From Vicinamibacteria bacterium (GTDB lineage: Bacteria > Acidobacteriota > Vicinamibacteria > Fen-336), in contig JAMQGV010000025.1 of NCBI GenBank assembly GCA_025994075.1, positions 1 through 64,000 on the forward strand: a DNA stretch of 64,000 bases. Direction: 5' to 3'. The position numbers and the translations under genes are program-made. Of the stretch, positions 1 through 64,000 are shown piece by piece (the stretch's first letter is position 1; every line of letters begins with the position of its first letter). The notes beneath the pieces were generated by a model, which was given only the letters and a program-made list of their open reading frames with translations, was not told the origin of the DNA and made no database searches.

Positions 1-2
1 AG

Positions 3-131
3 AACCGCTTGCTCCGATTCCAGGAGCACTATCAACAGGCCGCCAGACCCTTCGAGTGGAAATTCACGCGCCGTGATCTCGCCCAGCTCTTCCGAAGACT
101 GGAGTCCTCACCCATGAGACTCGTCGCGTGA
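3..131 (+). CDS. IS630-like transposase, C-terminal fragment (cut by window edge)
   Basis: The reading frame is open from base 3 to a TGA at 129-131 and gives a 42-residue tail. It contains the stretch RPFEWKFTRRDL followed by a Leu/Arg-rich end. A short tail of this type (basic, with an F-x-W-x-[FY]-T motif) is typical of the C-terminus of IS630/DDE transposases. The rest of the gene lies left of the window, so completeness and activity cannot be judged. No clear terminal inverted repeat was found downstream. It marks this end of the strip as recently or formerly mobile. The family assignment rests on a short motif. Confidence 0.55.
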   Translation, partial: NRLLRFQEHYQQAARPFEWKFTRRDLAQLFRRLESSPMRLVA

Positions 132-615
132 GGTTACGTCACCGAACTTCCGGGCCAGAGGACTAGATGCGCGATCCGGACGTCGGGGAGACCCTTGCGC
201 GCGGGCGCGCTGCGCTGCGCTGCCTGGTGAAGGCCGTCGAGGTTGAAGGAGGGAGCATTCTGTTTTCGTGCCCTGTCCTGTACCGCGTCGCCGTAGTGCT
301 GGAGGGTCTTTGCGGGGAGGTGGAATCCGGGACCGGGCAGAGCCTGGCCCCATCTCCTGCGCGGGCCTGGCTACAGGTGTCAACCGCCGCGGTGTCCTCC
401 GAGGCGCTCCGGAGCATGCCGGCCTACTTCATCGGCCTCGCTCGCAGGTATCGGACCGAACGGACGGCGGCTCATCGCGCAGTCGCACGAGCCGCGGTTG
501 CCGCCGCTCGGCTCGCGCCCCTCGCGCTGGCCCTTCGTGCGGGCCCCGATGGGCGCAGTGTCGGGCCGGCAGCTTGCGGCGCTCCCGTGCCCTACTCCGG
601 GGTACACTGAGCCCG
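132..615. other. Stretch without a convincing gene
   Basis: About 480 bases between the transposase tail and the first zinc-ribbon gene. Open frames exist on both strands (for example 167-610 on the plus strand), but their translations are Arg/Ala/Pro-rich with no recognisable domain. None has a good ribosome binding site. This is as expected for chance open frames at this GC content. A TACACT hexamer at 603-608 could be a -10 element for the gene at 616. Nothing else is seen. Confidence 0.5.
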
Positions 616-780
616 ATGAGTGCACGCCGCATCACGCTGAAGGCTTGGTCCTGCCGCTGCGAGCGCTGCGGCCACGAGTGGATCTCTCTCGCCGACGAGC
701 TTCCCCTCCGCTGCCCTGGCAGCAGATGCAAGTCGCCCTACTGGCGCACCCCCGCCCGCAGGCGGCGAGCGAAGAAATAA
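616..780 (+). CDS. Small zinc-ribbon protein (54 aa)
   Basis: Function unknown. The 54-residue product carries two cysteine knuckles: CRCERCGHEW near residues 13-22, and a second with Cys at CPGSRC about 12 residues later. It ends in a very basic tail (ARRRRAKK). The pattern C-x2-C-x-HEW followed by CP-x2-C-x5-W is typical of small rubredoxin-like zinc ribbons that occur as solitary proteins in many bacteria. The ATG at 616 is chosen because the zinc-ribbon homology begins just after it; the same frame is open further upstream without recognisable sequence. A possible -10 hexamer (TACACT, 603-608) lies just ahead, implying a very short leader. It is one of several zinc-ribbon genes in this strip. 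Confidence 0.6.
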   Translation: MSARRITLKAWSCRCERCGHEWISLADELPLRCPGSRCKSPYWRTPARRRRAKK

Positions 781-877
781 ACCAGCCGAAGGCCCCGGCC
801 CGAATAGGGGCTTGCGAACGTTACGCTACTATGGTGTACCCTTGAGTAGCCGTGCTAGTCGAAAGGGAGAACGAGCC

Positions 878-1840
878 ATGAACATGCAGACTCAGACGAC
901 GGCTTCCGCGAGCAGCGCGAACGGCTCGCGCGCGGTCACGGTGGCGCTGAGTACTCGACGGCTTCGCATCGTCGAGGACGTGGCCGCGCAGTTCGGCCGG
1001 CGGCGTACCCTCTCGCCGGCGGAAGCCCTCGGCCTCGTGGTGGAGTGGGCCCCTGCGGCCCTGGGCGCGCTCGAGCGCGAGCGGGCCCTCGATGCGGCGC
1101 GTCCGAAGCTCAAGGCCTACCGCCCGGACCCCGACGCCTGGCCGGCGAGTGCCAGCGGCGCCGCGAGAACCGCGTACCGCGAAGGGGTTCGCTGTCTGCT
1201 CGGGTTCGATCGTGAACCTGGCGGCTACTGGCGCTGCCCCGATTGCCGGCTCCGCTACGACGTCTCCTTCGCCCTGTGGGGGCCGCGGGACTCGCGGCGC
1301 CGCTGGTGGGAGTGCCCCTCGTGCCCGACGTCGGAACGGCGCCGGCGCCGGGTCCGCGGCTTCAGGCAGGCGTGGGACTGGTCCGGGGCCGAGCTGGCCG
1401 CAACGGCGGAGGCAGAGGCGGGGGTGCGAGCGGCGCTGCTCGAGGCTCGCTACGCGATCGCCGGAGGCCGTGCGCTCGAGGCGCGCGTGTGCAAGATCGC
1501 CGGCGTCGATCGGGAAGGCCTCGAAGGAAGGCCGCCGCAGCACGTGTTCCGGTGCCGCTCGTGCCGCTCGACGTGGCGGCCGTTCGCTCCGCTTCGGCGC
1601 ACGTCGTCGGGCGAGCCCGCGCCGCGCGCCGGCGACATGCGGACCCCGCTCGCATGGTGGGCGTGCCCGAAGGGGTGCAACGCGCGCGCCGCGGCGAAGG
1701 TCGCGCGCCTGGCCGGTTCGGAACTCGAGAGGCGATGGCTCGAGCCCGTCGACGCCGCCGGCGCTGCGGCGCTGCGCTGGATGATCCGCGGCCTGGCCGT
1801 GCGGGTCGGGGAGCCTTTCGCTTCGGGCGCCGCGCGATGA
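878..1840 (+). CDS. Protein with two Cys-rich zinc-binding segments, unknown function
   Basis: A 320-residue protein of no family I recognise. The start at 878 is chosen because AAAGGGAGA lies a suitable distance upstream. Two pairs of zinc knuckles are visible. The first is CPDCRLRYD with CPSCPTSE some 30 residues later (about residues 115-150). The second is CRSCRSTW with CPKGC about 40 residues later (about 225-275). Each pair is followed by Trp/aromatic-rich sequence. The N-terminal third is a helical Ala/Arg/Leu-rich segment. The gene ends in an ATGA overlap with the next gene, so the two are probably translated together. Duplicated zinc ribbons suggest nucleic-acid or protein binding, which is inference only. 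Confidence 0.6.
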   Translation: MNMQTQTTASASSANGSRAVTVALSTRRLRIVEDVAAQFGRRRTLSPAEALGLVVEWAPAALGALERERALDAARPKLKAYRPDPDAWPASASGAARTAYREGVRCLLGFDREPGGYWRCPDCRLRYDVSFALWGPRDSRRRWWECPSCPTSERRRRRVRGFRQAWDWSGAELAATAEAEAGVRAALLEARYAIAGGRALEARVCKIAGVDREGLEGRPPQHVFRCRSCRSTWRPFAPLRRTSSGEPAPRAGDMRTPLAWWACPKGCNARAAAKVARLAGSELERRWLEPVDAAGAAALRWMIRGLAVRVGEPFASGAAR

Positions 1841-2046
1841 AAGGGCTGCCCCCGCGTGCGTCAGAGGATGCCCTGGAGATCGCGAGGCGTTTGCCGGCGC
1901 CGCTGGCGGTCGCCCTGCGGAGGCGGATCGAAGAAGCCGAGCGCGACGGGCTTCCCGGCCAGATCGTGGTGCAGCTGCACCTTGACCGGCACGGCCGGAT
2001 CGCGGATCGCGGACACGTCGTCCAGCCCCGTTGGGACCACTGCTAA
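1837..2046 (+). CDS. Small protein of unknown function, translationally coupled
   Basis: A 69-residue product beginning MKGLPPRASEDALEIARRL. Its ATG overlaps the TGA of the preceding zinc-knuckle gene (ATGA), which is the main reason for accepting it. The sequence looks like a helical N-terminal half followed by a short strand-like segment (QIVVQLHLDRHG). No known family is recognised. It lies in the accessory strip and probably belongs to the same operon as the gene at 878. Confidence 0.5.
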   Translation: MKGLPPRASEDALEIARRLPAPLAVALRRRIEEAERDGLPGQIVVQLHLDRHGRIADRGHVVQPRWDHC

Positions 2047-2453
2047 CCGAGGCGAGGAACTCCATGCGCACAGCGGCAGAGCGGCGATCGCGGCGGGCGT
2101 CGGTGGCCGCATGAAGGGGGGCACGATGAAGCGGGATCGGATGGCGACAACGAGGCGCTGGCCATCGCCGAGATTCTCAGCGCGGCCGCGAAACGCATGA
2201 CGAAGCTCGAGGCCCCTCGCCCGGGCAGCCGACGAGCGGGACCCGCTGCCCGAGGGCGACCCGCGGATCTGGACCTACGCCGCGGAGGTGATCGGCGCCA
2301 GCGAGTGCTGGCCCAGGACGTCCGCCTGGCGGCGCACGGCTACCGGTTGACGGCACGAACCACCGACGCCGACCTGCGCCGCATGAAGCGCCAGGCCGCC
2401 ACGCGCGAGGGACTGTAGGGAGCCTACACCCCCTGACTGAAGGGAGAGAGACG
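2047..2453 (+). pseudogene. Apparently frameshifted small coding region
   Basis: No single intact gene explains this stretch, yet protein-like sequence moves between frames. One frame reads EALAIAEILSAAAKRM around 2149-2200. A second frame reads EGDPRIWTYAAEVIGASE around 2255-2310. The first frame then resumes with VLAQDVRLAAHGYRLTAR and ends at the TAG at 2416-2418. Each segment looks like ordinary helical protein, whereas the continuation of each single frame is Arg/Gly-rich noise. This is consistent with a gene of roughly 90-100 codons carrying two compensating frameshifts, or with sequence errors. Short ATG-started frames at 2064, 2111 and 2197 also exist and cannot be excluded as tiny genes. 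Confidence 0.3.
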
Positions 2454-2663
2454 ATGCCGAAGAAGGAGAAGCACTACGAGTATCGCCGCGGGCAGATCGC
2501 GGTCCTGGACGTGAGCATGTCGCTGCTGCAGTGCCAGGAATGCGGAACCGAGTGGATCGCGCGCCTGAAGCCCGGGGGCGGGTTCTACCGCGGCGCCTGG
2601 ACCTGTCACCAGTGCGGGGCGAACAGCAAGGGGAAGTACAACCCGAACGCGCTGCACGACTGA
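2454..2663 (+). CDS. Small zinc-ribbon protein (69 aa)
   Basis: Starts with ATG after a strong ribosome binding site (GAAGGGAGAGAGACG). The 69-residue product begins with a basic segment (MPKKEKHYEYRRG). It carries one zinc ribbon: CQECGTEW near residues 26-33 and CHQCGANSKGKY about 22 residues later. It resembles the 54-residue protein at 616 in architecture (knuckle followed by EW, then a second C-x2-C), but the sequences are clearly different. Function unknown; such small ribbons often bind nucleic acid or ribosomes. It is the last gene before a strong hairpin and the tRNA gene. Confidence 0.65.
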   Translation: MPKKEKHYEYRRGQIAVLDVSMSLLQCQECGTEWIARLKPGGGFYRGAWTCHQCGANSKGKYNPNALHD

Positions 2664-2677
2664 GCGGGAGAGACGGC

Positions 2678-2710
2678 CCCCGGGGTGTCAAGCGAGGTGA
2701 CACCCCGGGG
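2678..2710 (+). terminator. Strong 13-bp hairpin without U-tract
   Basis: A perfect inverted repeat: CCCCGGGGTGTCA at 2678-2690, a 7-base loop, and TGACACCCCGGGG at 2698-2710. It lies 14 bases after the stop of the zinc-ribbon gene. No run of T follows, so it is not a classical intrinsic terminator. It could stabilise the 3' end of the upstream transcript, act with another factor, or be a protein-binding palindrome. The bases from 2711 to the tRNA gene at 2840 hold only GC-rich sequence with further short inverted repeats around 2752-2806. Confidence 0.45.
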
Positions 2711-2839
2711 CCCAAGGGTGTCGACGCTGTGACGAACCCGCACACCCCCCCGGCCAAGGGGCCGAGTTGGTATCCCTCGTGGTAGCCGGGGCCCTTCCGG
2801 GCCCTCGCTGCCGATTCCGCTAAGTTGTTGATGGGTAAT

Positions 2840-2915
2840 TGGTGGAGCTGACGGGGTTCGAACCCGTGACCTCGTGAATGCCATTCACGCGCGCTCCCAA
2901 CTGCGCCACAGCCCC
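2840..2915 (-). tRNA. tRNA-Ala (anticodon GGC)
   Basis: On the minus strand the sequence folds as a 76-base cloverleaf with the 3' CCA encoded. The acceptor stem GGGGCTG pairs with CAGCTCC and includes a G3-U70 pair, the identity element of alanine tRNA. The D arm contains AGTTGGGA. The anticodon arm is CGTGA-ATGGCAT-TCACG with anticodon GGC. The T arm contains GGTTCGAACC. The gene's 3' end points towards the accessory strip at 1-2840, the side on which integrative elements usually insert. Confidence 0.95.
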
Positions 2916-2974
2916 ACGCACGAGGAACCTCTTTATAGCCTCTCCGGGCCCCCGCGGTCAACCGCGGGGCGGAC

Positions 2975-3712
2975 TCAGAGGGGCTCCAGGGCTTCCGGCC
3001 CGAGCCGTTCCGCGACCATCTGCTCGAAGGAGCGCCGGAACGCCGCCACGTCCTCCTCGCGATCGCCGACGATGCCGACGGTGGTGCCCGCGACCCGCAG
3101 CAGCGACACCGCGCGGCGCCGCATCGCGACGCCGCGCATCGCGGGCGGCACGCGGACGCCGTGGGGCACGACGAACAGCGAGACCTGGTGCTCGTCCGAC
3201 GCGTAGTAGAGGTGCGGCGCGCGGGCCAGCGTGACGAGCGGGCAGTAGCGGGCTCCGACCAGCTCGAGCCCGGCGGCGGTGCGCGGCATCACCGGCAGCC
3301 GCGAGCCGCGCTCCTCGAACCACGCCGCGATCACGGAAGGGTCGTCGCTCCAGACTTTCGCCGGCAGCGGATCGTGGGCGAAGCACTTGTCGTGGTCGAG
3401 GGCGAGCGCCAGCGAGACGAGCGGCGCCGACCCGCGCGCCCACAGCGCGACGAGCAGCGCCGCGGCCAGCGGCAGCAGGGCGGCGAACAGGGGCAGGCGG
3501 CGCGGGCGCAACGCCCGCCGCGCGCGCAGCTCGAAGCCGGGCGCGAGTTCGGGTGCCGGCAGCTCGCGCAGGCGGGCGCGCAGCGCGCGCTCGGCTTCGG
3601 CCTGCGCGGCGCACGAGGCGCACTCCGTCAGGTGGGCTTCGACGGGCGCGAGTTCGGACGCCTCCAGCGCGCCGTCGACCAGCGCGGTGACCTTCTCGGG
3701 GGCGCAGGTCAC
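2975..3712 (-). CDS. Anti-sigma factor (zinc-binding, single membrane segment)
   Basis: A 245-residue protein that probably binds and inactivates the ECF sigma factor encoded just upstream. The GTG start (3710-3712) overlaps the sigma stop codon as GTGA. The N-terminus holds the zinc-anti-sigma pattern His27-x3-Cys31-x2-Cys34. A hydrophobic segment near residues 74-92 should cross the inner membrane, placing about 150 C-terminal residues in the periplasm. That outer part is well ordered in appearance rather than a short linker, and it contains two Cys (YCPL and DKCF), so it may sense the envelope. It could be released by proteolysis or by direct signal binding; the sequence does not decide this. 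Confidence 0.8.
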   Translation of the reverse strand: MTCAPEKVTALVDGALEASELAPVEAHLTECASCAAQAEAERALRARLRELPAPELAPGFELRARRALRPRRLPLFAALLPLAAALLVALWARGSAPLVSLALALDHDKCFAHDPLPAKVWSDDPSVIAAWFEERGSRLPVMPRTAAGLELVGARYCPLVTLARAPHLYYASDEHQVSLFVVPHGVRVPPAMRGVAMRRRAVSLLRVAGTTVGIVGDREEDVAAFRRSFEQMVAERLGPEALEPL

Positions 3713-4287
3713 GGCGTGCCTCCCGAGGCGAGCGCGGCGCGCAGCAGGCGGCGGCCGCGGTGGATGCGCGACATCACCGTGCCGGCCGGCACGTCGAGCA
3801 TGCGGGCGATCTCCTCGTAACTGAACTCCTCGACGTCGCGCAGCAGCAGCGCCGCGCGGTACACCTCGGGCACCCGGCCCAGCGCCGCCTCGACCTCCTC
3901 GTGGCCGCGGGCCAGCAGGTCCTGCGGCGGCGGCACCGGGAGGTCGGCCTCCTCCAGCTCGACGGGCACGGGCCGCCGCGCGGCGCGGCGCAGGGCGTCG
4001 AGGCGCGCGCGGTGGAGGATCGTGAACAGCCACGCGCGCGCGTTGGTGCCCGGCGTGTAGCCGTCGAGCCCCCGGAAGGCGCGCAGCAGCGTCTCCTGGA
4101 CCAGGTCCTCGGCGTCGGCCGGGTTGCGGGTGAGGCGCAGGGCAGTGCCGTACATGGCGCGGAAGTGAGGCCGGGCTTCCTCGAGGAAGCGCTCTTCGCG
4201 ATTCAAGCGGAAACCGGCTCCCGCGAGGGGAACGCGCGCCGCGACCAGATCATTCCCGGGAGTTTCATCGAAAGCGCCGTCCCGCAT
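3709..4287 (-). CDS. ECF RNA polymerase sigma factor (sigma-70 family)
   Basis: A 192-residue protein with region 2 at about residues 30-100 (DAEDLVQETLLRAFRG, then ARAWLFTILHR) and region 4 at about 130-185 (YEEIARMLDVPAGTVMSRIHRGR, split here by its helix-turn-helix). The linker EEADLPVPPPQDLLA lies between them. This is the standard layout of extracytoplasmic-function sigma factors of the RpoE/SigW type. The ATG at 4287 gives a short N-terminal extension before region 2; the open frame continues upstream into shadow sequence without a domain. It is coupled to its anti-sigma factor by a GTGA overlap. A HTH gene is transcribed divergently from 4364, so the 76-base gap probably holds both promoters. 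Confidence 0.85.
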   Translation of the reverse strand: MRDGAFDETPGNDLVAARVPLAGAGFRLNREERFLEEARPHFRAMYGTALRLTRNPADAEDLVQETLLRAFRGLDGYTPGTNARAWLFTILHRARLDALRRAARRPVPVELEEADLPVPPPQDLLARGHEEVEAALGRVPEVYRAALLLRDVEEFSYEEIARMLDVPAGTVMSRIHRGRRLLRAALASGGTP

Positions 4288-4363
4288 TCTGGCACGGCGC
4301 GGTGGACGCACTGCGTCGCGGCTTGTCCTGGGCGGCTCGCTCGCGCGACAATCGGCGCGCACC

Positions 4364-4744
4364 GTGAAATACCTCACGACGTTGCAGGCGGCGCGCGAGT
4401 TCGGAGTCAGCAAGCAGACCCTGCTCAACTGGCTGCGGGACAAGCGGGTGCCGGAGCCGACCCGCGACCGCAACGGGCACCGCCTGTGGAGCCCGGCGCG
4501 GGTGCTGCTCGTGCGCCGCCTGATCGAGCAGGGACGGCTCCACTCGCGCACCGTGGTCCACGCGCAGGCGTCCAACGCGCCCGACGCGGTCGAGCAGTAC
4601 GCCCGCGAGGTGGGCGTCTTCCTGCGCGAGGGACGGGTGGAGCCCGAGCAGTTCCTTCGCGCCCTGGCGCGTCGCCACCGCGGGGTCGCCGCGCTGCTGC
4701 GGCAGCGGCCCCGGCGCAGTGGCGGCGAGCGCCGTTCCCGATAG
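4364..4744 (+). CDS. MerR/excisionase-type helix-turn-helix protein
   Basis: A 126-residue protein starting with GTG at 4364. Residues 1-45 form a winged HTH of the MerR/excisionase kind: LTTLQAAREFGVSKQTLLNW, then the wing with GHRLWSPA. No effector domain follows, only a helical region (VEQYAREVGVFLREG) and a short basic tail (RPRRSGGERR). It could be a small transcription factor or a nucleoid-type DNA-binding protein. It lies divergent to the ECF sigma factor, with the DUF4412 gene 36 bases downstream, so it may control one or both. That is inference. Confidence 0.65.
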   Translation: MKYLTTLQAAREFGVSKQTLLNWLRDKRVPEPTRDRNGHRLWSPARVLLVRRLIEQGRLHSRTVVHAQASNAPDAVEQYAREVGVFLREGRVEPEQFLRALARRHRGVAALLRQRPRRSGGERRSR

Positions 4745-4780
4745 TCGACGCCGCACGTCGATCCACTTGGAGGATTCGTC

Positions 4781-5539
4781 TTGACCATTCTCAGGCTGTT
4801 CGCCGTCGCCGCCCTGGCGGCCCTGCCCGCCGGCGCGGGCGAACTCACGATCACCCAGAAGCAGACCGGCGGACAGGGCGGCACCAGCACCGCCTACTAC
4901 GGGGCGTCCGCGTTCAAGCACGCCGACGCGCAGACCGAGTCGATCTTCGAGTACGCCTCCGGCAAGCTGACCGTCGTCGAGCACGGCAAGAAGCAGTACT
5001 GGGAGGCGACCGCCGCCGACATGAAGGCCGCCTCCGACGCGATGGCCGCCAAGATGGCCGAGGTGGAGAAGCAGCTCGAGCAGGCGAAGGGCAACCCGAT
5101 GCTCGAGAAGATGCTGAAGAGCGTGCCGGGCATGGGCCCCGCCGGCGCCGTGAAGGTGACGAAGACGGCCGAGACCCGCAAGATCGCCGGCTACGACTGC
5201 ACGAAGTACGTGATCGCGATGGGCGAGGCGCTGACCCTGGAGACCTGGACCACGACCGCGCTGAAGCCGCCGGTCCCGATGTTCCAGGCGCGGCAGGCGT
5301 TCGCGATGGCCAACCCGATGATGCAGCGCTACACGAAGGCGTTCGAGGAGCTTTCGAAGATCGAGGGGCTGTCGCTGGCCGAGACCACCTCGTTCGAGAT
5401 GATGGGCCGCCGCTCGACCTTCACCAACGAGGCCGTCGAGGTCAAGGAGGGGGCGATCCCCGCCAGCGTGTTCGCGGCTCCCGCCGGCTACAAGCAGGTC
5501 GAGAGCCCGCTCAAGAAGCTGGCCAAGGAGCTGAAGTAG
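4781..5539 (+). CDS. Secreted DUF4412 protein
   Basis: A 252-residue protein with an N-terminal signal peptide (hydrophobic residues 3-17, Ala-Gly-Ala cleavage zone). The start is TTG at 4781, supported by the GGAGG at 4769-4773. The mature part has the layout of DUF4412 proteins: β-rich start (LTITQKQTGG), then a polar Lys/Glu/Met-rich helical insertion (residues about 75-110), then KIAGYDCTKYVI followed by LETWTTT, and a conserved-looking end (PASVFAAPAGYK). The family is extracytoplasmic and of unknown function. It is followed 2 bases later by a sulfurtransferase gene, so the two are probably one operon. Confidence 0.7.
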   Translation: MTILRLFAVAALAALPAGAGELTITQKQTGGQGGTSTAYYGASAFKHADAQTESIFEYASGKLTVVEHGKKQYWEATAADMKAASDAMAAKMAEVEKQLEQAKGNPMLEKMLKSVPGMGPAGAVKVTKTAETRKIAGYDCTKYVIAMGEALTLETWTTTALKPPVPMFQARQAFAMANPMMQRYTKAFEELSKIEGLSLAETTSFEMMGRRSTFTNEAVEVKEGAIPASVFAAPAGYKQVESPLKKLAKELK

Positions 5540-5541
5540 CC

Positions 5542-6405
5542 GTGCCGTCGCCGGTCGTGACGGGCCCGCTCGTCGCGACCGGCGACCTCGCCGCCCGCCT
5601 CGGCGCGCCGGACCTGCGCGTCGTCGACGTGCGCTGGTACCTCGACCCGGCGAAGCGCGGGCGCGACGCGTACGACGCCGGCCACCTGCCCGGTGCCGTC
5701 TTCTGCGACCTCGAGCGCGAGCTGGCGGGCCCGGGCGGACGGCGCGGCGGGCCGCTCGGGCGTCACCCGTGGCCCTCGCCCGAGCACTTCGCCGCGGCGA
5801 TGGAGCGGCTGGGAATCGGCGAGGCGACGGAAGTCGTCGCCTACGACGACGCGGCCGGCGCCACCGCCGCGCGGCTCTGGTACCTGCTTCGGGCCCACGG
5901 TCACGCCCGCGTCGCCGTGCTCGACGGCGGCATCGTCAAGTGGCTGGCCGAGGGGCGGGCGCTCGAGACGGTCGCGCCGACGGTCGCGCCGGCGCGGTTC
6001 GTGCCCCGCTTCGATCCGGCCTTCGTCGTCGACAAGGCCGAGCTGCTGGCGCGTCCGCCGGCCCTGGTCCTCGACGCCCGCGCCGCCGAGCGCTACCGCG
6101 GCGAGGTCGAGCCGATCGATCCCAGGGCGGGCCACGTGCCCGGCGCGAAGAGCGCACCGCTCGCCGGCAACCTGACGGCGACGGCGACGCCGGTCTTCCG
6201 CAGCGCCGCCGAACTCCGCGCGCGCTACGCGGCGCTGGGTGCGGTCGAGACCGCCCCGGTCGTCTACTGCGGCTCCGGCGTCAACGCCTGCCACGCGTTG
6301 CTGGCGCTGGAGCTCGCGGGGCTCCGGGGCCGGCTGTACGCCGGGTCGTGGAGCGAGTGGAGCTCCGACCCCGGGTTGCCGGTGGAGACGGGCGAACCGC
6401 GCTAG
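5542..6405 (+). CDS. Sulfurtransferase (thiosulfate/3-mercaptopyruvate type)
   Basis: A 287-residue protein with two rhodanese domains. The N-terminal one (about residues 5-125) lacks the active Cys. The C-terminal one (about 150-285) carries the active loop CGSGVNAC with catalytic Cys243. The CGSG-x-x-A loop suits 3-mercaptopyruvate as well as thiosulfate sulfurtransferases; substrate cannot be settled from sequence. The N-terminal domain shows the family pattern RWYLDPAKRGRDAYDAGHLPG. GTG at 5542 is the start because it follows the preceding stop by two bases and begins the homology. The stop shares the bases CTAG (6402-6405) with the convergent phosphatase gene. Confidence 0.85.
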   Translation: MPSPVVTGPLVATGDLAARLGAPDLRVVDVRWYLDPAKRGRDAYDAGHLPGAVFCDLERELAGPGGRRGGPLGRHPWPSPEHFAAAMERLGIGEATEVVAYDDAAGATAARLWYLLRAHGHARVAVLDGGIVKWLAEGRALETVAPTVAPARFVPRFDPAFVVDKAELLARPPALVLDARAAERYRGEVEPIDPRAGHVPGAKSAPLAGNLTATATPVFRSAAELRARYAALGAVETAPVVYCGSGVNACHALLALELAGLRGRLYAGSWSEWSSDPGLPVETGEPR

Positions 6406-7907
6406 CGCCCGCCGTCGCGGCCGTCGAGCGCGGCCGCTGCGCCCTGCTTCAGGTCCTCGAGCAGCAGCGCCTGGGCGTCCTGATCCGTGACCGCGAGTCC
6501 CGAGGCGGCCGCGAAGAGATCGCGGTACCCGTTCGCGACCTTCGCCTGGAAGTCGGTCGTGCCGACCGTGTAGGTCGCGGCCGGGTCGAGCGGCACGAAG
6601 CCCGCCTCGCGCCGGGCGGGGTCGGCGAGCACCTCGACCTGGACGGGCCGCCCCTCGTGCAGCCGATACCGCAGCCCGGTCTGCTGGCTGAAGCCGTCGG
6701 AGCCGCGGCGGTCGATCGAGGCCTGCAGCAGGTTCAGCAACTGGGCCCCGGTGAACGTCGCGCGGACCAGGCGGTTCTTGTACGGGATCGCCCGCGCGAA
6801 CGACTCGGCGGTGACCTCCCCGGGCGGGATCGTCCCGCGAAAGCTCGACGCGGTGTTGAAGAAGACGTGGGCGCCGGTGGCGCGGCGCAGCACCTCCGTC
6901 GCCCAGTTGCCGATCACCGACTCGCCGGACTGCGCGCCGTCGTCGGTGAGGGCGACGGCCGCGCGGCCGACGACCGCGAAGCGCTCGGGCCGGTTCTGCT
7001 CGAGCTGCGCCTGCCAGCGCGCGACCTCGGCCGCCACGGCGGGGTCCTCGGGGAGTGCGGCGTCCATCTTCACGAGCCCGCCGCCGACGGTGGCCAGCCT
7101 CCGGCCCTCGAAGCGCAGCGTGAGCCGCGAGACGTAGGTGAGGTACTGGAAGGGCGAGACGTACCAGGTGCGGGTGCCCGGGATCACCTGCAGCTCGCCC
7201 TTGTGATGGGAGTGGGTGCCGAGCACGAGGTCGATGCCGCTGACCGCGCGGGCCAGCGCGAAGTCGTCCTCGCGGTGCTGGTGGCCGATCAGGATCACGG
7301 CGTCGACCTTCTCGTCGCGGCGCAGCCGGCCGACCAGTTCCCGCGCCGTGGCCACCGGATCGGCGAAGCGGGCGCCGGGCGGCAGCCACTCGGTCTTCAC
7401 CAGCCGCACGAAGTCCGGGCCCGCCACGGCGATCAGCCCCAGCCGCCGGCCCGCGACCTCCTTCACGAAGTAGGGCTTGCCGCCGTGGGTCAGCAGCGGG
7501 CGGCCGTCGGCGCCGTGCAGGTTGGCCGCGAGCACGGGGAAGGAGACCGACGCGCGGCAGGCGTCGAAAGCCTCGGCCCCGTAGTCGTACTCGTGGTTGC
7601 CGAGCGCCATCGCGTCGACCAGGCCGTCGAAGAACGCCCAGTCGCGGCAGCGGTACTCGTCGCTCCAGGCCGGGGTGCCGAGGTTCATCATGTCGCCGCC
7701 GGAGACGATCACAGCATTCGCCTCGCTCCGCGCCCGGCGCAGGTAGGCCACGGCGCGGGCCAGCCCCGCCTGGCCGGGCGCGCCCTCGGAGTAGAAGGGA
7801 ACCGCGTGCGAGTGATAGTCGGAGAACGCGACCAGCGTCACTTCGGCCGCCGCCGGCGGCGCGGGGGCAGCGCCCGAGAGCAGCAGCGCGAGGGCGAGGG
7901 CGTTCAC
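6402..7907 (-). CDS. Secreted 5'-nucleotidase/UshA-like metallophosphatase
   Basis: A 501-residue exported hydrolase that should release phosphate from nucleotides or related esters in the periplasm. After a signal peptide (residues 1-21) comes a calcineurin-like metallophosphatase domain with the metal motifs SDYHSH, GGDMMN, GNHEYDYG, GHQH and GTHSHH. The 5'-nucleotidase C-terminal domain follows (about 310-480), with the NTASSFRG and AIPYKNRL stretches that line the substrate pocket. The GTG start (7905-7907) overlaps the stop of the receiver-like gene (GTGA). Substrate range (5'-nucleotides, 2',3'-cyclic nucleotides, UDP-sugars) cannot be decided. Extracellular nucleotide breakdown would supply the nucleoside genes at 54-58 kb. 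Confidence 0.85.
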   Translation of the reverse strand: MNALALALLLSGAAPAPPAAAEVTLVAFSDYHSHAVPFYSEGAPGQAGLARAVAYLRRARSEANAVIVSGGDMMNLGTPAWSDEYRCRDWAFFDGLVDAMALGNHEYDYGAEAFDACRASVSFPVLAANLHGADGRPLLTHGGKPYFVKEVAGRRLGLIAVAGPDFVRLVKTEWLPPGARFADPVATARELVGRLRRDEKVDAVILIGHQHREDDFALARAVSGIDLVLGTHSHHKGELQVIPGTRTWYVSPFQYLTYVSRLTLRFEGRRLATVGGGLVKMDAALPEDPAVAAEVARWQAQLEQNRPERFAVVGRAAVALTDDGAQSGESVIGNWATEVLRRATGAHVFFNTASSFRGTIPPGEVTAESFARAIPYKNRLVRATFTGAQLLNLLQASIDRRGSDGFSQQTGLRYRLHEGRPVQVEVLADPARREAGFVPLDPAATYTVGTTDFQAKVANGYRDLFAAASGLAVTDQDAQALLLEDLKQGAAAALDGRDGGR

Positions 7908-8260
7908 GCCTGCGCCCCGGCCAGCAGTGCCGGCAGTTCGCGGACGAACGCGCTGCGGGCCATCACCCGGTCGACGCCCGCCGCGCGCGCCGCGCCGGCG
8001 CGCTCCGCGTCGACGTGGCTCAGGAACCCGACGACGCACACGGCGGCCAGCGCCGCGTCCGCCTTCAGCGCCCCGAGCTCCGCCAGCGCGTCGCTGCGCC
8101 GGTCGTCGAGGTCGGCGATCACGAGGCGCGCGCCAGCCGCGCGGCAGGTCTCGGCCAGGCGTCCGGGCGGCGCGGGACGCACCTCGACGCCCGCGCCGCG
8201 GGCCGCTTCGCCGATCCGGGTCCGGAACATCAGGTCCTGGCACGCGATGACGACGCTCAT
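7904..8260 (-). CDS. Receiver-like protein (response-regulator fold, possibly degenerate)
   Basis: A 118-residue single-domain protein starting at the ATG at 8258-8260. It has the alternating strand/helix layout of receiver domains: MSVVIACQDLMF, then VIADLDDRR around residue 50, then VCVVGFLSH, ending with VDRVMARSAF. The usual acidic pair near the first strand is reduced to a single D and the threonine after strand 4 is not obvious, so phosphorylation is doubtful. The Asp at IADLDD could be the acceptor. The stop overlaps the phosphatase start, so the two are coupled. Similar stand-alone domains without output act by protein contact; the partner here is unknown. Confidence 0.55.
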   Translation of the reverse strand: MSVVIACQDLMFRTRIGEAARGAGVEVRPAPPGRLAETCRAAGARLVIADLDDRRSDALAELGALKADAALAAVCVVGFLSHVDAERAGAARAAGVDRVMARSAFVRELPALLAGAQA

Positions 8261-8353
8261 CCGCTCAGTATCGCGCAAGCGCCGCAGTGACGGAGCAGCG
8301 GCGTGGCTCGGGCACAATGGGACTTCACCGATGGCTGTACTCGACCCGGCGGC

Positions 8354-11095
8354 ATGAGCGTGCGACTGCTGCCCTCCGACGTCCGACCCGAGGAGCGGCG
8401 CGGCGCTGCCGCGGCGTTCCTGACGCTGTTCGGCATCCTCGCGGCGCACACGCTGCTCGAGACCGCGCGCGACGCGCTGTTCCTGGCCCGCCTGCCTGCC
8501 TCGCAGTTGCCGTGGGTCTACCTGGCGATGGCCGCCGTGGCCGTGGGGCTGTCGCAGGTCCAGGGCCGGCTGCCGGGGTTGCGCGCGGGGCGCACGCTCT
8601 CCGCGCTGCTCGCCGGGTGCGCCGCGGTCACCTTCGGCTTCTGGCTGCTCGCGGCATGGCAGCAGACCTGGGTGCTGCGCGCGCTCTACGTGTGGACCGG
8701 CATCGTGGGCACGCTGGCGGCGCTCGAGTTCTGGCTGATCCTCGGCGAGTCGTACACCGTGACCCAGGCCAAGCGGCTTTACCGCCTGATCGCGCTCGGC
8801 AGCCTGCTGGGCGCCGTCAGCGGCGCCGCGCTGGCGCGGGTGGTGGCGGGCCGGGCCGAGGCGCCGCAGCTCGTGCTCGCCGCGGCGCTGGTGCTGCTCG
8901 CGACCGCGCTCGGGCCCGCGCTGCTGCTGCGCCGGCCCGAGTCCGCGCGCGGGCCGGGCAGCGGGGCGCCGCTGACCCACCCGGGCCGGGCCCTGCGGCT
9001 GCTGCGCCGCGAGCCCTACGTGCGCGGCCTGCTGGGGCTGACCCTGGTCTCGACGGTGACCCTCACCCTGGCCGACTACGTGTTCAAGAGCGCGGTCGCG
9101 CGGGCCGTGCCGGCGGCGGAGCTGCCGGAGTTCTTCGCGAGCTTCTACGTGCTGCTCAACGGCCTCGCGCTGGCCAGCCAGTTGCTGCTGCTGGCGCCGC
9201 TGATGCGGGTGATGGGCCTGCACCGCGCGCTGTGGGTGCTGCCCGCGCTGCTGGCGCTGGGCGCCACGGGCCTCGCCCTCGGCGGCGGGGTGATCGCCGC
9301 GCTGCTGCTCAAGGGCGCCGACGGCACGCTGCGCCACTCGCTGCACCGCACGACCAGCGAGCTGCTGGCGATGCCGCTGCCGGACGCGCTGCGGGGGCGG
9401 GTCAAGCCGCTGGTCGATGTCGTCGGGCAGCGCGGCGGACAGGCGCTGGCGTCGCTCGTGATCCTCTCGGAAGTGGTGCTCGGCCGCGGCGACGTGGCGC
9501 TGGCAGCCGCGACCGCCGCGCTCGCGCTGCTGTGGATCGCGCTGGCCGCCGACCTGCGCCAGCACTACCTCGAACTGTTCCGGGCGGCGCTGCGGGAGGG
9601 CGTGCTCGGCGAGCGGCCGGAGCTGTCGGAACTGGACGTGGCCGACCTCGAGGCACTGGTCGCCGCCTTCAACTCGAGCGACGACGCCGAGGTCGTCGGC
9701 GCGATGGACCTGCTCGCCGCCAGCGGACGGCTGCGCGTGATCCCGGCCCTGATCCTCTATCACCCGTCGCGAGCCGTCGTGCTCCGCGCTCTCGACCTGC
9801 TCGCCGACTCCGGGAGGAGCGACTTCGTGCCGATCGCGGACCGGCTGCTCGCCAGTCCCGACGCCGAGGTGCGGGCGGCGGCGCTGCGCGCCCGCAGCGC
9901 CGCGCGGCCGGAGGAGAAGCCGCTGCGCCGGGCGACCGCCGACCCTGACCCGCTCGTCCGCGCCACGGCGATCGTCGGCCTGGTGGCCGGTGGCTGGGTG
10001 TCGGACGAAGCACAACAGACGCTCGACGCGCTGCTGCGCGACGGCGGGCGGCCGGCGCGCCTCGCGCTGGCGCGGGCGCTGCGTCGGCGGCCGTCGCCCG
10101 CGTGCGAGCCGCTGCTGCTGACGCTGGCCGAGGGCGCCGACGCCCTTCTGCTCGCCGAGGTCGCGGGCGGGATGGCGGCCTGCCCGTCGCCGGTCTTCCT
10201 GGGGCCGCTGCTGCACCTGCTCACCCAGCACGAGGTGCGGCCCGCCGCACGCGCCGCGCTGGTCGCCCAGGGCGAAGCCGCTCTGCGCCACCTCGACCGG
10301 GCGCTCGGCGACCACGCGCTGCCGCACGAGATCCGCCGCCACCTGCCGCGCACGATCAGCCAGTTCGAGCCCGCCGCCGCGGCGCGGGTGCTGATGGCGC
10401 ACCTGCTCGACGAACCCGACGGCATGGTCCGCTTCAAGATCCTGCGCGGGCTGAACCGGCTGGCCGCCGACAATCCCGGGCTCGAACTCGACCGCGCGAC
10501 GCTGGCGACGGCCGCGCAACGCACCGCGGCCGCGGCGCTCAAGGCGCTCTCGTGGCGGGTCACCCTGCAGCGCGGCGCGGGCGAGGCGCCCGGGCGCGCG
10601 ACCCCGGGCCACGGGCTGCTGGTGGACCTGCTGCGCGACAAGGAGTCGCACGCGGTCGAGCGGCTGTTCCGCCTGCTCCAGCTCCAGGACCCGGGGGAGG
10701 ACTACCGCCGGATCTACCGCGGCCTGACGAGCGCGTCGATCAAGGTTCGCGCGGGCAGCCGCGAGCTGCTCGAGCACCTCGTCGAGCCGCCGCTGCGCGA
10801 GGCGCTGCTCGCGCTGGTCGACGACGCCCCCGAGGCCCAGCGCCTGTTCCATGCCGGGCCGCTGCTGGAGCCTGCGCCCGCGGGCTACGAAGAACTGCTG
10901 GCGGCGCTGCTCGCCGAGAGCTCCGAGACCGTGCGCTGCCTCGCCGCCTATCACGTGGGCGAACTGGGCCTCGGCGGCCTGCGCCCGCGGCTGGAAGAGG
11001 TGCGGGCCGAGGGGCGCAGCTTCTTCCTCGAGCGGGTGGTCGATCGGGCGCTGGCGCTGCTCGCGCGGCCGCGGCCTGCCGAGGAGGCGTCGTGA
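8354..11095 (+). CDS. ADP/ATP-translocase-like membrane protein with HEAT-like repeat domain
   Basis: A 913-residue protein. Residues 1 to about 425 hold around ten to twelve hydrophobic segments and the layout of TLC/NTT-type nucleotide carriers, for example FLTLFGILAAHTLLETARDA, WVYLAMAAVAVGLSQVQG and LILGESYTVTQAKRLY. This family includes the ATP/ADP exchangers of chlamydiae and plastids. From about residue 440 on, the protein becomes soluble and consists of repeated helical pairs with the look of HEAT repeats, such as HPSRAVVLRALDLLADSG, DAEVRAAALRARSA and DPLVRATAIVGLV. In free-living bacteria such fusions exist but their transport role is not established. It heads an operon: the next gene starts inside its stop codon (GTGA). 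Confidence 0.75.
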   Translation: MSVRLLPSDVRPEERRGAAAAFLTLFGILAAHTLLETARDALFLARLPASQLPWVYLAMAAVAVGLSQVQGRLPGLRAGRTLSALLAGCAAVTFGFWLLAAWQQTWVLRALYVWTGIVGTLAALEFWLILGESYTVTQAKRLYRLIALGSLLGAVSGAALARVVAGRAEAPQLVLAAALVLLATALGPALLLRRPESARGPGSGAPLTHPGRALRLLRREPYVRGLLGLTLVSTVTLTLADYVFKSAVARAVPAAELPEFFASFYVLLNGLALASQLLLLAPLMRVMGLHRALWVLPALLALGATGLALGGGVIAALLLKGADGTLRHSLHRTTSELLAMPLPDALRGRVKPLVDVVGQRGGQALASLVILSEVVLGRGDVALAAATAALALLWIALAADLRQHYLELFRAALREGVLGERPELSELDVADLEALVAAFNSSDDAEVVGAMDLLAASGRLRVIPALILYHPSRAVVLRALDLLADSGRSDFVPIADRLLASPDAEVRAAALRARSAARPEEKPLRRATADPDPLVRATAIVGLVAGGWVSDEAQQTLDALLRDGGRPARLALARALRRRPSPACEPLLLTLAEGADALLLAEVAGGMAACPSPVFLGPLLHLLTQHEVRPAARAALVAQGEAALRHLDRALGDHALPHEIRRHLPRTISQFEPAAAARVLMAHLLDEPDGMVRFKILRGLNRLAADNPGLELDRATLATAAQRTAAAALKALSWRVTLQRGAGEAPGRATPGHGLLVDLLRDKESHAVERLFRLLQLQDPGEDYRRIYRGLTSASIKVRAGSRELLEHLVEPPLREALLALVDDAPEAQRLFHAGPLLEPAPAGYEELLAALLAESSETVRCLAAYHVGELGLGGLRPRLEEVRAEGRSFFLERVVDRALALLARPRPAEEAS

Positions 11096-12096
11096 GCGCG
11101 CGTGGAGGACGCATCGGACACGGCGAGCGGCTGCTCGCGCTGCGGCGGGTGCCGCTGGTCTCCGGCTTCTCGCCCGCGGACCTGGCGTTGCTCGTCGAGC
11201 GGCTCGCCGAGCGCGAGCTCGAACCCGGCGAGCCGCTGCTGGCCGCGGGCGAGCCGGTCGGCGGGCTGCACTTCCTGGTCGAGGGCCGCGTCCGCGTCGA
11301 GCGCCGCGGCGGCGCCCTGGCCGAGGCGCTGCCGGGCGCGGTGGTCGGCGGGTTGGCGTTCCTGGCGCGCTGCCCCGAAGGCTTCGCCGCCTCGGCGCTG
11401 GAGCCGTCGCTGTGTCTCTCGCTCGACGCCGACGACGCGGCGGAGCTGTTCGAGGACCGCTTCCCGATGCTGCACGACCTGCTGCGCGCGACCTGCGAGC
11501 GGCTGATCGACGTCCAGCGCCACCTGCAGCAGTGCGGTCCGCCGGGTCGCGCCGCGGCGCTGCCCGCCGTGCGCGGCGAGCTGGACCTCGTCGAGCGGAT
11601 CCTGATCCTGCGCCACTCGCCGGCGTTCTCTCGCGCGAGCCTCAACGCGCTGGCCGAGCTGTCGCGCTCGCTGCACGAGCTGCGGCTCCCCGCCGGCGCG
11701 GAGCTGTGGGCGGAAGGAGCGCCGAGCGGGCCGCTGCTGATGGTCGTGGACGGCCAGGTCCGTTGCGCCTCCGCCGACGGCTACTGCTTCGACGCCGGCC
11801 CCGGGGCGCCGCTCGGCGCGCTGGAGTCGGTCGCCGAGCGGCCGCGCTGGTTCGGCGCCCGCGCCCTCACCCCGCTGGTGGCGCTGCAGGGGCACGCGGA
11901 GGCGCTGATCGACGTGCTCGAGGACAATCACGAAATGGCCCGCGACTACCTCGCCTTCGTCGCCGGCTGGCTGCTGCGCGCGATCGAGATCGTGGGGCCG
12001 GCCGCGTGGCCTGCCGACCTGCTGCTCGCGCCGCCGACAGGTTCGGCCCCGGCGGCGGTTGGTGCTAACCTCGACGAGCGCACCACGCGCGAGTGA
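11092..12096 (+). CDS. Cyclic-nucleotide-binding-fold protein
   Basis: A 334-residue soluble protein with two β-barrel segments of the CAP/cNMP-binding kind, at about residues 25-135 and 185-300. The first shows the pattern of the fold: FSPADLALLVERL, ELEPGEPLLAAGEP, GLHFLVEGRVRVE. The second repeats it more loosely: LHELRLPAGAELWAEGAPSG, LLMVVDGQVR. The phosphate-binding cassette (normally G-E-x-A near R) is not well kept, so cyclic-nucleotide binding is doubtful. No DNA-binding domain follows. It is coupled to the translocase-HEAT gene by GTGA overlap and probably regulates or assembles with that protein; this is inferred from position. Confidence 0.7.
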   Translation: MSARGGRIGHGERLLALRRVPLVSGFSPADLALLVERLAERELEPGEPLLAAGEPVGGLHFLVEGRVRVERRGGALAEALPGAVVGGLAFLARCPEGFAASALEPSLCLSLDADDAAELFEDRFPMLHDLLRATCERLIDVQRHLQQCGPPGRAAALPAVRGELDLVERILILRHSPAFSRASLNALAELSRSLHELRLPAGAELWAEGAPSGPLLMVVDGQVRCASADGYCFDAGPGAPLGALESVAERPRWFGARALTPLVALQGHAEALIDVLEDNHEMARDYLAFVAGWLLRAIEIVGPAAWPADLLLAPPTGSAPAAVGANLDERTTRE

Positions 12097-12109
12097 AGGA
12101 GGCGGAACG

Positions 12110-12442
12110 ATGTACGACGATCGCCACTCGGGGGCCTCTGGAGTGCTGCTGTTCCTCGTCGGCGGCCTGACGGGCGCGGTGCTGGCCACGCTGTTCGCGC
12201 CCCGCTCCGGGCGCGAGACGCGCGAGATGCTGGGAGAGCGGTTGCGCGAGGGCGCCGAGCGGGGCCGCGACCTGCGCGATCGCGCCGTGCGGCGCGGGCG
12301 CGAGCTGGTCGACGAGGCGTCGGAAGCGGTCGACCGCGGCCGCGAGTCGATCGAGAAGCGCAAGGACCGGCTGGCCGCTGCCGTCGAGGCGGGGCGGCAG
12401 GCGTACCACGAGAACAAGGACCGCGGCGAGGGCTCGGTCTAG
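12110..12442 (+). CDS. YtxH-domain membrane protein
   Basis: A 110-residue protein with a strong start: AAGGAGGCGGAACG lies just before the ATG at 12110. Residues 10-33 form one membrane segment (LLFLVGGLTGAVLATLFAP), directly followed by RSGRETREMLGERL, the signature of the YtxH family (a Gly-rich helix then S/R-G-x-E-T-R). The rest is a charged amphipathic helix. YtxH proteins sit in the inner membrane and have general-stress links in Firmicutes; their job is not known. It lies 13 bases after the cNMP-fold gene and belongs to the same operon. Confidence 0.75.
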   Translation: MYDDRHSGASGVLLFLVGGLTGAVLATLFAPRSGRETREMLGERLREGAERGRDLRDRAVRRGRELVDEASEAVDRGRESIEKRKDRLAAAVEAGRQAYHENKDRGEGSV

Positions 12443-12466
12443 GCACGACGGAAAGGGGAGGGCACG

Positions 12467-12916
12467 GTGGGCGACTGGGCGACCGCATTCCTCGGCGTGA
12501 TCGCGCTGGCCTCGGTGGTCCAGGCGGCATTCCTGATCGCGCTCGCGTTCTGGGGCCGCGGCTTGTCGCAGCGGATCGACCAGTTGCAGCAGCGGATCGA
12601 CCGCGAGCTGTCGCCTGCGCTGGCCAGCTTCGCCCGCGTGTCCCGCAACCTGGAGGAGGTCTCGGACCTGGCCGTGATCCAGGCGCGGCGGGTCGACGAC
12701 CTGCTGGCCGACACGCTCGAGAAGGTGCAGGACACGACCACCCAGATCCAGCGCCTCGTGCTGCGCCCGCTGGGGCCACTGGCCGATCTCGTGGCGTTCC
12801 TGCGCGGGATCCGCAAGGGAGTCGAGGTGTACCGCCAGTTCGGCTCGCTGGGCGACGACTCGCGTCGCGCGCGTGCCCGTCGCGCCGACGCCGAGGACGA
12901 TCACCTCTTCATCTAG
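12467..12916 (+). CDS. DUF948-like single-pass membrane protein with coiled coil
   Basis: A 149-residue protein starting at GTG 12467 after the ribosome binding site AAAGGGGAGG. Residues 8-30 form a membrane helix. A long heptad-like region follows (LSQRIDQLQQRIDRELSPAL, then SRNLEEVSDLAVIQARRVDDLLADTL), and the end is acidic. This matches the DUF948 layout (membrane anchor plus helical bundle), which is often encoded beside YtxH proteins as here. It ends the translocase operon and faces the convergent gene at 12939. Confidence 0.6.
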   Translation: MGDWATAFLGVIALASVVQAAFLIALAFWGRGLSQRIDQLQQRIDRELSPALASFARVSRNLEEVSDLAVIQARRVDDLLADTLEKVQDTTTQIQRLVLRPLGPLADLVAFLRGIRKGVEVYRQFGSLGDDSRRARARRADAEDDHLFI

Positions 12917-12938
12917 GGCAAGCCTTCCGGTCCGGGCG

Positions 12939-13421
12939 TCAGCGTCGGCGGGCGTCCTCGATGCGGCGGGCGATCGAGCGCTCCAGCGCCGCCCGCTGAG
13001 GAGGCTCGAGCGCGAGCACGTCGACCATGACCGAGCCCCCGTCGCGCGTGCTCAGGCGGACGCCCTCGGGCCCGTTGACGGCCTCCACGACGTCGGTCCA
13101 GGCCACGACGCGGGAGCCGGTCAGGCGGCGCTCGCGGAGCGCCGTGCCGTCGGCGGCGATCAGCCAGGCGGCGGAGGCAGCCGCGTGCAGCGCGCAGCCG
13201 GCCGCGACCGCCGCCAGCAGCCCGCGCCAGCGCCGCCCGCCGGCGAGCGCGGCGGCCGCACCCAGCGCCAGCGCCGCCACGAGCGCGCCGCCCGTGCGCA
13301 CTGCGGGGTAGACGAGCCGCAGGCCGTCGGCCTCGACGGTCAGCGCGGGTGGGGCGGCCGTGGCGGCCAGGACCGTGGCAGCGCACAGCAGCAGGCCGCC
13401 GACGGCGAGCGCGCGGGACAT
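12939..13421 (-). CDS. Small membrane protein with PH-like tail
   Basis: A 160-residue protein with three hydrophobic helices in the N-terminal 85 residues. The soluble C-terminal part reads like a bacterial PH-type fold: TALRERRLTGSRVVAWTDVVEA, then VRLSTRDGGSVMVDVLAL, then a last helix. The pattern of a short membrane anchor followed by a W-x-D-V strand is common in bPH/YcxB-like proteins of unknown function. The ATG at 13421 begins a plausible signal or anchor sequence. It is transcribed divergently from the cysteine-dioxygenase-like gene and convergently with the DUF948-like gene. Confidence 0.55.
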   Translation of the reverse strand: MSRALAVGGLLLCAATVLAATAAPPALTVEADGLRLVYPAVRTGGALVAALALGAAAALAGGRRWRGLLAAVAAGCALHAAASAAWLIAADGTALRERRLTGSRVVAWTDVVEAVNGPEGVRLSTRDGGSVMVDVLALEPPQRAALERSIARRIEDARRR

Positions 13422-13480
13422 CCGCGGATTCTAAGCGCCATCCTTGACACCCCGCGGGCGCGCGCGGGACACTCGCCTTC

Positions 13481-14146
13481 GTGCCCCCGAAAGTCGTCTC
13501 CGTCGGTGACGTCGTCGAGACGTTGCGCGGGTTCGAGTCGGAACCGTTCACCCGCGACCGCATCCTCGACTTCCTGTCGGGCGTCGAGGTCGAGCGCGCG
13601 AGCCTCGAGCCCTACGCCCACTTCAGCCCCGACCGCTACACCCGCAACCTGGTCCACGCCGACGACGTGTTCGAGCTGATGGTCCTGTGCTGGCAGCCGG
13701 GGCAGCGCACGCCGATCCACTCCCACAACGGCCAGCTCGGGTGGATGGTGACGGTGCGCGGCGCGCTGGCGGTCGTCGAGTACAAGTACGTCGGCTGCAA
13801 CGCGCCGCAGAACCAGCAGGTCTCCGGCCTCGACTGCCTCGCCGGCGCGACCGAGATCCACCTCGACCGCGGGCCGGTGCACGAGTGCGCTCCCGGCGGG
13901 CCGGTCGCGACCGTGGACAAGACCCACACCATCCACCAGGTCGTGGTCCAGGGCCGCGAGCCGGCGGTCTCGCTGCACCTCTACAGCCGGCCGATCGAGT
14001 CGTGCGTCGCGTACGACCTCAAGCAACGGCGCTGCTGGCGCCGCCAGCTCTCGTTCCACAGCCGCTACGGCCAGGTCGTGGCGGAGGTCGAGACCCCGCC
14101 TGCCGCTTCCGTTCCGGGACGGCGCGAGCTGCCGGTCATCCGCTGA
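13481..14146 (+). CDS. Cysteine dioxygenase-family protein
   Basis: A 221-residue cupin that probably oxidises cysteine (or a related thiol) to its sulfinate with iron. The metal ligands appear as HSH in TPIHSHNGQLGWM (near residue 75) and a third His in the stretch HTIHQVV (near residue 148). The Asn-Gly-x-x-G context between the strands resembles CDO_I proteins. The usual cupin Glu is absent, as in true cysteine dioxygenases. The start is GTG at 13481. A TTGACA at 13444-13449 with a weak GACACT at 13468-13473 may be its promoter, which would leave almost no leader. The substrate could also be 3-mercaptopropionate. Confidence 0.75.
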   Translation: MPPKVVSVGDVVETLRGFESEPFTRDRILDFLSGVEVERASLEPYAHFSPDRYTRNLVHADDVFELMVLCWQPGQRTPIHSHNGQLGWMVTVRGALAVVEYKYVGCNAPQNQQVSGLDCLAGATEIHLDRGPVHECAPGGPVATVDKTHTIHQVVVQGREPAVSLHLYSRPIESCVAYDLKQRRCWRRQLSFHSRYGQVVAEVETPPAASVPGRRELPVIR

Positions 14147-14166
14147 GCAGCGGCTCCGGGGCGGCG

Positions 14167-17100
14167 ATGGCGCGCGTCCTCGTCGTCGACGACGACCCGG
14201 AAATCCTCACGTTCCTCGAGCGGCTGCTCGGCCAGCACGGACTCGCGTGCACGAGCGCCGGCAGCGGCGAGGCTGCCCTGGAGCGGCTCGAGGCCGAGCC
14301 CGTCGACCTGGTGCTGCTCGACGTGCGGCTGCCGGGCATCGACGGCATCGAGGTGTGCCGGCGCATCCGCGCGCGCCTCGGGCCGGCGTTGCCGGTGCTG
14401 CTGCTCACCGCGGCGGCCGACGCCGACGCGTTGCAGCGCGGCTACGAGGCCGGTGCCGACGACTTCCTCGCCAAGCCGCCCGACCCGCGCGGCCTGGTCC
14501 TGAAGCTGCGCGCCCTGCTGCGGCTGCGCGCGCTGTTCGAGCGCAGCGAGCGCGCCAGCCGCGAAGCCGAGGCACGCGCTCGAGCACTCGCCCGGCTGCA
14601 CGAGATCGGCCGCGACTGGTCGCTGATGGCGCGGCCCGAGGAGTTCGTCGGCATGGTGTGCGAGCGGCTGGCGAGGCTGATCGGCGCCCCGGTCTGCCTG
14701 CTGGCGCTCTACGACCCGGCGAGCCGCTCGCTGGCCGGCGCCGTTCCCGCCTTCGGCCTCGCTCCGGACGTCGTGCGACGGATGCGGCTGGAGCTGCGTC
14801 CCGAGCACCGCGGCCTGTGGAACCTGCGCGCGGGCCGGCCCTACGTCACGGCGGACGCCCGGCGCGACCCGCGCCTGGCACCCGAACTGGCCGAGATCGC
14901 CGGCGTCGAGCAGGCGCTGCTGGTGCCGATGCTCGCCGAGGGCCGGGTGCTCGGCGTGATCGCCGCCTGCAACAAGGCGGGCGGCTTCGACGAGGACGAC
15001 GCCCAGGTGGTGTCGATCTTCGCCGGTCCGGCGGCGACCTTCCTGCGCAGCCGCCAGATCTACGAGCAGCAGCGGCGGCACGCGGCGCGCCAGGAGCAGA
15101 CCGCGCGCCTGATGGCGTCGATGGCCGCCACCCACGGGCGCGGCGCCCTGGTGGAGACCGCCGTCGGGGGCCTGCGCCGCGGCCACGGCTACGCGCGCGT
15201 GGCCTTCCACGCCGTGCAGGGCGCGGGCCTCGGGCCCGAGCTGGAGGCCGGCGCCGGCGGCGGCGACACCGCCTGGCTGGGCTGGGCGCTCCAGGGCCGG
15301 CGCCCGCTGGCCGCGCCCGGCCGCCATGCCGTGGCCGTGCCGGTGCGGGCCGGCGCCCGCGCCCTCGGCGTGCTCGAGGTCGAGAAGGAGCACGCGTTCG
15401 AGGAACTCGAGATCGAACTGCTGGGCGGCCTCGCCGACCAGCTCGCCGTGGGCCTCGAGAAGGCGGCGGGCCTGGCCGAGGCCGAGCGGCTGGCCCGGCA
15501 GATGGCGACGCTCTACGAGCTCGGGCTGGAGACGGCGGCGTTGCGCGACCTGCGGGCCCTCTTCGAGCGCGCGACGGAGGAGGCCGGGCGACTGATCGGG
15601 GCCGACCACGCCTCGGTGTTCCGCCTCGACGCCGCTGCCGGCGAGCTGCGGCTGTTCGCGGGCTGGGCCCGCGACCGCACGGTGGAACCCTACGGAGACC
15701 CGCGCTTCTCGCTCGGCGAGGGCGTGCTCGGCCGCGTCGCCCGCGACGGGGTGCCGGCGCTGGTCAACGACGCGGCGCGCGAGCCCGGCTTCGTCGAGCG
15801 CGGCAACCCCGTGTCGAGGCTGCTCTGCGTGCCGCTCACCTATTTCGAGCCGGAGGCCGGCCGCAGCGCGACGTTCGGCGTGCTCAACGCGACCCGGCGC
15901 CCGGGCGCGCCGCCGTTCACGCCCGAGGACTTCGATGGCCTGATGCGCTTCGCCGGCCAGCTCCAGGTCGCCGCGGCCAACGCCTCGGCGTTCGCGGCCG
16001 AGCGCCGCCGCTCCGAGCAACTCGGCCTCGTCAATCGCGTGCTGCGCGAGATCGCGACCAGCCTGTCGCCCGAGCGTGTGCTGGAGGTCGCGGTGCGCCG
16101 CATCCAGGAGGCGTTCCGCTTCCCGGTGGTGCTGGCCGTCGTGCCCGACCCGGCCGCGGGCGTGAACCGCGTGGCCTGCGCGGCGTGCGACCCGCCCCGC
16201 CGCGGGAGCTTCCCGCACTTCCCGCTCGACGCGGGCCTCACCGCGAGGGTGCTGCACGGGCGGCGCACCGTGCACGCGGCGGACGTCAGCCGGGAGCCCG
16301 GGTACCTCGAGATGGTGCCGGGGATGCGCAGCGAGCTGCTGGTCCCGGTGCTCTCCGGCGACGACGTGGTGGCGGTGCTCGACCTCGAGAGCGACCGGCC
16401 CGACGCCTTCGACCACGGCGTCGTCCTGATGATGGAGACGCTGGCCGACGGCATCGGCATCACGCTGCGAAACGCCGAGCTGTTCCGCGCGCTGGAGGCC
16501 TCGCACGAGCGGCTGATCGAGCTGGACCGCACCAAGAGCGAGGTGGTCAACATCGTCGCCCACGACATCCGCTCGCCGCTGTTCGGCGTGATGGGCCGTG
16601 CCGACCTGCTGCTGGCCGAGCCCGCGGCGGCGGAGCACGCCGGCGCGATCGCCGCGGCCGCGCGCCACATGGCGGCGCTCGTCGACAAGACGCTGGCGAC
16701 GACGCGGCTGGAGAGCGGCCACTTCCCGTTCGAGTTCGGGGTGCTCGACCTCGGCGCGCTGCTGCACGCCGCGGCCGAGCGCTGGCGGTCCGATCCCGCG
16801 CGGCCGCTGGCGCTCGAGCTGCCCGAGGAGCCGCTGCCGGTGTGGGGCGATCGCGAGCGGCTCGCCGAGGTCGCCGACAACCTGCTCTCCAACGCGGTCA
16901 AGTACTCGCCGCGCGGCGGCGCCATCACCCTTCGCGCCACGCGCGCGGACGGCCGCGTCGCCGTCGAGGTCGCGGACCGCGGCGTGGGCATCCCCGCCGC
17001 CGAGCGTCCGCGCCTGCTGCGCCCCTTCTCGCGGCTGCGCCGGCCCGAGACGGCCGGCATCGAGGGCTCGGGCCTCGGCCTCTACATCTGCGACCGCATC

Positions 17101-17589
17101 CTGCGCGCCCACGGGGCCCGGCTCGAGATCGACGGCCGCGACGGCGGCGGGACCCGCGTGCGCTTCTCGCTGCCGCTGTTCACCGGGGTCTCCGCGCGCC
17201 GGCCCGTGCTTCTGGTGGCGGCCGCGGACGCCGCCACGCTGCGCGAGGTCCGCGCGATCGCCCAGGCCCGCGGCTACGAGGTCCACGAGGCCGGCGACGG
17301 GGTGGAGGCACTCGAGGCCGTGCGCCGGCTGCTGCCGGACGTCGCGCTGCTCGACCACCTGCTGCCGCGCCTGCGCGGCGAGGAGGTCGCCGAGCGGCTC
17401 GCCGAGCAGGAGTCCACGCGGGCCGTGCCGCTGCTCGCGCTCTCGGAGCCGGCTCCGCTCGGCGCCCGCGCGCGGCTGTTCCGGGCGTGCGTCGCGCGGC
17501 CCGTCGAGCGCGATGCGCTGATCCAGGCACTGGAGGCGGCTCGCGCCGAGACCGCGACGCTGGCCGCCGGCGAGGTGGAGGCGAGGTGA
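14167..17589 (+). CDS. Hybrid sensor histidine kinase with multiple GAF domains and two receiver domains
   Basis: A 1140-residue cytoplasmic signalling protein with no clear membrane segment. Order: receiver domain (about 1-118, acceptor in LVLLDVRLPG); first GAF-like domain (about 150-300); a weaker GAF-like stretch (about 310-440); GAF (about 450-615); GAF (about 620-775); kinase dimerisation domain with phospho-His799 in AHDIRSPL; ATPase domain (about 890-1005) with NAVKYSPRGG, DRGVGIP and GSGLGLYI. A second receiver fold ends the protein (about 1010-1130), with Asp in ALLDHLLP but no acidic pair at its start. GAF domains usually bind small ligands or sense light or redox; the ligands are unknown. 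It is followed by a GTGA overlap with the MoeB-like gene. Confidence 0.85.
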   Translation: MARVLVVDDDPEILTFLERLLGQHGLACTSAGSGEAALERLEAEPVDLVLLDVRLPGIDGIEVCRRIRARLGPALPVLLLTAAADADALQRGYEAGADDFLAKPPDPRGLVLKLRALLRLRALFERSERASREAEARARALARLHEIGRDWSLMARPEEFVGMVCERLARLIGAPVCLLALYDPASRSLAGAVPAFGLAPDVVRRMRLELRPEHRGLWNLRAGRPYVTADARRDPRLAPELAEIAGVEQALLVPMLAEGRVLGVIAACNKAGGFDEDDAQVVSIFAGPAATFLRSRQIYEQQRRHAARQEQTARLMASMAATHGRGALVETAVGGLRRGHGYARVAFHAVQGAGLGPELEAGAGGGDTAWLGWALQGRRPLAAPGRHAVAVPVRAGARALGVLEVEKEHAFEELEIELLGGLADQLAVGLEKAAGLAEAERLARQMATLYELGLETAALRDLRALFERATEEAGRLIGADHASVFRLDAAAGELRLFAGWARDRTVEPYGDPRFSLGEGVLGRVARDGVPALVNDAAREPGFVERGNPVSRLLCVPLTYFEPEAGRSATFGVLNATRRPGAPPFTPEDFDGLMRFAGQLQVAAANASAFAAERRRSEQLGLVNRVLREIATSLSPERVLEVAVRRIQEAFRFPVVLAVVPDPAAGVNRVACAACDPPRRGSFPHFPLDAGLTARVLHGRRTVHAADVSREPGYLEMVPGMRSELLVPVLSGDDVVAVLDLESDRPDAFDHGVVLMMETLADGIGITLRNAELFRALEASHERLIELDRTKSEVVNIVAHDIRSPLFGVMGRADLLLAEPAAAEHAGAIAAAARHMAALVDKTLATTRLESGHFPFEFGVLDLGALLHAAAERWRSDPARPLALELPEEPLPVWGDRERLAEVADNLLSNAVKYSPRGGAITLRATRADGRVAVEVADRGVGIPAAERPRLLRPFSRLRRPETAGIEGSGLGLYICDRILRAHGARLEIDGRDGGGTRVRFSLPLFTGVSARRPVLLVAAADAATLREVRAIAQARGYEVHEAGDGVEALEAVRRLLPDVALLDHLLPRLRGEEVAERLAEQESTRAVPLLALSEPAPLGARARLFRACVARPVERDALIQALEAARAETATLAAGEVEAR

Positions 17590-18689
17590 GCGATCTCGAC
17601 CCGGTCGAGCGCGAGCGCTACGCGCGCCACCTGGTGCTGCCCGAGGTGGGGGACGAGGGGCAGCGCCGGCTGCGCGCGGGGCGGGTGCTGATCGTCGGCG
17701 CCGGCGGGCTGGGCTCGCCGGCGGCGCTGTACCTCGTCGCGGCGGGCGTCGGCCACGTCGCCATCGCCGACGGAGACCGCGTCGACCGCAGCAACCTGCA
17801 GCGGCAGGTGCTGCACACCGAGGCCGACCTCGGGCGGCCCAAGACGGCGTCGGCGCGCGACGCGCTCGCGGCCCGCAACCCGCACGTGCAGGTCGAGGAA
17901 CTGGGCCGCCTCGATGCGACGAACGCGCCGGCGACCGTCGCACGTTTCGACGTCGTCGTCGACGGCAGCGACAACTTCGCGACCCGCTATCTGCTGAGCG
18001 ACGCCTGCGTCGCCGCGGGTCGCCCGTACGTGTTCGGCGCGGTGCACCGCTTCCAGGGCCAGCTCGCGGTGCTGGGGCTCGCGGGCGGGCCGTGCTACCG
18101 CTGCCTGCACCCGGAGCCGCCGCCGCCGGGTCTCTACGCCAACTGCGCCGAGGCCGGGGTGCTGGGCGTGCTGCCCGGGGTGATCGGGACCCTCCAGGCC
18201 GCCGAGGCGCTGAAGCTGCTGCTGGGGCTGGGACAGCCGCTGGACCGCCGCATGCTGGTCTACGACGCGCTGGCGGGCACCTTCGACGAGCTCGCGCTCG
18301 AGCGCGACCCCGCGTGCCCCGCCTGCGGCGACGCGCCGCGGCCGGAGGCCCTCGTGCTTCCCGCCGAGAGCTGCGCGCCGCCGCCGATCTCCGCCGCGGC
18401 GCTGCGAGATCGGCTCGCGGGCGGCTCGCCGCCGCTGCTCGTCGACGTGCGCACGGCCGCCGAGTACGCCCGCGGCCACCTGCCGGCGGCGCTGCTGCTG
18501 CCGGTCGACGAACTCGAGTCGCGCCTCGCGGAACTGCGCGGGCGCGGTCCGTTGGTCGTGTACTGCGAGGTCGGGGGGCGCTCCGCGCGGGCGGCGGCAC
18601 TGCTGCGCGCGGCGGGCTTCGTCGCCGTCGCGGACCTGGCGGGCGGCTACCTGGCGTGGCGGGCCGCCGGAGGCGCCGTGGCGCGGTGA
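17586..18689 (+). CDS. moeB: MoeB/ThiF-type adenylyltransferase with C-terminal rhodanese domain
   Basis: A 367-residue protein that should activate the C-terminal Gly of a ThiS/MoaD-like sulfur carrier by adenylation. The nucleotide-binding part (residues 1-250) contains GAGGLGSPAALYL, the DGDRVDRSNLQRQVLH stretch with the Asp/Arg/Gln residues used in catalysis, and paired zinc Cys (CYRCLHPEPP and CPACGD). A rhodanese domain (about 265-365) has active Cys in VYCEVGGRSA, so it can probably pass sulfur on to the carrier. The bacterial MoeB-rhodanese fusion serves molybdopterin or thiamine synthesis. The neighbours YqeC and XdhC favour the molybdenum cofactor. Confidence 0.85.
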   Translation: MSDLDPVERERYARHLVLPEVGDEGQRRLRAGRVLIVGAGGLGSPAALYLVAAGVGHVAIADGDRVDRSNLQRQVLHTEADLGRPKTASARDALAARNPHVQVEELGRLDATNAPATVARFDVVVDGSDNFATRYLLSDACVAAGRPYVFGAVHRFQGQLAVLGLAGGPCYRCLHPEPPPPGLYANCAEAGVLGVLPGVIGTLQAAEALKLLLGLGQPLDRRMLVYDALAGTFDELALERDPACPACGDAPRPEALVLPAESCAPPPISAAALRDRLAGGSPPLLVDVRTAAEYARGHLPAALLLPVDELESRLAELRGRGPLVVYCEVGGRSARAAALLRAAGFVAVADLAGGYLAWRAAGGAVAR

Positions 18690-19414
18690 TCGACCTGCTG
18701 GCGGCGCTCGGGCTGGGTCGCGGCGAGGTGGTGGCGCTGTGCGGGGCCGGAGGCAAGTCCACGCTCGCGCGTGCGCTGCGCGACGCGTCGCTGGCCTCGG
18801 GCCTGCGGGTCGTGCTGACGGCCACCACCCACTGCGGCGTGCTGGGCGACACGCTGACGCTGACCGCGGGCGCGGGCGAGGCGGCGGTCGCCGGCGCGCT
18901 CGACCGCCTGGGAGCGGTGCAGGTCGTGGCGGCGGTGGGGGAGCGGGGCCGCGCCCGCGGGCTCGCCCCGGAGGCGGTCGGCTCGCTGGCCGCGCTCGCC
19001 GACCTGGTGATCGCCGAAGCCGACGGCGCGCGCGGCCGGCGGCTGAAGGCGCCGGCCGACCACGAGCCGCTGCTGCCGCGGCCCTGCACCACGGTGCTGG
19101 CGGTGTGTTCGCTGGCCGCGCTGGGCGGCCCGCTCGACGACGAGGGCGTGCATCGGCTCGAGCGGGTGCTCGCACTCGCGGGGCGACGGCGCGGCGACGC
19201 GATCGACCTCGACGTGCTGGCAGCGGCCTTCGGGCCGGGCGGGTACGGCTCGGTGGGCGAGCAGGCGCGGCGCGTGCTGTTCGTCGTGGAGGCAGGCGCT
19301 CCGTCGGAGCGGGCCGTCGCACTCGGCGCGCGCCTCGCCGGCCACTACGAGCGGGTCGTGGCCGGCGACGCTCTGCGCGGCGCGGTTCGCACGCTATCCT
19401 CGACCCGATGCTGA
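18686..19414 (+). CDS. yqeC: YqeC-like P-loop protein, selenium-dependent molybdenum hydroxylase maturation
   Basis: A 242-residue P-loop protein. Residues 17-27 give the nucleotide loop GAGGKSTLARA. Then come VLTATTHCG and VIAEADGARGRRLKAPADHEP, the latter being the hallmark of the YqeC family. YqeC is known as a cofactor-related protein encoded with selenium-dependent molybdenum hydroxylases. The GTG start overlaps the moeB stop (GTGA), and its own end overlaps the XdhC gene by 7 bases. The three genes are therefore one unit for molybdenum-enzyme assembly. The hydroxylase itself is not in the window. Confidence 0.75.
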   Translation: MIDLLAALGLGRGEVVALCGAGGKSTLARALRDASLASGLRVVLTATTHCGVLGDTLTLTAGAGEAAVAGALDRLGAVQVVAAVGERGRARGLAPEAVGSLAALADLVIAEADGARGRRLKAPADHEPLLPRPCTTVLAVCSLAALGGPLDDEGVHRLERVLALAGRRRGDAIDLDVLAAAFGPGGYGSVGEQARRVLFVVEAGAPSERAVALGARLAGHYERVVAGDALRGAVRTLSSTRC

Positions 19415-20244
19415 AGTCCGTCTACGAGGCGGCGCTGGCCGCGGAGCGCGAGGGGGTCGGGGCCGCGCTGGTCACGGTCGTCGGCACCGAGGGCTCGACT
19501 CCGCAGAAAGCCGGCGCCTGCATGCTCGTCCGCGAGGACGGCACCTGCGTGGGCACGATCGGCGGCGGCTGCGTCGAGAACGAGATGGTCCGCCGCGCGC
19601 GGCTGGCGATCGTCCGCCGCCGCCCGGAACTGGCCAGCTACGAGCTCACCGCCGACCAGGCCGGAGAGGACGGGCTCGTGTGCGGGGGGAGGATGCAGGT
19701 GTTCGTCGACCCGCTCGAGCCGGAGCCGGTGCTGCTGGTGTTCGGCGCCGGCCACGTGGCGGTTCCGCTGTGCCGGATGGCGCGGATGGCCGGCTTCCAG
19801 GTCGAGGTCGCGGACGACCGCGCCCAGTTCGCCAACGCGGAGCGCTTTCCCGACGCGCGCGCCGTCGTCGTCGAGGAGATGGCCGCGGCCGCGGCCCGCA
19901 TGTCGCTGGGACCCGGCGCCTATGCCGTCGTCGTCACCCGCGGCCACCGCGGCGACGCGGACGCCCTGCACGCGGTTCTCGGGCGCGGGCTGCGTTACGT
20001 CGGGCTGCTCGGCAGCCGGCCCAAGATGGTGCACGTCTTCGCCGAGCTGAAGCAGCGCGGCGTTCCGCCCGCGGAACTCGAGAAGGTCCACGTGCCGATG
20101 GGCCTGGGCATCGGGGCCCGCACGCCGGAGGAGATCGCGGTGTCGATCCTCGCCGAGCTGATCGCGGTGCGGCGCGGCGTGCCGCCGGAGCAGGTCGGTT
20201 CGATGAAGGCGCCGCTGCCGGGCCGCCTGCGCGAGGCCCCCTGA
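19408..20244 (+). CDS. XdhC/CoxF-family molybdenum cofactor insertion protein
   Basis: A 278-residue protein with the two halves of the family. The N-terminal XdhC/CoxI domain (about residues 1-90) has GTEGSTPQKAGACMLV and GTIGGGCVEN, including the conserved Cys. The C-terminal Rossmann-like XdhC_C domain (about 105-250) has LVFGAGHVAVPLC and YVGLLGSRPK and ends GLGIGARTPEEIAVSILAEL. These proteins hold and sulfurate the molybdenum cofactor for xanthine-dehydrogenase-type enzymes. The ATG lies inside the end of yqeC (7-base overlap), indicating coupling. A molybdenum hydroxylase must be encoded elsewhere. Confidence 0.85.
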   Translation: MLKSVYEAALAAEREGVGAALVTVVGTEGSTPQKAGACMLVREDGTCVGTIGGGCVENEMVRRARLAIVRRRPELASYELTADQAGEDGLVCGGRMQVFVDPLEPEPVLLVFGAGHVAVPLCRMARMAGFQVEVADDRAQFANAERFPDARAVVVEEMAAAAARMSLGPGAYAVVVTRGHRGDADALHAVLGRGLRYVGLLGSRPKMVHVFAELKQRGVPPAELEKVHVPMGLGIGARTPEEIAVSILAELIAVRRGVPPEQVGSMKAPLPGRLREAP

Positions 20245-20261
20245 GGAGCGTGCCGAAGCAC

Positions 20262-20298
20262 CGCTGCGTTGACAGCAGCGACCGGCCGCAGGGACAAT
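20262..20298 (+). promoter_or_regulatory. Promoter of the polysaccharide-export genes with possible operator
   Basis: TTGACA at 20269-20274 and GACAAT at 20293-20298 are separated by 18 bases and precede the Wza-like gene. The -35 box sits in an imperfect loop between CGCTGC (20262-20267) and GCAGCG (20275-20280), a 6-bp inverted repeat that could bind a regulator. With this -10 box, transcription would begin around 20305, a few bases before the ATG at 20312. Confidence 0.55.
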
Positions 20299-20311
20299 GC
20301 TTCTTCCACGA

Positions 20312-21202
20312 ATGCTGAAGCGATACGTGTCCCTGTCCCTCGCGGCCGTCGTTCTGGCCGCGTCGCTCCACGCCCAGGCCCGGAACCCCGACTACGAGGT
20401 CGGCCCGGAGGACCTGCTGCAGGTCTCGGTCGCCGGTCAGAAGGACTTCTCGGGCGACTTCGAGGTCGAGCCCGACGGCATGATCAACTACCCGTTGCTG
20501 GGGCGGGTGATGGCCGCCGGGCAGACCACCGGGGAGATCGAGCGCAAGCTGGTGACGCTGCTGTCCGACGGCTACCTGCGGCGGCCCCAGGTCTCGGTCT
20601 GGGTCAAGGAGTTCCGCAGCCAGAAGGTGTACCTGACCGGCGAGGTCAGCCGGCCCGGACCGCAGGGGCTGAAGGGCGACGGCTCCATCCTGACGCTCCT
20701 CACGGACGGGCAGGGTCCGCTGCTGCCGACGGCCGGCCACGTGGTGTGGGTGATCCGGCCCCCGGCCTCGCGCCTCCAGGACTTGGAGCGGCTGGCCGGC
20801 GACCCGGCCCGCAACGCGCCGCCGGTCGACGTCCCCGGCCGCATCGACGTGCCCGGGGCGGACGTGCCCGGCACCGAGCTGTTCCGGGTGGTGCGCCGGG
20901 AGATCGAGATGGGCGCGATGGACAAGAACCTCGTGCTCAAGGCGGGCGACACGGTGTTCGCGCCGAAGGCGGCCCAGGTCTACCTGCAGGGCCAGGTGGG
21001 ACGGCCGGGCCCGATCCGCTTCGAGGACGGGCTCACCGTCGAGAAGGCACTGGCGCTGGGCGGCGGCGTGACCAATCGCGGAGCGGCCGGCCGCGTCAAG
21101 CTGGTGCGGATGGTCGCGGGGCGCCGCGTGGAGCTGAAGCCGCGGCTCGACGAGGTGCTGCTGCCCGAGGACACGCTCGTCGTGCCCGAGCGGTTCTTCT
21201 AG
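20312..21202 (+). CDS. Polysaccharide export protein (Wza-like, SLBB domains)
   Basis: A 296-residue exported protein that should form or serve the outer-membrane channel for a capsular or exopolysaccharide. Signal peptide at residues 1-23 (no lipobox Cys). Then the Poly_export domain: YEVGPEDLLQVSVAGQ, DGMINYPLLGRV, RRPQVSVWVKEF. SLBB-like segments follow (VYLTGEVSRPGP; VYLQGQVGRPGPIRFEDGLT), the second near the C-terminus. An earlier in-frame ATG at 20297 overlaps the -10 element, so 20312 is preferred. It lies 4 bases before the Wzc-like kinase gene. Confidence 0.85.
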   Translation: MLKRYVSLSLAAVVLAASLHAQARNPDYEVGPEDLLQVSVAGQKDFSGDFEVEPDGMINYPLLGRVMAAGQTTGEIERKLVTLLSDGYLRRPQVSVWVKEFRSQKVYLTGEVSRPGPQGLKGDGSILTLLTDGQGPLLPTAGHVVWVIRPPASRLQDLERLAGDPARNAPPVDVPGRIDVPGADVPGTELFRVVRREIEMGAMDKNLVLKAGDTVFAPKAAQVYLQGQVGRPGPIRFEDGLTVEKALALGGGVTNRGAAGRVKLVRMVAGRRVELKPRLDEVLLPEDTLVVPERFF

Positions 21203-21205
21203 CCC

Positions 21206-23416
21206 GTGCGCCCTTCCGGAGCCGCCGGCGACCTCGGCCAGACGCTGGCCATCCTCCACCGGCGCCGCGGTCTCGTTTTCGCCGTGCTGGTGGCGAGCGT
21301 GCTGGTGGCCACGATCTACAACTACACGACGCGGCCGGTGTACCGCTCGCGCGCGATCCTCCAGATCACCGCCGGTTCGGCGGACGTGATCGACACCCGC
21401 TCCGTGGCCGGCGTGCGGCCGCAGCAGGCCGCGGCCAAGGTGCGCGAGCAGGTCCAGATCCTGCGCAGCCGGCGTCTCGCCGCCCGCGTGGTCGAGGAAC
21501 TCGAGCTGCAGAAGCACCCCGATCTCCGCGCGGGTCCCGTGCTGACCCCCTGGGAGCGGCTGCGCCGGATGCTGCCGCAGGGCGCGCCGGAGGTCGACGC
21601 CGACGACGACGGCCTGCCCGTGTCGCCGGCCGTCCAGGTGTTCCGCTCGCGCGTCAGCGTCGAGGCCGACGTCGAAACCGGCATGCTGACCCTCGGATTC
21701 CGGGCCTACGACCCGACGCTCACCCACAAGGCGCTCGCCGCGCTGATCCGCCTCTACCAGGAGTCGCTGACCGACCAGATGACGCTCGCCGGCACCCAGG
21801 CCTCGTCGTGGCTCGGCGAGCGGCTCGAGGAGCAGAAGCGCCGGGTCGAGGCGGCCAAGGCGGCGCTGCGCGAGTACGAGGAGCGCTCGGGCCTGGCCGG
21901 GCTCCAGGAGAAGATCCGCCAGGTCGAGCAGCAACTGGCGATGATGAACCGCTCGCTGCTCGACGCCCAGACCGAGCGCATGACGCGCGAGAGCGACCTC
22001 GAGCGCGCGCGGCGGATGTCGGCCCAGGAGGCGGCGGCGCTGCCGTCGGTCCAGTCGCAGCGGGCCGTGCAGCGGCTGCAGGACCGGATCGCGGAACTCG
22101 AGCGGCAGCGCGAGAAGCTGGCCGAGAACCTCGGCGAGCGCCACCCCGACATGGTGCGTCTGAACGAGGCCCTCGCCGAGGCGGAGGCCGCGCTCGCGGC
22201 GGAGGTCAAGCGCGCGACCGGTTCGCTGGAGGGGGCCGTCGCCGAGGCGCGCCGCAAGGAAGAGGCGGTCCAGGCCAGCATCACGCCGCTGCAGGACCAG
22301 CTCGCGGACCTGCGCCGTCGGACCGGCGAGCAGAGCCTGCTGCGGAGCGAGGTCGAGGCCAACGAGCAGATGTTCAACCGCCTGATGGGGCGCGCGACCG
22401 AGGCCAACGTCGCCTCGGCGCTGAAGCTCGAGAACGTCGAGGTCGTCGAGCCGCCCGAGGCGCCGACCCGGCCCGATTCGCCGCAGCGCATGCGGAACCT
22501 GCAGATCGCCGTGCTCGGCGGCCTGGTGGCGGGCGTGCTGCTGGCGCTGCTGATCGAGCAGCTCGACGGCACGATCAAGACCCCCGAGGACCTGAAGGCC
22601 CACTTCGACCTGCCGTTCCTCGGCATGGTCCCGGAGGTGGTGCCGGCGCGCGGCTCGACCGCGCCCCCCGTCGTCCTGATCACGAAGAACCCGCGCTCGA
22701 CGCTGGCGGAGTCGTACCGCGTGATCCGCACCAACCTGCTCTTCTCGGTGCCCGAGGAGGGGCGCGGGCAGGTCGTGCTGGTGAGCAGCGTGAGCCCGGC
22801 CGAGGGCAAGTCGACCACCTCGGCCAACGTCGCCGCGTCGCTGGCCTTCAACGGCCACCGCGTCGTGCTGATCGACGCGGACCTGCGCCGCCCGGTGCTC
22901 CACACGCTGTTCGGCCTGCCCAGCGCGCCTGGCCTGTCGGAGTTCGTGATCGGCAAGGGCTCGCTCGAGGAGGTCGTGCGGCCGAGCGGCGTCGACAAGC
23001 TCGACCTGGTGGCCTGCGGCTACCTCCCGCCGAACCCGGCGGAGCTGCTGGGCTCGGCGCGGATGCGCGAGTTCCTCAACCGCCTGCGGGCCGACTACGA
23101 CTGGGTCGTGGTCGACGCGCCGCCGTTCCTGGCGATGGCCGATGCGGCCGTGCTCTCGCCGGCGGTCGACGGCGTGATCCTGGTCGTCGCCTCGGAGCGC
23201 ACGCCGCAATCGGGGCTCGCCCGGGTCGTCGACCAGCTCGCCGCGGTGGGCGGGCGGGTCGCGGGCACCATCCTGAACCGGGTGGACCTGGAGCGGAACT
23301 CCTTCTACTTCGGCAAGTACTACGGCGAGTACTACCGGAGCTACTACTCGGACACCGGCAGCCGGCCGGCGCCGGAAGCCCCCGCGCCCCCCTCGCGGCG
23401 AGGACACCGCAGCTGA
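21206..23416 (+). CDS. Wzc/GumC-like chain-length regulator with tyrosine kinase domain
   Basis: A 736-residue inner-membrane protein (GTG start). Membrane helices lie near residues 22-42 and about 435-455 and flank a long periplasmic part with a coiled-coil region (about 200-390). The cytoplasmic bacterial tyrosine kinase domain (about 490-710) has Walker A SPAEGKSTTS, Walker A' VVLIDADLRRPV and the Walker B-like VVVDAPP. The end is rich in tyrosine (YFGKYYGEYYRSYYSD), the usual autophosphorylation cluster. It controls polymer length and export together with the Wza-like partner. No glycosyltransferase gene follows, which is unusual. Confidence 0.9.
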   Translation: MRPSGAAGDLGQTLAILHRRRGLVFAVLVASVLVATIYNYTTRPVYRSRAILQITAGSADVIDTRSVAGVRPQQAAAKVREQVQILRSRRLAARVVEELELQKHPDLRAGPVLTPWERLRRMLPQGAPEVDADDDGLPVSPAVQVFRSRVSVEADVETGMLTLGFRAYDPTLTHKALAALIRLYQESLTDQMTLAGTQASSWLGERLEEQKRRVEAAKAALREYEERSGLAGLQEKIRQVEQQLAMMNRSLLDAQTERMTRESDLERARRMSAQEAAALPSVQSQRAVQRLQDRIAELERQREKLAENLGERHPDMVRLNEALAEAEAALAAEVKRATGSLEGAVAEARRKEEAVQASITPLQDQLADLRRRTGEQSLLRSEVEANEQMFNRLMGRATEANVASALKLENVEVVEPPEAPTRPDSPQRMRNLQIAVLGGLVAGVLLALLIEQLDGTIKTPEDLKAHFDLPFLGMVPEVVPARGSTAPPVVLITKNPRSTLAESYRVIRTNLLFSVPEEGRGQVVLVSSVSPAEGKSTTSANVAASLAFNGHRVVLIDADLRRPVLHTLFGLPSAPGLSEFVIGKGSLEEVVRPSGVDKLDLVACGYLPPNPAELLGSARMREFLNRLRADYDWVVVDAPPFLAMADAAVLSPAVDGVILVVASERTPQSGLARVVDQLAAVGGRVAGTILNRVDLERNSFYFGKYYGEYYRSYYSDTGSRPAPEAPAPPSRRGHRS

Positions 23417-23476
23417 GCGGCCCCGGCGGGCGCCTCGCAGTGCCCGGTAAATGCTGGTCGCCGTTGAATCTACCCC

Positions 23477-23505
23477 TTGACACCCATCGTTCGCGCCCCT
23501 ACGAT
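23477..23505 (+). promoter_or_regulatory. Sigma-70-type promoter (TTGACA-17-TACGAT)
   Basis: A perfect -35 box TTGACA at 23477-23482, a 17-base spacer, and -10 box TACGAT at 23500-23505. The ATG of the Thr-rich surface protein is at 23524 with GGAGG at 23513-23517, so the expected 5' leader is only about a dozen bases. The same pair of hexamers, with an 18-base spacer, lies ahead of the TonB receptor. Confidence 0.75.
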
Positions 23506-23523
23506 TGCGCCCGGAGGATTTCC

Positions 23524-24930
23524 ATGAAATCGAGACTGGCAGCTCTGCTCGCCGCATCGCTTGTGTTCCCCCCCGGCGTGTTCGCGGCGCCCTCGACTGG
23601 TTTGGTCAAGGGGCAGGTCAGCCTCGACGGCCGCGCCCTCGCCGGCCTGGAAGTGACGCTCGTCGACGTCGCCACGGGCGCCGTCCACACGGTGCGCACC
23701 GCTCCGGACGGCACGTTCGAGGCGCGCCTCGCGCCCGGCTCGTACGTGATCGCCAGCCGCAGCCGCGGCGGGCTGTCCGTCGGCCGCGGCCCGACGCTCG
23801 TCAGCGTGGAGTCCGGCAAGGTCGCCTCGGCCAGCGTCGAGATGGTCGCGCTGACCGCCGCGCTGCAGGACCCCGCTCCGGCGGCCGGCGCCAACGTCGG
23901 CCACGAGGCCATCGGCTGCCTCGTCGCCAACGAGTTCCCCTACTTCGAGGCCAAGATCGAGCCGGCCGCCAGCGTGGTGCGGGCTCGCGTCTACTTCAAG
24001 TCCGTGCTCAGCGACGAGTGGTACTACGTCGAGATGACGCAGGGGGAGGGTGTGTTCACCGGCGTGCTGCCGCGGCCCACGATGGCCGCCAGCCCGATCA
24101 CCTACTACATCCAGGCGACGACCACCGACTTCGGCGAGAGCCGCACCCCGGAGATCTCGGCCGAGGTGGTCGAGAAGCCCGAGGATTGCCCCGACGACAA
24201 GAAGGTGGCCCCGGTGGGTCCGCCTCCTGCCGGTGGCGTGACGCTGTTCTCGGCCTCGACCGGCGCGGCCGCGGGCCTGCCGGCCGGGTTCGCCGCGGGC
24301 GGCGCCCTGCTCGGCACCGGCGCCCTCATCGGCCTCGGCGGCGCGCTGCTCGGCGGCGGCGTGATCGCGGCGACCGGCGGCACGACCACCACCACGACCA
24401 CCACCACGACCAGCACGACCACCACCACGACGGTGGCTCCGCCGCCCCCGCCCGTGGTCAACGTCGCTGCCGAGTGCAAGGTGGCGCCCACCGCGACCGG
24501 TCCGGAGTCGAGCCCGACCTTCCCGATCATCGCCAACTGCACCCGCGCCGTGTCCCCGAATGCGCTCACGTCGGCTGGGCAGTTCGGCGACATCGTGGTC
24601 ACGACTTCGAGCAACGGAACGGTCTCCGAGGACCCGAGTCTGCCGGGCCAGGAAGCCTGGACCCCGATCCTGTGCAGCTGCAGGATCGACTCGGTGGGCT
24701 TCCGTCAGCTCTCCACGATCGGTCTCCGCGTGGGTCAGCGTGGCACGGTGGACACCACGGCCAACTCCTGCAGCTTCGGGTTCCAGGCCCCCGATCCGCT
24801 GGTCACCGACAACGTGTTCGTGCCCATCGAAGTCGTGATGGGCTGGCAGATCTCGGGTGCGCTGAAGGCGCTCTGCGACGCCGATCCGTTCTGCAGCGTC
24901 AACGAGAACACCTGCCCCGTGCTTCCGTAG
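23524..24930 (+). CDS. Secreted surface protein with carboxypeptidase-regulatory fold and poly-Thr linker
   Basis: A 468-residue exported protein of unknown function. Order: signal peptide (residues 1-22); a carboxypeptidase-regulatory-like β-sandwich (about 25-105: LVKGQVSLDGRALAGLEVTL, GTFEARLAPGSYVIA); a second β-domain (about 120-220) with two Cys and ITYYIQATTTDFGESRTPEI, which resembles bacterial Ig-like repeats; a Gly/Ala-rich hydrophobic stretch (about 245-285) that could span a membrane; a pure Thr/Ser linker (about 286-303) then Pro; and a C-terminal domain with six or more Cys (CSCR, CSFG, CDADPFCSV, CPVLP). It has its own promoter and two terminators. Placed behind the export pair, it may be a cell-surface protein, but that is inference. 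Confidence 0.65.
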   Translation: MKSRLAALLAASLVFPPGVFAAPSTGLVKGQVSLDGRALAGLEVTLVDVATGAVHTVRTAPDGTFEARLAPGSYVIASRSRGGLSVGRGPTLVSVESGKVASASVEMVALTAALQDPAPAAGANVGHEAIGCLVANEFPYFEAKIEPAASVVRARVYFKSVLSDEWYYVEMTQGEGVFTGVLPRPTMAASPITYYIQATTTDFGESRTPEISAEVVEKPEDCPDDKKVAPVGPPPAGGVTLFSASTGAAAGLPAGFAAGGALLGTGALIGLGGALLGGGVIAATGGTTTTTTTTTTSTTTTTTVAPPPPPVVNVAAECKVAPTATGPESSPTFPIIANCTRAVSPNALTSAGQFGDIVVTTSSNGTVSEDPSLPGQEAWTPILCSCRIDSVGFRQLSTIGLRVGQRGTVDTTANSCSFGFQAPDPLVTDNVFVPIEVVMGWQISGALKALCDADPFCSVNENTCPVLP

Positions 24931-24946
24931 GGGCTGCTGCCGCAAA

Positions 24947-24979
24947 CCTGGCCTGTCGGGCGACGCCCGACGGGCCAGG
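24947..24979 (+). terminator. Long hairpin after the surface-protein gene
   Basis: CCTGGCCTGTCGGGCG pairs with CGCCCGACGGGCCAGG over up to 16 positions with one G-T pair and almost no loop. It lies 16 bases past the stop and ahead of a second hairpin that does carry a T run. It probably helps ending or protects the transcript's 3' end. Confidence 0.5.
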
Positions 24980-24990
24980 GTCACGACCAA

Positions 24991-25032
24991 GGGCCGGCCA
25001 GGCATCTCGCCTTGCCGGCCCTTCGCCTTTTT
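24991..25032 (+). terminator. Intrinsic terminator
   Basis: Stem GGGCCGGCCAGGC (24991-25003) pairs with GCCTTGCCGGCCC (25009-25021) with one mismatch and a 5-base loop. It is followed by TTCGCC and a run of five T. It ends transcription of the surface-protein gene before the convergent kinase gene. The remaining bases up to 25194 show no gene. Confidence 0.8.
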
Positions 25033-25194
25033 ACGCCCCCAGCATTATCCTGAAGAGGAGTCCTTCCGCGGGCAGGCGGCAGCGCAGTCGCGACTGCGTA
25101 CTGCGGGTCGAAGTGGGCGCATGCGCAGGGGCGTGCGCCGGGCGGGCCTGAGGCACGGCACACCGCGAGGGCTCGGCCGAACGAGGCTAGCCGA

Positions 25195-27669
<2,475 letters not shown>

Positions 27670-27745
27670 CGAGACGGGGGCTTCCTTGGCGGCGTGAGCT
27701 GGAGAGACGGGCGCGACAGGATTGTAGGCGGCGCTTCCACGGCGT

Positions 27746-29098
27746 TCAAGGCTGCGGCCGCCGCTGGCCGACGCCGCCCGCGAGCACGCCGCACAGGACC
27801 GCGAAGGCCGCCGCGTTCGCCGGCACCTGGAGCGCGTAATCGAAGAGGGCGTGGGCCGCCGCGCCCGCCACGCCGGCCGCGGCGGCCGCCAGCAGCGCGT
27901 CGCCGCGGGCCGCGAGCATCGCCCGCAGCAGGCCGATGCCGAGCGGGGCGGCCAGCGCGGCGCCCAGCAGCCCGAGGTCGGACACGACCTGCAGGTAGTC
28001 GTTGTGCGCGGCGGTCACCCAGTAGGACTGGAAGTCGACTTGGTAGGGCCGGAAGGCGACCAGGAACGTGTTGAGCCCGGTGCCGAACACGGGGAAGTCC
28101 TGCAGCATGGGCAGCATCGCCTTCCAGATCCCGAGCCGGTTCATGCCGCGCCCCTCGAATGCGGCCGACACGTTCGAGAAGTCGAGCAGCGCGAGCGCCC
28201 CGAGGCCGAGCAGGACGCTGGCGGTCAGCACGACGCGGGCGTGCCCCGCGAGCAGCAGCAGGGTGGCGAGACCGGCGCCGAGGCAGAGCAGGCCGCCGCG
28301 GGTCTGGGGGGCCTGGCTGGCGACGGCGAGGAACAGCGCGAACGCGCTCCACTGGAGCGCCCGCGGGAACGAGGCGTCGCCGAGGGCGCGGCCCAGGCCG
28401 AAGCGGCGTCGCAGGTGGCGGAACTCGGCCGTGCCGGCCACGGCGAGGCCGACCCCCAAGGGGACCATCATCGCCACGTAGCCCGCGAAGTGGTTGCGGT
28501 TCATGTAGGGGCCCCAGATCGCCCAGGCCCGCTGGAAGTCCACGTCGATCACGCCGTAGATGCGGCTGGGAGCCTCGCTGGCCGCCTGCACCAGGCCGAC
28601 CGTGCCCAGCGCCGCGGCCGCCACGGCCAGGGTGGCGAGCGCGCGGCGCCGCCAGGCCTCGGAGCGGTACTCGCGGCAGGCGAAGGCGTAGAGGGCCATC
28701 ACCGCGCCGACGCAGAGCAGGCCGCGGGCGGTGGCCCCGGGACTGACCGAGAGCGGTTCCCACGGCAGTTCTTCCTTGCCGAGATGGTGGAACGCCCACG
28801 AGGCCGGGCTGATCACCCCCAGCAGCGCAGGCGGCAGCGGCACCAGTTGCAGCGCGGCGAGGGCCAGCAGGGCCCACAGGAGGCGGGCACCGGGAACCGG
28901 CGGCGCCCCGCGCCCGAGCGAGCGGTCGAAGCGGGCGCGAGCCCACGACGCGGCCGACAGCAGGTACACGGTCGCGAAGGCAGGCAGGTACAGGACGGGG
29001 CTGCCGGTGCCGAAGGCGAGCGGCATGACGCCGACCAGCAGCAGCGCGGTCCACCGCAGCCAGCCCGACAGCCCGTCGCGCTCGGGGACGGGGATCAC
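27746..29098 (-). CDS. O-antigen ligase/polymerase-like membrane protein (Wzy_C family)
   Basis: A 450-residue inner-membrane protein with about twelve hydrophobic helices. The large periplasmic loop near residues 290-350 carries GTGLNTFLVAFRPYQ and the His-containing AAHNDYLQVVSDLGLLG, the signature of the O-antigen ligase/WzyC-like family. Family members join or polymerise glycan chains on lipid carriers, or glycosylate pilins; which one applies here is open. The GTG start (29096-29098) overlaps the stop of the lipoprotein gene upstream, so both are co-translated. The proximity of the Wza/Wzc-like genes suggests use in surface-polysaccharide assembly. Confidence 0.75.
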   Translation of the reverse strand: MIPVPERDGLSGWLRWTALLLVGVMPLAFGTGSPVLYLPAFATVYLLSAASWARARFDRSLGRGAPPVPGARLLWALLALAALQLVPLPPALLGVISPASWAFHHLGKEELPWEPLSVSPGATARGLLCVGAVMALYAFACREYRSEAWRRRALATLAVAAAALGTVGLVQAASEAPSRIYGVIDVDFQRAWAIWGPYMNRNHFAGYVAMMVPLGVGLAVAGTAEFRHLRRRFGLGRALGDASFPRALQWSAFALFLAVASQAPQTRGGLLCLGAGLATLLLLAGHARVVLTASVLLGLGALALLDFSNVSAAFEGRGMNRLGIWKAMLPMLQDFPVFGTGLNTFLVAFRPYQVDFQSYWVTAAHNDYLQVVSDLGLLGAALAAPLGIGLLRAMLAARGDALLAAAAAGVAGAAAHALFDYALQVPANAAAFAVLCGVLAGGVGQRRPQP

Positions 29099-29736
29099 CG
29101 GATGGGCTCGATGCCCTCGAGTTCGCCCCGCGCGTCGTAACGCAGCCGGCGGTCCGGCTTGCCGTCGCCGTCGGTGTCGAGTTCTTCGCTCGTCAGGCGC
29201 CGCCCGGAGAACTTCTGCCAGCGGTCGACGCGCCCGTCGCGGTCGCCGTCGATCTCGATCGCGACCGCCGCGCCCCGCTCGAGGCGCTCCGTGCGGTCGA
29301 TCCGGCCGTCGCCGTCCGAGTCGTGTTCGACGAGCACCGGCAGGCCGTCGGCGCCTGGCGTCGCGTAACGCCGGCCTCGGCCCTCGCGGAACCCGACCCG
29401 GCGCAGCGAACCGTCGGGGGCCAGTTCCTCGAAGCGGTCGGCCTCGCCGTCGAAGTCGACGTCGATCTCGATCCGCTTCGGCTTCGGGTCGCCGAGGTGG
29501 TAGGCCCAGAGGTCGGGGCGGCCGTCGCGGTTGGTGTCGAGCAGCACCTTCTGCAGCGAGCCGTCCATCCGGTACCAGGTGGTCTGCGTCTCGCGGGTCA
29601 CCACCCGGCAGCGGGTGCCGTCGGTGTCCTGCTCGAACTGCCAGTCGGGCGACTCGGGCCGGCCCATCAGGCAACTGGTGCCGCCGCAGGCGACGGAGGC
29701 GAGGACGGGGAGGAGGAGCGCGGTGCGCAGTCTCAT
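29095..29736 (-). CDS. Lipoprotein with calcium-type DxDxDG repeats
   Basis: A 213-residue exported lipoprotein. The signal peptide ends in a lipobox-like SVAC (Cys17). The mature part is a chain of short acidic repeats: DTNRDGRPD, DVDFDGEAD, DSDGDGRID, DGDRDGRVD and DTDGDGKPD. Each has the EF-hand/thrombospondin-3-like spacing of calcium ligands and is separated from the next by about 25-30 residues of β-type sequence (for example LWAYHLG, RWQKFSG). It probably folds around calcium at the cell surface. It overlaps the O-antigen-ligase-like gene (GTGA), a conspicuous coupling. Confidence 0.7.
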   Translation of the reverse strand: MRLRTALLLPVLASVACGGTSCLMGRPESPDWQFEQDTDGTRCRVVTRETQTTWYRMDGSLQKVLLDTNRDGRPDLWAYHLGDPKPKRIEIDVDFDGEADRFEELAPDGSLRRVGFREGRGRRYATPGADGLPVLVEHDSDGDGRIDRTERLERGAAVAIEIDGDRDGRVDRWQKFSGRRLTSEELDTDGDGKPDRRLRYDARGELEGIEPIR

Positions 29737-29765
29737 CGGTCGCCAAGTGTAGCCAATCCGACCCC

Positions 29766-29794
29766 TTGCCGGCGGTCCGGGGCCACGCTATCGT
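29766..29794 (+). promoter_or_regulatory. Putative promoter (TTGCCG-17-TATCGT)
   Basis: TTGCCG at 29766-29771 and TATCGT at 29789-29794 with a 17-base spacer, in the 86-base divergent gap before the TTG-started gene at 29823. The boxes match the other promoters in spacing but the -35 is weaker. Confidence 0.4.
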
Positions 29795-29822
29795 CCCGCC
29801 GGGAACCGAGGCCGAGAGAAAC

Positions 29823-30374
29823 TTGAACCGCGTCGCCCGCCGCTCCTGCCTTGCCGGGCTCGCGCTGCTCGCCGCCCACGCGGCGACGCCGGCCGCGGAG
29901 CCGCCTGCGCTCGCGCAGGAGCACCGGCTCTTCGACGGGGCCGTCTTCCTGCGCGCGCCGGAGGGATGGGTGGTGGCCCCGGTCGCGGGGCGGCCCGACG
30001 CGTTCGACGTGGCGGGCGACACGCTGGTCTTCCGGCTGTCCTTCCACGCCACCGAGTTGCCGCCCGACGCCTTCCACGGCCAGTGCCTGCTGGAGCGGCT
30101 GGCGCCGGCGCTGGAGCTGGACGCGCAAGTCGACTACGAGTACGACTACGTCGGCGGCCGCGTCCTGGGCCGGGCCGCGCTCGACAGCGCCTACCGCATC
30201 CGCTACGACGTGGAGACCCGCGGCGCCCGCGAGTGGAGGCAGCGCTCGCTGAGCCTCGTCGGCCAGGGCGTTTCGCTCTGCGTGGTGCAGATGGCGCCCG
30301 CCCGCGACTGGAAGAAATCCCCCCGCCTGCGCGACCTGGCGGCCGCCGTGCTGTCCAGCGTCGGCCTGCGTTGA
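29823..30374 (+). CDS. Secreted protein of unknown function
   Basis: A 183-residue exported protein with a signal peptide (about residues 1-25, Arg-rich start then LAGLALLAAHAATPAAE). The TTG at 29823 is taken as start because the signal peptide begins there; no ATG is available in a sensible place. The mature part reads as an α/β domain (FDGAVFLRAPEGWVVAPV, DTLVFRLSFHATELP, YRIRYDVETRG, SLCVVQMAPA) reminiscent of small PsbP/Mog1-type folds, but I would not assign it. Its stop overlaps the start of the MinD-like gene (TTGA), so it is in the same operon. Confidence 0.6.
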   Translation: MNRVARRSCLAGLALLAAHAATPAAEPPALAQEHRLFDGAVFLRAPEGWVVAPVAGRPDAFDVAGDTLVFRLSFHATELPPDAFHGQCLLERLAPALELDAQVDYEYDYVGGRVLGRAALDSAYRIRYDVETRGAREWRQRSLSLVGQGVSLCVVQMAPARDWKKSPRLRDLAAAVLSSVGLR

Positions 30375-31342
30375 CCGCGGCCGCGCCGGCCGAGCTCGCC
30401 GCCGTCTCCCCCGCGGCGAAGCCGTCGCGGCGGCAGATCTGGTCGCTGGGCGGCGGCAAGGGCGGGATCGGCAAGTCGCTGCTCGCGGCCTCGCTCGGCT
30501 ACCAGCTCGCGCGCACCGGGCGCCGGGTCGTGCTGGTCGACGCCGACCTCGGCGGGTCCAACCTGCACACCTGCCTCGGCCTCGAGATGCCGGCGTTGAC
30601 GCTGGGCGACTTCCTGCAGCGCCGCGTCGAGCGCATCGAGGACGTGCTGGTCGAGACCGGCGTCCCGGGCCTGCGGCTGGTGAGCGGCGCCTCCGACTTC
30701 CTGGCCGCCGCCAACATCAAGCACGTGCAGAAGGTGCGCATCCTCAACAAGCTGCGCGGGCTCGACGTGGACGTCGTGCTGCTCGACCTCGGCGCCGGCA
30801 GCTCCTTCAACATCATCGACTTCTTCCTGATCTCCGACGTCTCGCTGCTGACGGTGATCCCGGAGCCGACCTCGATCGAGAACGGCTACCGCTTCATCAA
30901 GAGCGCGCTGTACCGGCGGCTGCGCGGCGTGGCCGGCAACGAGGCCGTCCGCCAGCTCGTCGACTCCGCCCTCGACGCCAAGAACGAGGCGGGCATCCGC
31001 ACGCCGCTCGACCTGCTGCGGGTGGTCGGCGAGCGCCACCCGGACGCGGAAGCGGACATGCGGCGGGAGGTCGCGACGTTCCACCCGCGCTTCGTCGTCA
31101 ACCAGGTGCGCGACGAAGCCGACCAGCGCGTCGGCCACCAGCTCGTCGCCGCCTGCGCCCGGCACCTGGGCGTGCGCTCGTCGTACGTGGGATTCGTGCC
31201 GTACGAGGACGCCGTCTGGCGCGCGGTCCGCCGCCGCCGGCTGTTCATGGCCGAAGCCGCCGAGTCTCGCGCGGCCGACCACATCCGGCGCCTGACTGGT
31301 GCCCTGCTGCAGGGCGAGACCCTGCCGTTGCCGTGGGCGTGA
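30371..31342 (+). CDS. MinD/FleN-like P-loop ATPase
   Basis: A 323-residue deviant Walker ATPase: GGGKGGIGKS at residues 27-36, VVLVDADLGGSNLH, then VVLLDLGAGSSFNIIDFFL and the stretch EPTSIENGYRF. This is the MinD/FlhG subgroup that dimerises with ATP and positions or counts cellular structures. Residues about 180-270 hold an extra helical segment (VDSALDAKNEAGIRTPLDLL) compared with short MinD. The C-terminal amphipathic membrane helix of true MinD is not evident. No flagellar or min genes are near. The next gene overlaps its end and encodes a J-domain/HTH protein, so the pair may act together in placing a surface or division structure. Confidence 0.75.
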   Translation: MTAAAPAELAAVSPAAKPSRRQIWSLGGGKGGIGKSLLAASLGYQLARTGRRVVLVDADLGGSNLHTCLGLEMPALTLGDFLQRRVERIEDVLVETGVPGLRLVSGASDFLAAANIKHVQKVRILNKLRGLDVDVVLLDLGAGSSFNIIDFFLISDVSLLTVIPEPTSIENGYRFIKSALYRRLRGVAGNEAVRQLVDSALDAKNEAGIRTPLDLLRVVGERHPDAEADMRREVATFHPRFVVNQVRDEADQRVGHQLVAACARHLGVRSSYVGFVPYEDAVWRAVRRRRLFMAEAAESRAADHIRRLTGALLQGETLPLPWA

Positions 31343-32001
31343 ACCCGCCGGACCACTACGAGGCGCTGGGGCTCGGACCCGGGGCGACGCCCGAGGAGGT
31401 CGAGCGCGCCTACCGCTTCCTCGAGTCTCTCTACGCCGAGGGGGCCCTGGCCACCTACTCGCTGCTGGAGCCCGAAGAAGCCGCCGAGGCGCGGGCCCGC
31501 GTGCGTGCGGCGTACGAGGCGCTGTCCGACCCGGAGCGCCGGAGGGTCTACGACGCCGGGCGCGGAACGCCTCCCGCGGACGAGGCTGGAGGCGCGGCGC
31601 AGCGGCCACCGGTGACAGGCGGGGCGGAGGCCCCGAAGCTCGTTCCGGCGGCCCCACCGGCGGCGCCGGAGGCTTCACCCGAGCCACCGCCGACACCACC
31701 GCCCGCGCGCCCCGTGCCGCCGGCCCCGCGCCCGCCGTCGCCACCGCTGCTGCTGCCCGAGCCGGTGACCGGGGCCACGCTGAAGCGGTTCCGGGAGGAG
31801 CGCGGTGTCGCGCTCGCCGACATCTCCGCCCGCACCAAGGTGGGAGTGCGCTTCCTCGAGTACATCGAGGCCGACCGCCACGCGGACCTGCCCGCCCTCG
31901 TCTACCTGAAGGGCTTCCTCGGCGAGTACGCGCGCTACCTGGGCCTCGACGTCCGGCGCACGGTCGAGTCGTACCTGTCGCGGGTGCGGCTCGACCGCTA
32001 G
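31339..32001 (+). CDS. Degenerate J-domain protein with RodZ-like HTH
   Basis: A 220-residue protein with two parts. Residues 1-70 look like a J-domain (DHYEALGLGPGATPEEVERAY and AYEALSDPERRRVYD), but the His-Pro-Asp motif needed to stimulate DnaK is missing. A Pro/Ala-rich linker follows (about 80-140). Residues about 145-215 form a RodZ/HTH_25-type helix-turn-helix (GATLKRFREERGVALADISA, then YIEADRHADLPALVYLKGFL). No membrane helix follows, unlike RodZ. The start is GTG 31339 (overlapping the MinD-like stop) or GTG 31333. The fusion and coupling to a MinD-like ATPase suggest a positioning or scaffold role. Confidence 0.65.
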   Translation: MNPPDHYEALGLGPGATPEEVERAYRFLESLYAEGALATYSLLEPEEAAEARARVRAAYEALSDPERRRVYDAGRGTPPADEAGGAAQRPPVTGGAEAPKLVPAAPPAAPEASPEPPPTPPPARPVPPAPRPPSPPLLLPEPVTGATLKRFREERGVALADISARTKVGVRFLEYIEADRHADLPALVYLKGFLGEYARYLGLDVRRTVESYLSRVRLDR

Positions 32002-32007
32002 CGTCCG

Positions 32008-32895
32008 CTAGTAGGAGCCGCCTTTCGCGGGGGGCGTGGAGTGCGAGGCCGGGCTCGGCGCCCCGCCGCGGCTCTCCTGCACGATCTTGACGCCGACGCT
32101 GGCGCCGATGCGGTCGGCGCCAGCCGCGATCATCGCCTGGGCCTGCGCGTAGTCGCGCACGCCGCCGGCCGCCTTGACGCCCATCGCGGGGCCGACCACG
32201 CGCCGCATCAGCGTCACGTCCTCGACCGTCGCCCCCGCTGGTCCGAAGCCGGTCGAGGTCTTGACGAAGTCGGCGCCGGCCGCGCGGCTGAGCACGCAGC
32301 CACGCACCTTCTCCTCGTCGTTCAGCAGCGCGGTCTCCAGGATCACCTTGACGATCGCGCCGCCGCGGCGGCTGGCCTCGACGACCGCGGCGATGTCGCG
32401 CTCGACGAGCGCGTAGTCGCCGGACTTGAGGGCGCCGACGTTGACCACCATGTCGACCTCGCCCGCGCCCTCTTCGACGACGCGGGCGGCCTCGTGGGCC
32501 TTCACCTCGGGAAAGGTGGCGCCGAGCGGGAAGCCGACCACCGTGCAGACGCCCGTCTCCGAGCCGCGCAGCAACCGGGCCGAGAGCGGGACCCACGCCG
32601 GGTTGACGCAGACCGTGGCGAAGCCGAACTCGCGGGCCTCGCGGCAGAGCTGCTCGATCTGGGCGCGGGTGGCGTCCGCCTTCAGCAGCGTGTGGTCGAT
32701 GGTGCGCGCGATCTCGCGCGGGTAGGCCGCGCCGGCGCGCAGGCCGAAGCGGGCGGCGCCCTGGCCGACGAAGCCGTCGAGCCGGACCGGGCAGCCGCCG
32801 CCGGGCGCGCCGTGGCAGGCGCAGGCCGGCTCCTCGACCTGGATCTGCGCGAGCACCGCGCGGACGACCGCCTCGACGAGCTGCTGCTGGTTCAT
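32008..32895 (-). CDS. deoC: Deoxyribose-phosphate aldolase with microcompartment-type N-terminal extension
   Basis: A 295-residue class I aldolase that splits 2-deoxyribose 5-phosphate into glyceraldehyde 3-phosphate and acetaldehyde. The DERA core (about residues 62-275) keeps Asp148, Schiff-base Lys212 (VKTSTGFG) and Lys241 (GVKAAGG). Ordinary DeoC is about 220-260 residues; here about 60 residues precede the core. They comprise a short amphipathic helix ([17 protein letters not shown]) joined by a Cys/His cluster ([11 protein letters not shown]) and a flexible stretch. Helix plus linker is the form of encapsulation peptides that take enzymes into bacterial microcompartments. Its ATG overlaps the stop of the RpiB-like gene (ATGA). 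No shell genes are visible, so encapsulation is inferred. Confidence 0.85.
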
Positions 32896-33527
32896 CTCTC
32901 TCGGGCTCCCCGCCGCACGGGGCGGCGGCCGTAGTTCTCCTCGATCTCCACGATCTTCGCGACCCGCTTCAGGTGGCGCTCCTCGGCGCAGCGCAGCGCC
33001 GTGAAGGCCTCGACGATTTCCAGCGCCTGCTCGGGCGACACGAAGCGGGCCCCCAGCGTCAGGACGTTGGCGTCGTTGTGCTCGCGCGCGTTGCGGGCGA
33101 GGTCCAGTGTGTTGCAGGCGGCGGCGCGGATGCCGGGCACCTTGTTGGCCGCCATCGCCGAGCCGATCCCGGCGCCGTCGATCACCACGCCGAAGCGGGC
33201 CTCGCCGGAGGCCACCGCGCGGGCCACGGCCAGCGCGAGGTCGGGGTAGTCGACGGGATCGGTGGAGTGGGTGCCGACGTCGCGCACGGCGCGGCCGCTG
33301 CGCTCGAGCCTGGCCTTGAGCGCCTCCTTGAGCGCGAAGCCGCCGTGGTCGGCGCCGAGCGCCACCGCCGCGGCCCTCGGGCGCGCCTCCAGCGTGATGC
33401 GGACGCCGCGCGACTCGGCGATCTCGCGCGCCCAGGGGGTGACGATGGCGCCGGGCCCGGCGAAGAGCTCGCCGCCCTCGGGCACCGAGCGCACGTCGTC
33501 GGCCGTGATCAGCTCTCGCGCGGCCAT
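32892..33527 (-). CDS. RpiB/LacAB-family sugar-phosphate isomerase with EutQ-like N-terminal segment
   Basis: A 211-residue protein. Residues about 54-200 are an RpiB fold ([42 protein letters not shown]). RpiB interconverts ribose and ribulose 5-phosphates. The catalytic Cys of enterobacterial RpiB (CGTG) is replaced by Asp117 (VVIDGAGIG), and the Glu used instead in mycobacterial RpiB is Ser here, so the base, and perhaps the substrate, differs. Residues 1-50 ([25 protein letters not shown]) resemble the N-terminal segment of the microcompartment protein EutQ. The start is ATG 33527; an upstream ATG (33554) adds nine residues before this motif. It precedes deoC in one operon. Confidence 0.75.
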
Positions 33528-33562
33528 AAATCGCAGTGGTCGCGATGCTAGCATGCCGCTCC

Positions 33563-34933
33563 ATGTCCGAAGCCCTTTCGGCGCTCGCGCGCGCCATCCA
33601 CTTCGTCGCCGACGACGTGCTGTGGGGGCCGATCCGGATCGGGGGCGTGACGCTGCCCTCGATCCTCGCCCTGCTGCTGTTCGGCAGCGGCCTGTTCCTG
33701 ACCCTGCGCTTCGGCTTCGTGCAGGTGCGCTGCTTCCGCGAGGCGCTGCAGGCGCTGGTGCCCAGCCGACGCAGCGACGGCGCGGGAGCCCTCACCCCGT
33801 TCCAGGCGTTCATGACCGCGCTGGCGGCCTCGATCGGCACCGGCAACATCGCGGGCGTCGCGACCGCGATCGTCTCCGGCGGACCCGGGGCGCTGTTCTG
33901 GATCTGGTGCTACGGCTTCTTCGCGACCTCGATCAAGTTCGCCGAGGCCGTGCTCGGCATGAAGTACCGGCGGCTCGACGGCGGCGGCGGGCTGTCGGCC
34001 GGCCCGATGCACTACCTGCGCGACGGCCTGCGCTCGCCGCGCCTGGCGATGGCCTACGCGGTGATCGCCGGCGTCGCGGCGCTGACCACGACGCCTTTCA
34101 CCCAGCCCAACTCGATCGCCGACGTGTGGCGCTCGCAGCTCGGCGTGCCGACGCTGTGGTCGGGCATCACGATCTCGGTGCTCGCGTGGCTCGTGATCAT
34201 CGGCGGCATCCGGGCGATCGGCCTCGCGATGGAGAAGCTGTCGCCGCTGAAGGTCGGCCTCTACCTGCTCGGCGGGCTGTGGGTGATCGCCTCGCACGCC
34301 GGGCAGATCCCGGCCATGCTCGCGCTCGTGTTCCGCGAGGCGTTCTCGATCGGCTCGGTAGCCGGCGGCACGGCGGGCGTCGGGATCATGGTGGCGATGC
34401 GCTACGGCATCGCCCGCGGCATCTACGCGAACGAGGCGGGCTACGGGACCGCGGCGGTCGCCTACGGCACCGCGCAGAGCGACGACCCGCGGCGGCAGGG
34501 CCTGGCCGCGGTGATGGAGGTGTTCATCGTGTCGTTCGTCACCTCCTCGATCAGCGCCTTCACGATCCTGCTCTCCGGCGTGTGGCGCGGCTCGCAGAAC
34601 ACCGGCGCGGCGATCGTCGCCGAGGCTTTCGACACGGCTCTGCCGTTCGGCGGCCTGGTGGTGGCGCTGTGCGTGTTCCTGTTCGGCTACACGACGCTGA
34701 TCGGCTGGGCGTACTACGGCGAGCAGTTCCTCGAGTACGTGTTCGGGCCGCGGGTGGTGGTGCCGTACCGCTGGACCTACTGCGGCCTGATCGTGCTCGG
34801 CGCCGTCTCCAGGGTGGACACCGTGTGGGCGTGGGGCGACCTCATGAACGGACTGCAGATCTTCCCGAACCTCGTCGGCGTGATCGGGCTGTCGGGCGTG
34901 GCCGCGGCCGTGCTGCGCGGGGGCAAGCGGTGA
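33563..34933 (+). CDS. Alanine/glycine:cation symporter (AGCS family)
   Basis: A 456-residue inner-membrane transporter with about eleven helices. Family marks are [20 protein letters not shown] near residue 80, [23 protein letters not shown] and [16 protein letters not shown]. These are hallmarks of sodium- or proton-coupled alanine/glycine carriers (DagA/AlsT). ATG 33563 is chosen over 33536 because the protein then starts as expected for the family. It overlaps the lysA start (GTGA). Alanine uptake would fit with the neighbouring genes for diaminopimelate and peptide use. Confidence 0.85.
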
Positions 34934-36177
34934 GCGCCGGGTTCTCGCGCGCCAGCGGCGAGCTGCGCTGCGACGGCGTCGCGCTCGCCGAACTGGCCGA
35001 GCGTTTCGGCACGCCGCTCTACGTGTACTCCGCGGCGTCGGTCGAAGCGGCCTACCGGGCCTACGACGCCGCCTTCGCCGCCGTCCCGCACCGCATCTGT
35101 TACGCGCTCAAGGCCAACTCGAACGGCACCCTGCTGCGGCGCCTGGCCGGGTGGGGAGCCGGGGCCGACATCGTCTCCGGCGGGGAGCTGGCGGCGGCGC
35201 TGCGGGCCGGGTTCCCGCCGGAGCGGATCGTGTTCTCCGGCGTCGGCAAGACGGAAGCCGAGTTGCAGGCCGGGCTCGACGCCGGCATCGGCGAGTTCAA
35301 CGCCGAGAGCGAGGAGGAGATTCGCCGGCTCTCCGCGCTGGCCGGGCGCGCTGGCCGCGTCGCCCACGTCACGCTGCGCGTCAACCCCGACATCGACCCG
35401 CGGTCCCATCCCTACATCTCCACCGGGCTGCGCGAGAACAAGTTCGGCGTGGACCTGACGCTCGCACCCGAGCTGCTGCGCCGCGCGCGGGCCCTGCCGG
35501 GGATCGAGGTGGCGGGCGTCCAGTGCCACATCGGCTCTCAGATGACCGACCTCGAGCCCGTGGAGGCCGCCGCTCGCGCCGTGGCGGCGCTGTCGCGGCA
35601 GCTCCTCGACGAGGGCTTCCCGCTGCGGAGCATCGACCTCGGCGGCGGCCTCGGCATCGACTACACCGGCGACGGGGCGCCCGACCCGCGGGAGCTGGCC
35701 GCCCGCGTCCTGCCCGCGCTCGAGGGGCTGCCGCTGCTGTTGATGCTGGAGCCGGGTCGGTCGCTGGTGGCGCCGGCGGGCGCGCTGCTGGCGCGCGTCC
35801 TCTACGTGAAGGAGAACCGGGGCAAGCGCTTCGTGATCCTCGACGCCGGGATGAACGACCTGCTGCGGCCGTCGCTCTACGAGGCGTTCCACCGCATCGA
35901 GCCGGTCGTCGAGCGCGGCCGGCAGCGCGCCGAGGTGGACGTCGTCGGCCCGGTGTGCGAGACCGGGGACTTCTTCGCGCGCTCGCGCGAGATGGAGAGC
36001 GTGGAGCCGGGCGACCTGGTGGCCGTGCGCGACGCGGGCGCCTACGGCTTCAGCATGGCCTCCAACTACAACCTGCGGCCGCGCCCGGCCGAGGTGCTGG
36101 TCGAGGCGGGCGCGGCCCGGCTGACGCGCCGCCGCGAGACGTTCGACGACCTGGTCGCCGCCGAGCAGGACGGCTGA
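34930..36177 (+). CDS. lysA: Diaminopimelate decarboxylase
   Basis: A 415-residue PLP enzyme of the alanine-racemase-like fold that makes lysine from meso-diaminopimelate. PLP lysine is K61 in YALKANSN. Other family motifs are HIGSQ, DLGGGLGIDY, EPGRSLVA and the C-terminal CETGDFFARSRE (active-site Cys) with GAYGFSMASNYN. It could alternatively act on another amino acid of this enzyme class, but the Cys-Glu-x-x-D stretch is typical of LysA. The GTG start overlaps the symporter stop. It is followed 4 bases later by the convergent peptide-binding-protein gene. Confidence 0.9.
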   Translation: MSAGFSRASGELRCDGVALAELAERFGTPLYVYSAASVEAAYRAYDAAFAAVPHRICYALKANSNGTLLRRLAGWGAGADIVSGGELAAALRAGFPPERIVFSGVGKTEAELQAGLDAGIGEFNAESEEEIRRLSALAGRAGRVAHVTLRVNPDIDPRSHPYISTGLRENKFGVDLTLAPELLRRARALPGIEVAGVQCHIGSQMTDLEPVEAAARAVAALSRQLLDEGFPLRSIDLGGGLGIDYTGDGAPDPRELAARVLPALEGLPLLLMLEPGRSLVAPAGALLARVLYVKENRGKRFVILDAGMNDLLRPSLYEAFHRIEPVVERGRQRAEVDVVGPVCETGDFFARSREMESVEPGDLVAVRDAGAYGFSMASNYNLRPRPAEVLVEAGAARLTRRRETFDDLVAAEQDG

Positions 36178-36181
36178 GCCG

Positions 36182-37642
36182 TCATCGGGTCTTCCAGGCT
36201 CCGACGTAGAGGACGAGGCCCGCCGCGCTCACGCGCAGGCCGGCCACCTCGTCGCGGTGAACCGTGACGCTCGAGACGTGGAACAGCGGCGCCCACGGCA
36301 TGTCGCGCTGGAACAGCTCCTGGGCCTCGCGGTAGAGGGCGAGGCGTTCTGCCGCCGGGCCGCGGCGACGGGCGCGGCGCAACAGCGCGTCCATCTGCGG
36401 GCTTGCGTAACGCACGCGGTTCGTGGCGGGGATCGACTCCGAGTCCAGCAGCGCTGTCAGGAAGTCGTTGGGATCGGTGGTGTCGGCCTGCCAGCCGAGC
36501 ACCGCCAGCTCGAAGTCGCCGCGTCCGATCCGCTCGAGGTACTCGCCCCAGTCGCGGACCGTCACCCGACGGGCGCGGATGCCCGCGTCCGCCAGGTCGG
36601 CCGCAATGCGCCGGGTCAGCTCCGCGGGCCGGGGCAGGTAGGGCCTGGACACGGGCGGCTCCAGCAGCGTGGTGTCGAGACCCTGGGGAAGACCGGCCTC
36701 CCGCAACAGGCGGCGGGCCTGGGACAGGTCGCGGATCAGCTCGCGCGTGCGCGGAGCGTAGCCCCACAGGCCCGGCGGCAGCGGGTTGCGGGCGGGCGCG
36801 CCGTGGCTGCCCAGCACGTGCTCCACGAGGGCAGGACGGTCGATCGCCAGCGCCAGCGCACGGCGGACGCGCACGTCGTGGAACGGGCCGCGCTCGTGGT
36901 TGGGGGCGAGGAAGGCGACGTTGGAGCCCACCTGGAAGTCGAACGCCAGGCCCCGGGCGTCGTGCAGCGACTCGACGCGCTCGTGGCCCAGCGCCTGGGT
37001 GACGTCGACCTCGCCCCGGAGCAGCGCGCGCAGCAGGGCCGCCTCGTCCGCATGGCGGCGGAACTCGATCGCGGCCAGCCGCGGCCGGCCGCCCCAGTAG
37101 CGGGAGTGCGCGGCGAGCCGGACTCGCCCCGGGGCGGCGTCGCGGAAGGCGAACGGGCCGGTGCCCACGGGCCGACCCGCAGCGGCTCCGAGCTCGCGCG
37201 GGCTCTGCATCGCGAAGAACGGCTGCGACAGCGTGGCGAGCAGGGCTGCGTTCGGCGCCTCGAGCTCGATCGAGACCAGCAGCGGGCCGCCGCGCCGCGC
37301 GCGCCCGGGGAACGCGCGCTCGCGGCGCAGCAGCTCGACGTTGGCGACCACCGCGTCGGCGTCGAACCGGGTCCCGTCGTGGAAGCGCACGCCGTCGCGC
37401 AGCGTGAAGGTCCAGGAGCGCGCATCGGCCGTCGCCCACGACGTGGCCAGCAGCGGCTCGAAGCGCTCGCCCGCCTCGCGCTGCCGGACCAGCGTCTCGC
37501 AGACGTTGACGACGACGCCCGCAGACACCAGGTCGGTCGCGCGGTGCGGCGCAAGGGACACCGGGTCCGCCAGCAGGCCGACCACCAGCGTCTCCGGCGC
37601 GGCCGCCAGGGCCGCGGCGAGCAGCAGCGAAGGCGCGGTCAC
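36182..37642 (-). CDS. ABC transporter peptide-binding protein (family 5)
   Basis: A 486-residue periplasmic binding protein of the DppA/OppA kind. It has a short signal peptide (about residues 1-16, ending in AAP). Family stretches include LVVGLLADPVSLAP, WTFTLRDGVRFHDGTRFDA, GTGPFAF and LLREAGLP, with DFELAVLGWQADTTDPNDF near the end. It lacks a lipobox. The GTG start overlaps the stop of the DUF819 gene. No peptide permease or ATPase genes are adjacent, so it may use a permease encoded elsewhere. Specificity is unknown; neighbours suggest murein peptides. Confidence 0.8.
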   Translation of the reverse strand: MTAPSLLLAAALAAAPETLVVGLLADPVSLAPHRATDLVSAGVVVNVCETLVRQREAGERFEPLLATSWATADARSWTFTLRDGVRFHDGTRFDADAVVANVELLRRERAFPGRARRGGPLLVSIELEAPNAALLATLSQPFFAMQSPRELGAAAGRPVGTGPFAFRDAAPGRVRLAAHSRYWGGRPRLAAIEFRRHADEAALLRALLRGEVDVTQALGHERVESLHDARGLAFDFQVGSNVAFLAPNHERGPFHDVRVRRALALAIDRPALVEHVLGSHGAPARNPLPPGLWGYAPRTRELIRDLSQARRLLREAGLPQGLDTTLLEPPVSRPYLPRPAELTRRIAADLADAGIRARRVTVRDWGEYLERIGRGDFELAVLGWQADTTDPNDFLTALLDSESIPATNRVRYASPQMDALLRRARRRGPAAERLALYREAQELFQRDMPWAPLFHVSSVTVHRDEVAGLRVSAAGLVLYVGAWKTR

Positions 37643-38799
37643 GGCGCCAGCAGCTCCCCGACCAGCAGCCCGACGTAGGTGCCGGCCACGTTCCCCACGA
37701 CGGCCAGCAGCAGGCCCACGGGAGCCATCGCCGGGTGGTAGATGGCCGCCACCACCGGCGCCGACGAGTAGCCTCCGACGCAGGCCTGGCTGGCCGAGCC
37801 GAAGAAGAAGAGCGGAGCCCGCAGCAGCCGGATCGCCGCGAACAGGAAGGCGCCGTGGACCGCGATCACGACCAGGCCGATCAGCACGAACTGCGGCCAC
37901 GTCGCGATCTGGCGCAGGTCGGCCTGGGCGCCGATGCCCGCGAGCAGCAGGTAGAAACCCGTGTAGCCGAGGGCCGAGGCGCCGGCGCCTTCGAGGCGCG
38001 CGAGGCGGGTCGTCGACAGCAGCAGCGAGATCGTGGTGACCAGCACGACGCTCCACGAGAACGCGTTCAGCACGCGGCCCACCGGCGGCAGTTGCGCTCC
38101 CGCCCACAGGCAGACAGCGGTGAGACCCAGCGCCAGACCGACCATCTGGCTGGCGTCGCCGACGGAGATCGGGTGAGCCGTCTCCGCCCGCAGCTTCTGC
38201 AGGTGGGCCCCGATCTCGTCGACCAGCCGACGGTCGGCGCGGTTCCAGGCGTCGAAGCGCTCCTGGCGACCGGCAAGGGCGATCAGCAGTCCCATCCACG
38301 AGTAGCCGACGAGGGTGTCGACCAGGATCATCACGCCCTGCAGCTCGGGCGAGAGCTGCAGGGTGGTGGCGACGGCGACCAGGTTGGCGCTGCCGCCGAT
38401 CCAGGTCGCGGTCAGCGCCGCCATCGCCTTCCAGGCTTCCGCGGGCAGCCACCCGCGGAACACCTCGAAAGCGACCACGGCGCCGGTGGCCGTGCCGACG
38501 ACGCCGGCCGCCATCACGAGCAGTGCGGTGCGGCCGAGGCGAGCGATCGCCGGCAGGTCGGCCGAGAGCAGCATCAAGGCGAGGCAGCAGGGGAGCAGGT
38601 AGCGGGCGAGCGCGGGGTAGACCGGGCTCTCGGCGGGGGTCAGCCCGGCCGACGTCGACAGCATCGGCAGGAAGTAGACCCAGAACACCGCGGGCAGGCG
38701 GTCGAACACGAAGGCGAGCCGCGGCCAGCGCGACAGGCGCTGCACGAGCGCCACCACGCCGGCGAGCCAGGCGAGGACCGCGATCGGCTCCTGGAGCAC
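37639..38799 (-). CDS. DUF819-family membrane protein
   Basis: A 386-residue inner-membrane protein with about ten helices (GTG start). It shows the family pattern: FWVYFLPMLSTSAGLTP, then TATWIGGSANLVAVATTLQ, and near the end FFFGSASQACVGGYSSAP followed by VGLLLAVVGNVAGTYVG. DUF819 proteins (YjcL-like) look like carriers related to glutamate/sodium symporters but their substrate is not known. In other genomes they are often found beside dipeptide-epimerase genes, as here (divergent at 38861), which would suit uptake of acidic peptides or amino acids. Confidence 0.8.
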   Translation of the reverse strand: MLQEPIAVLAWLAGVVALVQRLSRWPRLAFVFDRLPAVFWVYFLPMLSTSAGLTPAESPVYPALARYLLPCCLALMLLSADLPAIARLGRTALLVMAAGVVGTATGAVVAFEVFRGWLPAEAWKAMAALTATWIGGSANLVAVATTLQLSPELQGVMILVDTLVGYSWMGLLIALAGRQERFDAWNRADRRLVDEIGAHLQKLRAETAHPISVGDASQMVGLALGLTAVCLWAGAQLPPVGRVLNAFSWSVVLVTTISLLLSTTRLARLEGAGASALGYTGFYLLLAGIGAQADLRQIATWPQFVLIGLVVIAVHGAFLFAAIRLLRAPLFFFGSASQACVGGYSSAPVVAAIYHPAMAPVGLLLAVVGNVAGTYVGLLVGELLAP

Positions 38800-38860
38800 G
38801 CCGCATCATTGAACAGGCCTCCCGGGGGGTCAACCGCGGCGGGCTTATCATCGGCCCGTC

Positions 38861-39874
38861 ATGAGTGCGCTCCGCGTCGTCGCCCGCCCCCTCGAGCTGC
38901 GGCTGCGCCACACGTTCCGCATCGCGCGTGGCGCTTCCGACTCCCGCCTCAACGTGCTGGTCGAAGCCGAGCAGGACGGCCGGCTGGGCCGCGGCGAGGC
39001 CGCACCGATCCTGCGCTACGGTGAAGACCAGGCCTCGGCGACGGCCGCGGTTCGGGCGATGGCGGCGAAGCTCGGCGAGCCACGGCATTTCGCCTCCGCG
39101 GCCCGCGAGGCCGCCGTGCCCGGCCAGGCGGCCGCCGAGGCCGCGCTCGACATCGCGCTGCACGACCTGGCGGCGCAGCGCTGCGGCCTGCCGCTGTTCG
39201 AGATGCTGGGGCTCGACCGACGGCGGGTGCCGGCGACCTCGTTCACGATCGGCATCGACACCCCGGAGGTCGTCGTGGCCAAGGTGCGCGAGGCCTCGGC
39301 GTTCGAGGTGCTGAAGATCAAGCTGGGCGGCGACAACGACCGCGAGATCCTCGGCGCGGTGCGCGACACCACTCGCCAGCGGCTGCGCGTCGACGCCAAC
39401 GAGGGCTGGACTCCGGACACCGCGCTCGAGCGGCTCGCCTGGCTGGCGCAGCTCGGCGTCGAGTACGTCGAGCAGCCGTTGCCGGCGGCGATGCTGGCGG
39501 AGACGCGCGAGCTGCGCCGGCGCAGCCCGCTTCCCTTCTACGCCGACGAGAGCGTGCACCGCGCCGCCGACATCCCGAAGCTGGCGGGCGCGTTCGACGG
39601 CATCAACATCAAGCTGATGAAGTGCGGCGGCATCGCCGAGGCGCTGCGCATGATCGCGGTCGCCCGCGCGCACGGCATGCAGGTGATGCTCGGCTGCATG
39701 ATCGAGTCGTCGGTGGCGATCACCGCCGCGGCCCACGTCTCGCCGCTCGTCGACCACGCCGACCTCGACGGCGCGCTGCTGCTGGCCGAGGACCCGTTCA
39801 CGGGCGCGACGCTGGTGGACGGTCGCGTCCTGCCGCCGGACGCGCCGGGGCTCGGGGTGGCGCCCCGCCCGTAG
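38861..39874 (+). CDS. L-Ala-D/L-Glu-type dipeptide epimerase (enolase superfamily)
   Basis: A 337-residue enzyme of the muconate-lactonising subgroup that inverts the second residue of dipeptides, best known for L-Ala-D-Glu released from murein. Catalytic features are all present: Lys152/Lys154 in LKIKLGG, metal ligands Asp179 (VDANEGW), Glu204 (EQPL) and Asp229 (ADES), and Lys251 in NIKLMKCGG. Lys-x-Lys plus the second lysine is the dipeptide-epimerase pattern. The exact dipeptide cannot be told from sequence. It has an ATG start after a TATCAT hexamer at 38845-38850, which may be its -10 box. Confidence 0.8.
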   Translation: MSALRVVARPLELRLRHTFRIARGASDSRLNVLVEAEQDGRLGRGEAAPILRYGEDQASATAAVRAMAAKLGEPRHFASAAREAAVPGQAAAEAALDIALHDLAAQRCGLPLFEMLGLDRRRVPATSFTIGIDTPEVVVAKVREASAFEVLKIKLGGDNDREILGAVRDTTRQRLRVDANEGWTPDTALERLAWLAQLGVEYVEQPLPAAMLAETRELRRRSPLPFYADESVHRAADIPKLAGAFDGINIKLMKCGGIAEALRMIAVARAHGMQVMLGCMIESSVAITAAAHVSPLVDHADLDGALLLAEDPFTGATLVDGRVLPPDAPGLGVAPRP

Positions 39875-39877
39875 CGA

Positions 39878-41101
39878 CTACTCGTAGCGCAGGGCGTCGA
39901 TCGGGTCGAGCGAGGCGGCGCGGCGCGCGGGGTACCAGCCGAAGAAGACGCCGACCGCGGCCGCGAAGCCGAAGGCCAGCGCGATCGCCTCGGTGGTCAC
40001 CTGCATCGGCCAGCCCAGGCTGCGCACGATCGTCTCGGAGATGCCGATCCCGAGCGCGATCCCGAGCAGCCCGCCGAACACCGACAGCGTCACCGCCTCG
40101 GCCAGGAACTGGCTGAGGATGTCGCGGGACCGGGCGCCGACGGCCAGCCGCAACCCGATCTCGCGGGTGCGCTCGGTGACCGAGACCAGCATGATGTTCA
40201 TGATCCCGATGCCGCCGACCAGCAGGCTGACCGAGGCGACGCTCATCAGCAGCGAGTTCATCGTGTTGGCGACGTCCAGCCGGGTCTGGGCCATCTCCTC
40301 GACCGTGCGCACGGTGAAGTCGTCGTCGTCGGGGTTGGTGATGCGGTGGCGCTGGCGCATCAGCCGCGTGATCTCGATCGCGGCCTGCTCGACGCGGTCC
40401 TGGCTGACGGCCGAGATCGTGACGCGGTTCAGGTGGGTGATGCCGAGCAGCTTCTTCTGCAGCGTCGTGTAGGGCGCGATCACGATGTCGTCCTGGTCGT
40501 CGCCCCACTGGCCCTGTCCCTTGGGGGCCAGCACGCCGATCACGCGGAACGGGAGGTTGCGCACGCGCACGATCTGGCCGACCGGGTCTTCGCCGGGGAA
40601 CAGCAGGTCGGCGACCGTCTTGCCGAGCAGGCAGACCTTGTCCGCCACCAGCACGTGTCGGGCGGTGAAGTTCTCGCCGGCGACGACGCGCCAGGAGCGG
40701 ATCTCGAGGTACTCCTCGTTGCCGCCCTCGATCGACGTGTTCCAGTTCTGGTTGCCCGCGATGACCTGGGCCCGGCCGCGGACCCCCGGCGAGACGCGCG
40801 CCACCAGCGGCACCTGGGCACGGACCGCGTCGGCATCCTCGACCGTCAGGCTGGTGGTCGACCCCGCGCCACCGCGCGCCGTGCCGGGGCCGCGGCCCCA
40901 GCTCCCCGCGCTGAGGTAGATCAGGTTCACGCCCTGGCTCGAGATCTGCTCGTCGATCGAGGCGCGGGCCCCGGAGCCCAGCGCGACCATCGCGATCACG
41001 GAGGCCACGCCGATGATCACTCCGAGCATCGTCAGCCCCGAGCGCACCGGGTTGCGGCGGATCGCGATCAGCGCCACGCGCAGGATGTTCCAGCCGCCCA
41101 T
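39878..41101 (-). CDS. MacB-type ABC transporter permease
   Basis: A 407-residue permease of the MacB/LolE-like fold. The N-terminal membrane helix (about 20-42) is followed by a large periplasmic MacB_PCD domain (about 50-245) and three helices at about 275-395 (MNIMLVSVTERTREIGLRLA, LLGIALGIGIS, FGFAAAVGVFFGWYPARRAA). The motif TERTREIG and the end PARRAASLDPIDALRYE are typical. It works with the ATPase encoded directly upstream and with the adaptor and TolC-like protein to pump drugs, lipids, toxins or signal peptides; the substrate is unknown. Confidence 0.85.
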   Translation of the reverse strand: MGGWNILRVALIAIRRNPVRSGLTMLGVIIGVASVIAMVALGSGARASIDEQISSQGVNLIYLSAGSWGRGPGTARGGAGSTTSLTVEDADAVRAQVPLVARVSPGVRGRAQVIAGNQNWNTSIEGGNEEYLEIRSWRVVAGENFTARHVLVADKVCLLGKTVADLLFPGEDPVGQIVRVRNLPFRVIGVLAPKGQGQWGDDQDDIVIAPYTTLQKKLLGITHLNRVTISAVSQDRVEQAAIEITRLMRQRHRITNPDDDDFTVRTVEEMAQTRLDVANTMNSLLMSVASVSLLVGGIGIMNIMLVSVTERTREIGLRLAVGARSRDILSQFLAEAVTLSVFGGLLGIALGIGISETIVRSLGWPMQVTTEAIALAFGFAAAVGVFFGWYPARRAASLDPIDALRYE

Positions 41102-41102
41102 C

Positions 41103-41885
41103 TCAGGCCTCCACCCCGGCTTCGGCCGGCTCCGGTTCCACCTCGAGTTCCAGCGGCGGCAGCGCCGCCCGCTCCGCCGCGGCGTCGCGCCGGTTCTGCA
41201 CCGGCGTGTCGCTGGTGACGCGCCCGTCGCGCACCGTGACCACGCGGGTGCCGTACTCGGCGATGTCGTGCTCGTGGGTGATCAGCACGACCGTGATGCC
41301 GCGCTCGCGAACCAGCCGCTGCAGGATCTCCATGATCTCGACGCTCGTGCGGCTGTCGAGGTTTCCGGTCGGTTCGTCGGCCAGCAGCAGTTCCGGCTCG
41401 TTGACCAGCGCGCGGGCGATCGCCACCCGCTGTTGCTGCCCGCCCGAGAGCTGCTGCGGCGTGTGATCGAGGCGCGAGCCGAGGCCGACCGCCTCCAGCA
41501 GGCCGCGGGCGCGGGCGTGGCGCTCCGCAGGCGGCAGCGCGCGCCCGCCGTAGAGCAGCGGCAGCTCCACGTTCTCCAGCGCGCTGGTGCGCGGCAGCAG
41601 GTTGAAGTTCTGGAACACGAAGCCGATCTTGCGGTTGCGCAGGTGGGCGCGGCGGTCCTTGTCGAAGCCCGACACGTCCTCGCCCTCGAGGAAGTAGTGG
41701 CCCGACGTCGGCCGGTCGAGCAGGCCCAGCACGTTCATCAAGGTCGACTTGCCGCTGCCCGAGGCGCCGACGACGCAGACGAACGAGCCGCGCTCGACGT
41801 CCAGGCTGAGGCCGCGGAGCGCGTGCACGGTCACGTCGCCGACGCGGTAGCTCTTGCGCAGGTCGACCAGGCGGATCAGGGCCAT
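41103..41885 (-). CDS. MacB/LolD-type ABC transporter ATPase
   Basis: A 260-residue ATP-binding subunit: Walker A GASGSGKST, Q-loop FQNFNLLPR, signature LSGGQQQR, Walker B LLLADEPTGNLDS and switch His in LITHEHD. Length and sequence put it with the MacB/LolD/FtsE group. The last 35 residues are an acidic tail (LEVEPEPAEAG) beyond the domain. It lies one base from the permease gene and nine bases from the adaptor gene, so the three are one operon. Confidence 0.9.
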   Translation of the reverse strand: MALIRLVDLRKSYRVGDVTVHALRGLSLDVERGSFVCVVGASGSGKSTLMNVLGLLDRPTSGHYFLEGEDVSGFDKDRRAHLRNRKIGFVFQNFNLLPRTSALENVELPLLYGGRALPPAERHARARGLLEAVGLGSRLDHTPQQLSGGQQQRVAIARALVNEPELLLADEPTGNLDSRTSVEIMEILQRLVRERGITVVLITHEHDIAEYGTRVVTVRDGRVTSDTPVQNRRDAAAERAALPPLELEVEPEPAEAGVEA

Positions 41886-41894
41886 TTCGTGGGA

Positions 41895-43277
41895 TCAGCG
41901 CTGGCGGCGCTGGAACTGGGGCTGGAACGGGTTGCTGGTCGGCGAGGCGTTCGGCCGGCCGTTGGCTGAAGGCGCCGCGCCGGGGAGCGCGACGCCCGTG
42001 ATCACGGTGGCGCCCTCCTCCAGTCCGGAGCGGACTTCGACCCACTGGCCGTCGGAGATGCCGAGGCGGACGTCGACCGGAGCCGGCTTCCCGTCGGGAC
42101 CGGGCACGTAGAGGGTGGCCGGCCGGCCGCGACGCCCCTGGCCTTCGCCGCCGGCCGGGTCGCCCGGACCGGCCTCGGAACGGCGCCCGCCCCCGGGCCC
42201 GCCGGTGCGGTCGCCGCGCCCGGTGCCCGGCGCTCCACCGCCTTCTCCGGGGCGACCGCCGCCGCCGCCCATCCGGGCGCCTTCGCCTCCAGGGCGGCGG
42301 CCTGCGCCCGGACCGGCCGGACCGGCGCCTTCGGGCCGGAACCGCAGCGCCGCGGCCGGCACCCGCAGCACGCCGTCGGCGCGCCGCACCTCGAGCGACA
42401 CCGTCGCGGTCATCCCCGGCTTGAGCTTCTGGGCGTCGTTGTCGACGCTGAGCAGCGTGTCGTACGTGACGACGTTCGACACGACCTGGGGTTGCAGCCG
42501 GACCTGCTCGACGCGGGCGGGGAAGACCTCCTCAGGGTGGGCGTCGACCCGGAAGGTGGCGGCCATGCCCTCGCGCACGCGGCCCACGTCGGCTTCGTCG
42601 ATGCCGGCCCGCACCTGCATCCGGCGCAGGTCGTTGGCGATCACGAACAGCGTCGGCGCCTGCAGCGAAGCGGCCACCGTCTGGCCGACGTCCACGTTGC
42701 GGCCGATCACCACGCCGTCGATCGGGGCGCGGATGATCGTGTGGCCGAGGTCGACCTGGGCCTGGTTGACCGACGCCTCGGCCTGGCTGACCGCGGCGTC
42801 GCTGGACTTCACCTGGGCCTCGGCCGAGCGGGCGTTGGCTCGCGCCGTCTCGAGTTCGGTTTCCGGGAGCAGCCGCGCCTTCCACAGCTCCTCCGCCCGC
42901 TCGCGCTTCTGGCGGGCGTCGTCGAGCGCGGCCCCCGAGCGCTCCAGGTTGGCCGTCGCGCTCGCCAGGTTCGCTTCGGCCTGCCGCAGGCGCGCCTCGA
43001 ACAGCGACGGGTCCAGCTCGGCCACGAGCTGGCCGGCGCGCACGGTGTCGTTGAAGTCTGCGTGCAGGCGGGCGATGGTGCCGGAGACCTGGGAGCCGAC
43101 CTGGACCGTCGTCACGGCCTGGAGCGTGCCGGTGGCGCCCACGACCTCGACGACGTCACCGCGCTGGACGACCGCCGTCGTCCAGCCCGTGGCCGCCTTG
43201 TCGCCGCGCAGTGCCGCCCAGGCACCCGCAGCGACCAGCAGCGCGCCTCCCGCCAACAACAGCCCCCGATGCTTCAT
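41895..43277 (-). CDS. Periplasmic adaptor (HlyD/MacA-like) with Gly-rich insertion
   Basis: A 460-residue adaptor of a tripartite efflux pump, anchored by an N-terminal membrane helix (about 4-20). It has the lipoyl-type segment (GTIARLHADFNDTVRAGQLV), a helical hairpin (about 95-175; EAELDPSLFEARLRQAEANL in part), a return strand (IRAPIDGVVIGRNVDVGQTV) and the β-barrel domain. Between the barrel and the last domain there is an unusual 75-residue stretch, about 330-405, made almost only of Gly, Pro, Arg and Glu (GGGGGRPGEGGG). That stretch is not typical of MacA. An intrinsic terminator separates it from the TolC-like gene, so it probably has its own promoter. Confidence 0.85.
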   Translation of the reverse strand: MKHRGLLLAGGALLVAAGAWAALRGDKAATGWTTAVVQRGDVVEVVGATGTLQAVTTVQVGSQVSGTIARLHADFNDTVRAGQLVAELDPSLFEARLRQAEANLASATANLERSGAALDDARQKRERAEELWKARLLPETELETARANARSAEAQVKSSDAAVSQAEASVNQAQVDLGHTIIRAPIDGVVIGRNVDVGQTVAASLQAPTLFVIANDLRRMQVRAGIDEADVGRVREGMAATFRVDAHPEEVFPARVEQVRLQPQVVSNVVTYDTLLSVDNDAQKLKPGMTATVSLEVRRADGVLRVPAAALRFRPEGAGPAGPGAGRRPGGEGARMGGGGGRPGEGGGAPGTGRGDRTGGPGGGRRSEAGPGDPAGGEGQGRRGRPATLYVPGPDGKPAPVDVRLGISDGQWVEVRSGLEEGATVITGVALPGAAPSANGRPNASPTSNPFQPQFQRRQR

Positions 43278-43335
43278 GCGGGAAGTGTACGGCGGCCCTC
43301 GCGGTGGCGCCGGTTCGCGCGCGCCGGGCACGGGT

Positions 43336-43367
43336 AAAAAGACGAAAAGGGGCGCTGCAGCGCCCCT
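43336..43367 (-). terminator. Intrinsic terminator of the TolC-like gene
   Basis: Read on the minus strand: a perfect 10-bp palindromic stem (AGGGGCGCTG/CAGCGCCCCT, 43348-43367) followed by TTTT, then CGTC and TTTTT. It lies 34 bases past the TolC-like stop and before the adaptor gene. Confidence 0.8.
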
Positions 43368-43400
43368 CTTCCTTGCGGATTCCTGAAGCGGAAGCGTCGG

Positions 43401-44978
43401 CTAGGGGGTCGTCGCGCCCGAGCTGAGCGAGACCGTCGCGAACGAGCCGCCGCCGCCGATCCCGGATTCCTGCGCGAGCTCGAAATCGACGAGGCTCTTG
43501 CGGTAGTCGGCGACCGCCGTCAGCTCGGCCACGCGGGCGTCGGCCAGGTCGCGCTGGGCCTGGGTCACGAAGAAGTTGGTCGACATGCCGGCCTCGAACT
43601 TCTTCTGCTCGGCGTCCAGACGGCGTTCCGCCAGCACGCGGGAGGAGCGGGTGGACTGGACCCGCTTGTAGTTCGACTCGACGGCGCGCGCCGCCTGCCG
43701 GACCTCCGCCGCGATGGCCATCTCCAGGCGGCGGACGGTGGCCTCCTGCTGCTGGCGGGCGACCTGGGCCCGCGCCTTCTGGGCGCGCGCCGAGCGGTTG
43801 CCGATCGCGTAGGAGACGTTCACGCCCAGCGACCAGGTCGGGTTGTCGCGGCCGAAGACCTTCGACACGGCATCGCCGTAACCGCCCTCGATGATCTCCG
43901 TGACCTCGCCGCCGAACCCCTCGCGCACGAACTGGGTGCCGCCGATGCCGGAGTTGCCGTAGGTCGCCACCAGGTCGATCGCCGGCAGCGCGCCGGAACT
44001 CGCCAGCTCCGCCGAGAACGAGGCGTTCTCCAGCCGCTTGCGGGCGGCCTGCAGGTCGCTGCGGTTCTCGAACGCCGTCTTCAGTGCGGCGTCGCCGTCG
44101 ATCCGGGTCTCCAGGGCGGAGGGCTGGTCGGTGGGCACGATCCGCAGCGGCCACACCTCGGCGCTGGTGGCAGGGAAGATCTGGCGCTTGAGGGCGTCCT
44201 CGGCGTTGCCGAGCAGGCTCTCGGCCTGGATCACCTGCTCCTCGCGGGAGGCCACCTCGGCTTCGGCGGCCACCACGTCGAGTGGGGCCATGGTGCCGAC
44301 CCGAACCTTGATCTGGTTCTCCTCGAGCAGCTTCTTGGCCAGCTCCAGGTTCTTGCGGCGGGCCTCGAGGTTGTCGATCGTCCCGATCAGGTTGTAGTAG
44401 GACTTCTTGACCGAGGCGACCGTCGAGAGCACGGTCAGGCGGAAGGTGAGGTCCGAGATCGCCTTGTTGTTCTTGGCGACGCGGATCTGGTTGCGCTGGG
44501 TGTCGGTCGCGCGGTCGCGCAGCAGCGGCTGGGTCAGCCGCAGGTCGAGGGTCGACTCGTACTCGGGGTTGAAGCTCGCGAAGATGCTGTTGGTGTCGGT
44601 CTTCGCGTTGTTGAAGTCGAGCTGGAAGGTCGCGCCGGTGGGCAGGAACTGCCGGAGCCCGAAGTTGTAGGTCATCACGTCCGTCTCCGGCTTGTCGGCG
44701 CCGGCGAAGACGTTCTGGGCCTCGGACGTGATCGAGCGCTTCGACAGCGTCGAGGTGAACAGCGGGTCGTAGGCGCCGCGGGCCCCGAACACGTCCTGCT
44801 CGGCAGCCTCGGGGTCGTACTTGCCCACGGCGATGTCGACGTTGTTCTCGAGCGCGCGCTTGACCGCGTCCTCGAGACTGAGCTCGAGGGTGGGACGCGT
44901 GGGCTCCTGCGCGGTGGCGGGGCCGGACAGGGCCAGGCAGGCCCCGACGGCGAGAAGGACGGGCCGCAGCGGACTCAT
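43401..44978 (-). CDS. TolC-family outer-membrane efflux protein
   Basis: A 525-residue outer-membrane factor. Signal peptide about residues 1-23 (ending ATAQ). The mature protein has two repeats of the TolC fold with long helical hairpins (NLELAKKLLEENQIKVRVG; ALKTAFENRSDLQAARKRLE in part) and β-strand segments (YNFGLRQFLPTGATFQLDF; SLGVNVSYAIGNRSARAQ). Repeat starts LELSLEDAVKRALENN and the Asn/Asp-Leu pattern are typical. It should form the exit duct for the MFP-ATPase-MacB set encoded downstream. At 525 residues it is somewhat longer than TolC. Confidence 0.85.
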   Translation of the reverse strand: MSPLRPVLLAVGACLALSGPATAQEPTRPTLELSLEDAVKRALENNVDIAVGKYDPEAAEQDVFGARGAYDPLFTSTLSKRSITSEAQNVFAGADKPETDVMTYNFGLRQFLPTGATFQLDFNNAKTDTNSIFASFNPEYESTLDLRLTQPLLRDRATDTQRNQIRVAKNNKAISDLTFRLTVLSTVASVKKSYYNLIGTIDNLEARRKNLELAKKLLEENQIKVRVGTMAPLDVVAAEAEVASREEQVIQAESLLGNAEDALKRQIFPATSAEVWPLRIVPTDQPSALETRIDGDAALKTAFENRSDLQAARKRLENASFSAELASSGALPAIDLVATYGNSGIGGTQFVREGFGGEVTEIIEGGYGDAVSKVFGRDNPTWSLGVNVSYAIGNRSARAQKARAQVARQQQEATVRRLEMAIAAEVRQAARAVESNYKRVQSTRSSRVLAERRLDAEQKKFEAGMSTNFFVTQAQRDLADARVAELTAVADYRKSLVDFELAQESGIGGGGSFATVSLSSGATTP

Positions 44979-45188
44979 GTGGATCGCAGACCTCCAGGCG
45001 CCTGGGGGCCGCCGCGCGCTCCCGTGCGCGTTCGAGGGCCCCGGCGCGAAACACGAAAGTATATGTCGCCGATGGGAGGAACGATCCGCGCCGGCGAAAA
45101 GATCCCCCGATCTTGAGACGCCGCCCGCCGATTCAGGGTTTTGGAGGCGCCGGCGACCCCGAACTGGGGGTGCGGGCGCCGTAACCCC

Positions 45189-45222
45189 AAAAAAAAACGG
45201 GGGCGCCCGGAGGCGCCCCCGT
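45189..45222 (-). terminator. Intrinsic terminator of the TonB-receptor gene
   Basis: On the minus strand, stem ACGGGGGCGCC pairs with GGCGCCCCCGT over 11 bp with a 4-base loop, followed by nine T. It lies 28 bases past the receptor stop. The remainder of the gap to 44979 (TolC leader) shows no gene. A TATACT hexamer on the minus strand at 45063-45058 may be the -10 box of the TolC gene. Confidence 0.85.
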
Positions 45223-45249
45223 TCCGTGGCCCGAAGGCCGCAGCCGACG

Positions 45250-48200
45250 CTAGTTGAAGTTGTAGCGCAGGCTGAACTGGACGCGGTAGACGTCGTTGAC
45301 GTTCGCGGACTTCTGGAACGACGTGCTCATCAACTGGCCGCCGATGTTGCGCAGCGTGTAGCGCGGCCGGCCGCTGGCGTCGATCGGGCCGCCGGCGTTC
45401 GCAGCGGGGACGACGAGCGGCGACGAACTGGTCAGGAACTGGCCGAGGCCCCAGTCGCTGTTGAGCAGGTTCGTGAAGTTCAGGATGTCGGCGCGGAGCT
45501 GCAACGAGTGCTTCTTGCCGCCGATGTTCGTGAACAGATCCTGGGTCACGGACAGGTCGGCCCGCCACACCATCGGCAGCAGGACGCCGTTGCGCTCGGC
45601 GTACTGGCCGCGACGCTTGCTGAGGTAGGGGTCCTGGGCGATGTAGGCATCCCAGGCCGCCGCCTGCTCCGCTGCGGAGTAGGTGCGACCGCCGGCCGTG
45701 TAGGCGACGAAGTTCATCTCGGAGACGTCGCGGTGGACGTAGATCAGGTCGTTGCCCGTGCCGCCGTCGCCGTTCAGGTCACCCGAGAAGATGTAGCTCT
45801 GGGTGCCGTTGTTGGAGCCATCGAAGAAGAAGCTGAGGGTCGTGGACCCGAAGCTGAGCCAGTCCAGCTTGTAGGAGCCGGCGACGAACACGCGGTGACC
45901 AGGACGGGCCGAGGAGTAGGCCACGCCGGGCGTGTTGGGGCCGTTGACGTGCTGGTTGCCGTTCCACGAGCCGAACGCGATCGAGCCCGGGTCCACGGTG
46001 TTCTTTGCGGTGCCCCAGCCGTAGGACGCGCGCACGAAGCCGGCATCGAAACGCTTCTCGAGGGTGCCGGAGATGTGGGTCGAGTGGCCCTCGTTCTGGT
46101 TCTTCAGGACCACCGCGTTCGAGATGTTCGAGTGGATGCGGTTGCTGGTCCAGCGCGGGCGGTTGTCGACGCCCTGGAAGGCGGACTGCGCGGCCGGCAG
46201 GTTGGCGTTGATGTAGTAGACGCCGTTTACGTCGCGGCTGTGGATCAGCTCGGCGGTGCCGACCATGTTCCACGGCAGCTTCTTGTCGACCGCGAGGTTG
46301 GTGCGCCACACCTGCGGGAACTTGAAGTCGGGATCGGTCAGCGCCAGCTCGTACGACGAGGCCGGCTGGCCGGTGACGTTGGCCGGCTTGTAGCGATCCG
46401 GGTTCGGGTGGAACGGGCGGGCCGTGGTGTTCGAGAGCGACTCGAAGCCGGTCAGCACGCCCGTGTTGCCGATCTGGTTGGAGATCCAGACGTAGGCCGG
46501 CGGGCCCGTGAAGATGCCGGTGCCGCCGCGCACCTGCAGGTCGCGGTCGCCGGTGACGTCCCAGTTGACGCCCACGCGGGGCGACCACAGCGGGGTCGCG
46601 TCCGGCAGCTTGCCGGTCTGGTACTGCACGCCGTTGCCGTCCTCGTCACGGAAGGTGAGGGCGTCCGCCGCGGCGTTGGCGAAGGCCGTGTCCCCGAACT
46701 GGGCGAAGTCGACGCGCAGGCCGTAGGTGACCTTGAGGTTCTTGCTGGCCTCCCACATGTCCTGGGCGTAGATGCCCGAGTACCAGACCTCGAGCGGCTG
46801 GACCGGCTTCTCCTGGCCCGGGATGTTGTTCCAGCGCACCTGGAAGGTGCGCAGCGTCACCGGCGAGGTGGTGCGGTTGGGGTTCGCCAGGTAGCCGTTG
46901 GCGTCGGTGTAGAAATCCTGCAGCGAGTTGTAGACGTAGACGCTCTGCGAGCCCGGGAAGAACACGTTCTCCGACTCGTAGCGCTGGACGCTGGCGCCGA
47001 ACGTGATGGCGTGCTTCCCGCGGTGCATCGTGAAGTTGTTCTGGGCCTGGAACGTGTTGTAGCGGAGCTCGTTGTTCGGGGTGAACGGCTCGAAGCCGAA
47101 CGTCGTGTAGACCGAGCCACCGTTGAGGATGTCGACCATCGGGAAGAACGTGCCCAGCGAGTCGCGGCTCTCGTCCTGCTTGGTGTAGCCGGCGATCAGC
47201 GTGTTCGAGTTGTTGCTGCCGATGATCGAGTTCCACTCGCCGATGAAGGAGCGGATGTTCTCCTTGATCTTGTAGTTCGAGTTCTGGAAGTTGAGGCCGG
47301 TCAGGTTCGAGCGGCGGCCGCCGAAACCGAGCGACGACGACGTCGACAGCAGCACGTCGGTGTCGGAGTCGAGGTGGTTGTAGCGCAGCACCACCTTGTT
47401 GGTGTTCGACAGGTTCCAGTCGATCTTGGCCAGGTAGCGGCGGGCCGGCGTCTCGTGGTCGTAGTCCTGGTAGGGGCCGGTCTCGTACTGGAAGCGGCTC
47501 GACAGGAACGACGACAGCGCGTCGAGGTCGGAGGCCAGCACGCGAGTGGTGTTGCCGCCGACGGGCTCGCCACCGGCGTTGGCGCGGAACGTCGTGCCGG
47601 GCGAGGTCAGCGTCTCGTCTTCGACGGAGCCGAAGAAGAACAGCTTGTCCTTGACGATCGGGCCGGAGATCCAGCCACCGATCTTCTTGAAGTCGAAGGT
47701 GCCCGGGTTGAAGGTCGCTTCGCCGGCCTTGGTGCCGACCAGGCCCTCGTCACGGAACCACCAGTACGCGGAGCCGCGGAACTCGTTGCCGCCGGAGCGG
47801 GTGACGCTGTTGACGCCGGCGCCGACAAAGTTGCCCTGGCGCACGTCGTAGGGAGCGATGTTGACCTGCACGGCCTCGATCGCGGCCATCGCGATCGGCG
47901 CGACGCCCGTGCGGTCGCCGGGAGCGCCGGCCAGGCCGAACGAGTTGTTGAAGTAGGAGCCGTCGATCGTGACGTTGTTCAGGCGGTTGTCCTGGCCGAC
48001 GAACGAGCCGCCGAACGGGCCGCCCGTGTACTGCGGCGTCAGGCGCGCGAAGTCGTTGATGCGGTCGGAGACCGTCGGCAGCGTGTCGAGGACCTCGCGG
48101 TCGACCGAGGTCGCCGCGCCGGTGCGGCCGGAGCTGAACACCGGGTCGACGGCAGCGGTGACCGTGATCTCTTCCGACACGCCACCGGTGCGGAGCGTCA

Positions 48201-48525
48201 GCGAGAGGTCACGGGTGCCGCCGAGGACGACGTAGATCTCCTTCTGCACTCCGTCCGTGAAGCCGGACAGGCTGGCGGTGACGGTGTAGGGGCCGCCGAC
48301 GCGCATGCCGGGAATGGAGAAGCCGCCGTCGCCGCGGGTCACCGTCTCGTACTTCGAGCCGGAAGGAACGTGCACCGCCACGATGGAGGCGCCGGGCACG
48401 ACCTGTCCCTGTTCGTCGACCACCGTGCCGTTGATGGAGCCCGTGGTCACGCCCTGGGCCGACGCCTTGCCGGCGAGCCCGAGGACCAGACCAAGGGCCA
48501 CGATCGCCCTGAACGCTGCTTTCAT
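45250..48525 (-). CDS. TonB-dependent receptor, Oar-like
   Basis: A 1091-residue outer-membrane protein. Signal peptide about 1-24. Residues about 28-110 form a carboxypeptidase-regulatory-like domain (GSINGTVVDEQGQVVPGASI, GGFSIPGM). Then comes a TonB-receptor plug (about 125-240: EITVTAAVDPVFSS, NDFARLTPQYTGG, GAGVNSVTRSGGNEFRGSAYW in part) and a long barrel rich in aromatic strands. It ends in YRVQFSLRYNFN, with the terminal aromatic residue needed for barrel assembly. Oar-type receptors have been linked to signal or protein export and to import of large substrates; they are abundant in Acidobacteriota. No TonB or ligand-degrading gene is adjacent. It has its own promoter and terminator. 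Confidence 0.9.
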   Translation of the reverse strand: MKAAFRAIVALGLVLGLAGKASAQGVTTGSINGTVVDEQGQVVPGASIVAVHVPSGSKYETVTRGDGGFSIPGMRVGGPYTVTASLSGFTDGVQKEIYVVLGGTRDLSLTLRTGGVSEEITVTAAVDPVFSSGRTGAATSVDREVLDTLPTVSDRINDFARLTPQYTGGPFGGSFVGQDNRLNNVTIDGSYFNNSFGLAGAPGDRTGVAPIAMAAIEAVQVNIAPYDVRQGNFVGAGVNSVTRSGGNEFRGSAYWWFRDEGLVGTKAGEATFNPGTFDFKKIGGWISGPIVKDKLFFFGSVEDETLTSPGTTFRANAGGEPVGGNTTRVLASDLDALSSFLSSRFQYETGPYQDYDHETPARRYLAKIDWNLSNTNKVVLRYNHLDSDTDVLLSTSSSLGFGGRRSNLTGLNFQNSNYKIKENIRSFIGEWNSIIGSNNSNTLIAGYTKQDESRDSLGTFFPMVDILNGGSVYTTFGFEPFTPNNELRYNTFQAQNNFTMHRGKHAITFGASVQRYESENVFFPGSQSVYVYNSLQDFYTDANGYLANPNRTTSPVTLRTFQVRWNNIPGQEKPVQPLEVWYSGIYAQDMWEASKNLKVTYGLRVDFAQFGDTAFANAAADALTFRDEDGNGVQYQTGKLPDATPLWSPRVGVNWDVTGDRDLQVRGGTGIFTGPPAYVWISNQIGNTGVLTGFESLSNTTARPFHPNPDRYKPANVTGQPASSYELALTDPDFKFPQVWRTNLAVDKKLPWNMVGTAELIHSRDVNGVYYINANLPAAQSAFQGVDNRPRWTSNRIHSNISNAVVLKNQNEGHSTHISGTLEKRFDAGFVRASYGWGTAKNTVDPGSIAFGSWNGNQHVNGPNTPGVAYSSARPGHRVFVAGSYKLDWLSFGSTTLSFFFDGSNNGTQSYIFSGDLNGDGGTGNDLIYVHRDVSEMNFVAYTAGGRTYSAAEQAAAWDAYIAQDPYLSKRRGQYAERNGVLLPMVWRADLSVTQDLFTNIGGKKHSLQLRADILNFTNLLNSDWGLGQFLTSSSPLVVPAANAGGPIDASGRPRYTLRNIGGQLMSTSFQKSANVNDVYRVQFSLRYNFN

Positions 48526-48590
48526 ATCTTCTTGCTCTCCAGTTCCTGAACTCCGACTTCCGAGCTCGATTCCGAGGGGGCCAGCGGCGG

Positions 48591-48610
48591 CGCGCCCCGA
48601 GCGGGGCGCG
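48591..48610 (-). other. Hairpin in the 5' leader of the TonB-receptor mRNA
   Basis: CGCGCCCC and GGGGCGCG pair over 8 bp around a 4-base loop, in the middle of a predicted leader of about 120 bases between the promoter and the receptor ATG. It could affect message stability or translation. It lacks a T run. Confidence 0.4.
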
Positions 48611-48652
48611 GAGCAGAGGCCGCGCGGCTTCGATACTGCAGAAAACGCGCGG

Positions 48653-48682
48653 ATCGTACCCCCTGCCGCGAGGCCAAGTCAA
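48653..48682 (-). promoter_or_regulatory. Promoter of the TonB-receptor gene (TTGACT-18-TACGAT)
   Basis: On the minus strand TTGACT (48682-48677) and TACGAT (48658-48653) with an 18-base spacer. Both boxes closely match the promoter of the surface-protein gene at 23477-23505. Transcription should begin near 48646, giving a leader of about 120 bases. Confidence 0.65.
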
Positions 48683-48720
48683 TGAATCGCCGGCGCCCGG
48701 GTAGGGGGCTCCGGCGCCCG

Positions 48721-48726
48721 TATAAT
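48721..48726 (+). promoter_or_regulatory. Putative -10 box of hpt
   Basis: A perfect TATAAT at 48721-48726, 27 bases before the hpt ATG. The position where a -35 box would be (48698-48703) does not match, so it may need an activator or only the -10 is conserved. It lies close to the start of the divergent receptor promoter. Confidence 0.4.
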
Positions 48727-48752
48727 CGGCCGCGGAGCGAGGTGCTGCGGCG

Positions 48753-49262
48753 ATGAAGGTGTTACTTTCCCGTGACGAGATCCAGGCCCGGGTCCGCGAG
48801 ATGGGCCAGCAGATCACGCGCGACTACGCCGGCCGCGAGCCACACCTCGTGTGCGTGCTGAAGGGCGGCTGCACCTTCCTCACCGACCTCGCCCGCGAGA
48901 TCGACCTGCCGCTCTCGCTCGACTACATGGCGGTGTCCTCCTACGGGGCGGCGACCAAGAGCTCGGGCGAGGTGCGGATGCTCAAGGACCTCGACCAGAG
49001 CCTCGAGGGCCGCGACGTGCTGATCGTCGAGGACATCGTCGACACCGGGCTCACCCTCAACTACCTGCTGAACCTGCTGCGCACCCGCGGCCCGCGGTCG
49101 ATGAAGGTGGCGAGCCTGCTCTCGAAGCCGTCGCGGCGGCTGGTCGAGATCCCGGTCGACTACGTCGGCTTCACGATCGACGACCTGTTCGTGGTCGGTT
49201 ACGGCCTCGACTACAACGAGAAGTTCCGCAACCTGCCCCACATCGCCGTCTACGGGGCCTGA
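48753..49262 (+). CDS. hpt: Hypoxanthine phosphoribosyltransferase
   Basis: A 169-residue type I phosphoribosyltransferase that turns hypoxanthine (and often guanine) with PRPP into the nucleotide. It contains LKGGCTFLTDL, the flexible-loop region around AVSSYGAATKSSGEV, the PRPP motif VLIVEDIVDTGLTL, and the base-binding end VGYGLDYNEKFRNLPHIAVY. Length is normal. It starts the plus-strand scavenging operon (48753-51637); the next gene follows after 16 bases. It could salvage purine bases made by the nucleoside phosphorylase at 54.3 kb. Confidence 0.9.
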   Translation: MKVLLSRDEIQARVREMGQQITRDYAGREPHLVCVLKGGCTFLTDLAREIDLPLSLDYMAVSSYGAATKSSGEVRMLKDLDQSLEGRDVLIVEDIVDTGLTLNYLLNLLRTRGPRSMKVASLLSKPSRRLVEIPVDYVGFTIDDLFVVGYGLDYNEKFRNLPHIAVYGA

Positions 49263-49278
49263 GCCCCGGGGGGCGCGC

Positions 49279-50184
49279 GTGCGCTGCGTCGTCGGCATCG
49301 ATGCCGGGGGCACCAAGACGGTCGGGCTGCTGGCCGACGAGGCGGGCCGCATCCTCGACGAAGCCCGCGGCGGGGGAGCCAACCTCCACGTCCACGGCGA
49401 GCTCGGGGTCGAGAAGGTGTTCGACGCGGTCCTCGATCCGCTGGTCTCGAAGCACCCGGTGCACGCCGTGTGTCTCGGCATCGCGGGCGTCGACCGCCCG
49501 CACGACGAGGCGGTGATCCGCGGCATCCTGCGCCGGCTCGGGCACCGCGAGCGGGCCCGCGTCACCAACGACGCGATCGTCGCCCTGGTCGCCGGCTCGC
49601 CGACCCGCACCGGCGTCGTCGTGCTGGCCGGGACCGGGGCGATCTGCTACGGGATCGACGCGGAGGGGCGCACGGCGCGTTCGTCGGGCGAGGGCTGGCT
49701 GCTCTCCGACGAGGGGTCGGGCTACTGGCTCGGCCGCGAGGCGCTGCGGGCGGCGGTGCGCGACGCCGATGGCCGGGGCCCGGCGACCGCGCTGCGCGAG
49801 GCGGTGTTCGGCGCCCTCGGCGTCGACAGCGTCGCGCGGCTGATCCCCGTCGTCTACGAGAAGCCGATGGCGCGCCACGAGATCGCGGCGCTGGCGGGCC
49901 TGGTCGAGCAGGCCGCGGCGGCCGGCGACCGGGTCGCCGACCAGTTGCTGGACGCGGCGGCGCTGGAGCTGGCGCTGGGGGCGCGCTCGGTCGCCCGCCA
50001 GCTCGGCTTCGACGGCGGCGAGTTCCCGGTCGTGCTCGCGGGCGGCGTCTTCAAGGCCAGCCCCGGCCTGGCGGCCCGGCTCGGCGCCCGCCTCGAGCTG
50101 CCGCACGCCCGCCTGATCCCGCTGACCGTGGAGCCCGCGGTGGGGGCCGTCGCGCTGGCCATCGACCTGCTGCCGAGGAGCTGA
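49279..50184 (+). CDS. BadF/BadG-type sugar kinase, probably N-acetylglucosamine kinase
   Basis: A 301-residue kinase of the actin-like ATPase fold (GTG start). It has the phosphate-1 loop VGIDAGGTKTVGLLAD, the phosphate-2 loop VVLAGTGAICYGI, GWLLSDEGSGYWLGREAL, and the adenosine motif VVLAGGVFKASPGL. The GSGYWLGR segment is typical of N-acetylglucosamine kinases of the BadF/BadG/BcrA/BcrD family. It would phosphorylate GlcNAc or glucosamine freed from chitin or murein, ahead of the NagB-like enzyme two genes downstream. Substrate is inferred from context. Confidence 0.75.
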   Translation: MRCVVGIDAGGTKTVGLLADEAGRILDEARGGGANLHVHGELGVEKVFDAVLDPLVSKHPVHAVCLGIAGVDRPHDEAVIRGILRRLGHRERARVTNDAIVALVAGSPTRTGVVVLAGTGAICYGIDAEGRTARSSGEGWLLSDEGSGYWLGREALRAAVRDADGRGPATALREAVFGALGVDSVARLIPVVYEKPMARHEIAALAGLVEQAAAAGDRVADQLLDAAALELALGARSVARQLGFDGGEFPVVLAGGVFKASPGLAARLGARLELPHARLIPLTVEPAVGAVALAIDLLPRS

Positions 50185-50933
50185 TGAAGCGACTGATCGT
50201 GAACGCGGACGACCTGGGGCGGACGCCGGGCATCAACGCCGGGGTGTTCCGCGCCCACCGCGAGGGGATCGTCACCAGCGCGACCGTCATGGTCTGTTAT
50301 CCGGCCGCCGGCGAAGCGGCGCGCCTCGCACCCGAGCACCCGGGGCTCGGCCTCGGCCTCCACGTGCAGCTCTCCGGCGGCGCCCCGCTGCTGGGTGCAG
50401 CGCGGGTGCCGTCGCTGGTCGGCGCGGACGGGCGCTTCCCGGCCAAGCCCGAGGGCCACGCGGCGCCGCGCGAGGACGATGCGCTCGCCGAAGCCCGCGC
50501 CCAGTTCGACCGCTTCGTCGAGCTGTTCGGCCGCAAGCCGACCCACCTCGACAGCCACCACCACTCGCACCGCCTCGAGCCGGTGTTCCGGGCCGTCACG
50601 GCGCTGGCCCGCGAGCACGGGCTGCCGGTACGCAACTCCGGCGGCGACATGGGCGAACGGCTGGCGGCGGCAGGCGTGCGCGGCAACGACCACTTCGTCG
50701 AGAGCTTCTTCGGCGACGGGGCCACGCTGGCGAACCTCGAGGCGATCGTCATGGCCCTGGGCGCCGGCACGACGGAGCTGATGTGTCATCCGGCGGTGGT
50801 CGACGACGAACTCCGCAGCTCCTCTGGCTACGCGGCACCGCGCGATCGCGAGCTGGCCGTGCTCACCGACCCGGCGGCGCGTCAGGCCGTCGAGCGCGCC
50901 GGCGTGGCCCTCGTCCACTTCGGGCAACTGTGA
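50184..50933 (+). CDS. ChbG/YdjC-family carbohydrate deacetylase
   Basis: A 249-residue metal-dependent deacetylase of the YdjC fold. Motifs: NADDLG near the N-terminus (metal Asp), LGLHVQLSGG, and the His cluster DSHHHSHRLEP near residue 125, followed by LMCHPAVVDDEL. These enzymes remove one acetyl group from chito-oligosaccharides, usually the disaccharide. Its ATG overlaps the kinase stop (TGATG). With kinase and isomerase neighbours it fits amino-sugar breakdown. Confidence 0.75.
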   Translation: MKRLIVNADDLGRTPGINAGVFRAHREGIVTSATVMVCYPAAGEAARLAPEHPGLGLGLHVQLSGGAPLLGAARVPSLVGADGRFPAKPEGHAAPREDDALAEARAQFDRFVELFGRKPTHLDSHHHSHRLEPVFRAVTALAREHGLPVRNSGGDMGERLAAAGVRGNDHFVESFFGDGATLANLEAIVMALGAGTTELMCHPAVVDDELRSSSGYAAPRDRELAVLTDPAARQAVERAGVALVHFGQL

Positions 50934-51637
50934 AGCTCGAGGTCTTCGCCGGGCCCGACGAGGTCGCCCGCGCGGCGGCCGACGTGCTGGCCGCCGCCGT
51001 GGCCGCGGCTCCAGCACTCGTCCTCGCGCTGCCGACCGGGCGCACGCCGATCCCGACCTACGCCGAGCTGGCGCGCCGCCACGCCGCCGGCGGCTTCGGC
51101 CCGTCCCGCGCTCGTGCGTTCAACCTCGACGAGCTGCTGCTGCCGCGCGACGACGAGCGCACCTTCCGCGCCTTCATGGAGCACCACGCGTGGGAGCGGA
51201 TCGGCCTCGACCGCGGGCGCTGCGACATTCCCGACTGCGCGGCGGAGGACCCGGCCGCCGAGTGCCGCCGCTACGAGGAGGCGATCGCGGCCGCGGGCGG
51301 TCTCGACCTCGCGCTGCTCGGCGTCGGCGCCGACGGCCACATCGCCTACAACCTGCCGGGAGACGCCGAGGAGCGCACCCACGTGGTGCGGCTGCCTGAC
51401 GGCCTGGCGGACTCGCTGGGAATCGACGCGGCGCTGCGCCCGCTGCGGGCGATCACGATGGGGCTCGGCACGATCCGCGCCGCGCGGCGGCTGGTGCTGC
51501 TGGCGACGGGGGCGTCCAAGGCCCGCGCGCTGCGCGAGCTGCGCTCGGGCCGCCCGGATCGCGCCTGGCCGTGCTCGCTGCTGCGCGACCACGCCGACCT
51601 GACGGTGCTGGCGGACCGGGCGGCGGCGGGGGAGTGA
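50930..51637 (+). CDS. Glucosamine-6-phosphate deaminase-like protein (NagB/6PGL family)
   Basis: A 235-residue protein of the NagB/6-phosphogluconolactonase fold. The catalytic region shows FNLDELLLPRDDERTF (Asp/Glu near residues 65-70) and GVGADGHIAYNLPG, close to the GxGxDGHIAFNEP pattern of NagB. This favours deamination of glucosamine 6-phosphate to fructose 6-phosphate plus ammonia. It is shorter than E. coli NagB (266 residues) and lacks the allosteric C-terminal part. Its GTG start overlaps the ChbG-like stop. It is the last gene of this operon; murQ converges on it. Confidence 0.75.
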   Translation: MKLEVFAGPDEVARAAADVLAAAVAAAPALVLALPTGRTPIPTYAELARRHAAGGFGPSRARAFNLDELLLPRDDERTFRAFMEHHAWERIGLDRGRCDIPDCAAEDPAAECRRYEEAIAAAGGLDLALLGVGADGHIAYNLPGDAEERTHVVRLPDGLADSLGIDAALRPLRAITMGLGTIRAARRLVLLATGASKARALRELRSGRPDRAWPCSLLRDHADLTVLADRAAAGE

Positions 51638-51644
51638 GCCGCCG

Positions 51645-52571
51645 CTAGCGTCGCGGCGGACGGCGCGCCGCGATGGCCCGCCGCACGTGGCCGCCGGCGG
51701 TCGCGAGGCGCTCGCGCGCCGCGGCCGCGTCGAGCCCGAGGCGGGCCATCACGATGGCCGTCTTCGCTTCGCCGCCGGCCGCGTCGAGCAACTCCGCGGC
51801 GCGCGCCACGTCGACCCCGCCGGCGATCGACACGATGCGCCGGGCGCGACTGACCAGCTTCGCCGAGTTCTGGCGCAGGTCGACCATCAGGTTCTCGTAG
51901 GCCTTGCCCAGCTTCACCATCGCCGCCGTGGTGATCGCGTTGAGGGCGGCCTTGGTCGCCGAACCCGCCTTGAGCCGCGTGGAGCCGGTCAGTACCTCGG
52001 GCCCCGTGGCCATCACCACGGCGACGTCCGCCAGCTTCGACAGGCCCCGGCCCGGGGCGCAGGTGACGAGCACCGTGCGCGCCCCGCGCGCCCGCGCGGC
52101 GGCCAGCGCTCCGTGGACGAACGGCGTCACCGAGCTGGCCGAGATGCCGCAGAGCAGGTCGCGGGGGCCGAGCGACGAGACGGCCGCCACCCCGTCTTCG
52201 CCGCGGTCCTCCGCGCCTTCCACGGCGCGGAACACGGCGGACGGGCCGCCGGCCATGATCCCGACGATGCGCGCCGGGTCGGTGCCGAAGGTCGGTGGGC
52301 ACTCGGCGGCCTCGAGGATCGCGAGGCGGCCGCTGGTGCCCGCGCCGAGGAACACGACGCGACCACCCTCCGAGAGGGCGGCCGCCGCGAGGTCGGCGGC
52401 GCGGGCGATCGCGCGCTGCGCCTTCGCCGCCGCCAGCAGCGCCCTGCGGTCTTCGTCGAGCAGCAGGCCGACGACCCCGGCGGTGGACATCGTGTCGAGC
52501 CGCCGACTGCGCGGGTTGCGGCTCTCGGTGAGCAGCCGGCTCCAGCGGTCCGCGGGCGCCTTCGCCTTCAT
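51645..52571 (-). CDS. murQ: N-acetylmuramic acid 6-phosphate etherase
   Basis: A 308-residue SIS-domain enzyme that removes lactate from N-acetylmuramic acid 6-phosphate to give GlcNAc-6-phosphate, a key step in reusing the cell wall. The start LLTESRNPRSRRLDTMST, the sugar-phosphate loop VVFLGAGTSGRLAILEAAECPPTFG (catalytic Glu after the loop) and the C-terminal helical part are all typical. It is usually 290-310 residues, as here. Its start overlaps the amidohydrolase stop, so it is the last gene of the minus-strand scavenging operon. It converges with the amino-sugar operon 7 bases away. Confidence 0.9.
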   Translation of the reverse strand: MKAKAPADRWSRLLTESRNPRSRRLDTMSTAGVVGLLLDEDRRALLAAAKAQRAIARAADLAAAALSEGGRVVFLGAGTSGRLAILEAAECPPTFGTDPARIVGIMAGGPSAVFRAVEGAEDRGEDGVAAVSSLGPRDLLCGISASSVTPFVHGALAAARARGARTVLVTCAPGRGLSKLADVAVVMATGPEVLTGSTRLKAGSATKAALNAITTAAMVKLGKAYENLMVDLRQNSAKLVSRARRIVSIAGGVDVARAAELLDAAGGEAKTAIVMARLGLDAAAARERLATAGGHVRRAIAARRPPRR

Positions 52572-53962
52572 CGCCCCACGCTCGCGCGCACGCCGGCGTC
52601 GAAGGCGGCGGCCTCGCGGCGGACGCGCGACGCGTCGAGGGTGAGCACCTTGCGGTCCCGCATCACGATCCGCCCCTCGATCACGCTGTGGCGCACGTCC
52701 GCGCCCTTGGCGGTGTAGACGAGGTGCGAGACGGGATCGTGGACGGGCCACGCCCGCGCTTCGTCGAAGCCGACGACGATCAGGTCGGCGCGCTTGCCGG
52801 GCTCGAGCGAGCCGATCCGGTCTTCCAGGCCGAGCGCGCGGGCGCCGCCGAGGGTCGCCATCTCGAGCACGGCCGCGGCCGGCGCCACGGTCGGGTCGTT
52901 GCTCGTCTGCTTGGCGAGCAGCGCCGCGGTCAGCATCTCCTCGAACATGTCGAGGTCGTTGTTGCTGGCGGCGCCGTCCGTGCCGAGCCCGAGCCGCATC
53001 CGCTCGGCCAGCATCTCCTTGACCGGGGCGGCGCCGGAGGCCAGCTTCATGTTGCTCTGCGGGCAGTGGACGACGCCGGCCTCGGCCTGGCGGGCGATCG
53101 TCCGGTCGGCAGCCGACAGCCAGACGCCGTGGGCCATCACCACGCCCTTGCGCAGGAAGCCGAGATCGGCCAGGTGCCGCACCGGCGTCTTGCCGTGCTC
53201 GCGCTGGACCTGGGCCTGCTCGTCCATCGTCTCCGAGACGTGGATCAGCAGCGGCGCACCGAAGCGGTCGGCCAGCGCGCGCGCCGCGCGCAGCGTCTCC
53301 GGCTTCGCGAGGTACACCGAGTGCGGGGCCACCGCCGGCACGATCAGCGGGTCGCCCTGCCAGCGCTTCAGGAACGCCTCGGTGTAGGCGAGCGCCTCGG
53401 GCATCGTCTTGTTGTCGGGTGCGGGAAACTCGATCAGCGTCTCGCCGAGCACGCCGCGCAGGCCCGCCTCCTTCGTCGCCCGCGCCACCTCGTCCTCGAA
53501 GTAGTACATGTCGGCGAAGGTGGTGGTGCCGGAGCGGATCATCTCCAGCGCCGCGAGCCGGGTGCCGGCGCGCACGAAGGCCGCGGTCACGTTCTTCGCC
53601 TCGGCCGGGAAGATGAACTTCTGCAGCCAGTCCATCAGCCGCTGGTCGTCGGCGACGCCGCGGAACAGCGACATCGGGGCGTGGCCGTGGGCGTTGACCA
53701 GCCCGGGCAGCATCAGTCCGCCGCCGGCGTCCAGCGTCTGCCGTGCGCGGTAGCCGGCCGCGATCTCGGCCTCGGGCCCGACGGCGACGATCGCCCCGCC
53801 CCGCACGGCGACGGCGCCGCCGGCGATCACCCGCCGCACCGGGTCCATCGTGATCACGGTGCCGTTGCGGACCAGCAGGTCCACGCGCTCGCGCGCCGGC
53901 GCGGCCGACAGCGGCGAGGCGAACAGGAGGAGCGCGGCCGCCGCCGCGAGCGATCGCCTCAC
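52568..53962 (-). CDS. Secreted amidohydrolase (MtaD/guanine-deaminase-like)
   Basis: A 464-residue amidohydrolase resembling 5-methylthioadenosine/S-adenosylhomocysteine deaminases. It keeps the metal site: NAHGHAPMSLFRG (His-x-His), HVSETMDEQ, a His in VHCPQSN, and TDGAASNNDLD. Unlike cytoplasmic MtaD it starts with a clear signal peptide (VRRSLAAAAALLLFASPLSA, about residues 1-20), so it probably works in the periplasm. There it could deaminate adenosine-type nucleosides or guanine. GTG 53962 overlaps the cdd stop, and this start is what adds the signal; no ATG sits nearer the domain. Substrate needs biochemical proof. Confidence 0.75.
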   Translation of the reverse strand: MRRSLAAAAALLLFASPLSAAPARERVDLLVRNGTVITMDPVRRVIAGGAVAVRGGAIVAVGPEAEIAAGYRARQTLDAGGGLMLPGLVNAHGHAPMSLFRGVADDQRLMDWLQKFIFPAEAKNVTAAFVRAGTRLAALEMIRSGTTTFADMYYFEDEVARATKEAGLRGVLGETLIEFPAPDNKTMPEALAYTEAFLKRWQGDPLIVPAVAPHSVYLAKPETLRAARALADRFGAPLLIHVSETMDEQAQVQREHGKTPVRHLADLGFLRKGVVMAHGVWLSAADRTIARQAEAGVVHCPQSNMKLASGAAPVKEMLAERMRLGLGTDGAASNNDLDMFEEMLTAALLAKQTSNDPTVAPAAAVLEMATLGGARALGLEDRIGSLEPGKRADLIVVGFDEARAWPVHDPVSHLVYTAKGADVRHSVIEGRIVMRDRKVLTLDASRVRREAAAFDAGVRASVGR

Positions 53963-54351
53963 AGGTGGCGGTCGTCGAAGGGGAACGGCAGCAGCTTCGA
54001 CAGGCGCATCGTGCGCGCGCGGCCCTTGAGGTCGACCATGCGCACGGGGATGTCGCCACAGAACTCCCACAGGATCTGCCGGCACGGGCCGCACGGCGGC
54101 GTCAGGTGCGGGGCGTCGGCGCAGACGGCGATCGCGTCGAACTCGCGGAAGCCCTCGGACACCGCCTTGAACACGGCGACCCGCTCGGCGCACAGGGTGA
54201 GCCCGTAGGAGGCGTTCTCGATGTTGCAGCCGAGCACGATCTCGCCGGTCTTCGCGCGCAGCGCGGCGCCGACCCTGAAGCGGGAGTAGGGCGCGTGAGC
54301 GCGCTCGCGGGCCTCGCGGGCCAGCCGCGCCAGCTCGGCGAGGCCCCTCAC
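53959..54351 (-). CDS. cdd: Cytidine deaminase
   Basis: A 130-residue homotetrameric-type deaminase that converts cytidine or deoxycytidine to uridine. It has the zinc site CAERVAVFKA (Cys plus catalytic Glu) and PCGPCRQIL, and the start segment APYSRFRVGAAL. It begins with GTG 54351, overlapping the punA stop. The product uridine would pass to the DeoA/PunA enzymes in the same operon. Confidence 0.9.
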   Translation of the reverse strand: MRGLAELARLAREARERAHAPYSRFRVGAALRAKTGEIVLGCNIENASYGLTLCAERVAVFKAVSEGFREFDAIAVCADAPHLTPPCGPCRQILWEFCGDIPVRMVDLKGRARTMRLSKLLPFPFDDRHL

Positions 54352-55193
54352 GCGCCGGCCCCGGGGTCGGCGTCACGGACCAGGCGGTTGAGCGCCTCGA
54401 TCAGCTTCTCGCGCACCCGCTCGCCGACCTCGAGCACCTCCTGGTGGTCGAGCGGCGCGTCGAGCACGCCGGCCGCCATGTTGGTCATGCACGACAGGCC
54501 GGCGACCCGCAGGCCCATGTGACGGGCCGCGATCACCTCCGGCACGGTCGACATGCCGACCGCGTCGGCGCCCATCGCGCGCAGCATGCGGATCTCCGCG
54601 GGGGTCTCGTACGACGGTCCGGTCAGCGCGGCGTAGACGCCGCGGTGGACGCTGATGCCGGCGGCGCGACAGGCGGCCTCGGCGGCGTCGCACAGCGCGC
54701 GGTCGTAGGCCGTGCTCATGTCGAAGAAGCGCTCGCCGAGCGCGTCCTCGTTGGGCCCGATCATCGGGTTGCCGCCCATCAGGTTGAGGTGGTCGGTCAT
54801 CACCATGATGTCGCCGGGGCGGTAGGCGGTGTTGACGGCGCCCGCGGCGTTGGTGAGCACCACGGCCCGCACGCCGAGGCGGCCCAGCACCCGGACCGGG
54901 AAGGCCACCTGCTGCAGCGGGTAGCCCTCGTAGTGGTGGACGCGGCCGGCCATCACCGCGAGCGGGACGCCGTCGCGCGAGGTGCCGAGCACCAGCTTGC
55001 CCGCGTGGCCGATCGCGGTCGAGACGGGGAAGTGCGGGATCTCGCCGTAGGGCACGGCGACGGCGCCCTGCAGAGCGTCGGCGAAGGCGCCGAGGCCCGA
55101 GCCGAGCACGACCCCGACCCGCGGGGCGAGCCCGCAGCGCGAGCGGACCAGGGCCGCGGCCTCGTCGAGCTGCCGCATCAGGTCGGACCTCAT
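54348..55193 (-). CDS. Purine nucleoside phosphorylase (trimeric type)
   Basis: A 281-residue phosphorylase that splits purine nucleosides with phosphate to base plus (deoxy)ribose 1-phosphate. It contains GVVLGSGLGAFADAL, MAGRVHHYEGYPLQQV, VVLTNAAGAVN, GVYAALTGPSYETPAEIRMLR and GMSTVPEVIAARHMGLRV. The Asn that follows in CMTNMAAG is the base-recognising one in many trimeric enzymes. The start at 55193 follows the NupC stop by 11 bases. Products link to hpt (base) and RpiB/DeoC (sugar phosphate). Confidence 0.9.
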   Translation of the reverse strand: MRSDLMRQLDEAAALVRSRCGLAPRVGVVLGSGLGAFADALQGAVAVPYGEIPHFPVSTAIGHAGKLVLGTSRDGVPLAVMAGRVHHYEGYPLQQVAFPVRVLGRLGVRAVVLTNAAGAVNTAYRPGDIMVMTDHLNLMGGNPMIGPNEDALGERFFDMSTAYDRALCDAAEAACRAAGISVHRGVYAALTGPSYETPAEIRMLRAMGADAVGMSTVPEVIAARHMGLRVAGLSCMTNMAAGVLDAPLDHQEVLEVGERVREKLIEALNRLVRDADPGAGA

Positions 55194-55204
55194 CGTCTGG
55201 CTCC

Positions 55205-56545
55205 TCACAGGAACAGCGACGCCACGCAGGCGTTGATCAGCGTGGCGGTGAAGCCGGCGAACAGCGCCAGGCCACCGAGCCGCGCCAGGTCGGGCCGCCG
55301 GCTCGGCGCCATGCCGCCGATGCCGCCGAGCTGGATGCCGATGCTGCCGATGTTGGCGAAGCCGGTCAGCGCGTAGGTGGCGAGCACGAAGGCGCGCTCG
55401 CTCATCACCGCCTTGTACTCGCCGGTCAGCTTGACGTAGGCCACGAACTCGTTGGCCACGAGCTTGGTGCCGAGCAGGTCCGCCATCCGCGGCACGTCGG
55501 CCGCCGGCACCCCCATCAGCATCGCGACCGGCGAGAACACCGTCGAGAAGACGGCGGCCAGCGTCAGCTGGGGGGAGATCAGCGACAGGAGCCAGTCGCC
55601 CATCGCGATGAAGGCCAGGAACGCGATCAGCATCGCCGCCACGTTGATCGCGAGGTGCATGCCGTCCGAGGCGCCGCCGGCCACCGCGTCGACGGCGTTG
55701 GCGTGGACCCGCTCCACCGAGACCTTGACCTCGCCCCGGGTCTGCGACTCCTCCGTCTCGGGCAGCAGGATCTTCGACAGGTAGAGGCCGCAGGGGGCCG
55801 CCATCACGCTGGTGGTGAGGATCGCGATCGGGTCGGCGCCGAGGCTGATGTAGACCGCCATCACGCCGCCGGAGATCGTCGCCATGCCGCCGACCATCAT
55901 CGCCAGCAGCTCGGAGCGGGTCATGCCCGGCACGTAGGGCTTGACGATGATCGGGGCCTCGGTCTGGCCCATGAACACGTTGGCGGTGGCCGACAGCGTC
56001 TCGGCGCCGCTGGTGCCGAGAATCCGCATCATCACCTTCGCCATCACGCGCACCACCCACTGGAGCACGCCGAAGTAGTACATCAGGGTGAAGAACGCGG
56101 AGACGAAGATGATCGTCGGCAGCGCGCGGAAGGCGAACACGAAGCCGCCGGGGAACACCTTGCCCATCGCGGCGGGGTCGGCCAGGCCGCCGAAGACGAA
56201 CAGCGCGCCGGCGTCCGTGAACTCGAGGAAGCGCTGGACGAGGCGGGCGATGCCGCTGAACAGCTCGTAGCCCGGCCGCACGCCGCCCACCTCGAGCTTC
56301 AGGATGAACAGCGCGAGGCCGAACTGCAGGGCCAGGCCGGCCGCGACGGTGCGCCACGGGATCGCCCGCGGGGACTTCGAGACGGCGACAGTGATCGCCA
56401 CGAAACAGGCGATCCCGCACAGCGCCTGCACGCGGTGTCCGACGGCCTCGCCGCCGAGCCAGGCCAGCGCCAGGCCCGCAACCGCGACGGCCACGGCGCC
56501 CGCCCGCATCGTGCGGTCGCGCGAGGCTCCCTCGTCTTCGCTCAT
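55205..56545 (-). CDS. Concentrative nucleoside transporter (NupC family)
   Basis: A 446-residue inner-membrane protein with about ten helices. Family segments: LALQFGLALFILK, FALPTIIFVSAFF in slightly altered form, SGAETLSATANVFMGQTEAPII, GGMATISGGVMAVYISLGAD and KLVANEFVAY near residue 370. It brings nucleosides in with sodium or protons. It sits between punA and deoA in the nucleoside operon, giving uptake, phosphorolysis and deamination in one unit. Confidence 0.9.
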   Translation of the reverse strand: MSEDEGASRDRTMRAGAVAVAVAGLALAWLGGEAVGHRVQALCGIACFVAITVAVSKSPRAIPWRTVAAGLALQFGLALFILKLEVGGVRPGYELFSGIARLVQRFLEFTDAGALFVFGGLADPAAMGKVFPGGFVFAFRALPTIIFVSAFFTLMYYFGVLQWVVRVMAKVMMRILGTSGAETLSATANVFMGQTEAPIIVKPYVPGMTRSELLAMMVGGMATISGGVMAVYISLGADPIAILTTSVMAAPCGLYLSKILLPETEESQTRGEVKVSVERVHANAVDAVAGGASDGMHLAINVAAMLIAFLAFIAMGDWLLSLISPQLTLAAVFSTVFSPVAMLMGVPAADVPRMADLLGTKLVANEFVAYVKLTGEYKAVMSERAFVLATYALTGFANIGSIGIQLGGIGGMAPSRRPDLARLGGLALFAGFTATLINACVASLFL

Positions 56546-56575
56546 GTCCGTCGGTCCTTTCGGATTGTGCGCGGC

Positions 56576-57883
56576 TCAGGCCTCGAGCACGGCCTTGATC
56601 AGGGGCGCCGGCGAGGGCGCCTCGGGGGCCACCTTCAGTGCTCCGAGGCAGAGTTCGCGCGCCTCGGCCAGGCGGCTGCGGTCGTTGACGTGGAGGGTCA
56701 TCACCGGTTCTCCCGCGATCACCAGGTCGCCCACCTTCTTGTGGAAGACGATGCCGACCGCGGGGTCGATCCGGCTCTCGACCCGCTCGCGGCCGGCGCC
56801 CAGCAGCATCGCGGCGTGGCCGAGCGCGCGGCAGCCGAGGCGCGCCACGCGGCCGTCGTGTGGCGCGGGGACGTCGACCCTCTCTCTCGCCCGCGGCAGG
56901 GTCCCCGGGTCGTCGCAGACCCGCGGGTCGCCGCCCTGCAGCTCGATCACTTCCTGGAACTTGCGCAGCCCGGCGCCGGACGACAGCGCCTCGCGCACCT
57001 TGAAGCGGGCCGCCTCGATCCGGGTAGTGACGCCGGTGAGCTGCAGCATCCACGCGGCGAGCTCGATCGACAGCGACTCCAGGTCCTTGGGGCCGCGGCC
57101 CTTGAGCGTCTCCACGCACTCGACGACCTCGAGCGCGTTGCCCGCGGTGCGGCCGAGCGGCTGGTCCATGTCGGTGATCAGCGCCACCACCTTGCGGCCC
57201 ATGCCCTTGCCGATCGCCAGCATCGCCTCGGCCAGCGCCTTCGAGTCCTCGAACGCCTTCATGAAGGCGCCGTCGCCGGTCTTGACGTCGAGCACCAGCG
57301 CGTCGATGCCCTCCGCCATCTTCTTGCTCATGATCGAGGCGGCGATCAGCGGCCGGCTCTCGACCGTCGAGGTGACGTCGCGCAGCGCGTAGAGCTTGCG
57401 GTCGGCGGGCGCGATCTCGGGCGTCTGCCCGATCAGCCCCAGCTTCGAGCGCCGCAGCACGCGGCGGAACTCCTCGAGCGAGAGACCGACCCGGAAGCCC
57501 GGGATCGACTCCAGCTTGTCGAGGGTGCCGCCGGTGTGGCCGAGGCCGCGCCCGGAGATCATCGGCACGTAGACGCCGCAGGCCGCGGCGAGCGGGGCGA
57601 GGATCAGGCTCGTCTTGTCGCCGACGCCGCCCGTCGAGTGCTTGTCGGCCTTGGGTCCGTCGAGGTCGGCGAAGTCGAGCACCTCGCCGGTGCGCATCAT
57701 CGCCTCGGTCAGCCACACCGTCTCCTCGGCCGTCATGCCGCGGAAGAAGACGGCCATCGCCAGCGCCGCCGCCTGGTAGTCGGGGACCTGGCCCGCGGCG
57801 TAGCCGGAGATGAAGAACTCGATCTCCTCGCGCCGCAGCGCCTCGCCCTCGCGCTTGCGGTAGATGATGTCGGAAGCCCTCAC
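56576..57883 (-). CDS. deoA: Thymidine/pyrimidine-nucleoside phosphorylase
   Basis: A 435-residue enzyme of the glycosyltransferase family 3 fold that phosphorolyses thymidine (or pyrimidine nucleosides) to base and deoxyribose 1-phosphate. It shows the family signature DKHSTGGVGDKTSL, GRGLGHTGGTLDKLESIPGF in the active site, then SRPLIAASIMSKKMAEG and VKTGDGAFMK. Length fits the family (about 430-440). The GTG start at 57883 follows the stop of the zinc-ribbon gene closely. It is the first enzyme gene of the operon and, with DeoC, would degrade deoxyribonucleosides. Confidence 0.9.
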   Translation of the reverse strand: MRASDIIYRKREGEALRREEIEFFISGYAAGQVPDYQAAALAMAVFFRGMTAEETVWLTEAMMRTGEVLDFADLDGPKADKHSTGGVGDKTSLILAPLAAACGVYVPMISGRGLGHTGGTLDKLESIPGFRVGLSLEEFRRVLRRSKLGLIGQTPEIAPADRKLYALRDVTSTVESRPLIAASIMSKKMAEGIDALVLDVKTGDGAFMKAFEDSKALAEAMLAIGKGMGRKVVALITDMDQPLGRTAGNALEVVECVETLKGRGPKDLESLSIELAAWMLQLTGVTTRIEAARFKVREALSSGAGLRKFQEVIELQGGDPRVCDDPGTLPRARERVDVPAPHDGRVARLGCRALGHAAMLLGAGRERVESRIDPAVGIVFHKKVGDLVIAGEPVMTLHVNDRSRLAEARELCLGALKVAPEAPSPAPLIKAVLEA

Positions 57884-57887
57884 GCGG

Positions 57888-58253
57888 TCACTTCTTCCGG
57901 ATCCGCTCGAGTTCCGCCCACAGGTTGCCGCGGCGGTGCACGGTCGGCGCCGCGCGCTCGCGCAGGTCGGCGACGGCCGGCTCGGGTTCGGGTGCCTGGG
58001 GCGGCGCGGGCGGCGGCAGCGGGAGGCCGGCCAGCACCTGGGCGACCAGGTCCTTCGGCTCCTCCTTGCGGCGTCCGCCACGGCGCTGCGGCTTCTGGCC
58101 GTGGCGGTAGTCGTGGGTGTCGAAGCAGGTGCGGCACGTGGTGCGCGCGACCTCCGCCCCCGCGAGCGACGCCACGTCGTGGTTGAGCAGGAGGCGACAC
58201 CGCGGACAGTAGTCGTCGAGCACGTCGCCGAGGCGCAGCGGGCGGTCAGCCAT
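57888..58253 (-). CDS. Zinc-ribbon protein with Pro-rich middle
   Basis: A 121-residue protein of unknown function. The N-terminus holds a zinc ribbon (YCPRCRLLLNHDV and TCRTCFDTHDYRHG), then a basic stretch (RRGGRRKEE), a Pro/Ala-rich spacer and a C-terminal helix (NLWAELERIRKK). It ends 5 bases upstream of the deoA start and may be the first gene of that operon. It is unlike the island zinc ribbons in sequence. It could be an RNA- or DNA-binding factor; no family is recognised. Confidence 0.6.
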   Translation of the reverse strand: MADRPLRLGDVLDDYCPRCRLLLNHDVASLAGAEVARTTCRTCFDTHDYRHGQKPQRRGGRRKEEPKDLVAQVLAGLPLPPPAPPQAPEPEPAVADLRERAAPTVHRRGNLWAELERIRKK

Positions 58254-58332
58254 CAGGGCGGAGGGATCTCCTTACAGAGGGCCCGCGGAGTATAGAATCG
58301 CGCCACTGCACAGGCAATCGAGAGCACTGCGA

Positions 58333-59604
58333 GTGAGCGCGACCGAAGCCGACTACTACCGCCTGCGAACCGAGTGGCTGCGCTTCAAGAGCCACCTCGT
58401 CGACAGCCTGACCGGGCTGCCGACGCTGCCGGCAGTCGTCGACGACGTGCGGCGCCTGCTCGAGGGCCGCGGGGCGGTCGAACTGCTCTACGTCGACCTC
58501 GGCCGCTCGGGCCGTCACGAGACCAAGGTCGGCTGGGGCGCCTACGACCAGGCCGTGCGCGCTTTCGCGCAGCAGATCGGCCACCTGCGGAGCGAGGGCT
58601 CGCTGGCGCCCGACGACGTGGTCTGCGCGCAGGCCGCGCGCGGCGACCGCTTCCTGTTCTTCCTGGCCGCCGAGCCCGAGGGCCCGGGGCCGGCGTCGCC
58701 GCTGCTGGCCCGGCTGCGGGCGGCCGTGGAGTCGCCCGAGTCCCGGCTCCGCCTCGGCAACCTGCGGCTCGGCGCTGCCGTGGTCGCGCTGCGCCACGAC
58801 CCGATGACGCGCGCCGAGCGGGCCGTCGCGCAGGCGGTCGCCGACGCGACGGCGGCCTGCTTCGAGGAGCGCCTGGGCGGCGAGGAGCGGCGCCGCGCCG
58901 AGCTGCAGCGGCTGATCGACCACCGCGAGGTGCGCTCGGTCTTCCACCCGATCCTGCGCCTCGCGGACGGCCAGCTGGTCGGCCACGAGGCGCTGTCGCG
59001 GCCGCTGGGCGACGTCACGTTCGACTCCGTCGAGGAGCTGTTCGCGTTCGCCGAGTCGACCGACCTGCTGCTCGAGTTCGAGCGGGTGTGCCGCGACACG
59101 GCGATTCGCTCCGTCGCGGGCGTGGAGCCGCGCGGGCTGCTGTTCCTCAACGCCTCGGCCCACGCCATGGAGGACCCCGACTGGCGCTCGGGCAAGGTCG
59201 AGGAGGCGCTGGCCCGCTCCGGCCTCTCCCCGGACCGGGTCGTCGTCGAGGTCACCGAGCGGGTGGCGATCCTGCGCCACGAGGCGTTCCAGGAGACGCT
59301 GCGCGGCTTCAAGGAGCGCGGCTACCGGGTTGCGATCGACGACATGGGCGCGGGTTACTCGTCGCTGCAGAGCCTGGCGGCGATCGAGCCCGACTTCCTG
59401 AAGTTCGACACCAGCCTGGTGCGCGACATCGACAAGAGCAGCATCAAGCGCTCGCTGCTGGAGTCGCTGCGGGGCTTGGCCGACAAGATCAAGGCCCGGG
59501 TCATCGCCGAGGGCATCGAGCGGCCCGAGGAGCGCGACACCCTGGTCGGGCTCGGCATCGAGCTGGGCCAGGGCTTCCTGTTCCACCACGAGGAGGGCCG
59601 TTGA
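58333..59604 (+). CDS. c-di-GMP phosphodiesterase (EAL) with degenerate GGDEF-like domain
   Basis: A 423-residue protein (GTG start). Residues about 20-170 resemble a GGDEF domain (DSLTGLPTLPAV at its start), but the active motif is replaced by ARGDRF, so it should not make c-di-GMP. The EAL domain (about 195-420) keeps its metal and catalytic residues: HEALSR, LFLNAS, VEVTER, IDDMGAGYSSL, FLKFDTSL, AEGIE and GQGFLF. Hydrolysis of c-di-GMP is expected. A TATAGAAT at 58291-58298 may be the promoter -10. Its stop overlaps the TTG start of the WYL regulator (TTGA), so both are co-translated. Confidence 0.85.
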   Translation: MSATEADYYRLRTEWLRFKSHLVDSLTGLPTLPAVVDDVRRLLEGRGAVELLYVDLGRSGRHETKVGWGAYDQAVRAFAQQIGHLRSEGSLAPDDVVCAQAARGDRFLFFLAAEPEGPGPASPLLARLRAAVESPESRLRLGNLRLGAAVVALRHDPMTRAERAVAQAVADATAACFEERLGGEERRRAELQRLIDHREVRSVFHPILRLADGQLVGHEALSRPLGDVTFDSVEELFAFAESTDLLLEFERVCRDTAIRSVAGVEPRGLLFLNASAHAMEDPDWRSGKVEEALARSGLSPDRVVVEVTERVAILRHEAFQETLRGFKERGYRVAIDDMGAGYSSLQSLAAIEPDFLKFDTSLVRDIDKSSIKRSLLESLRGLADKIKARVIAEGIERPEERDTLVGLGIELGQGFLFHHEEGR

Positions 59605-60575
59605 GGAACGCCGAGGTGATCCGCCAGTGGCGGATCCTGAAGACGATCGAGGCCGGGCGCTACACGAGCTCGAAGGACCTCGCGACCGAACACGGCGTGA
59701 CCGAGCGCACGATCCGCCGCGACATCGAGGCGCTGCAGGAGGCGGGCTTCCCGCTCTACGACGACGACTCGGGCGGCCGCCGGAGCTGGCGCCTCGTCGA
59801 GGGCTACCGCCAGAAGGTGACCCAGACCTTCACCCTCTCCGAGCTGGCGGCCCTGCACTTCGGAAAGAACCTGATGTCGATCCTGGTCGGCGCGCCGTTC
59901 GGCGCCGACCTCGAGACCGCGTTCGAGAAGATCCGCGGCGCGCTGCCCGGCAAGGCGCTGCCGTACCTCGCCCGGATCGCCGACCTGTTCGCGGCCCGCC
60001 CCGACCCGTTCAAGGACTACTCGAAGAAACGCGAGGTGATCGCCGCCCTGGTGGACGCCATCCTGCACCAGCGGCGGGTCAGCGCGTCGTACTACTCGTT
60101 CAGCAGCCGCCGCAGCAAGACCTACGCGCTGGACCCCTACCGCCTCGTCTACTGGCACGGCGGCCTCTACCTCTACGCCCGCGCCCTCGACTACGACGAG
60201 GTGCGCACGTTCGCGGTCGAGCGCATCCAGAAGGTCGACGTCTCCGACTCGCCGTTCGAGACGCCGCAGGACTTCAGCGTCACCGAGTACGCGCGCTCCG
60301 CCTTCGGCATCGCGGGCGGGAAACCCGAGCGCGTCGAGCTCGCCTTCGATCGCGAGATCGCCGGCTACGTGCGCGAGCGGGTCTGGCACGAGAGCCAGGA
60401 ACTGGTCGAGCAGCCCGACGGCGGCGTGGTGCTGAAGCTGCACGTCGCCCCCAACTTCGAGCTGCGGACCTGGATCAAGGGCTACCTGCCGCACGTCCGC
60501 GTGCTGGCCCCGGCCGGGCTCCGCGACGAGCTGCGGCGCGAGATCGCCGCCGCCGCGGAGGCGATGGGGGCCTGA
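59601..60575 (+). CDS. HTH-WYL transcriptional regulator
   Basis: A 324-residue regulator. Residues about 5-60 are a DeoR-like winged HTH (RQWRILKTIEAGRYTSSKDL, ATEHGVTERTIRRDIEALQ in part). Residues about 140-225 form the WYL domain (RRVSASYYSFSS, YALDPYRLVYWHGGLYLYA, FAVERIQ), and a C-terminal WCX-like segment ends the protein (EIAGYVRERVWHESQEL). WYL regulators bind nucleotides or nucleic acid and often control DNA damage and defence genes. It starts with TTG 59601 and is followed directly by an exonuclease carrying a second WYL-like domain. Confidence 0.85.
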   Translation: MRNAEVIRQWRILKTIEAGRYTSSKDLATEHGVTERTIRRDIEALQEAGFPLYDDDSGGRRSWRLVEGYRQKVTQTFTLSELAALHFGKNLMSILVGAPFGADLETAFEKIRGALPGKALPYLARIADLFAARPDPFKDYSKKREVIAALVDAILHQRRVSASYYSFSSRRSKTYALDPYRLVYWHGGLYLYARALDYDEVRTFAVERIQKVDVSDSPFETPQDFSVTEYARSAFGIAGGKPERVELAFDREIAGYVRERVWHESQELVEQPDGGVVLKLHVAPNFELRTWIKGYLPHVRVLAPAGLRDELRREIAAAAEAMGA

Positions 60576-61529
60576 GTGACCGCCCCCGGCCTGGCCCCCG
60601 GGCGGTCGCGCGGCGGCGGACCCGTCGCGGCGGCCGCCGGGCCGACACTGGCCGCGCCGATGGGGGAGCTGCTGACGCGCCGCGCGCCGGACCCGCGCCT
60701 CGCCGAGGTGCCGTTCGTCGCCTTCGACACCGAGACGACCGGGCTGCGGCTGTCCGACCGGATGGTGGAGATCGCCGCCGTGCGTTTCCGCGGCGACCGC
60801 GTCGAGGCGGAGTGGTCGGCGCTGTGCGATCCCGGCGTCCCGCTGCCTGCCGCGGCGACGGCGATCCACGGCATCCGCGACGAGGACGTGCGCGGCCGGC
60901 CGCCGGCGGCCGAGGCGCTCGGCCGCTTCCTGGAGCTGATCGAGGGCGCGGCGCTGGTCGCCCATCACGCCCCTTTCGACGTGCGGGTGGTGGCGTCCGA
61001 GCTGCTGCGGGCAGGCCTGCCGCTGCCCGACAACCCGGTGCTCGACACCTGCGCGATCCCGCGCACCCTCGGCCTGCCCGTGGAGAACCATCGCCTCACC
61101 ACGCTGGCGCGGGCCTTCGGCCTGCGGCCGGCGACGGCCCACCGCGCGCTGCCCGACGCCCGCACGGCTGCAGGGCTGCTGCGTGCCTACCTCGAGCAGG
61201 TCGGCCCTCGCGCTTCACGGCTGATCCGCGAGGGGCTCACCGGCTGTGGCCCCGGGATCGCCTCGTTTCGGGCCTGGGCCTGCGAGCCCGTGCCGGAGAC
61301 CCCGATCGTGCGGGTGCTGCGGCGGGCGCTGGCCGAAGGCCGGGCCGTCTCGCTCGTCTACCACGGCGGCACCCGGGGCCGGCTGCCGCGGCGGGCCGTG
61401 CCCCGCGAGATCTACGCGATCGGCGGGGCCGTCTACCTGGAGGCCGACTGCCTCGAGGTGGGGGCGCCGCGGACCTTCCGGCTGGACCGGGTGGCGGCCG
61501 TGCGGGTGGACGCGCTGAGGGAGTTCTAG
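60576..61529 (+). CDS. DnaQ-type 3'-5' exonuclease with C-terminal WYL-like domain
   Basis: A 317-residue protein (GTG start, directly after the WYL-regulator stop). Residues about 45-205 form a DEDDh exonuclease: FDTETTG (Asp51, Glu53), then HGIRDEDV, VAHHAPFDVRV and HRALPDA with the His of the DEDDh type. After a helical stretch the last 70 residues read RAVSLVYHGGTRGRLPRRAV, IYAIGGAVYLEADCLE and RTFRLDRVAAVRVD. This is the layout of a WYL domain (strand, then G-x-x-Y-L, then F-x-L-D-R). Exonuclease plus ligand-binding domain suggests nucleotide- or DNA-end-regulated degradation. Confidence 0.75.
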   Translation: MTAPGLAPGRSRGGGPVAAAAGPTLAAPMGELLTRRAPDPRLAEVPFVAFDTETTGLRLSDRMVEIAAVRFRGDRVEAEWSALCDPGVPLPAAATAIHGIRDEDVRGRPPAAEALGRFLELIEGAALVAHHAPFDVRVVASELLRAGLPLPDNPVLDTCAIPRTLGLPVENHRLTTLARAFGLRPATAHRALPDARTAAGLLRAYLEQVGPRASRLIREGLTGCGPGIASFRAWACEPVPETPIVRVLRRALAEGRAVSLVYHGGTRGRLPRRAVPREIYAIGGAVYLEADCLEVGAPRTFRLDRVAAVRVDALREF

Positions 61530-61541
61530 AATGGGCCGGTC

Positions 61542-61904
61542 ATGAGCGCCCTCGAGACCTTCCGCAACACCCACCCCGGCCGCGACTACGTCATCACCCA
61601 CACCTGTCCCGAGTTCACGGCCGTGTGCCCGAAGACGGGCCACCCCGACTTCGCGACGCTCGTGATCAGCTACGTGCCCGACCGGGTCTGCGTGGAGCTC
61701 AAGAGCCTCAAGCTGTACCTGCAGTCGTACCGCAACCGCGGCATCTACTACGAGAACGTCGTCAACGCGATCCTCGACGACCTGGTGCGGGCGGTGCGCC
61801 CGCGCAGCATGACGGTCGAGGGCCGCTTCAACGTGCGCGGGGGGATCGGCTCGGTCGTCACGGCCAGCCACGCGGCCCGGCGGCCCCCGCGCGGGAGGAA
61901 ATGA
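61542..61904 (+). CDS. queF: NADPH-dependent 7-cyano-7-deazaguanine reductase
   Basis: A 120-residue unimodular QueF that reduces preQ0 to preQ1 in queuosine synthesis. Active-site Cys29 ([12 protein letters not shown]) and Asp36 are present, as is the QueF motif [20 protein letters not shown]. It lies 12 bases after the exonuclease stop and overlaps the proline-dehydrogenase start. No other queuosine gene is nearby, and the short gap leaves no room for a preQ1 riboswitch. Confidence 0.9.
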
Positions 61905-62749
61905 TGCAACCCCCGGCCATCCTGGCCCGGCGCTTCGTCGCCGGGGCCACCGCGGACGCGGCCGTCGCCGTCGGGCGCAAGCTCGCCGCCCGCGGCATCA
62001 AGCCGACCTTCGACCTGCTCGGCGAGGACGTGCTGGAGGCCGAGGCGGCGCGCCGCATCGCGGCCGCCAACCAGGGCCTGCTGCGGCTGATCCCCGAGGG
62101 CGTCGAGCGCAACATCTCGATCAAGCTGACCTCGCTCGGCTTCGACGTCTCCGAGGAGCTGTGCGAGGAGATCGTGCGCGGCATCCTCGACACCGCCCGC
62201 GAGGTGAAGGGCTTCGTGCGCGTCGACATGGAGGGCTCGAAGCACACCGAGCGCACGCTGCGCTTCTTCCAGCGGCTGCGCAAGGACTACGACAACGTCG
62301 GCATCGTGCTCCAGGCCTACCTGCACCGCACGCCCGACGACGTCGAGGAGGCGATCCGGCGCGGCGACCGGGTGCGGCTGTGCAAGGGCGCGTACCGCGA
62401 GCCGGCCGACGTCGCGCTCCAGGACATGGCGAAGATCCGCGCCCAGTTCAAGGCCTGCGCCCGCCGGCTGATGGACGAGGGCGCCTACCCGGCGATCGCG
62501 ACCCACGACGAGGAGCTCGTGCAGGACGCGCTGGCCTTCGCCCGCGAGGAGAAGCTCGCCGCCTCCCGTTTCGAGTTCCAGATGCTCTACGGCCTGCGCC
62601 CCGCCCGCTGGGACGAGCTGGTCAAGGACGGCTGGAACTTCCGCGTCTACGTGCCCTACGGCACCCATTGGTTCCCCTACTTCTACCGCCGCCTGCGCGA
62701 GCGGAAGGAGAACATCTTCTTCGTCCTGCGCAGCCTGCTCGGCGGCTAG
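61904..62749 (+). CDS. Proline dehydrogenase
   Basis: A 281-residue FAD-dependent TIM-barrel enzyme that oxidises proline to pyrroline-5-carboxylate. Motifs: ISIKLTSLGFDV, FVRVDMEGSKHTERTL, VGIVLQAYLHRT, VRLCKGAYREPADVAL, ATHDEELVQDAL, FEFQMLYGLRP and the end VPYGTHWFPYFYRRLRER with its paired Arg. It is a stand-alone domain, not fused to the pyrroline-5-carboxylate dehydrogenase. ATG 61904 is taken over 61901 because of spacing to GGGAGG (61893-61898). It overlaps the queF stop. Confidence 0.9.
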   Translation: MQPPAILARRFVAGATADAAVAVGRKLAARGIKPTFDLLGEDVLEAEAARRIAAANQGLLRLIPEGVERNISIKLTSLGFDVSEELCEEIVRGILDTAREVKGFVRVDMEGSKHTERTLRFFQRLRKDYDNVGIVLQAYLHRTPDDVEEAIRRGDRVRLCKGAYREPADVALQDMAKIRAQFKACARRLMDEGAYPAIATHDEELVQDALAFAREEKLAASRFEFQMLYGLRPARWDELVKDGWNFRVYVPYGTHWFPYFYRRLRERKENIFFVLRSLLGG

Positions 62750-62752
62750 CGC

Positions 62753-63805
62753 ATGAAGGCGGCCGTCTACCGCGGGCCGGGAGCCTTCGCGGTCGAGGAG
62801 ATCGAGGCCCCGGAGCCCGGACCGGGCGAGCTGCTGGCGCGCGTCGACGCCTGCGGCGTGTGCGGGACCGACGTCAAGAAGATCGAGAAGGGTCTGCTGA
62901 GCGGGCCCCGCGTGTTCGGCCACGAGATCGCGGCCACGGTGGCGAAGCTGGGCCCCGGCACCACGCGCTTCCGCGAGGGCGACCGCGTGGTGCTCCACCA
63001 CCACATCCCGTGCGGCTCGTGCTTCTACTGCGCCCGGCGCATCTACGCCCAGTGCGAGACCTACAAGCGCAACGGCACCACCGCCGGCTTCGAGCCGTCG
63101 GGCGGCGGCATGGCCGAGTACGTCCGCGCGATGGACTGGATCGTCGAGCGCGGCGCGATCCCGATCCCCGATGGCGTGAAGCCCGAGGAGGCGGCCTTCG
63201 TCGAGCCGGTCAACACCTGCCTCAAGGCCGTGCGCGCCGCCGGGGTCGCGCCCGGCATGAGCGTGCTGGTCGTCGGCCAGGGGCCGATCGGCTCGATCCT
63301 GATGCAGCTCGCCCGCGTCGCCGGCGCCTCCGTGATGGTCACGGACGGGATGCCGGACCGTCTGGAGCTGGCCCGCGAACTGGGCGCGGACCACGCGTTC
63401 GACGTGCGCGAGGCGGACGTCCCGCGCGAGGTGCGGGCGTTGACCGGCGGCCGCGGCGCCGACCGCGTGCTGCTGGCGGCCATGGGGCAGGCGCCGATCG
63501 ACCAGGCGATCGAGGCGACCCGGCCCGGCGGGGCGGTGATGGTGTTCGCCGCGACGGCTCCGGGCGAGATCGCGCAGGTCGACTTCGGCCGGCTGGCGGC
63601 GGCGGAGAAGCAGTTGCTCACCTCGTACAGCGCGTCGGTCGACGTGCAGGAGGAGGCGGCGCGGCTGGTGTTCACGCGCCAGGTGCGGGTGGCCGAGCTG
63701 GTCAGCCACGTGCTGCCCCTCGACGAGGCGCCGCGGGCGGTGGCGCTCTCGCAGCGCCCCGCGCCGGGCGTGCGCAAGATCGTGCTGCGCGGCGGCGCCG
63801 CTTGA
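62753..63805 (+). CDS. Zinc-dependent alcohol/polyol dehydrogenase (MDR family)
   Basis: A 350-residue medium-chain dehydrogenase. Catalytic zinc ligands: Cys in GVCGTDVKK, HE in FGHEI, and a further Glu in VEPVNTC. The structural zinc site has four Cys (CGSCFYCARRIYAQC). The NAD(P) fold shows VLVVGQGPIGSILMQLA. It falls in the sorbitol/threonine-dehydrogenase group; substrate is open. It lies 3 bases after the proline dehydrogenase and its stop abuts a second gene of the same family. Confidence 0.85.
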   Translation: MKAAVYRGPGAFAVEEIEAPEPGPGELLARVDACGVCGTDVKKIEKGLLSGPRVFGHEIAATVAKLGPGTTRFREGDRVVLHHHIPCGSCFYCARRIYAQCETYKRNGTTAGFEPSGGGMAEYVRAMDWIVERGAIPIPDGVKPEEAAFVEPVNTCLKAVRAAGVAPGMSVLVVGQGPIGSILMQLARVAGASVMVTDGMPDRLELARELGADHAFDVREADVPREVRALTGGRGADRVLLAAMGQAPIDQAIEATRPGGAVMVFAATAPGEIAQVDFGRLAAAEKQLLTSYSASVDVQEEAARLVFTRQVRVAELVSHVLPLDEAPRAVALSQRPAPGVRKIVLRGGAA

Positions 63806-63813
63806 GCCGCACC

Positions 63814-64000
63814 ATGCGGGCGGCCGTGCTGCACGGCCGCGAGGACGTGCGCCTCGAGCGGGTTCCGATCCCGGAGCCCGGCCCCGGCGAGGTCGTGCTG
63901 CGGGCGCGGGCCGCGCTCACCTGCGGCACCGACGTCAAGGTGTTCCGCCGTGGCTACCACGCCCGGATGATCGTGCCGCCCGCCCTGTTCGGTCACGAGG
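63814..64000 (+). CDS. Second zinc-dependent dehydrogenase (cut by window edge)
   Basis: The first 62 residues of another medium-chain dehydrogenase: MRAAVLHGREDVRLERVPIP, then Cys in ALTCGTDVKVF and FGHE at the end of the window. Similarity to the preceding gene (same start, same Cys and HE positions) shows a tandem pair of the family. The catalytic Cys is retained; the structural zinc region lies beyond the window. A TTG at 63802 in the same frame would overlap the previous stop (TTGA) and add four residues, so the start is uncertain. Confidence 0.75.
   Translation, partial: MRAAVLHGREDVRLERVPIPEPGPGEVVLRARAALTCGTDVKVFRRGYHARMIVPPALFGHE

Follow-up and report, generated by a model that had tools for sequence, protein, structure and literature searches.

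A carrier of the NTT-HEAT kind and its tandem cNMP-barrel partner in a Vicinamibacteria-type acidobacterium

Introduction

What does an ADP/ATP-carrier-like protein with a large HEAT domain do in a bacterium that looks free-living, and do the genes behind it belong with it? The question is raised by four genes in a 64,000-nucleotide stretch of DNA (the window) from a Vicinamibacteria-type acidobacterium, a host whose carrier has its nearest public relatives in an Acidobacteria MAG (99% identity over the carrier) and a Vicinamibacteria MAG (87%). An earlier note on this DNA had treated the four genes as one set that matches no system known by name. The core of the set, a carrier gene and a barrel gene, is a member of a kind that was published in 2017. 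Major, Embley and Williams (PMC5381601) described NTT-HEAT fusions across bacteria, some with a cNBD gene directly behind, as well as chains that combine NTT, HEAT and cNBD parts, the cNBD being duplicated in those of oomycetes and Bacilli. They proposed cAMP-tuned ATP uptake for the NTT-HEAT-cNBD proteins while stating that the functions are not known. A later review (PMC6995639) repeats this account, and no functional study of NTT-HEAT-cNBD proteins was found in the literature searched. The present analysis adds the strict pairing of carrier and barrel genes in the window's family, their separation from the YtxH and DUF948-like genes, and residue losses in both partners.

Results

Four genes on one strand

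Four plus-strand genes were called with a gene caller retrained on known genes and were confirmed with Pfam. The first (8354-11095) encodes a 913-residue protein in which an NTT-type carrier (residues 1 to about 415; 8354-9598) is fused to a HEAT α-solenoid (about residues 426-906). It overlaps by exactly four bases (GTGA) with the second gene (11092-12096), which encodes a 334-residue protein with two cNMP barrels in tandem. A 110-residue YtxH-domain membrane protein (12110-12442; PF12732, E 2.2e-15) and a 149-residue DUF948-related membrane protein (12467-12916) are encoded downstream. The last protein has no DUF948 match of its own; the label 'DUF948-like' given to it earlier is a fair one, as the PF06103 model recognises 11 of the 17 homologs aligned with it (best 1e-6). 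The spacers measure 13 bases between the barrel and YtxH genes and 24 bases between the YtxH and DUF948-like genes, and an AAGGAGG sequence of the ribosome-binding type, which begins at the barrel-gene stop, lies directly 5´ of the YtxH gene. Neither promoters nor terminators were detected when 8200-13500 was scanned, a result of little weight at such a G+C content. An untrained codon model favours antisense frames across the high-G+C region 2975-24930. The long antisense ORFs, such as 7904-10954 (minus strand, 1016 residues), lie opposite the real genes and are no evidence of genes. The reading frames of the four genes are kept in orthologs at 42–99% identity, which shows that they are not chance ORFs.

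The flanks of the locus vary among relatives. In five family genomes (L060:3953-4396, L061:8152-8625, L064:7402-7845, L065:5349-5792 and L067:5937-6386), a divergent gene directly upstream of the carrier gene encodes a protein of about 150 residues (MAE.L.LARL...), probably a membrane protein; the one copy tested has no Pfam match, and the gene is absent at that place in the window. In G001, the carrier start lies within the end of a rubrerythrin-like gene (L058:11353-11775; PF02915, 1.2e-6) that is missing in the window. Further downstream in the window are encoded a cupin protein of the cysteine-dioxygenase type (13481-14146; PF05995, 1.6e-17) and, after it, a response-regulator protein of very large size that probably includes GAF and histidine kinase parts (14167-17589).

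The N-terminal part of the carrier has the NTT fold

On its own, the carrier scores 22.6 bits with the Pfam family TLC, against a cut-off of 21, and matches HEAT_2 with an E-value of 1.6e-8. A profile (A3) was built from the N-terminal parts of 20 homologs and run against the whole PDB. At E-values of up to 0.01 it retrieved only two proteins, Chlamydia pneumoniae NTT1 (9j3n, 1.5e-31) and AtNTT1 (9j3j, 5.5e-29). The AlphaFold2 model (mean pLDDT 83.8, pTM 0.61) shows long helices until about residue 414, followed by a long solenoid of short helices; the long helices are consistent with a membrane bundle. In the Foldseek search, ranks 1 to 4 were taken by NTT structures (9j3n, 9j3l, 9j3m and 9j3j; TM-scores of 0.55-0.72 by target length), with other MFS carriers ranked below them. 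Together, the profile and fold matches uphold the NTT assignment and rule out that the N-terminal part belongs to an unrelated transporter family, the outcome that the earlier note had named as fatal to its reading. The HEAT fusion reported there is likewise borne out by the Pfam match and the modelled solenoid.

In a class-level tree, the window clade receives full support (100/100), and its link to other NTT-HEAT clades is weakly supported. Among 199 genomes sampled across the phylum, full-length carrier matches came solely from the window's own family; five other matches were partial or of the fused type. The window's own genome holds three further NTT-family genes: a fused NTT-HEAT-cNBD form of 1086 residues, a 692-residue form and a stand-alone 455-residue form (C33:31338-33881, C8:167921-169102 and C29:51634-52908; L037, L038 and L039).

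Class relatives also carry paired NTT-HEAT family genes in opposite orientation (L072:5698-12283, L048:6475-13000, L076:7616-14133, L074:8739-15311 and L073:6132-13582). In most of these, an NTT-HEAT gene and a fused NTT-HEAT-cNBD gene are arranged head to head at a distance of 43-109 bases, and two fused genes stand tail to tail in L073. Such pairs possibly encode heterodimers. In G005, the carrier gene (L067:6455-9138; G005:C119:44454-47113) is read as two overlapping frames. The break, which falls where the carrier part meets the HEAT part (residues 414 to 426), is a frameshift, an assembly error or a real split.

The tandem-barrel gene always accompanies the carrier gene

Twelve orthologous loci with at least 42% identity were read (G000, G001, G002, G004, G005, G007, G008, G010, G011, G012, G013 and G042); they represent the window's family and one genome outside it, and several of the genomes are fragmented. 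Both genes lie on one contig at all 12 loci, and the tandem-barrel gene adjoins the carrier gene at every one. The junction, in the ten loci where it was measured, is either an overlap of 4-11 bases or a gap of 10-19 bases. The two genes also occur together: of 14 family genomes, exactly the 11 with the carrier have the barrel gene, each as a single copy, and the three without the carrier lack it. Two of these three are incomplete and one (G006) is 98% complete. In relatives, one chain holds the NTT, HEAT and cNBD domains, as PMC5381601 also describes. Some distant NTT-HEAT relatives (L043) have no barrel gene next to them, so the barrel is not required by all members of the kind.

Two residues essential in AtNTT1 are lost from the carrier

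The residues needed for ATP/ADP transport were taken from mutagenesis papers on AtNTT1 alone, in which K155 is important for ADP binding, E245 for translocation and K527 for ATP binding, with E385 important as well. With a constant offset of 84 in the chain numbering, position 245 of the alignment is E, position 385 is E and position 527 is K. In the sequence alignment, K155, E245, E385 and K527 correspond to R39, G116, D241 and Q363 of the window carrier, the first of these through the C. pneumoniae sequence by a weak local match (12 bits). A charge persists at two of the four positions (basic R39, acidic D241), and the other two are lost (E245 to Gly116, K527 to Gln363). The set of four charged residues used by AtNTT1 is incomplete in the window carrier. 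The losses are kept in the window clade, which has Q363 in 10 of 10 sequences and conserves E36/R39/D40 and the D241..K245 motif. Lys occupies the K527 position in 11 of 29 aligned, distant NTT-HEAT relatives, which marks its loss as a feature of the lineage.

The loss of two essential transport positions could be read as a loss of transport itself. The NTT part would then be an anchor or ligand sensor of a membrane receptor or scaffold, with the HEAT arm and the barrel protein relaying a signal. A scaffold is expected to conserve its HEAT part about as well as its carrier part, as is seen here (mean column identity 0.48 versus 0.50). However, R141, Q276, E336, K351, D355 and R360 are invariant across the 29 aligned NTT-HEAT proteins, and E336, K351, D355 and the AKR motif, which are shared with true NTTs and invariant or nearly so over these sequences, would be needless in an inert anchor. 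The invariant charged and polar residues appear to fit a working carrier for a charged substrate better, and we regard a non-transporting receptor as unlikely.

The same residues bear on a working ATP/ADP or other nucleotide translocator, with cyclic-nucleotide binding at the barrels tuning its rate, as suggested in print for NTT-HEAT-cNBD proteins (PMC5381601). The clear NTT family and fold and the charge kept at R39 and D241 speak for such a translocator. Against it, the positions of E245 and K527 are a Gly and a Gln; in AtNTT1, changes of K527 block or cripple ATP binding, and even K155R abolishes ADP binding. The organism also looks free-living, and a host that could serve as a source of ATP is not apparent. 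Family membership by descent holds, whereas the function of an 'ATP/ADP exchanger' becomes less credible; the loss of two essential residues makes such exchange unlikely and strengthens the doubt about ATP theft that the earlier note had voiced.

The barrel protein lacks residues of the usual cyclic-nucleotide cassette

The barrel protein matches cNMP_binding (PF00027, E 2.1e-20) in two stretches, and its model contains two barrels joined by helices, in agreement with the GTGA-coupled, two-barrel protein described before. By fold and by sequence, it is matched best by the regulatory parts of PKA and PKG with their tandem CNB domains. The best fold match of all is a cAMP-independent PKA-R from a trypanosome; identities to such regulatory subunits are only 11–17%, and whole-chain TM-scores are low. 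The Glu of the phosphate-binding cassette (FGE...R) is missing in 33 of 33 barrels, comprising 22 barrels from 11 partners and, from distant relatives, 11 fused barrels. Barrel 1 has also lost the cassette Arg, which barrel 2 retains in 10 of the 11 partners; the window protein conforms, with Glu lost in both barrels and Arg lost in the first and present in the second. These losses make ordinary cAMP sensing unlikely, and a conventional cAMP receptor was rejected on this basis. They also weigh against the cyclic-nucleotide-tuned translocator, which taken together with the carrier residues we consider decidedly improbable. Trypanosomatid PKA-R is an example of a switch of CNB domains to nucleosides as ligands (PMC10959531, PMC6440977), which may serve as a lead for the barrel protein.

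The YtxH and DUF948-like genes form a separate module

The gene order is conserved in part. The carrier/barrel order is constant, whereas YtxH and DUF948-like genes follow the pair at only four of the 12 loci: three from one genus (G000, G001, G002) and G007. The two genes are adjacent to each other in 37 of 42 class genomes that have a DUF948-like gene, and only at those four loci does the pair lie behind the carrier. At seven of the eight orthologous loci without them downstream, the YtxH/DUF948-like pair is found on other contigs. Two family genomes (G003, G006) have the pair, and the carrier was not found in them. The four genes reported as one set are therefore two independent modules, carrier/barrel and YtxH/DUF948-like. 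The latter was placed downstream of the carrier pair, possibly once, because among carriers from other genera that of G007 is the closest to the window genus. A literature search for YtxH together with DUF948 found no papers. In G005, G011 and G012, a stand-alone second NTT of 416-430 residues takes the place of YtxH after the carrier/barrel pair (L060:8431-9708, L067:10299-11549 and L062:163-1455).

A single four-gene envelope system, in which the YtxH and DUF948-like proteins act with the carrier, could draw on the tight spacing, the good ribosome-binding sequences in the window and the identical order in two genera, but its absence from most orthologous loci and the occurrence of the YtxH/DUF948-like pair on its own make it very improbable, and as a general rule it is largely refuted.

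Discussion

On balance, the pair at 8354-12096 is best explained as a whole by a regulated carrier for a charged substrate other than ATP or ADP. The pair itself has the NTT fold, a HEAT fusion, a conserved adjacency and co-occurrence of its genes, and residue losses in the alignments of both partners. The functional unit would be these two genes. The carrier is predicted to place an NTT (MFS-like) fold in the inner membrane and its C-terminal HEAT solenoid in the cytosol, and the soluble tandem cNMP-barrel protein is probably produced by coupled translation. The barrel protein would most likely dock on the solenoid and control the carrier; the fused barrel of NTT-HEAT-cNBD relatives may act on its carrier likewise. 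Conserved adjacency is linkage, which does not prove docking, and a HEAT solenoid could bind proteins without any regulatory role. The membrane platform with soluble regulatory arms that the earlier note had proposed is a further possibility. The substrate is probably a charged metabolite rather than ATP or ADP, because the carrier part has lost two of the four residues needed by AtNTT1 but keeps other charged residues without variation. Sensing of cAMP or cGMP through the usual cassette is improbable for the barrel protein. The YtxH and DUF948-like proteins would make up a module of their own, acting in the membrane or in stress, which has ended up behind the pair in two genera.

Comparison with known systems places the pair further. 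It shares with the proteins of Major et al. the NTT part with a C-terminal HEAT domain, a cNBD gene directly downstream in the same orientation and free-living hosts; it differs in the two barrels of its separate partner, a duplication that their paper reports for fused proteins, and in the loss of key carrier and cassette residues. With AtNTT1 and C. pneumoniae NTT1 (9j3j, 9j3l, 9j3m, 9j3n, 9j3o), the carrier shares the family, the fold, the acidic E385 position and the basic K155 position. Unlike them, it has Gly and Gln at the positions of E245 and K527, is only 18–19% identical, carries a fused HEAT domain and belongs to a free-living-looking host. The barrel protein resembles PKA-R, PKG and the cAMP-independent trypanosomatid PKA-R, which binds nucleosides (PMC10959531), in its two tandem cNMP barrels, and differs from these regulatory subunits in having no known kinase partner and in the loss of Glu from both barrels. 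The two small membrane proteins have the domains and the mutual adjacency of other YtxH/DUF948 proteins; their location behind the carrier pair is limited to two genera.

A more specific form of the regulated carrier is a tentative possibility. Carrier and barrel partner may have switched ligand jointly, so that a non-adenylate charged metabolite is moved, in or out, and the tandem barrels gate this movement. The gating ligand would then be a nucleoside or another metabolite and not a cyclic nucleotide. If this were true, the pair would be a bacterial transporter under the control of a repurposed cNMP fold.

Among free-living bacteria, NTT-HEAT-cNBD proteins are widespread, and they are found also in Chlamydiae and oomycetes. 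In the window lineage, the partner is a separate soluble protein, which means that each of the two can be expressed without the other. The residue losses speak against the published cAMP-tuned ATP uptake, at least in this lineage.
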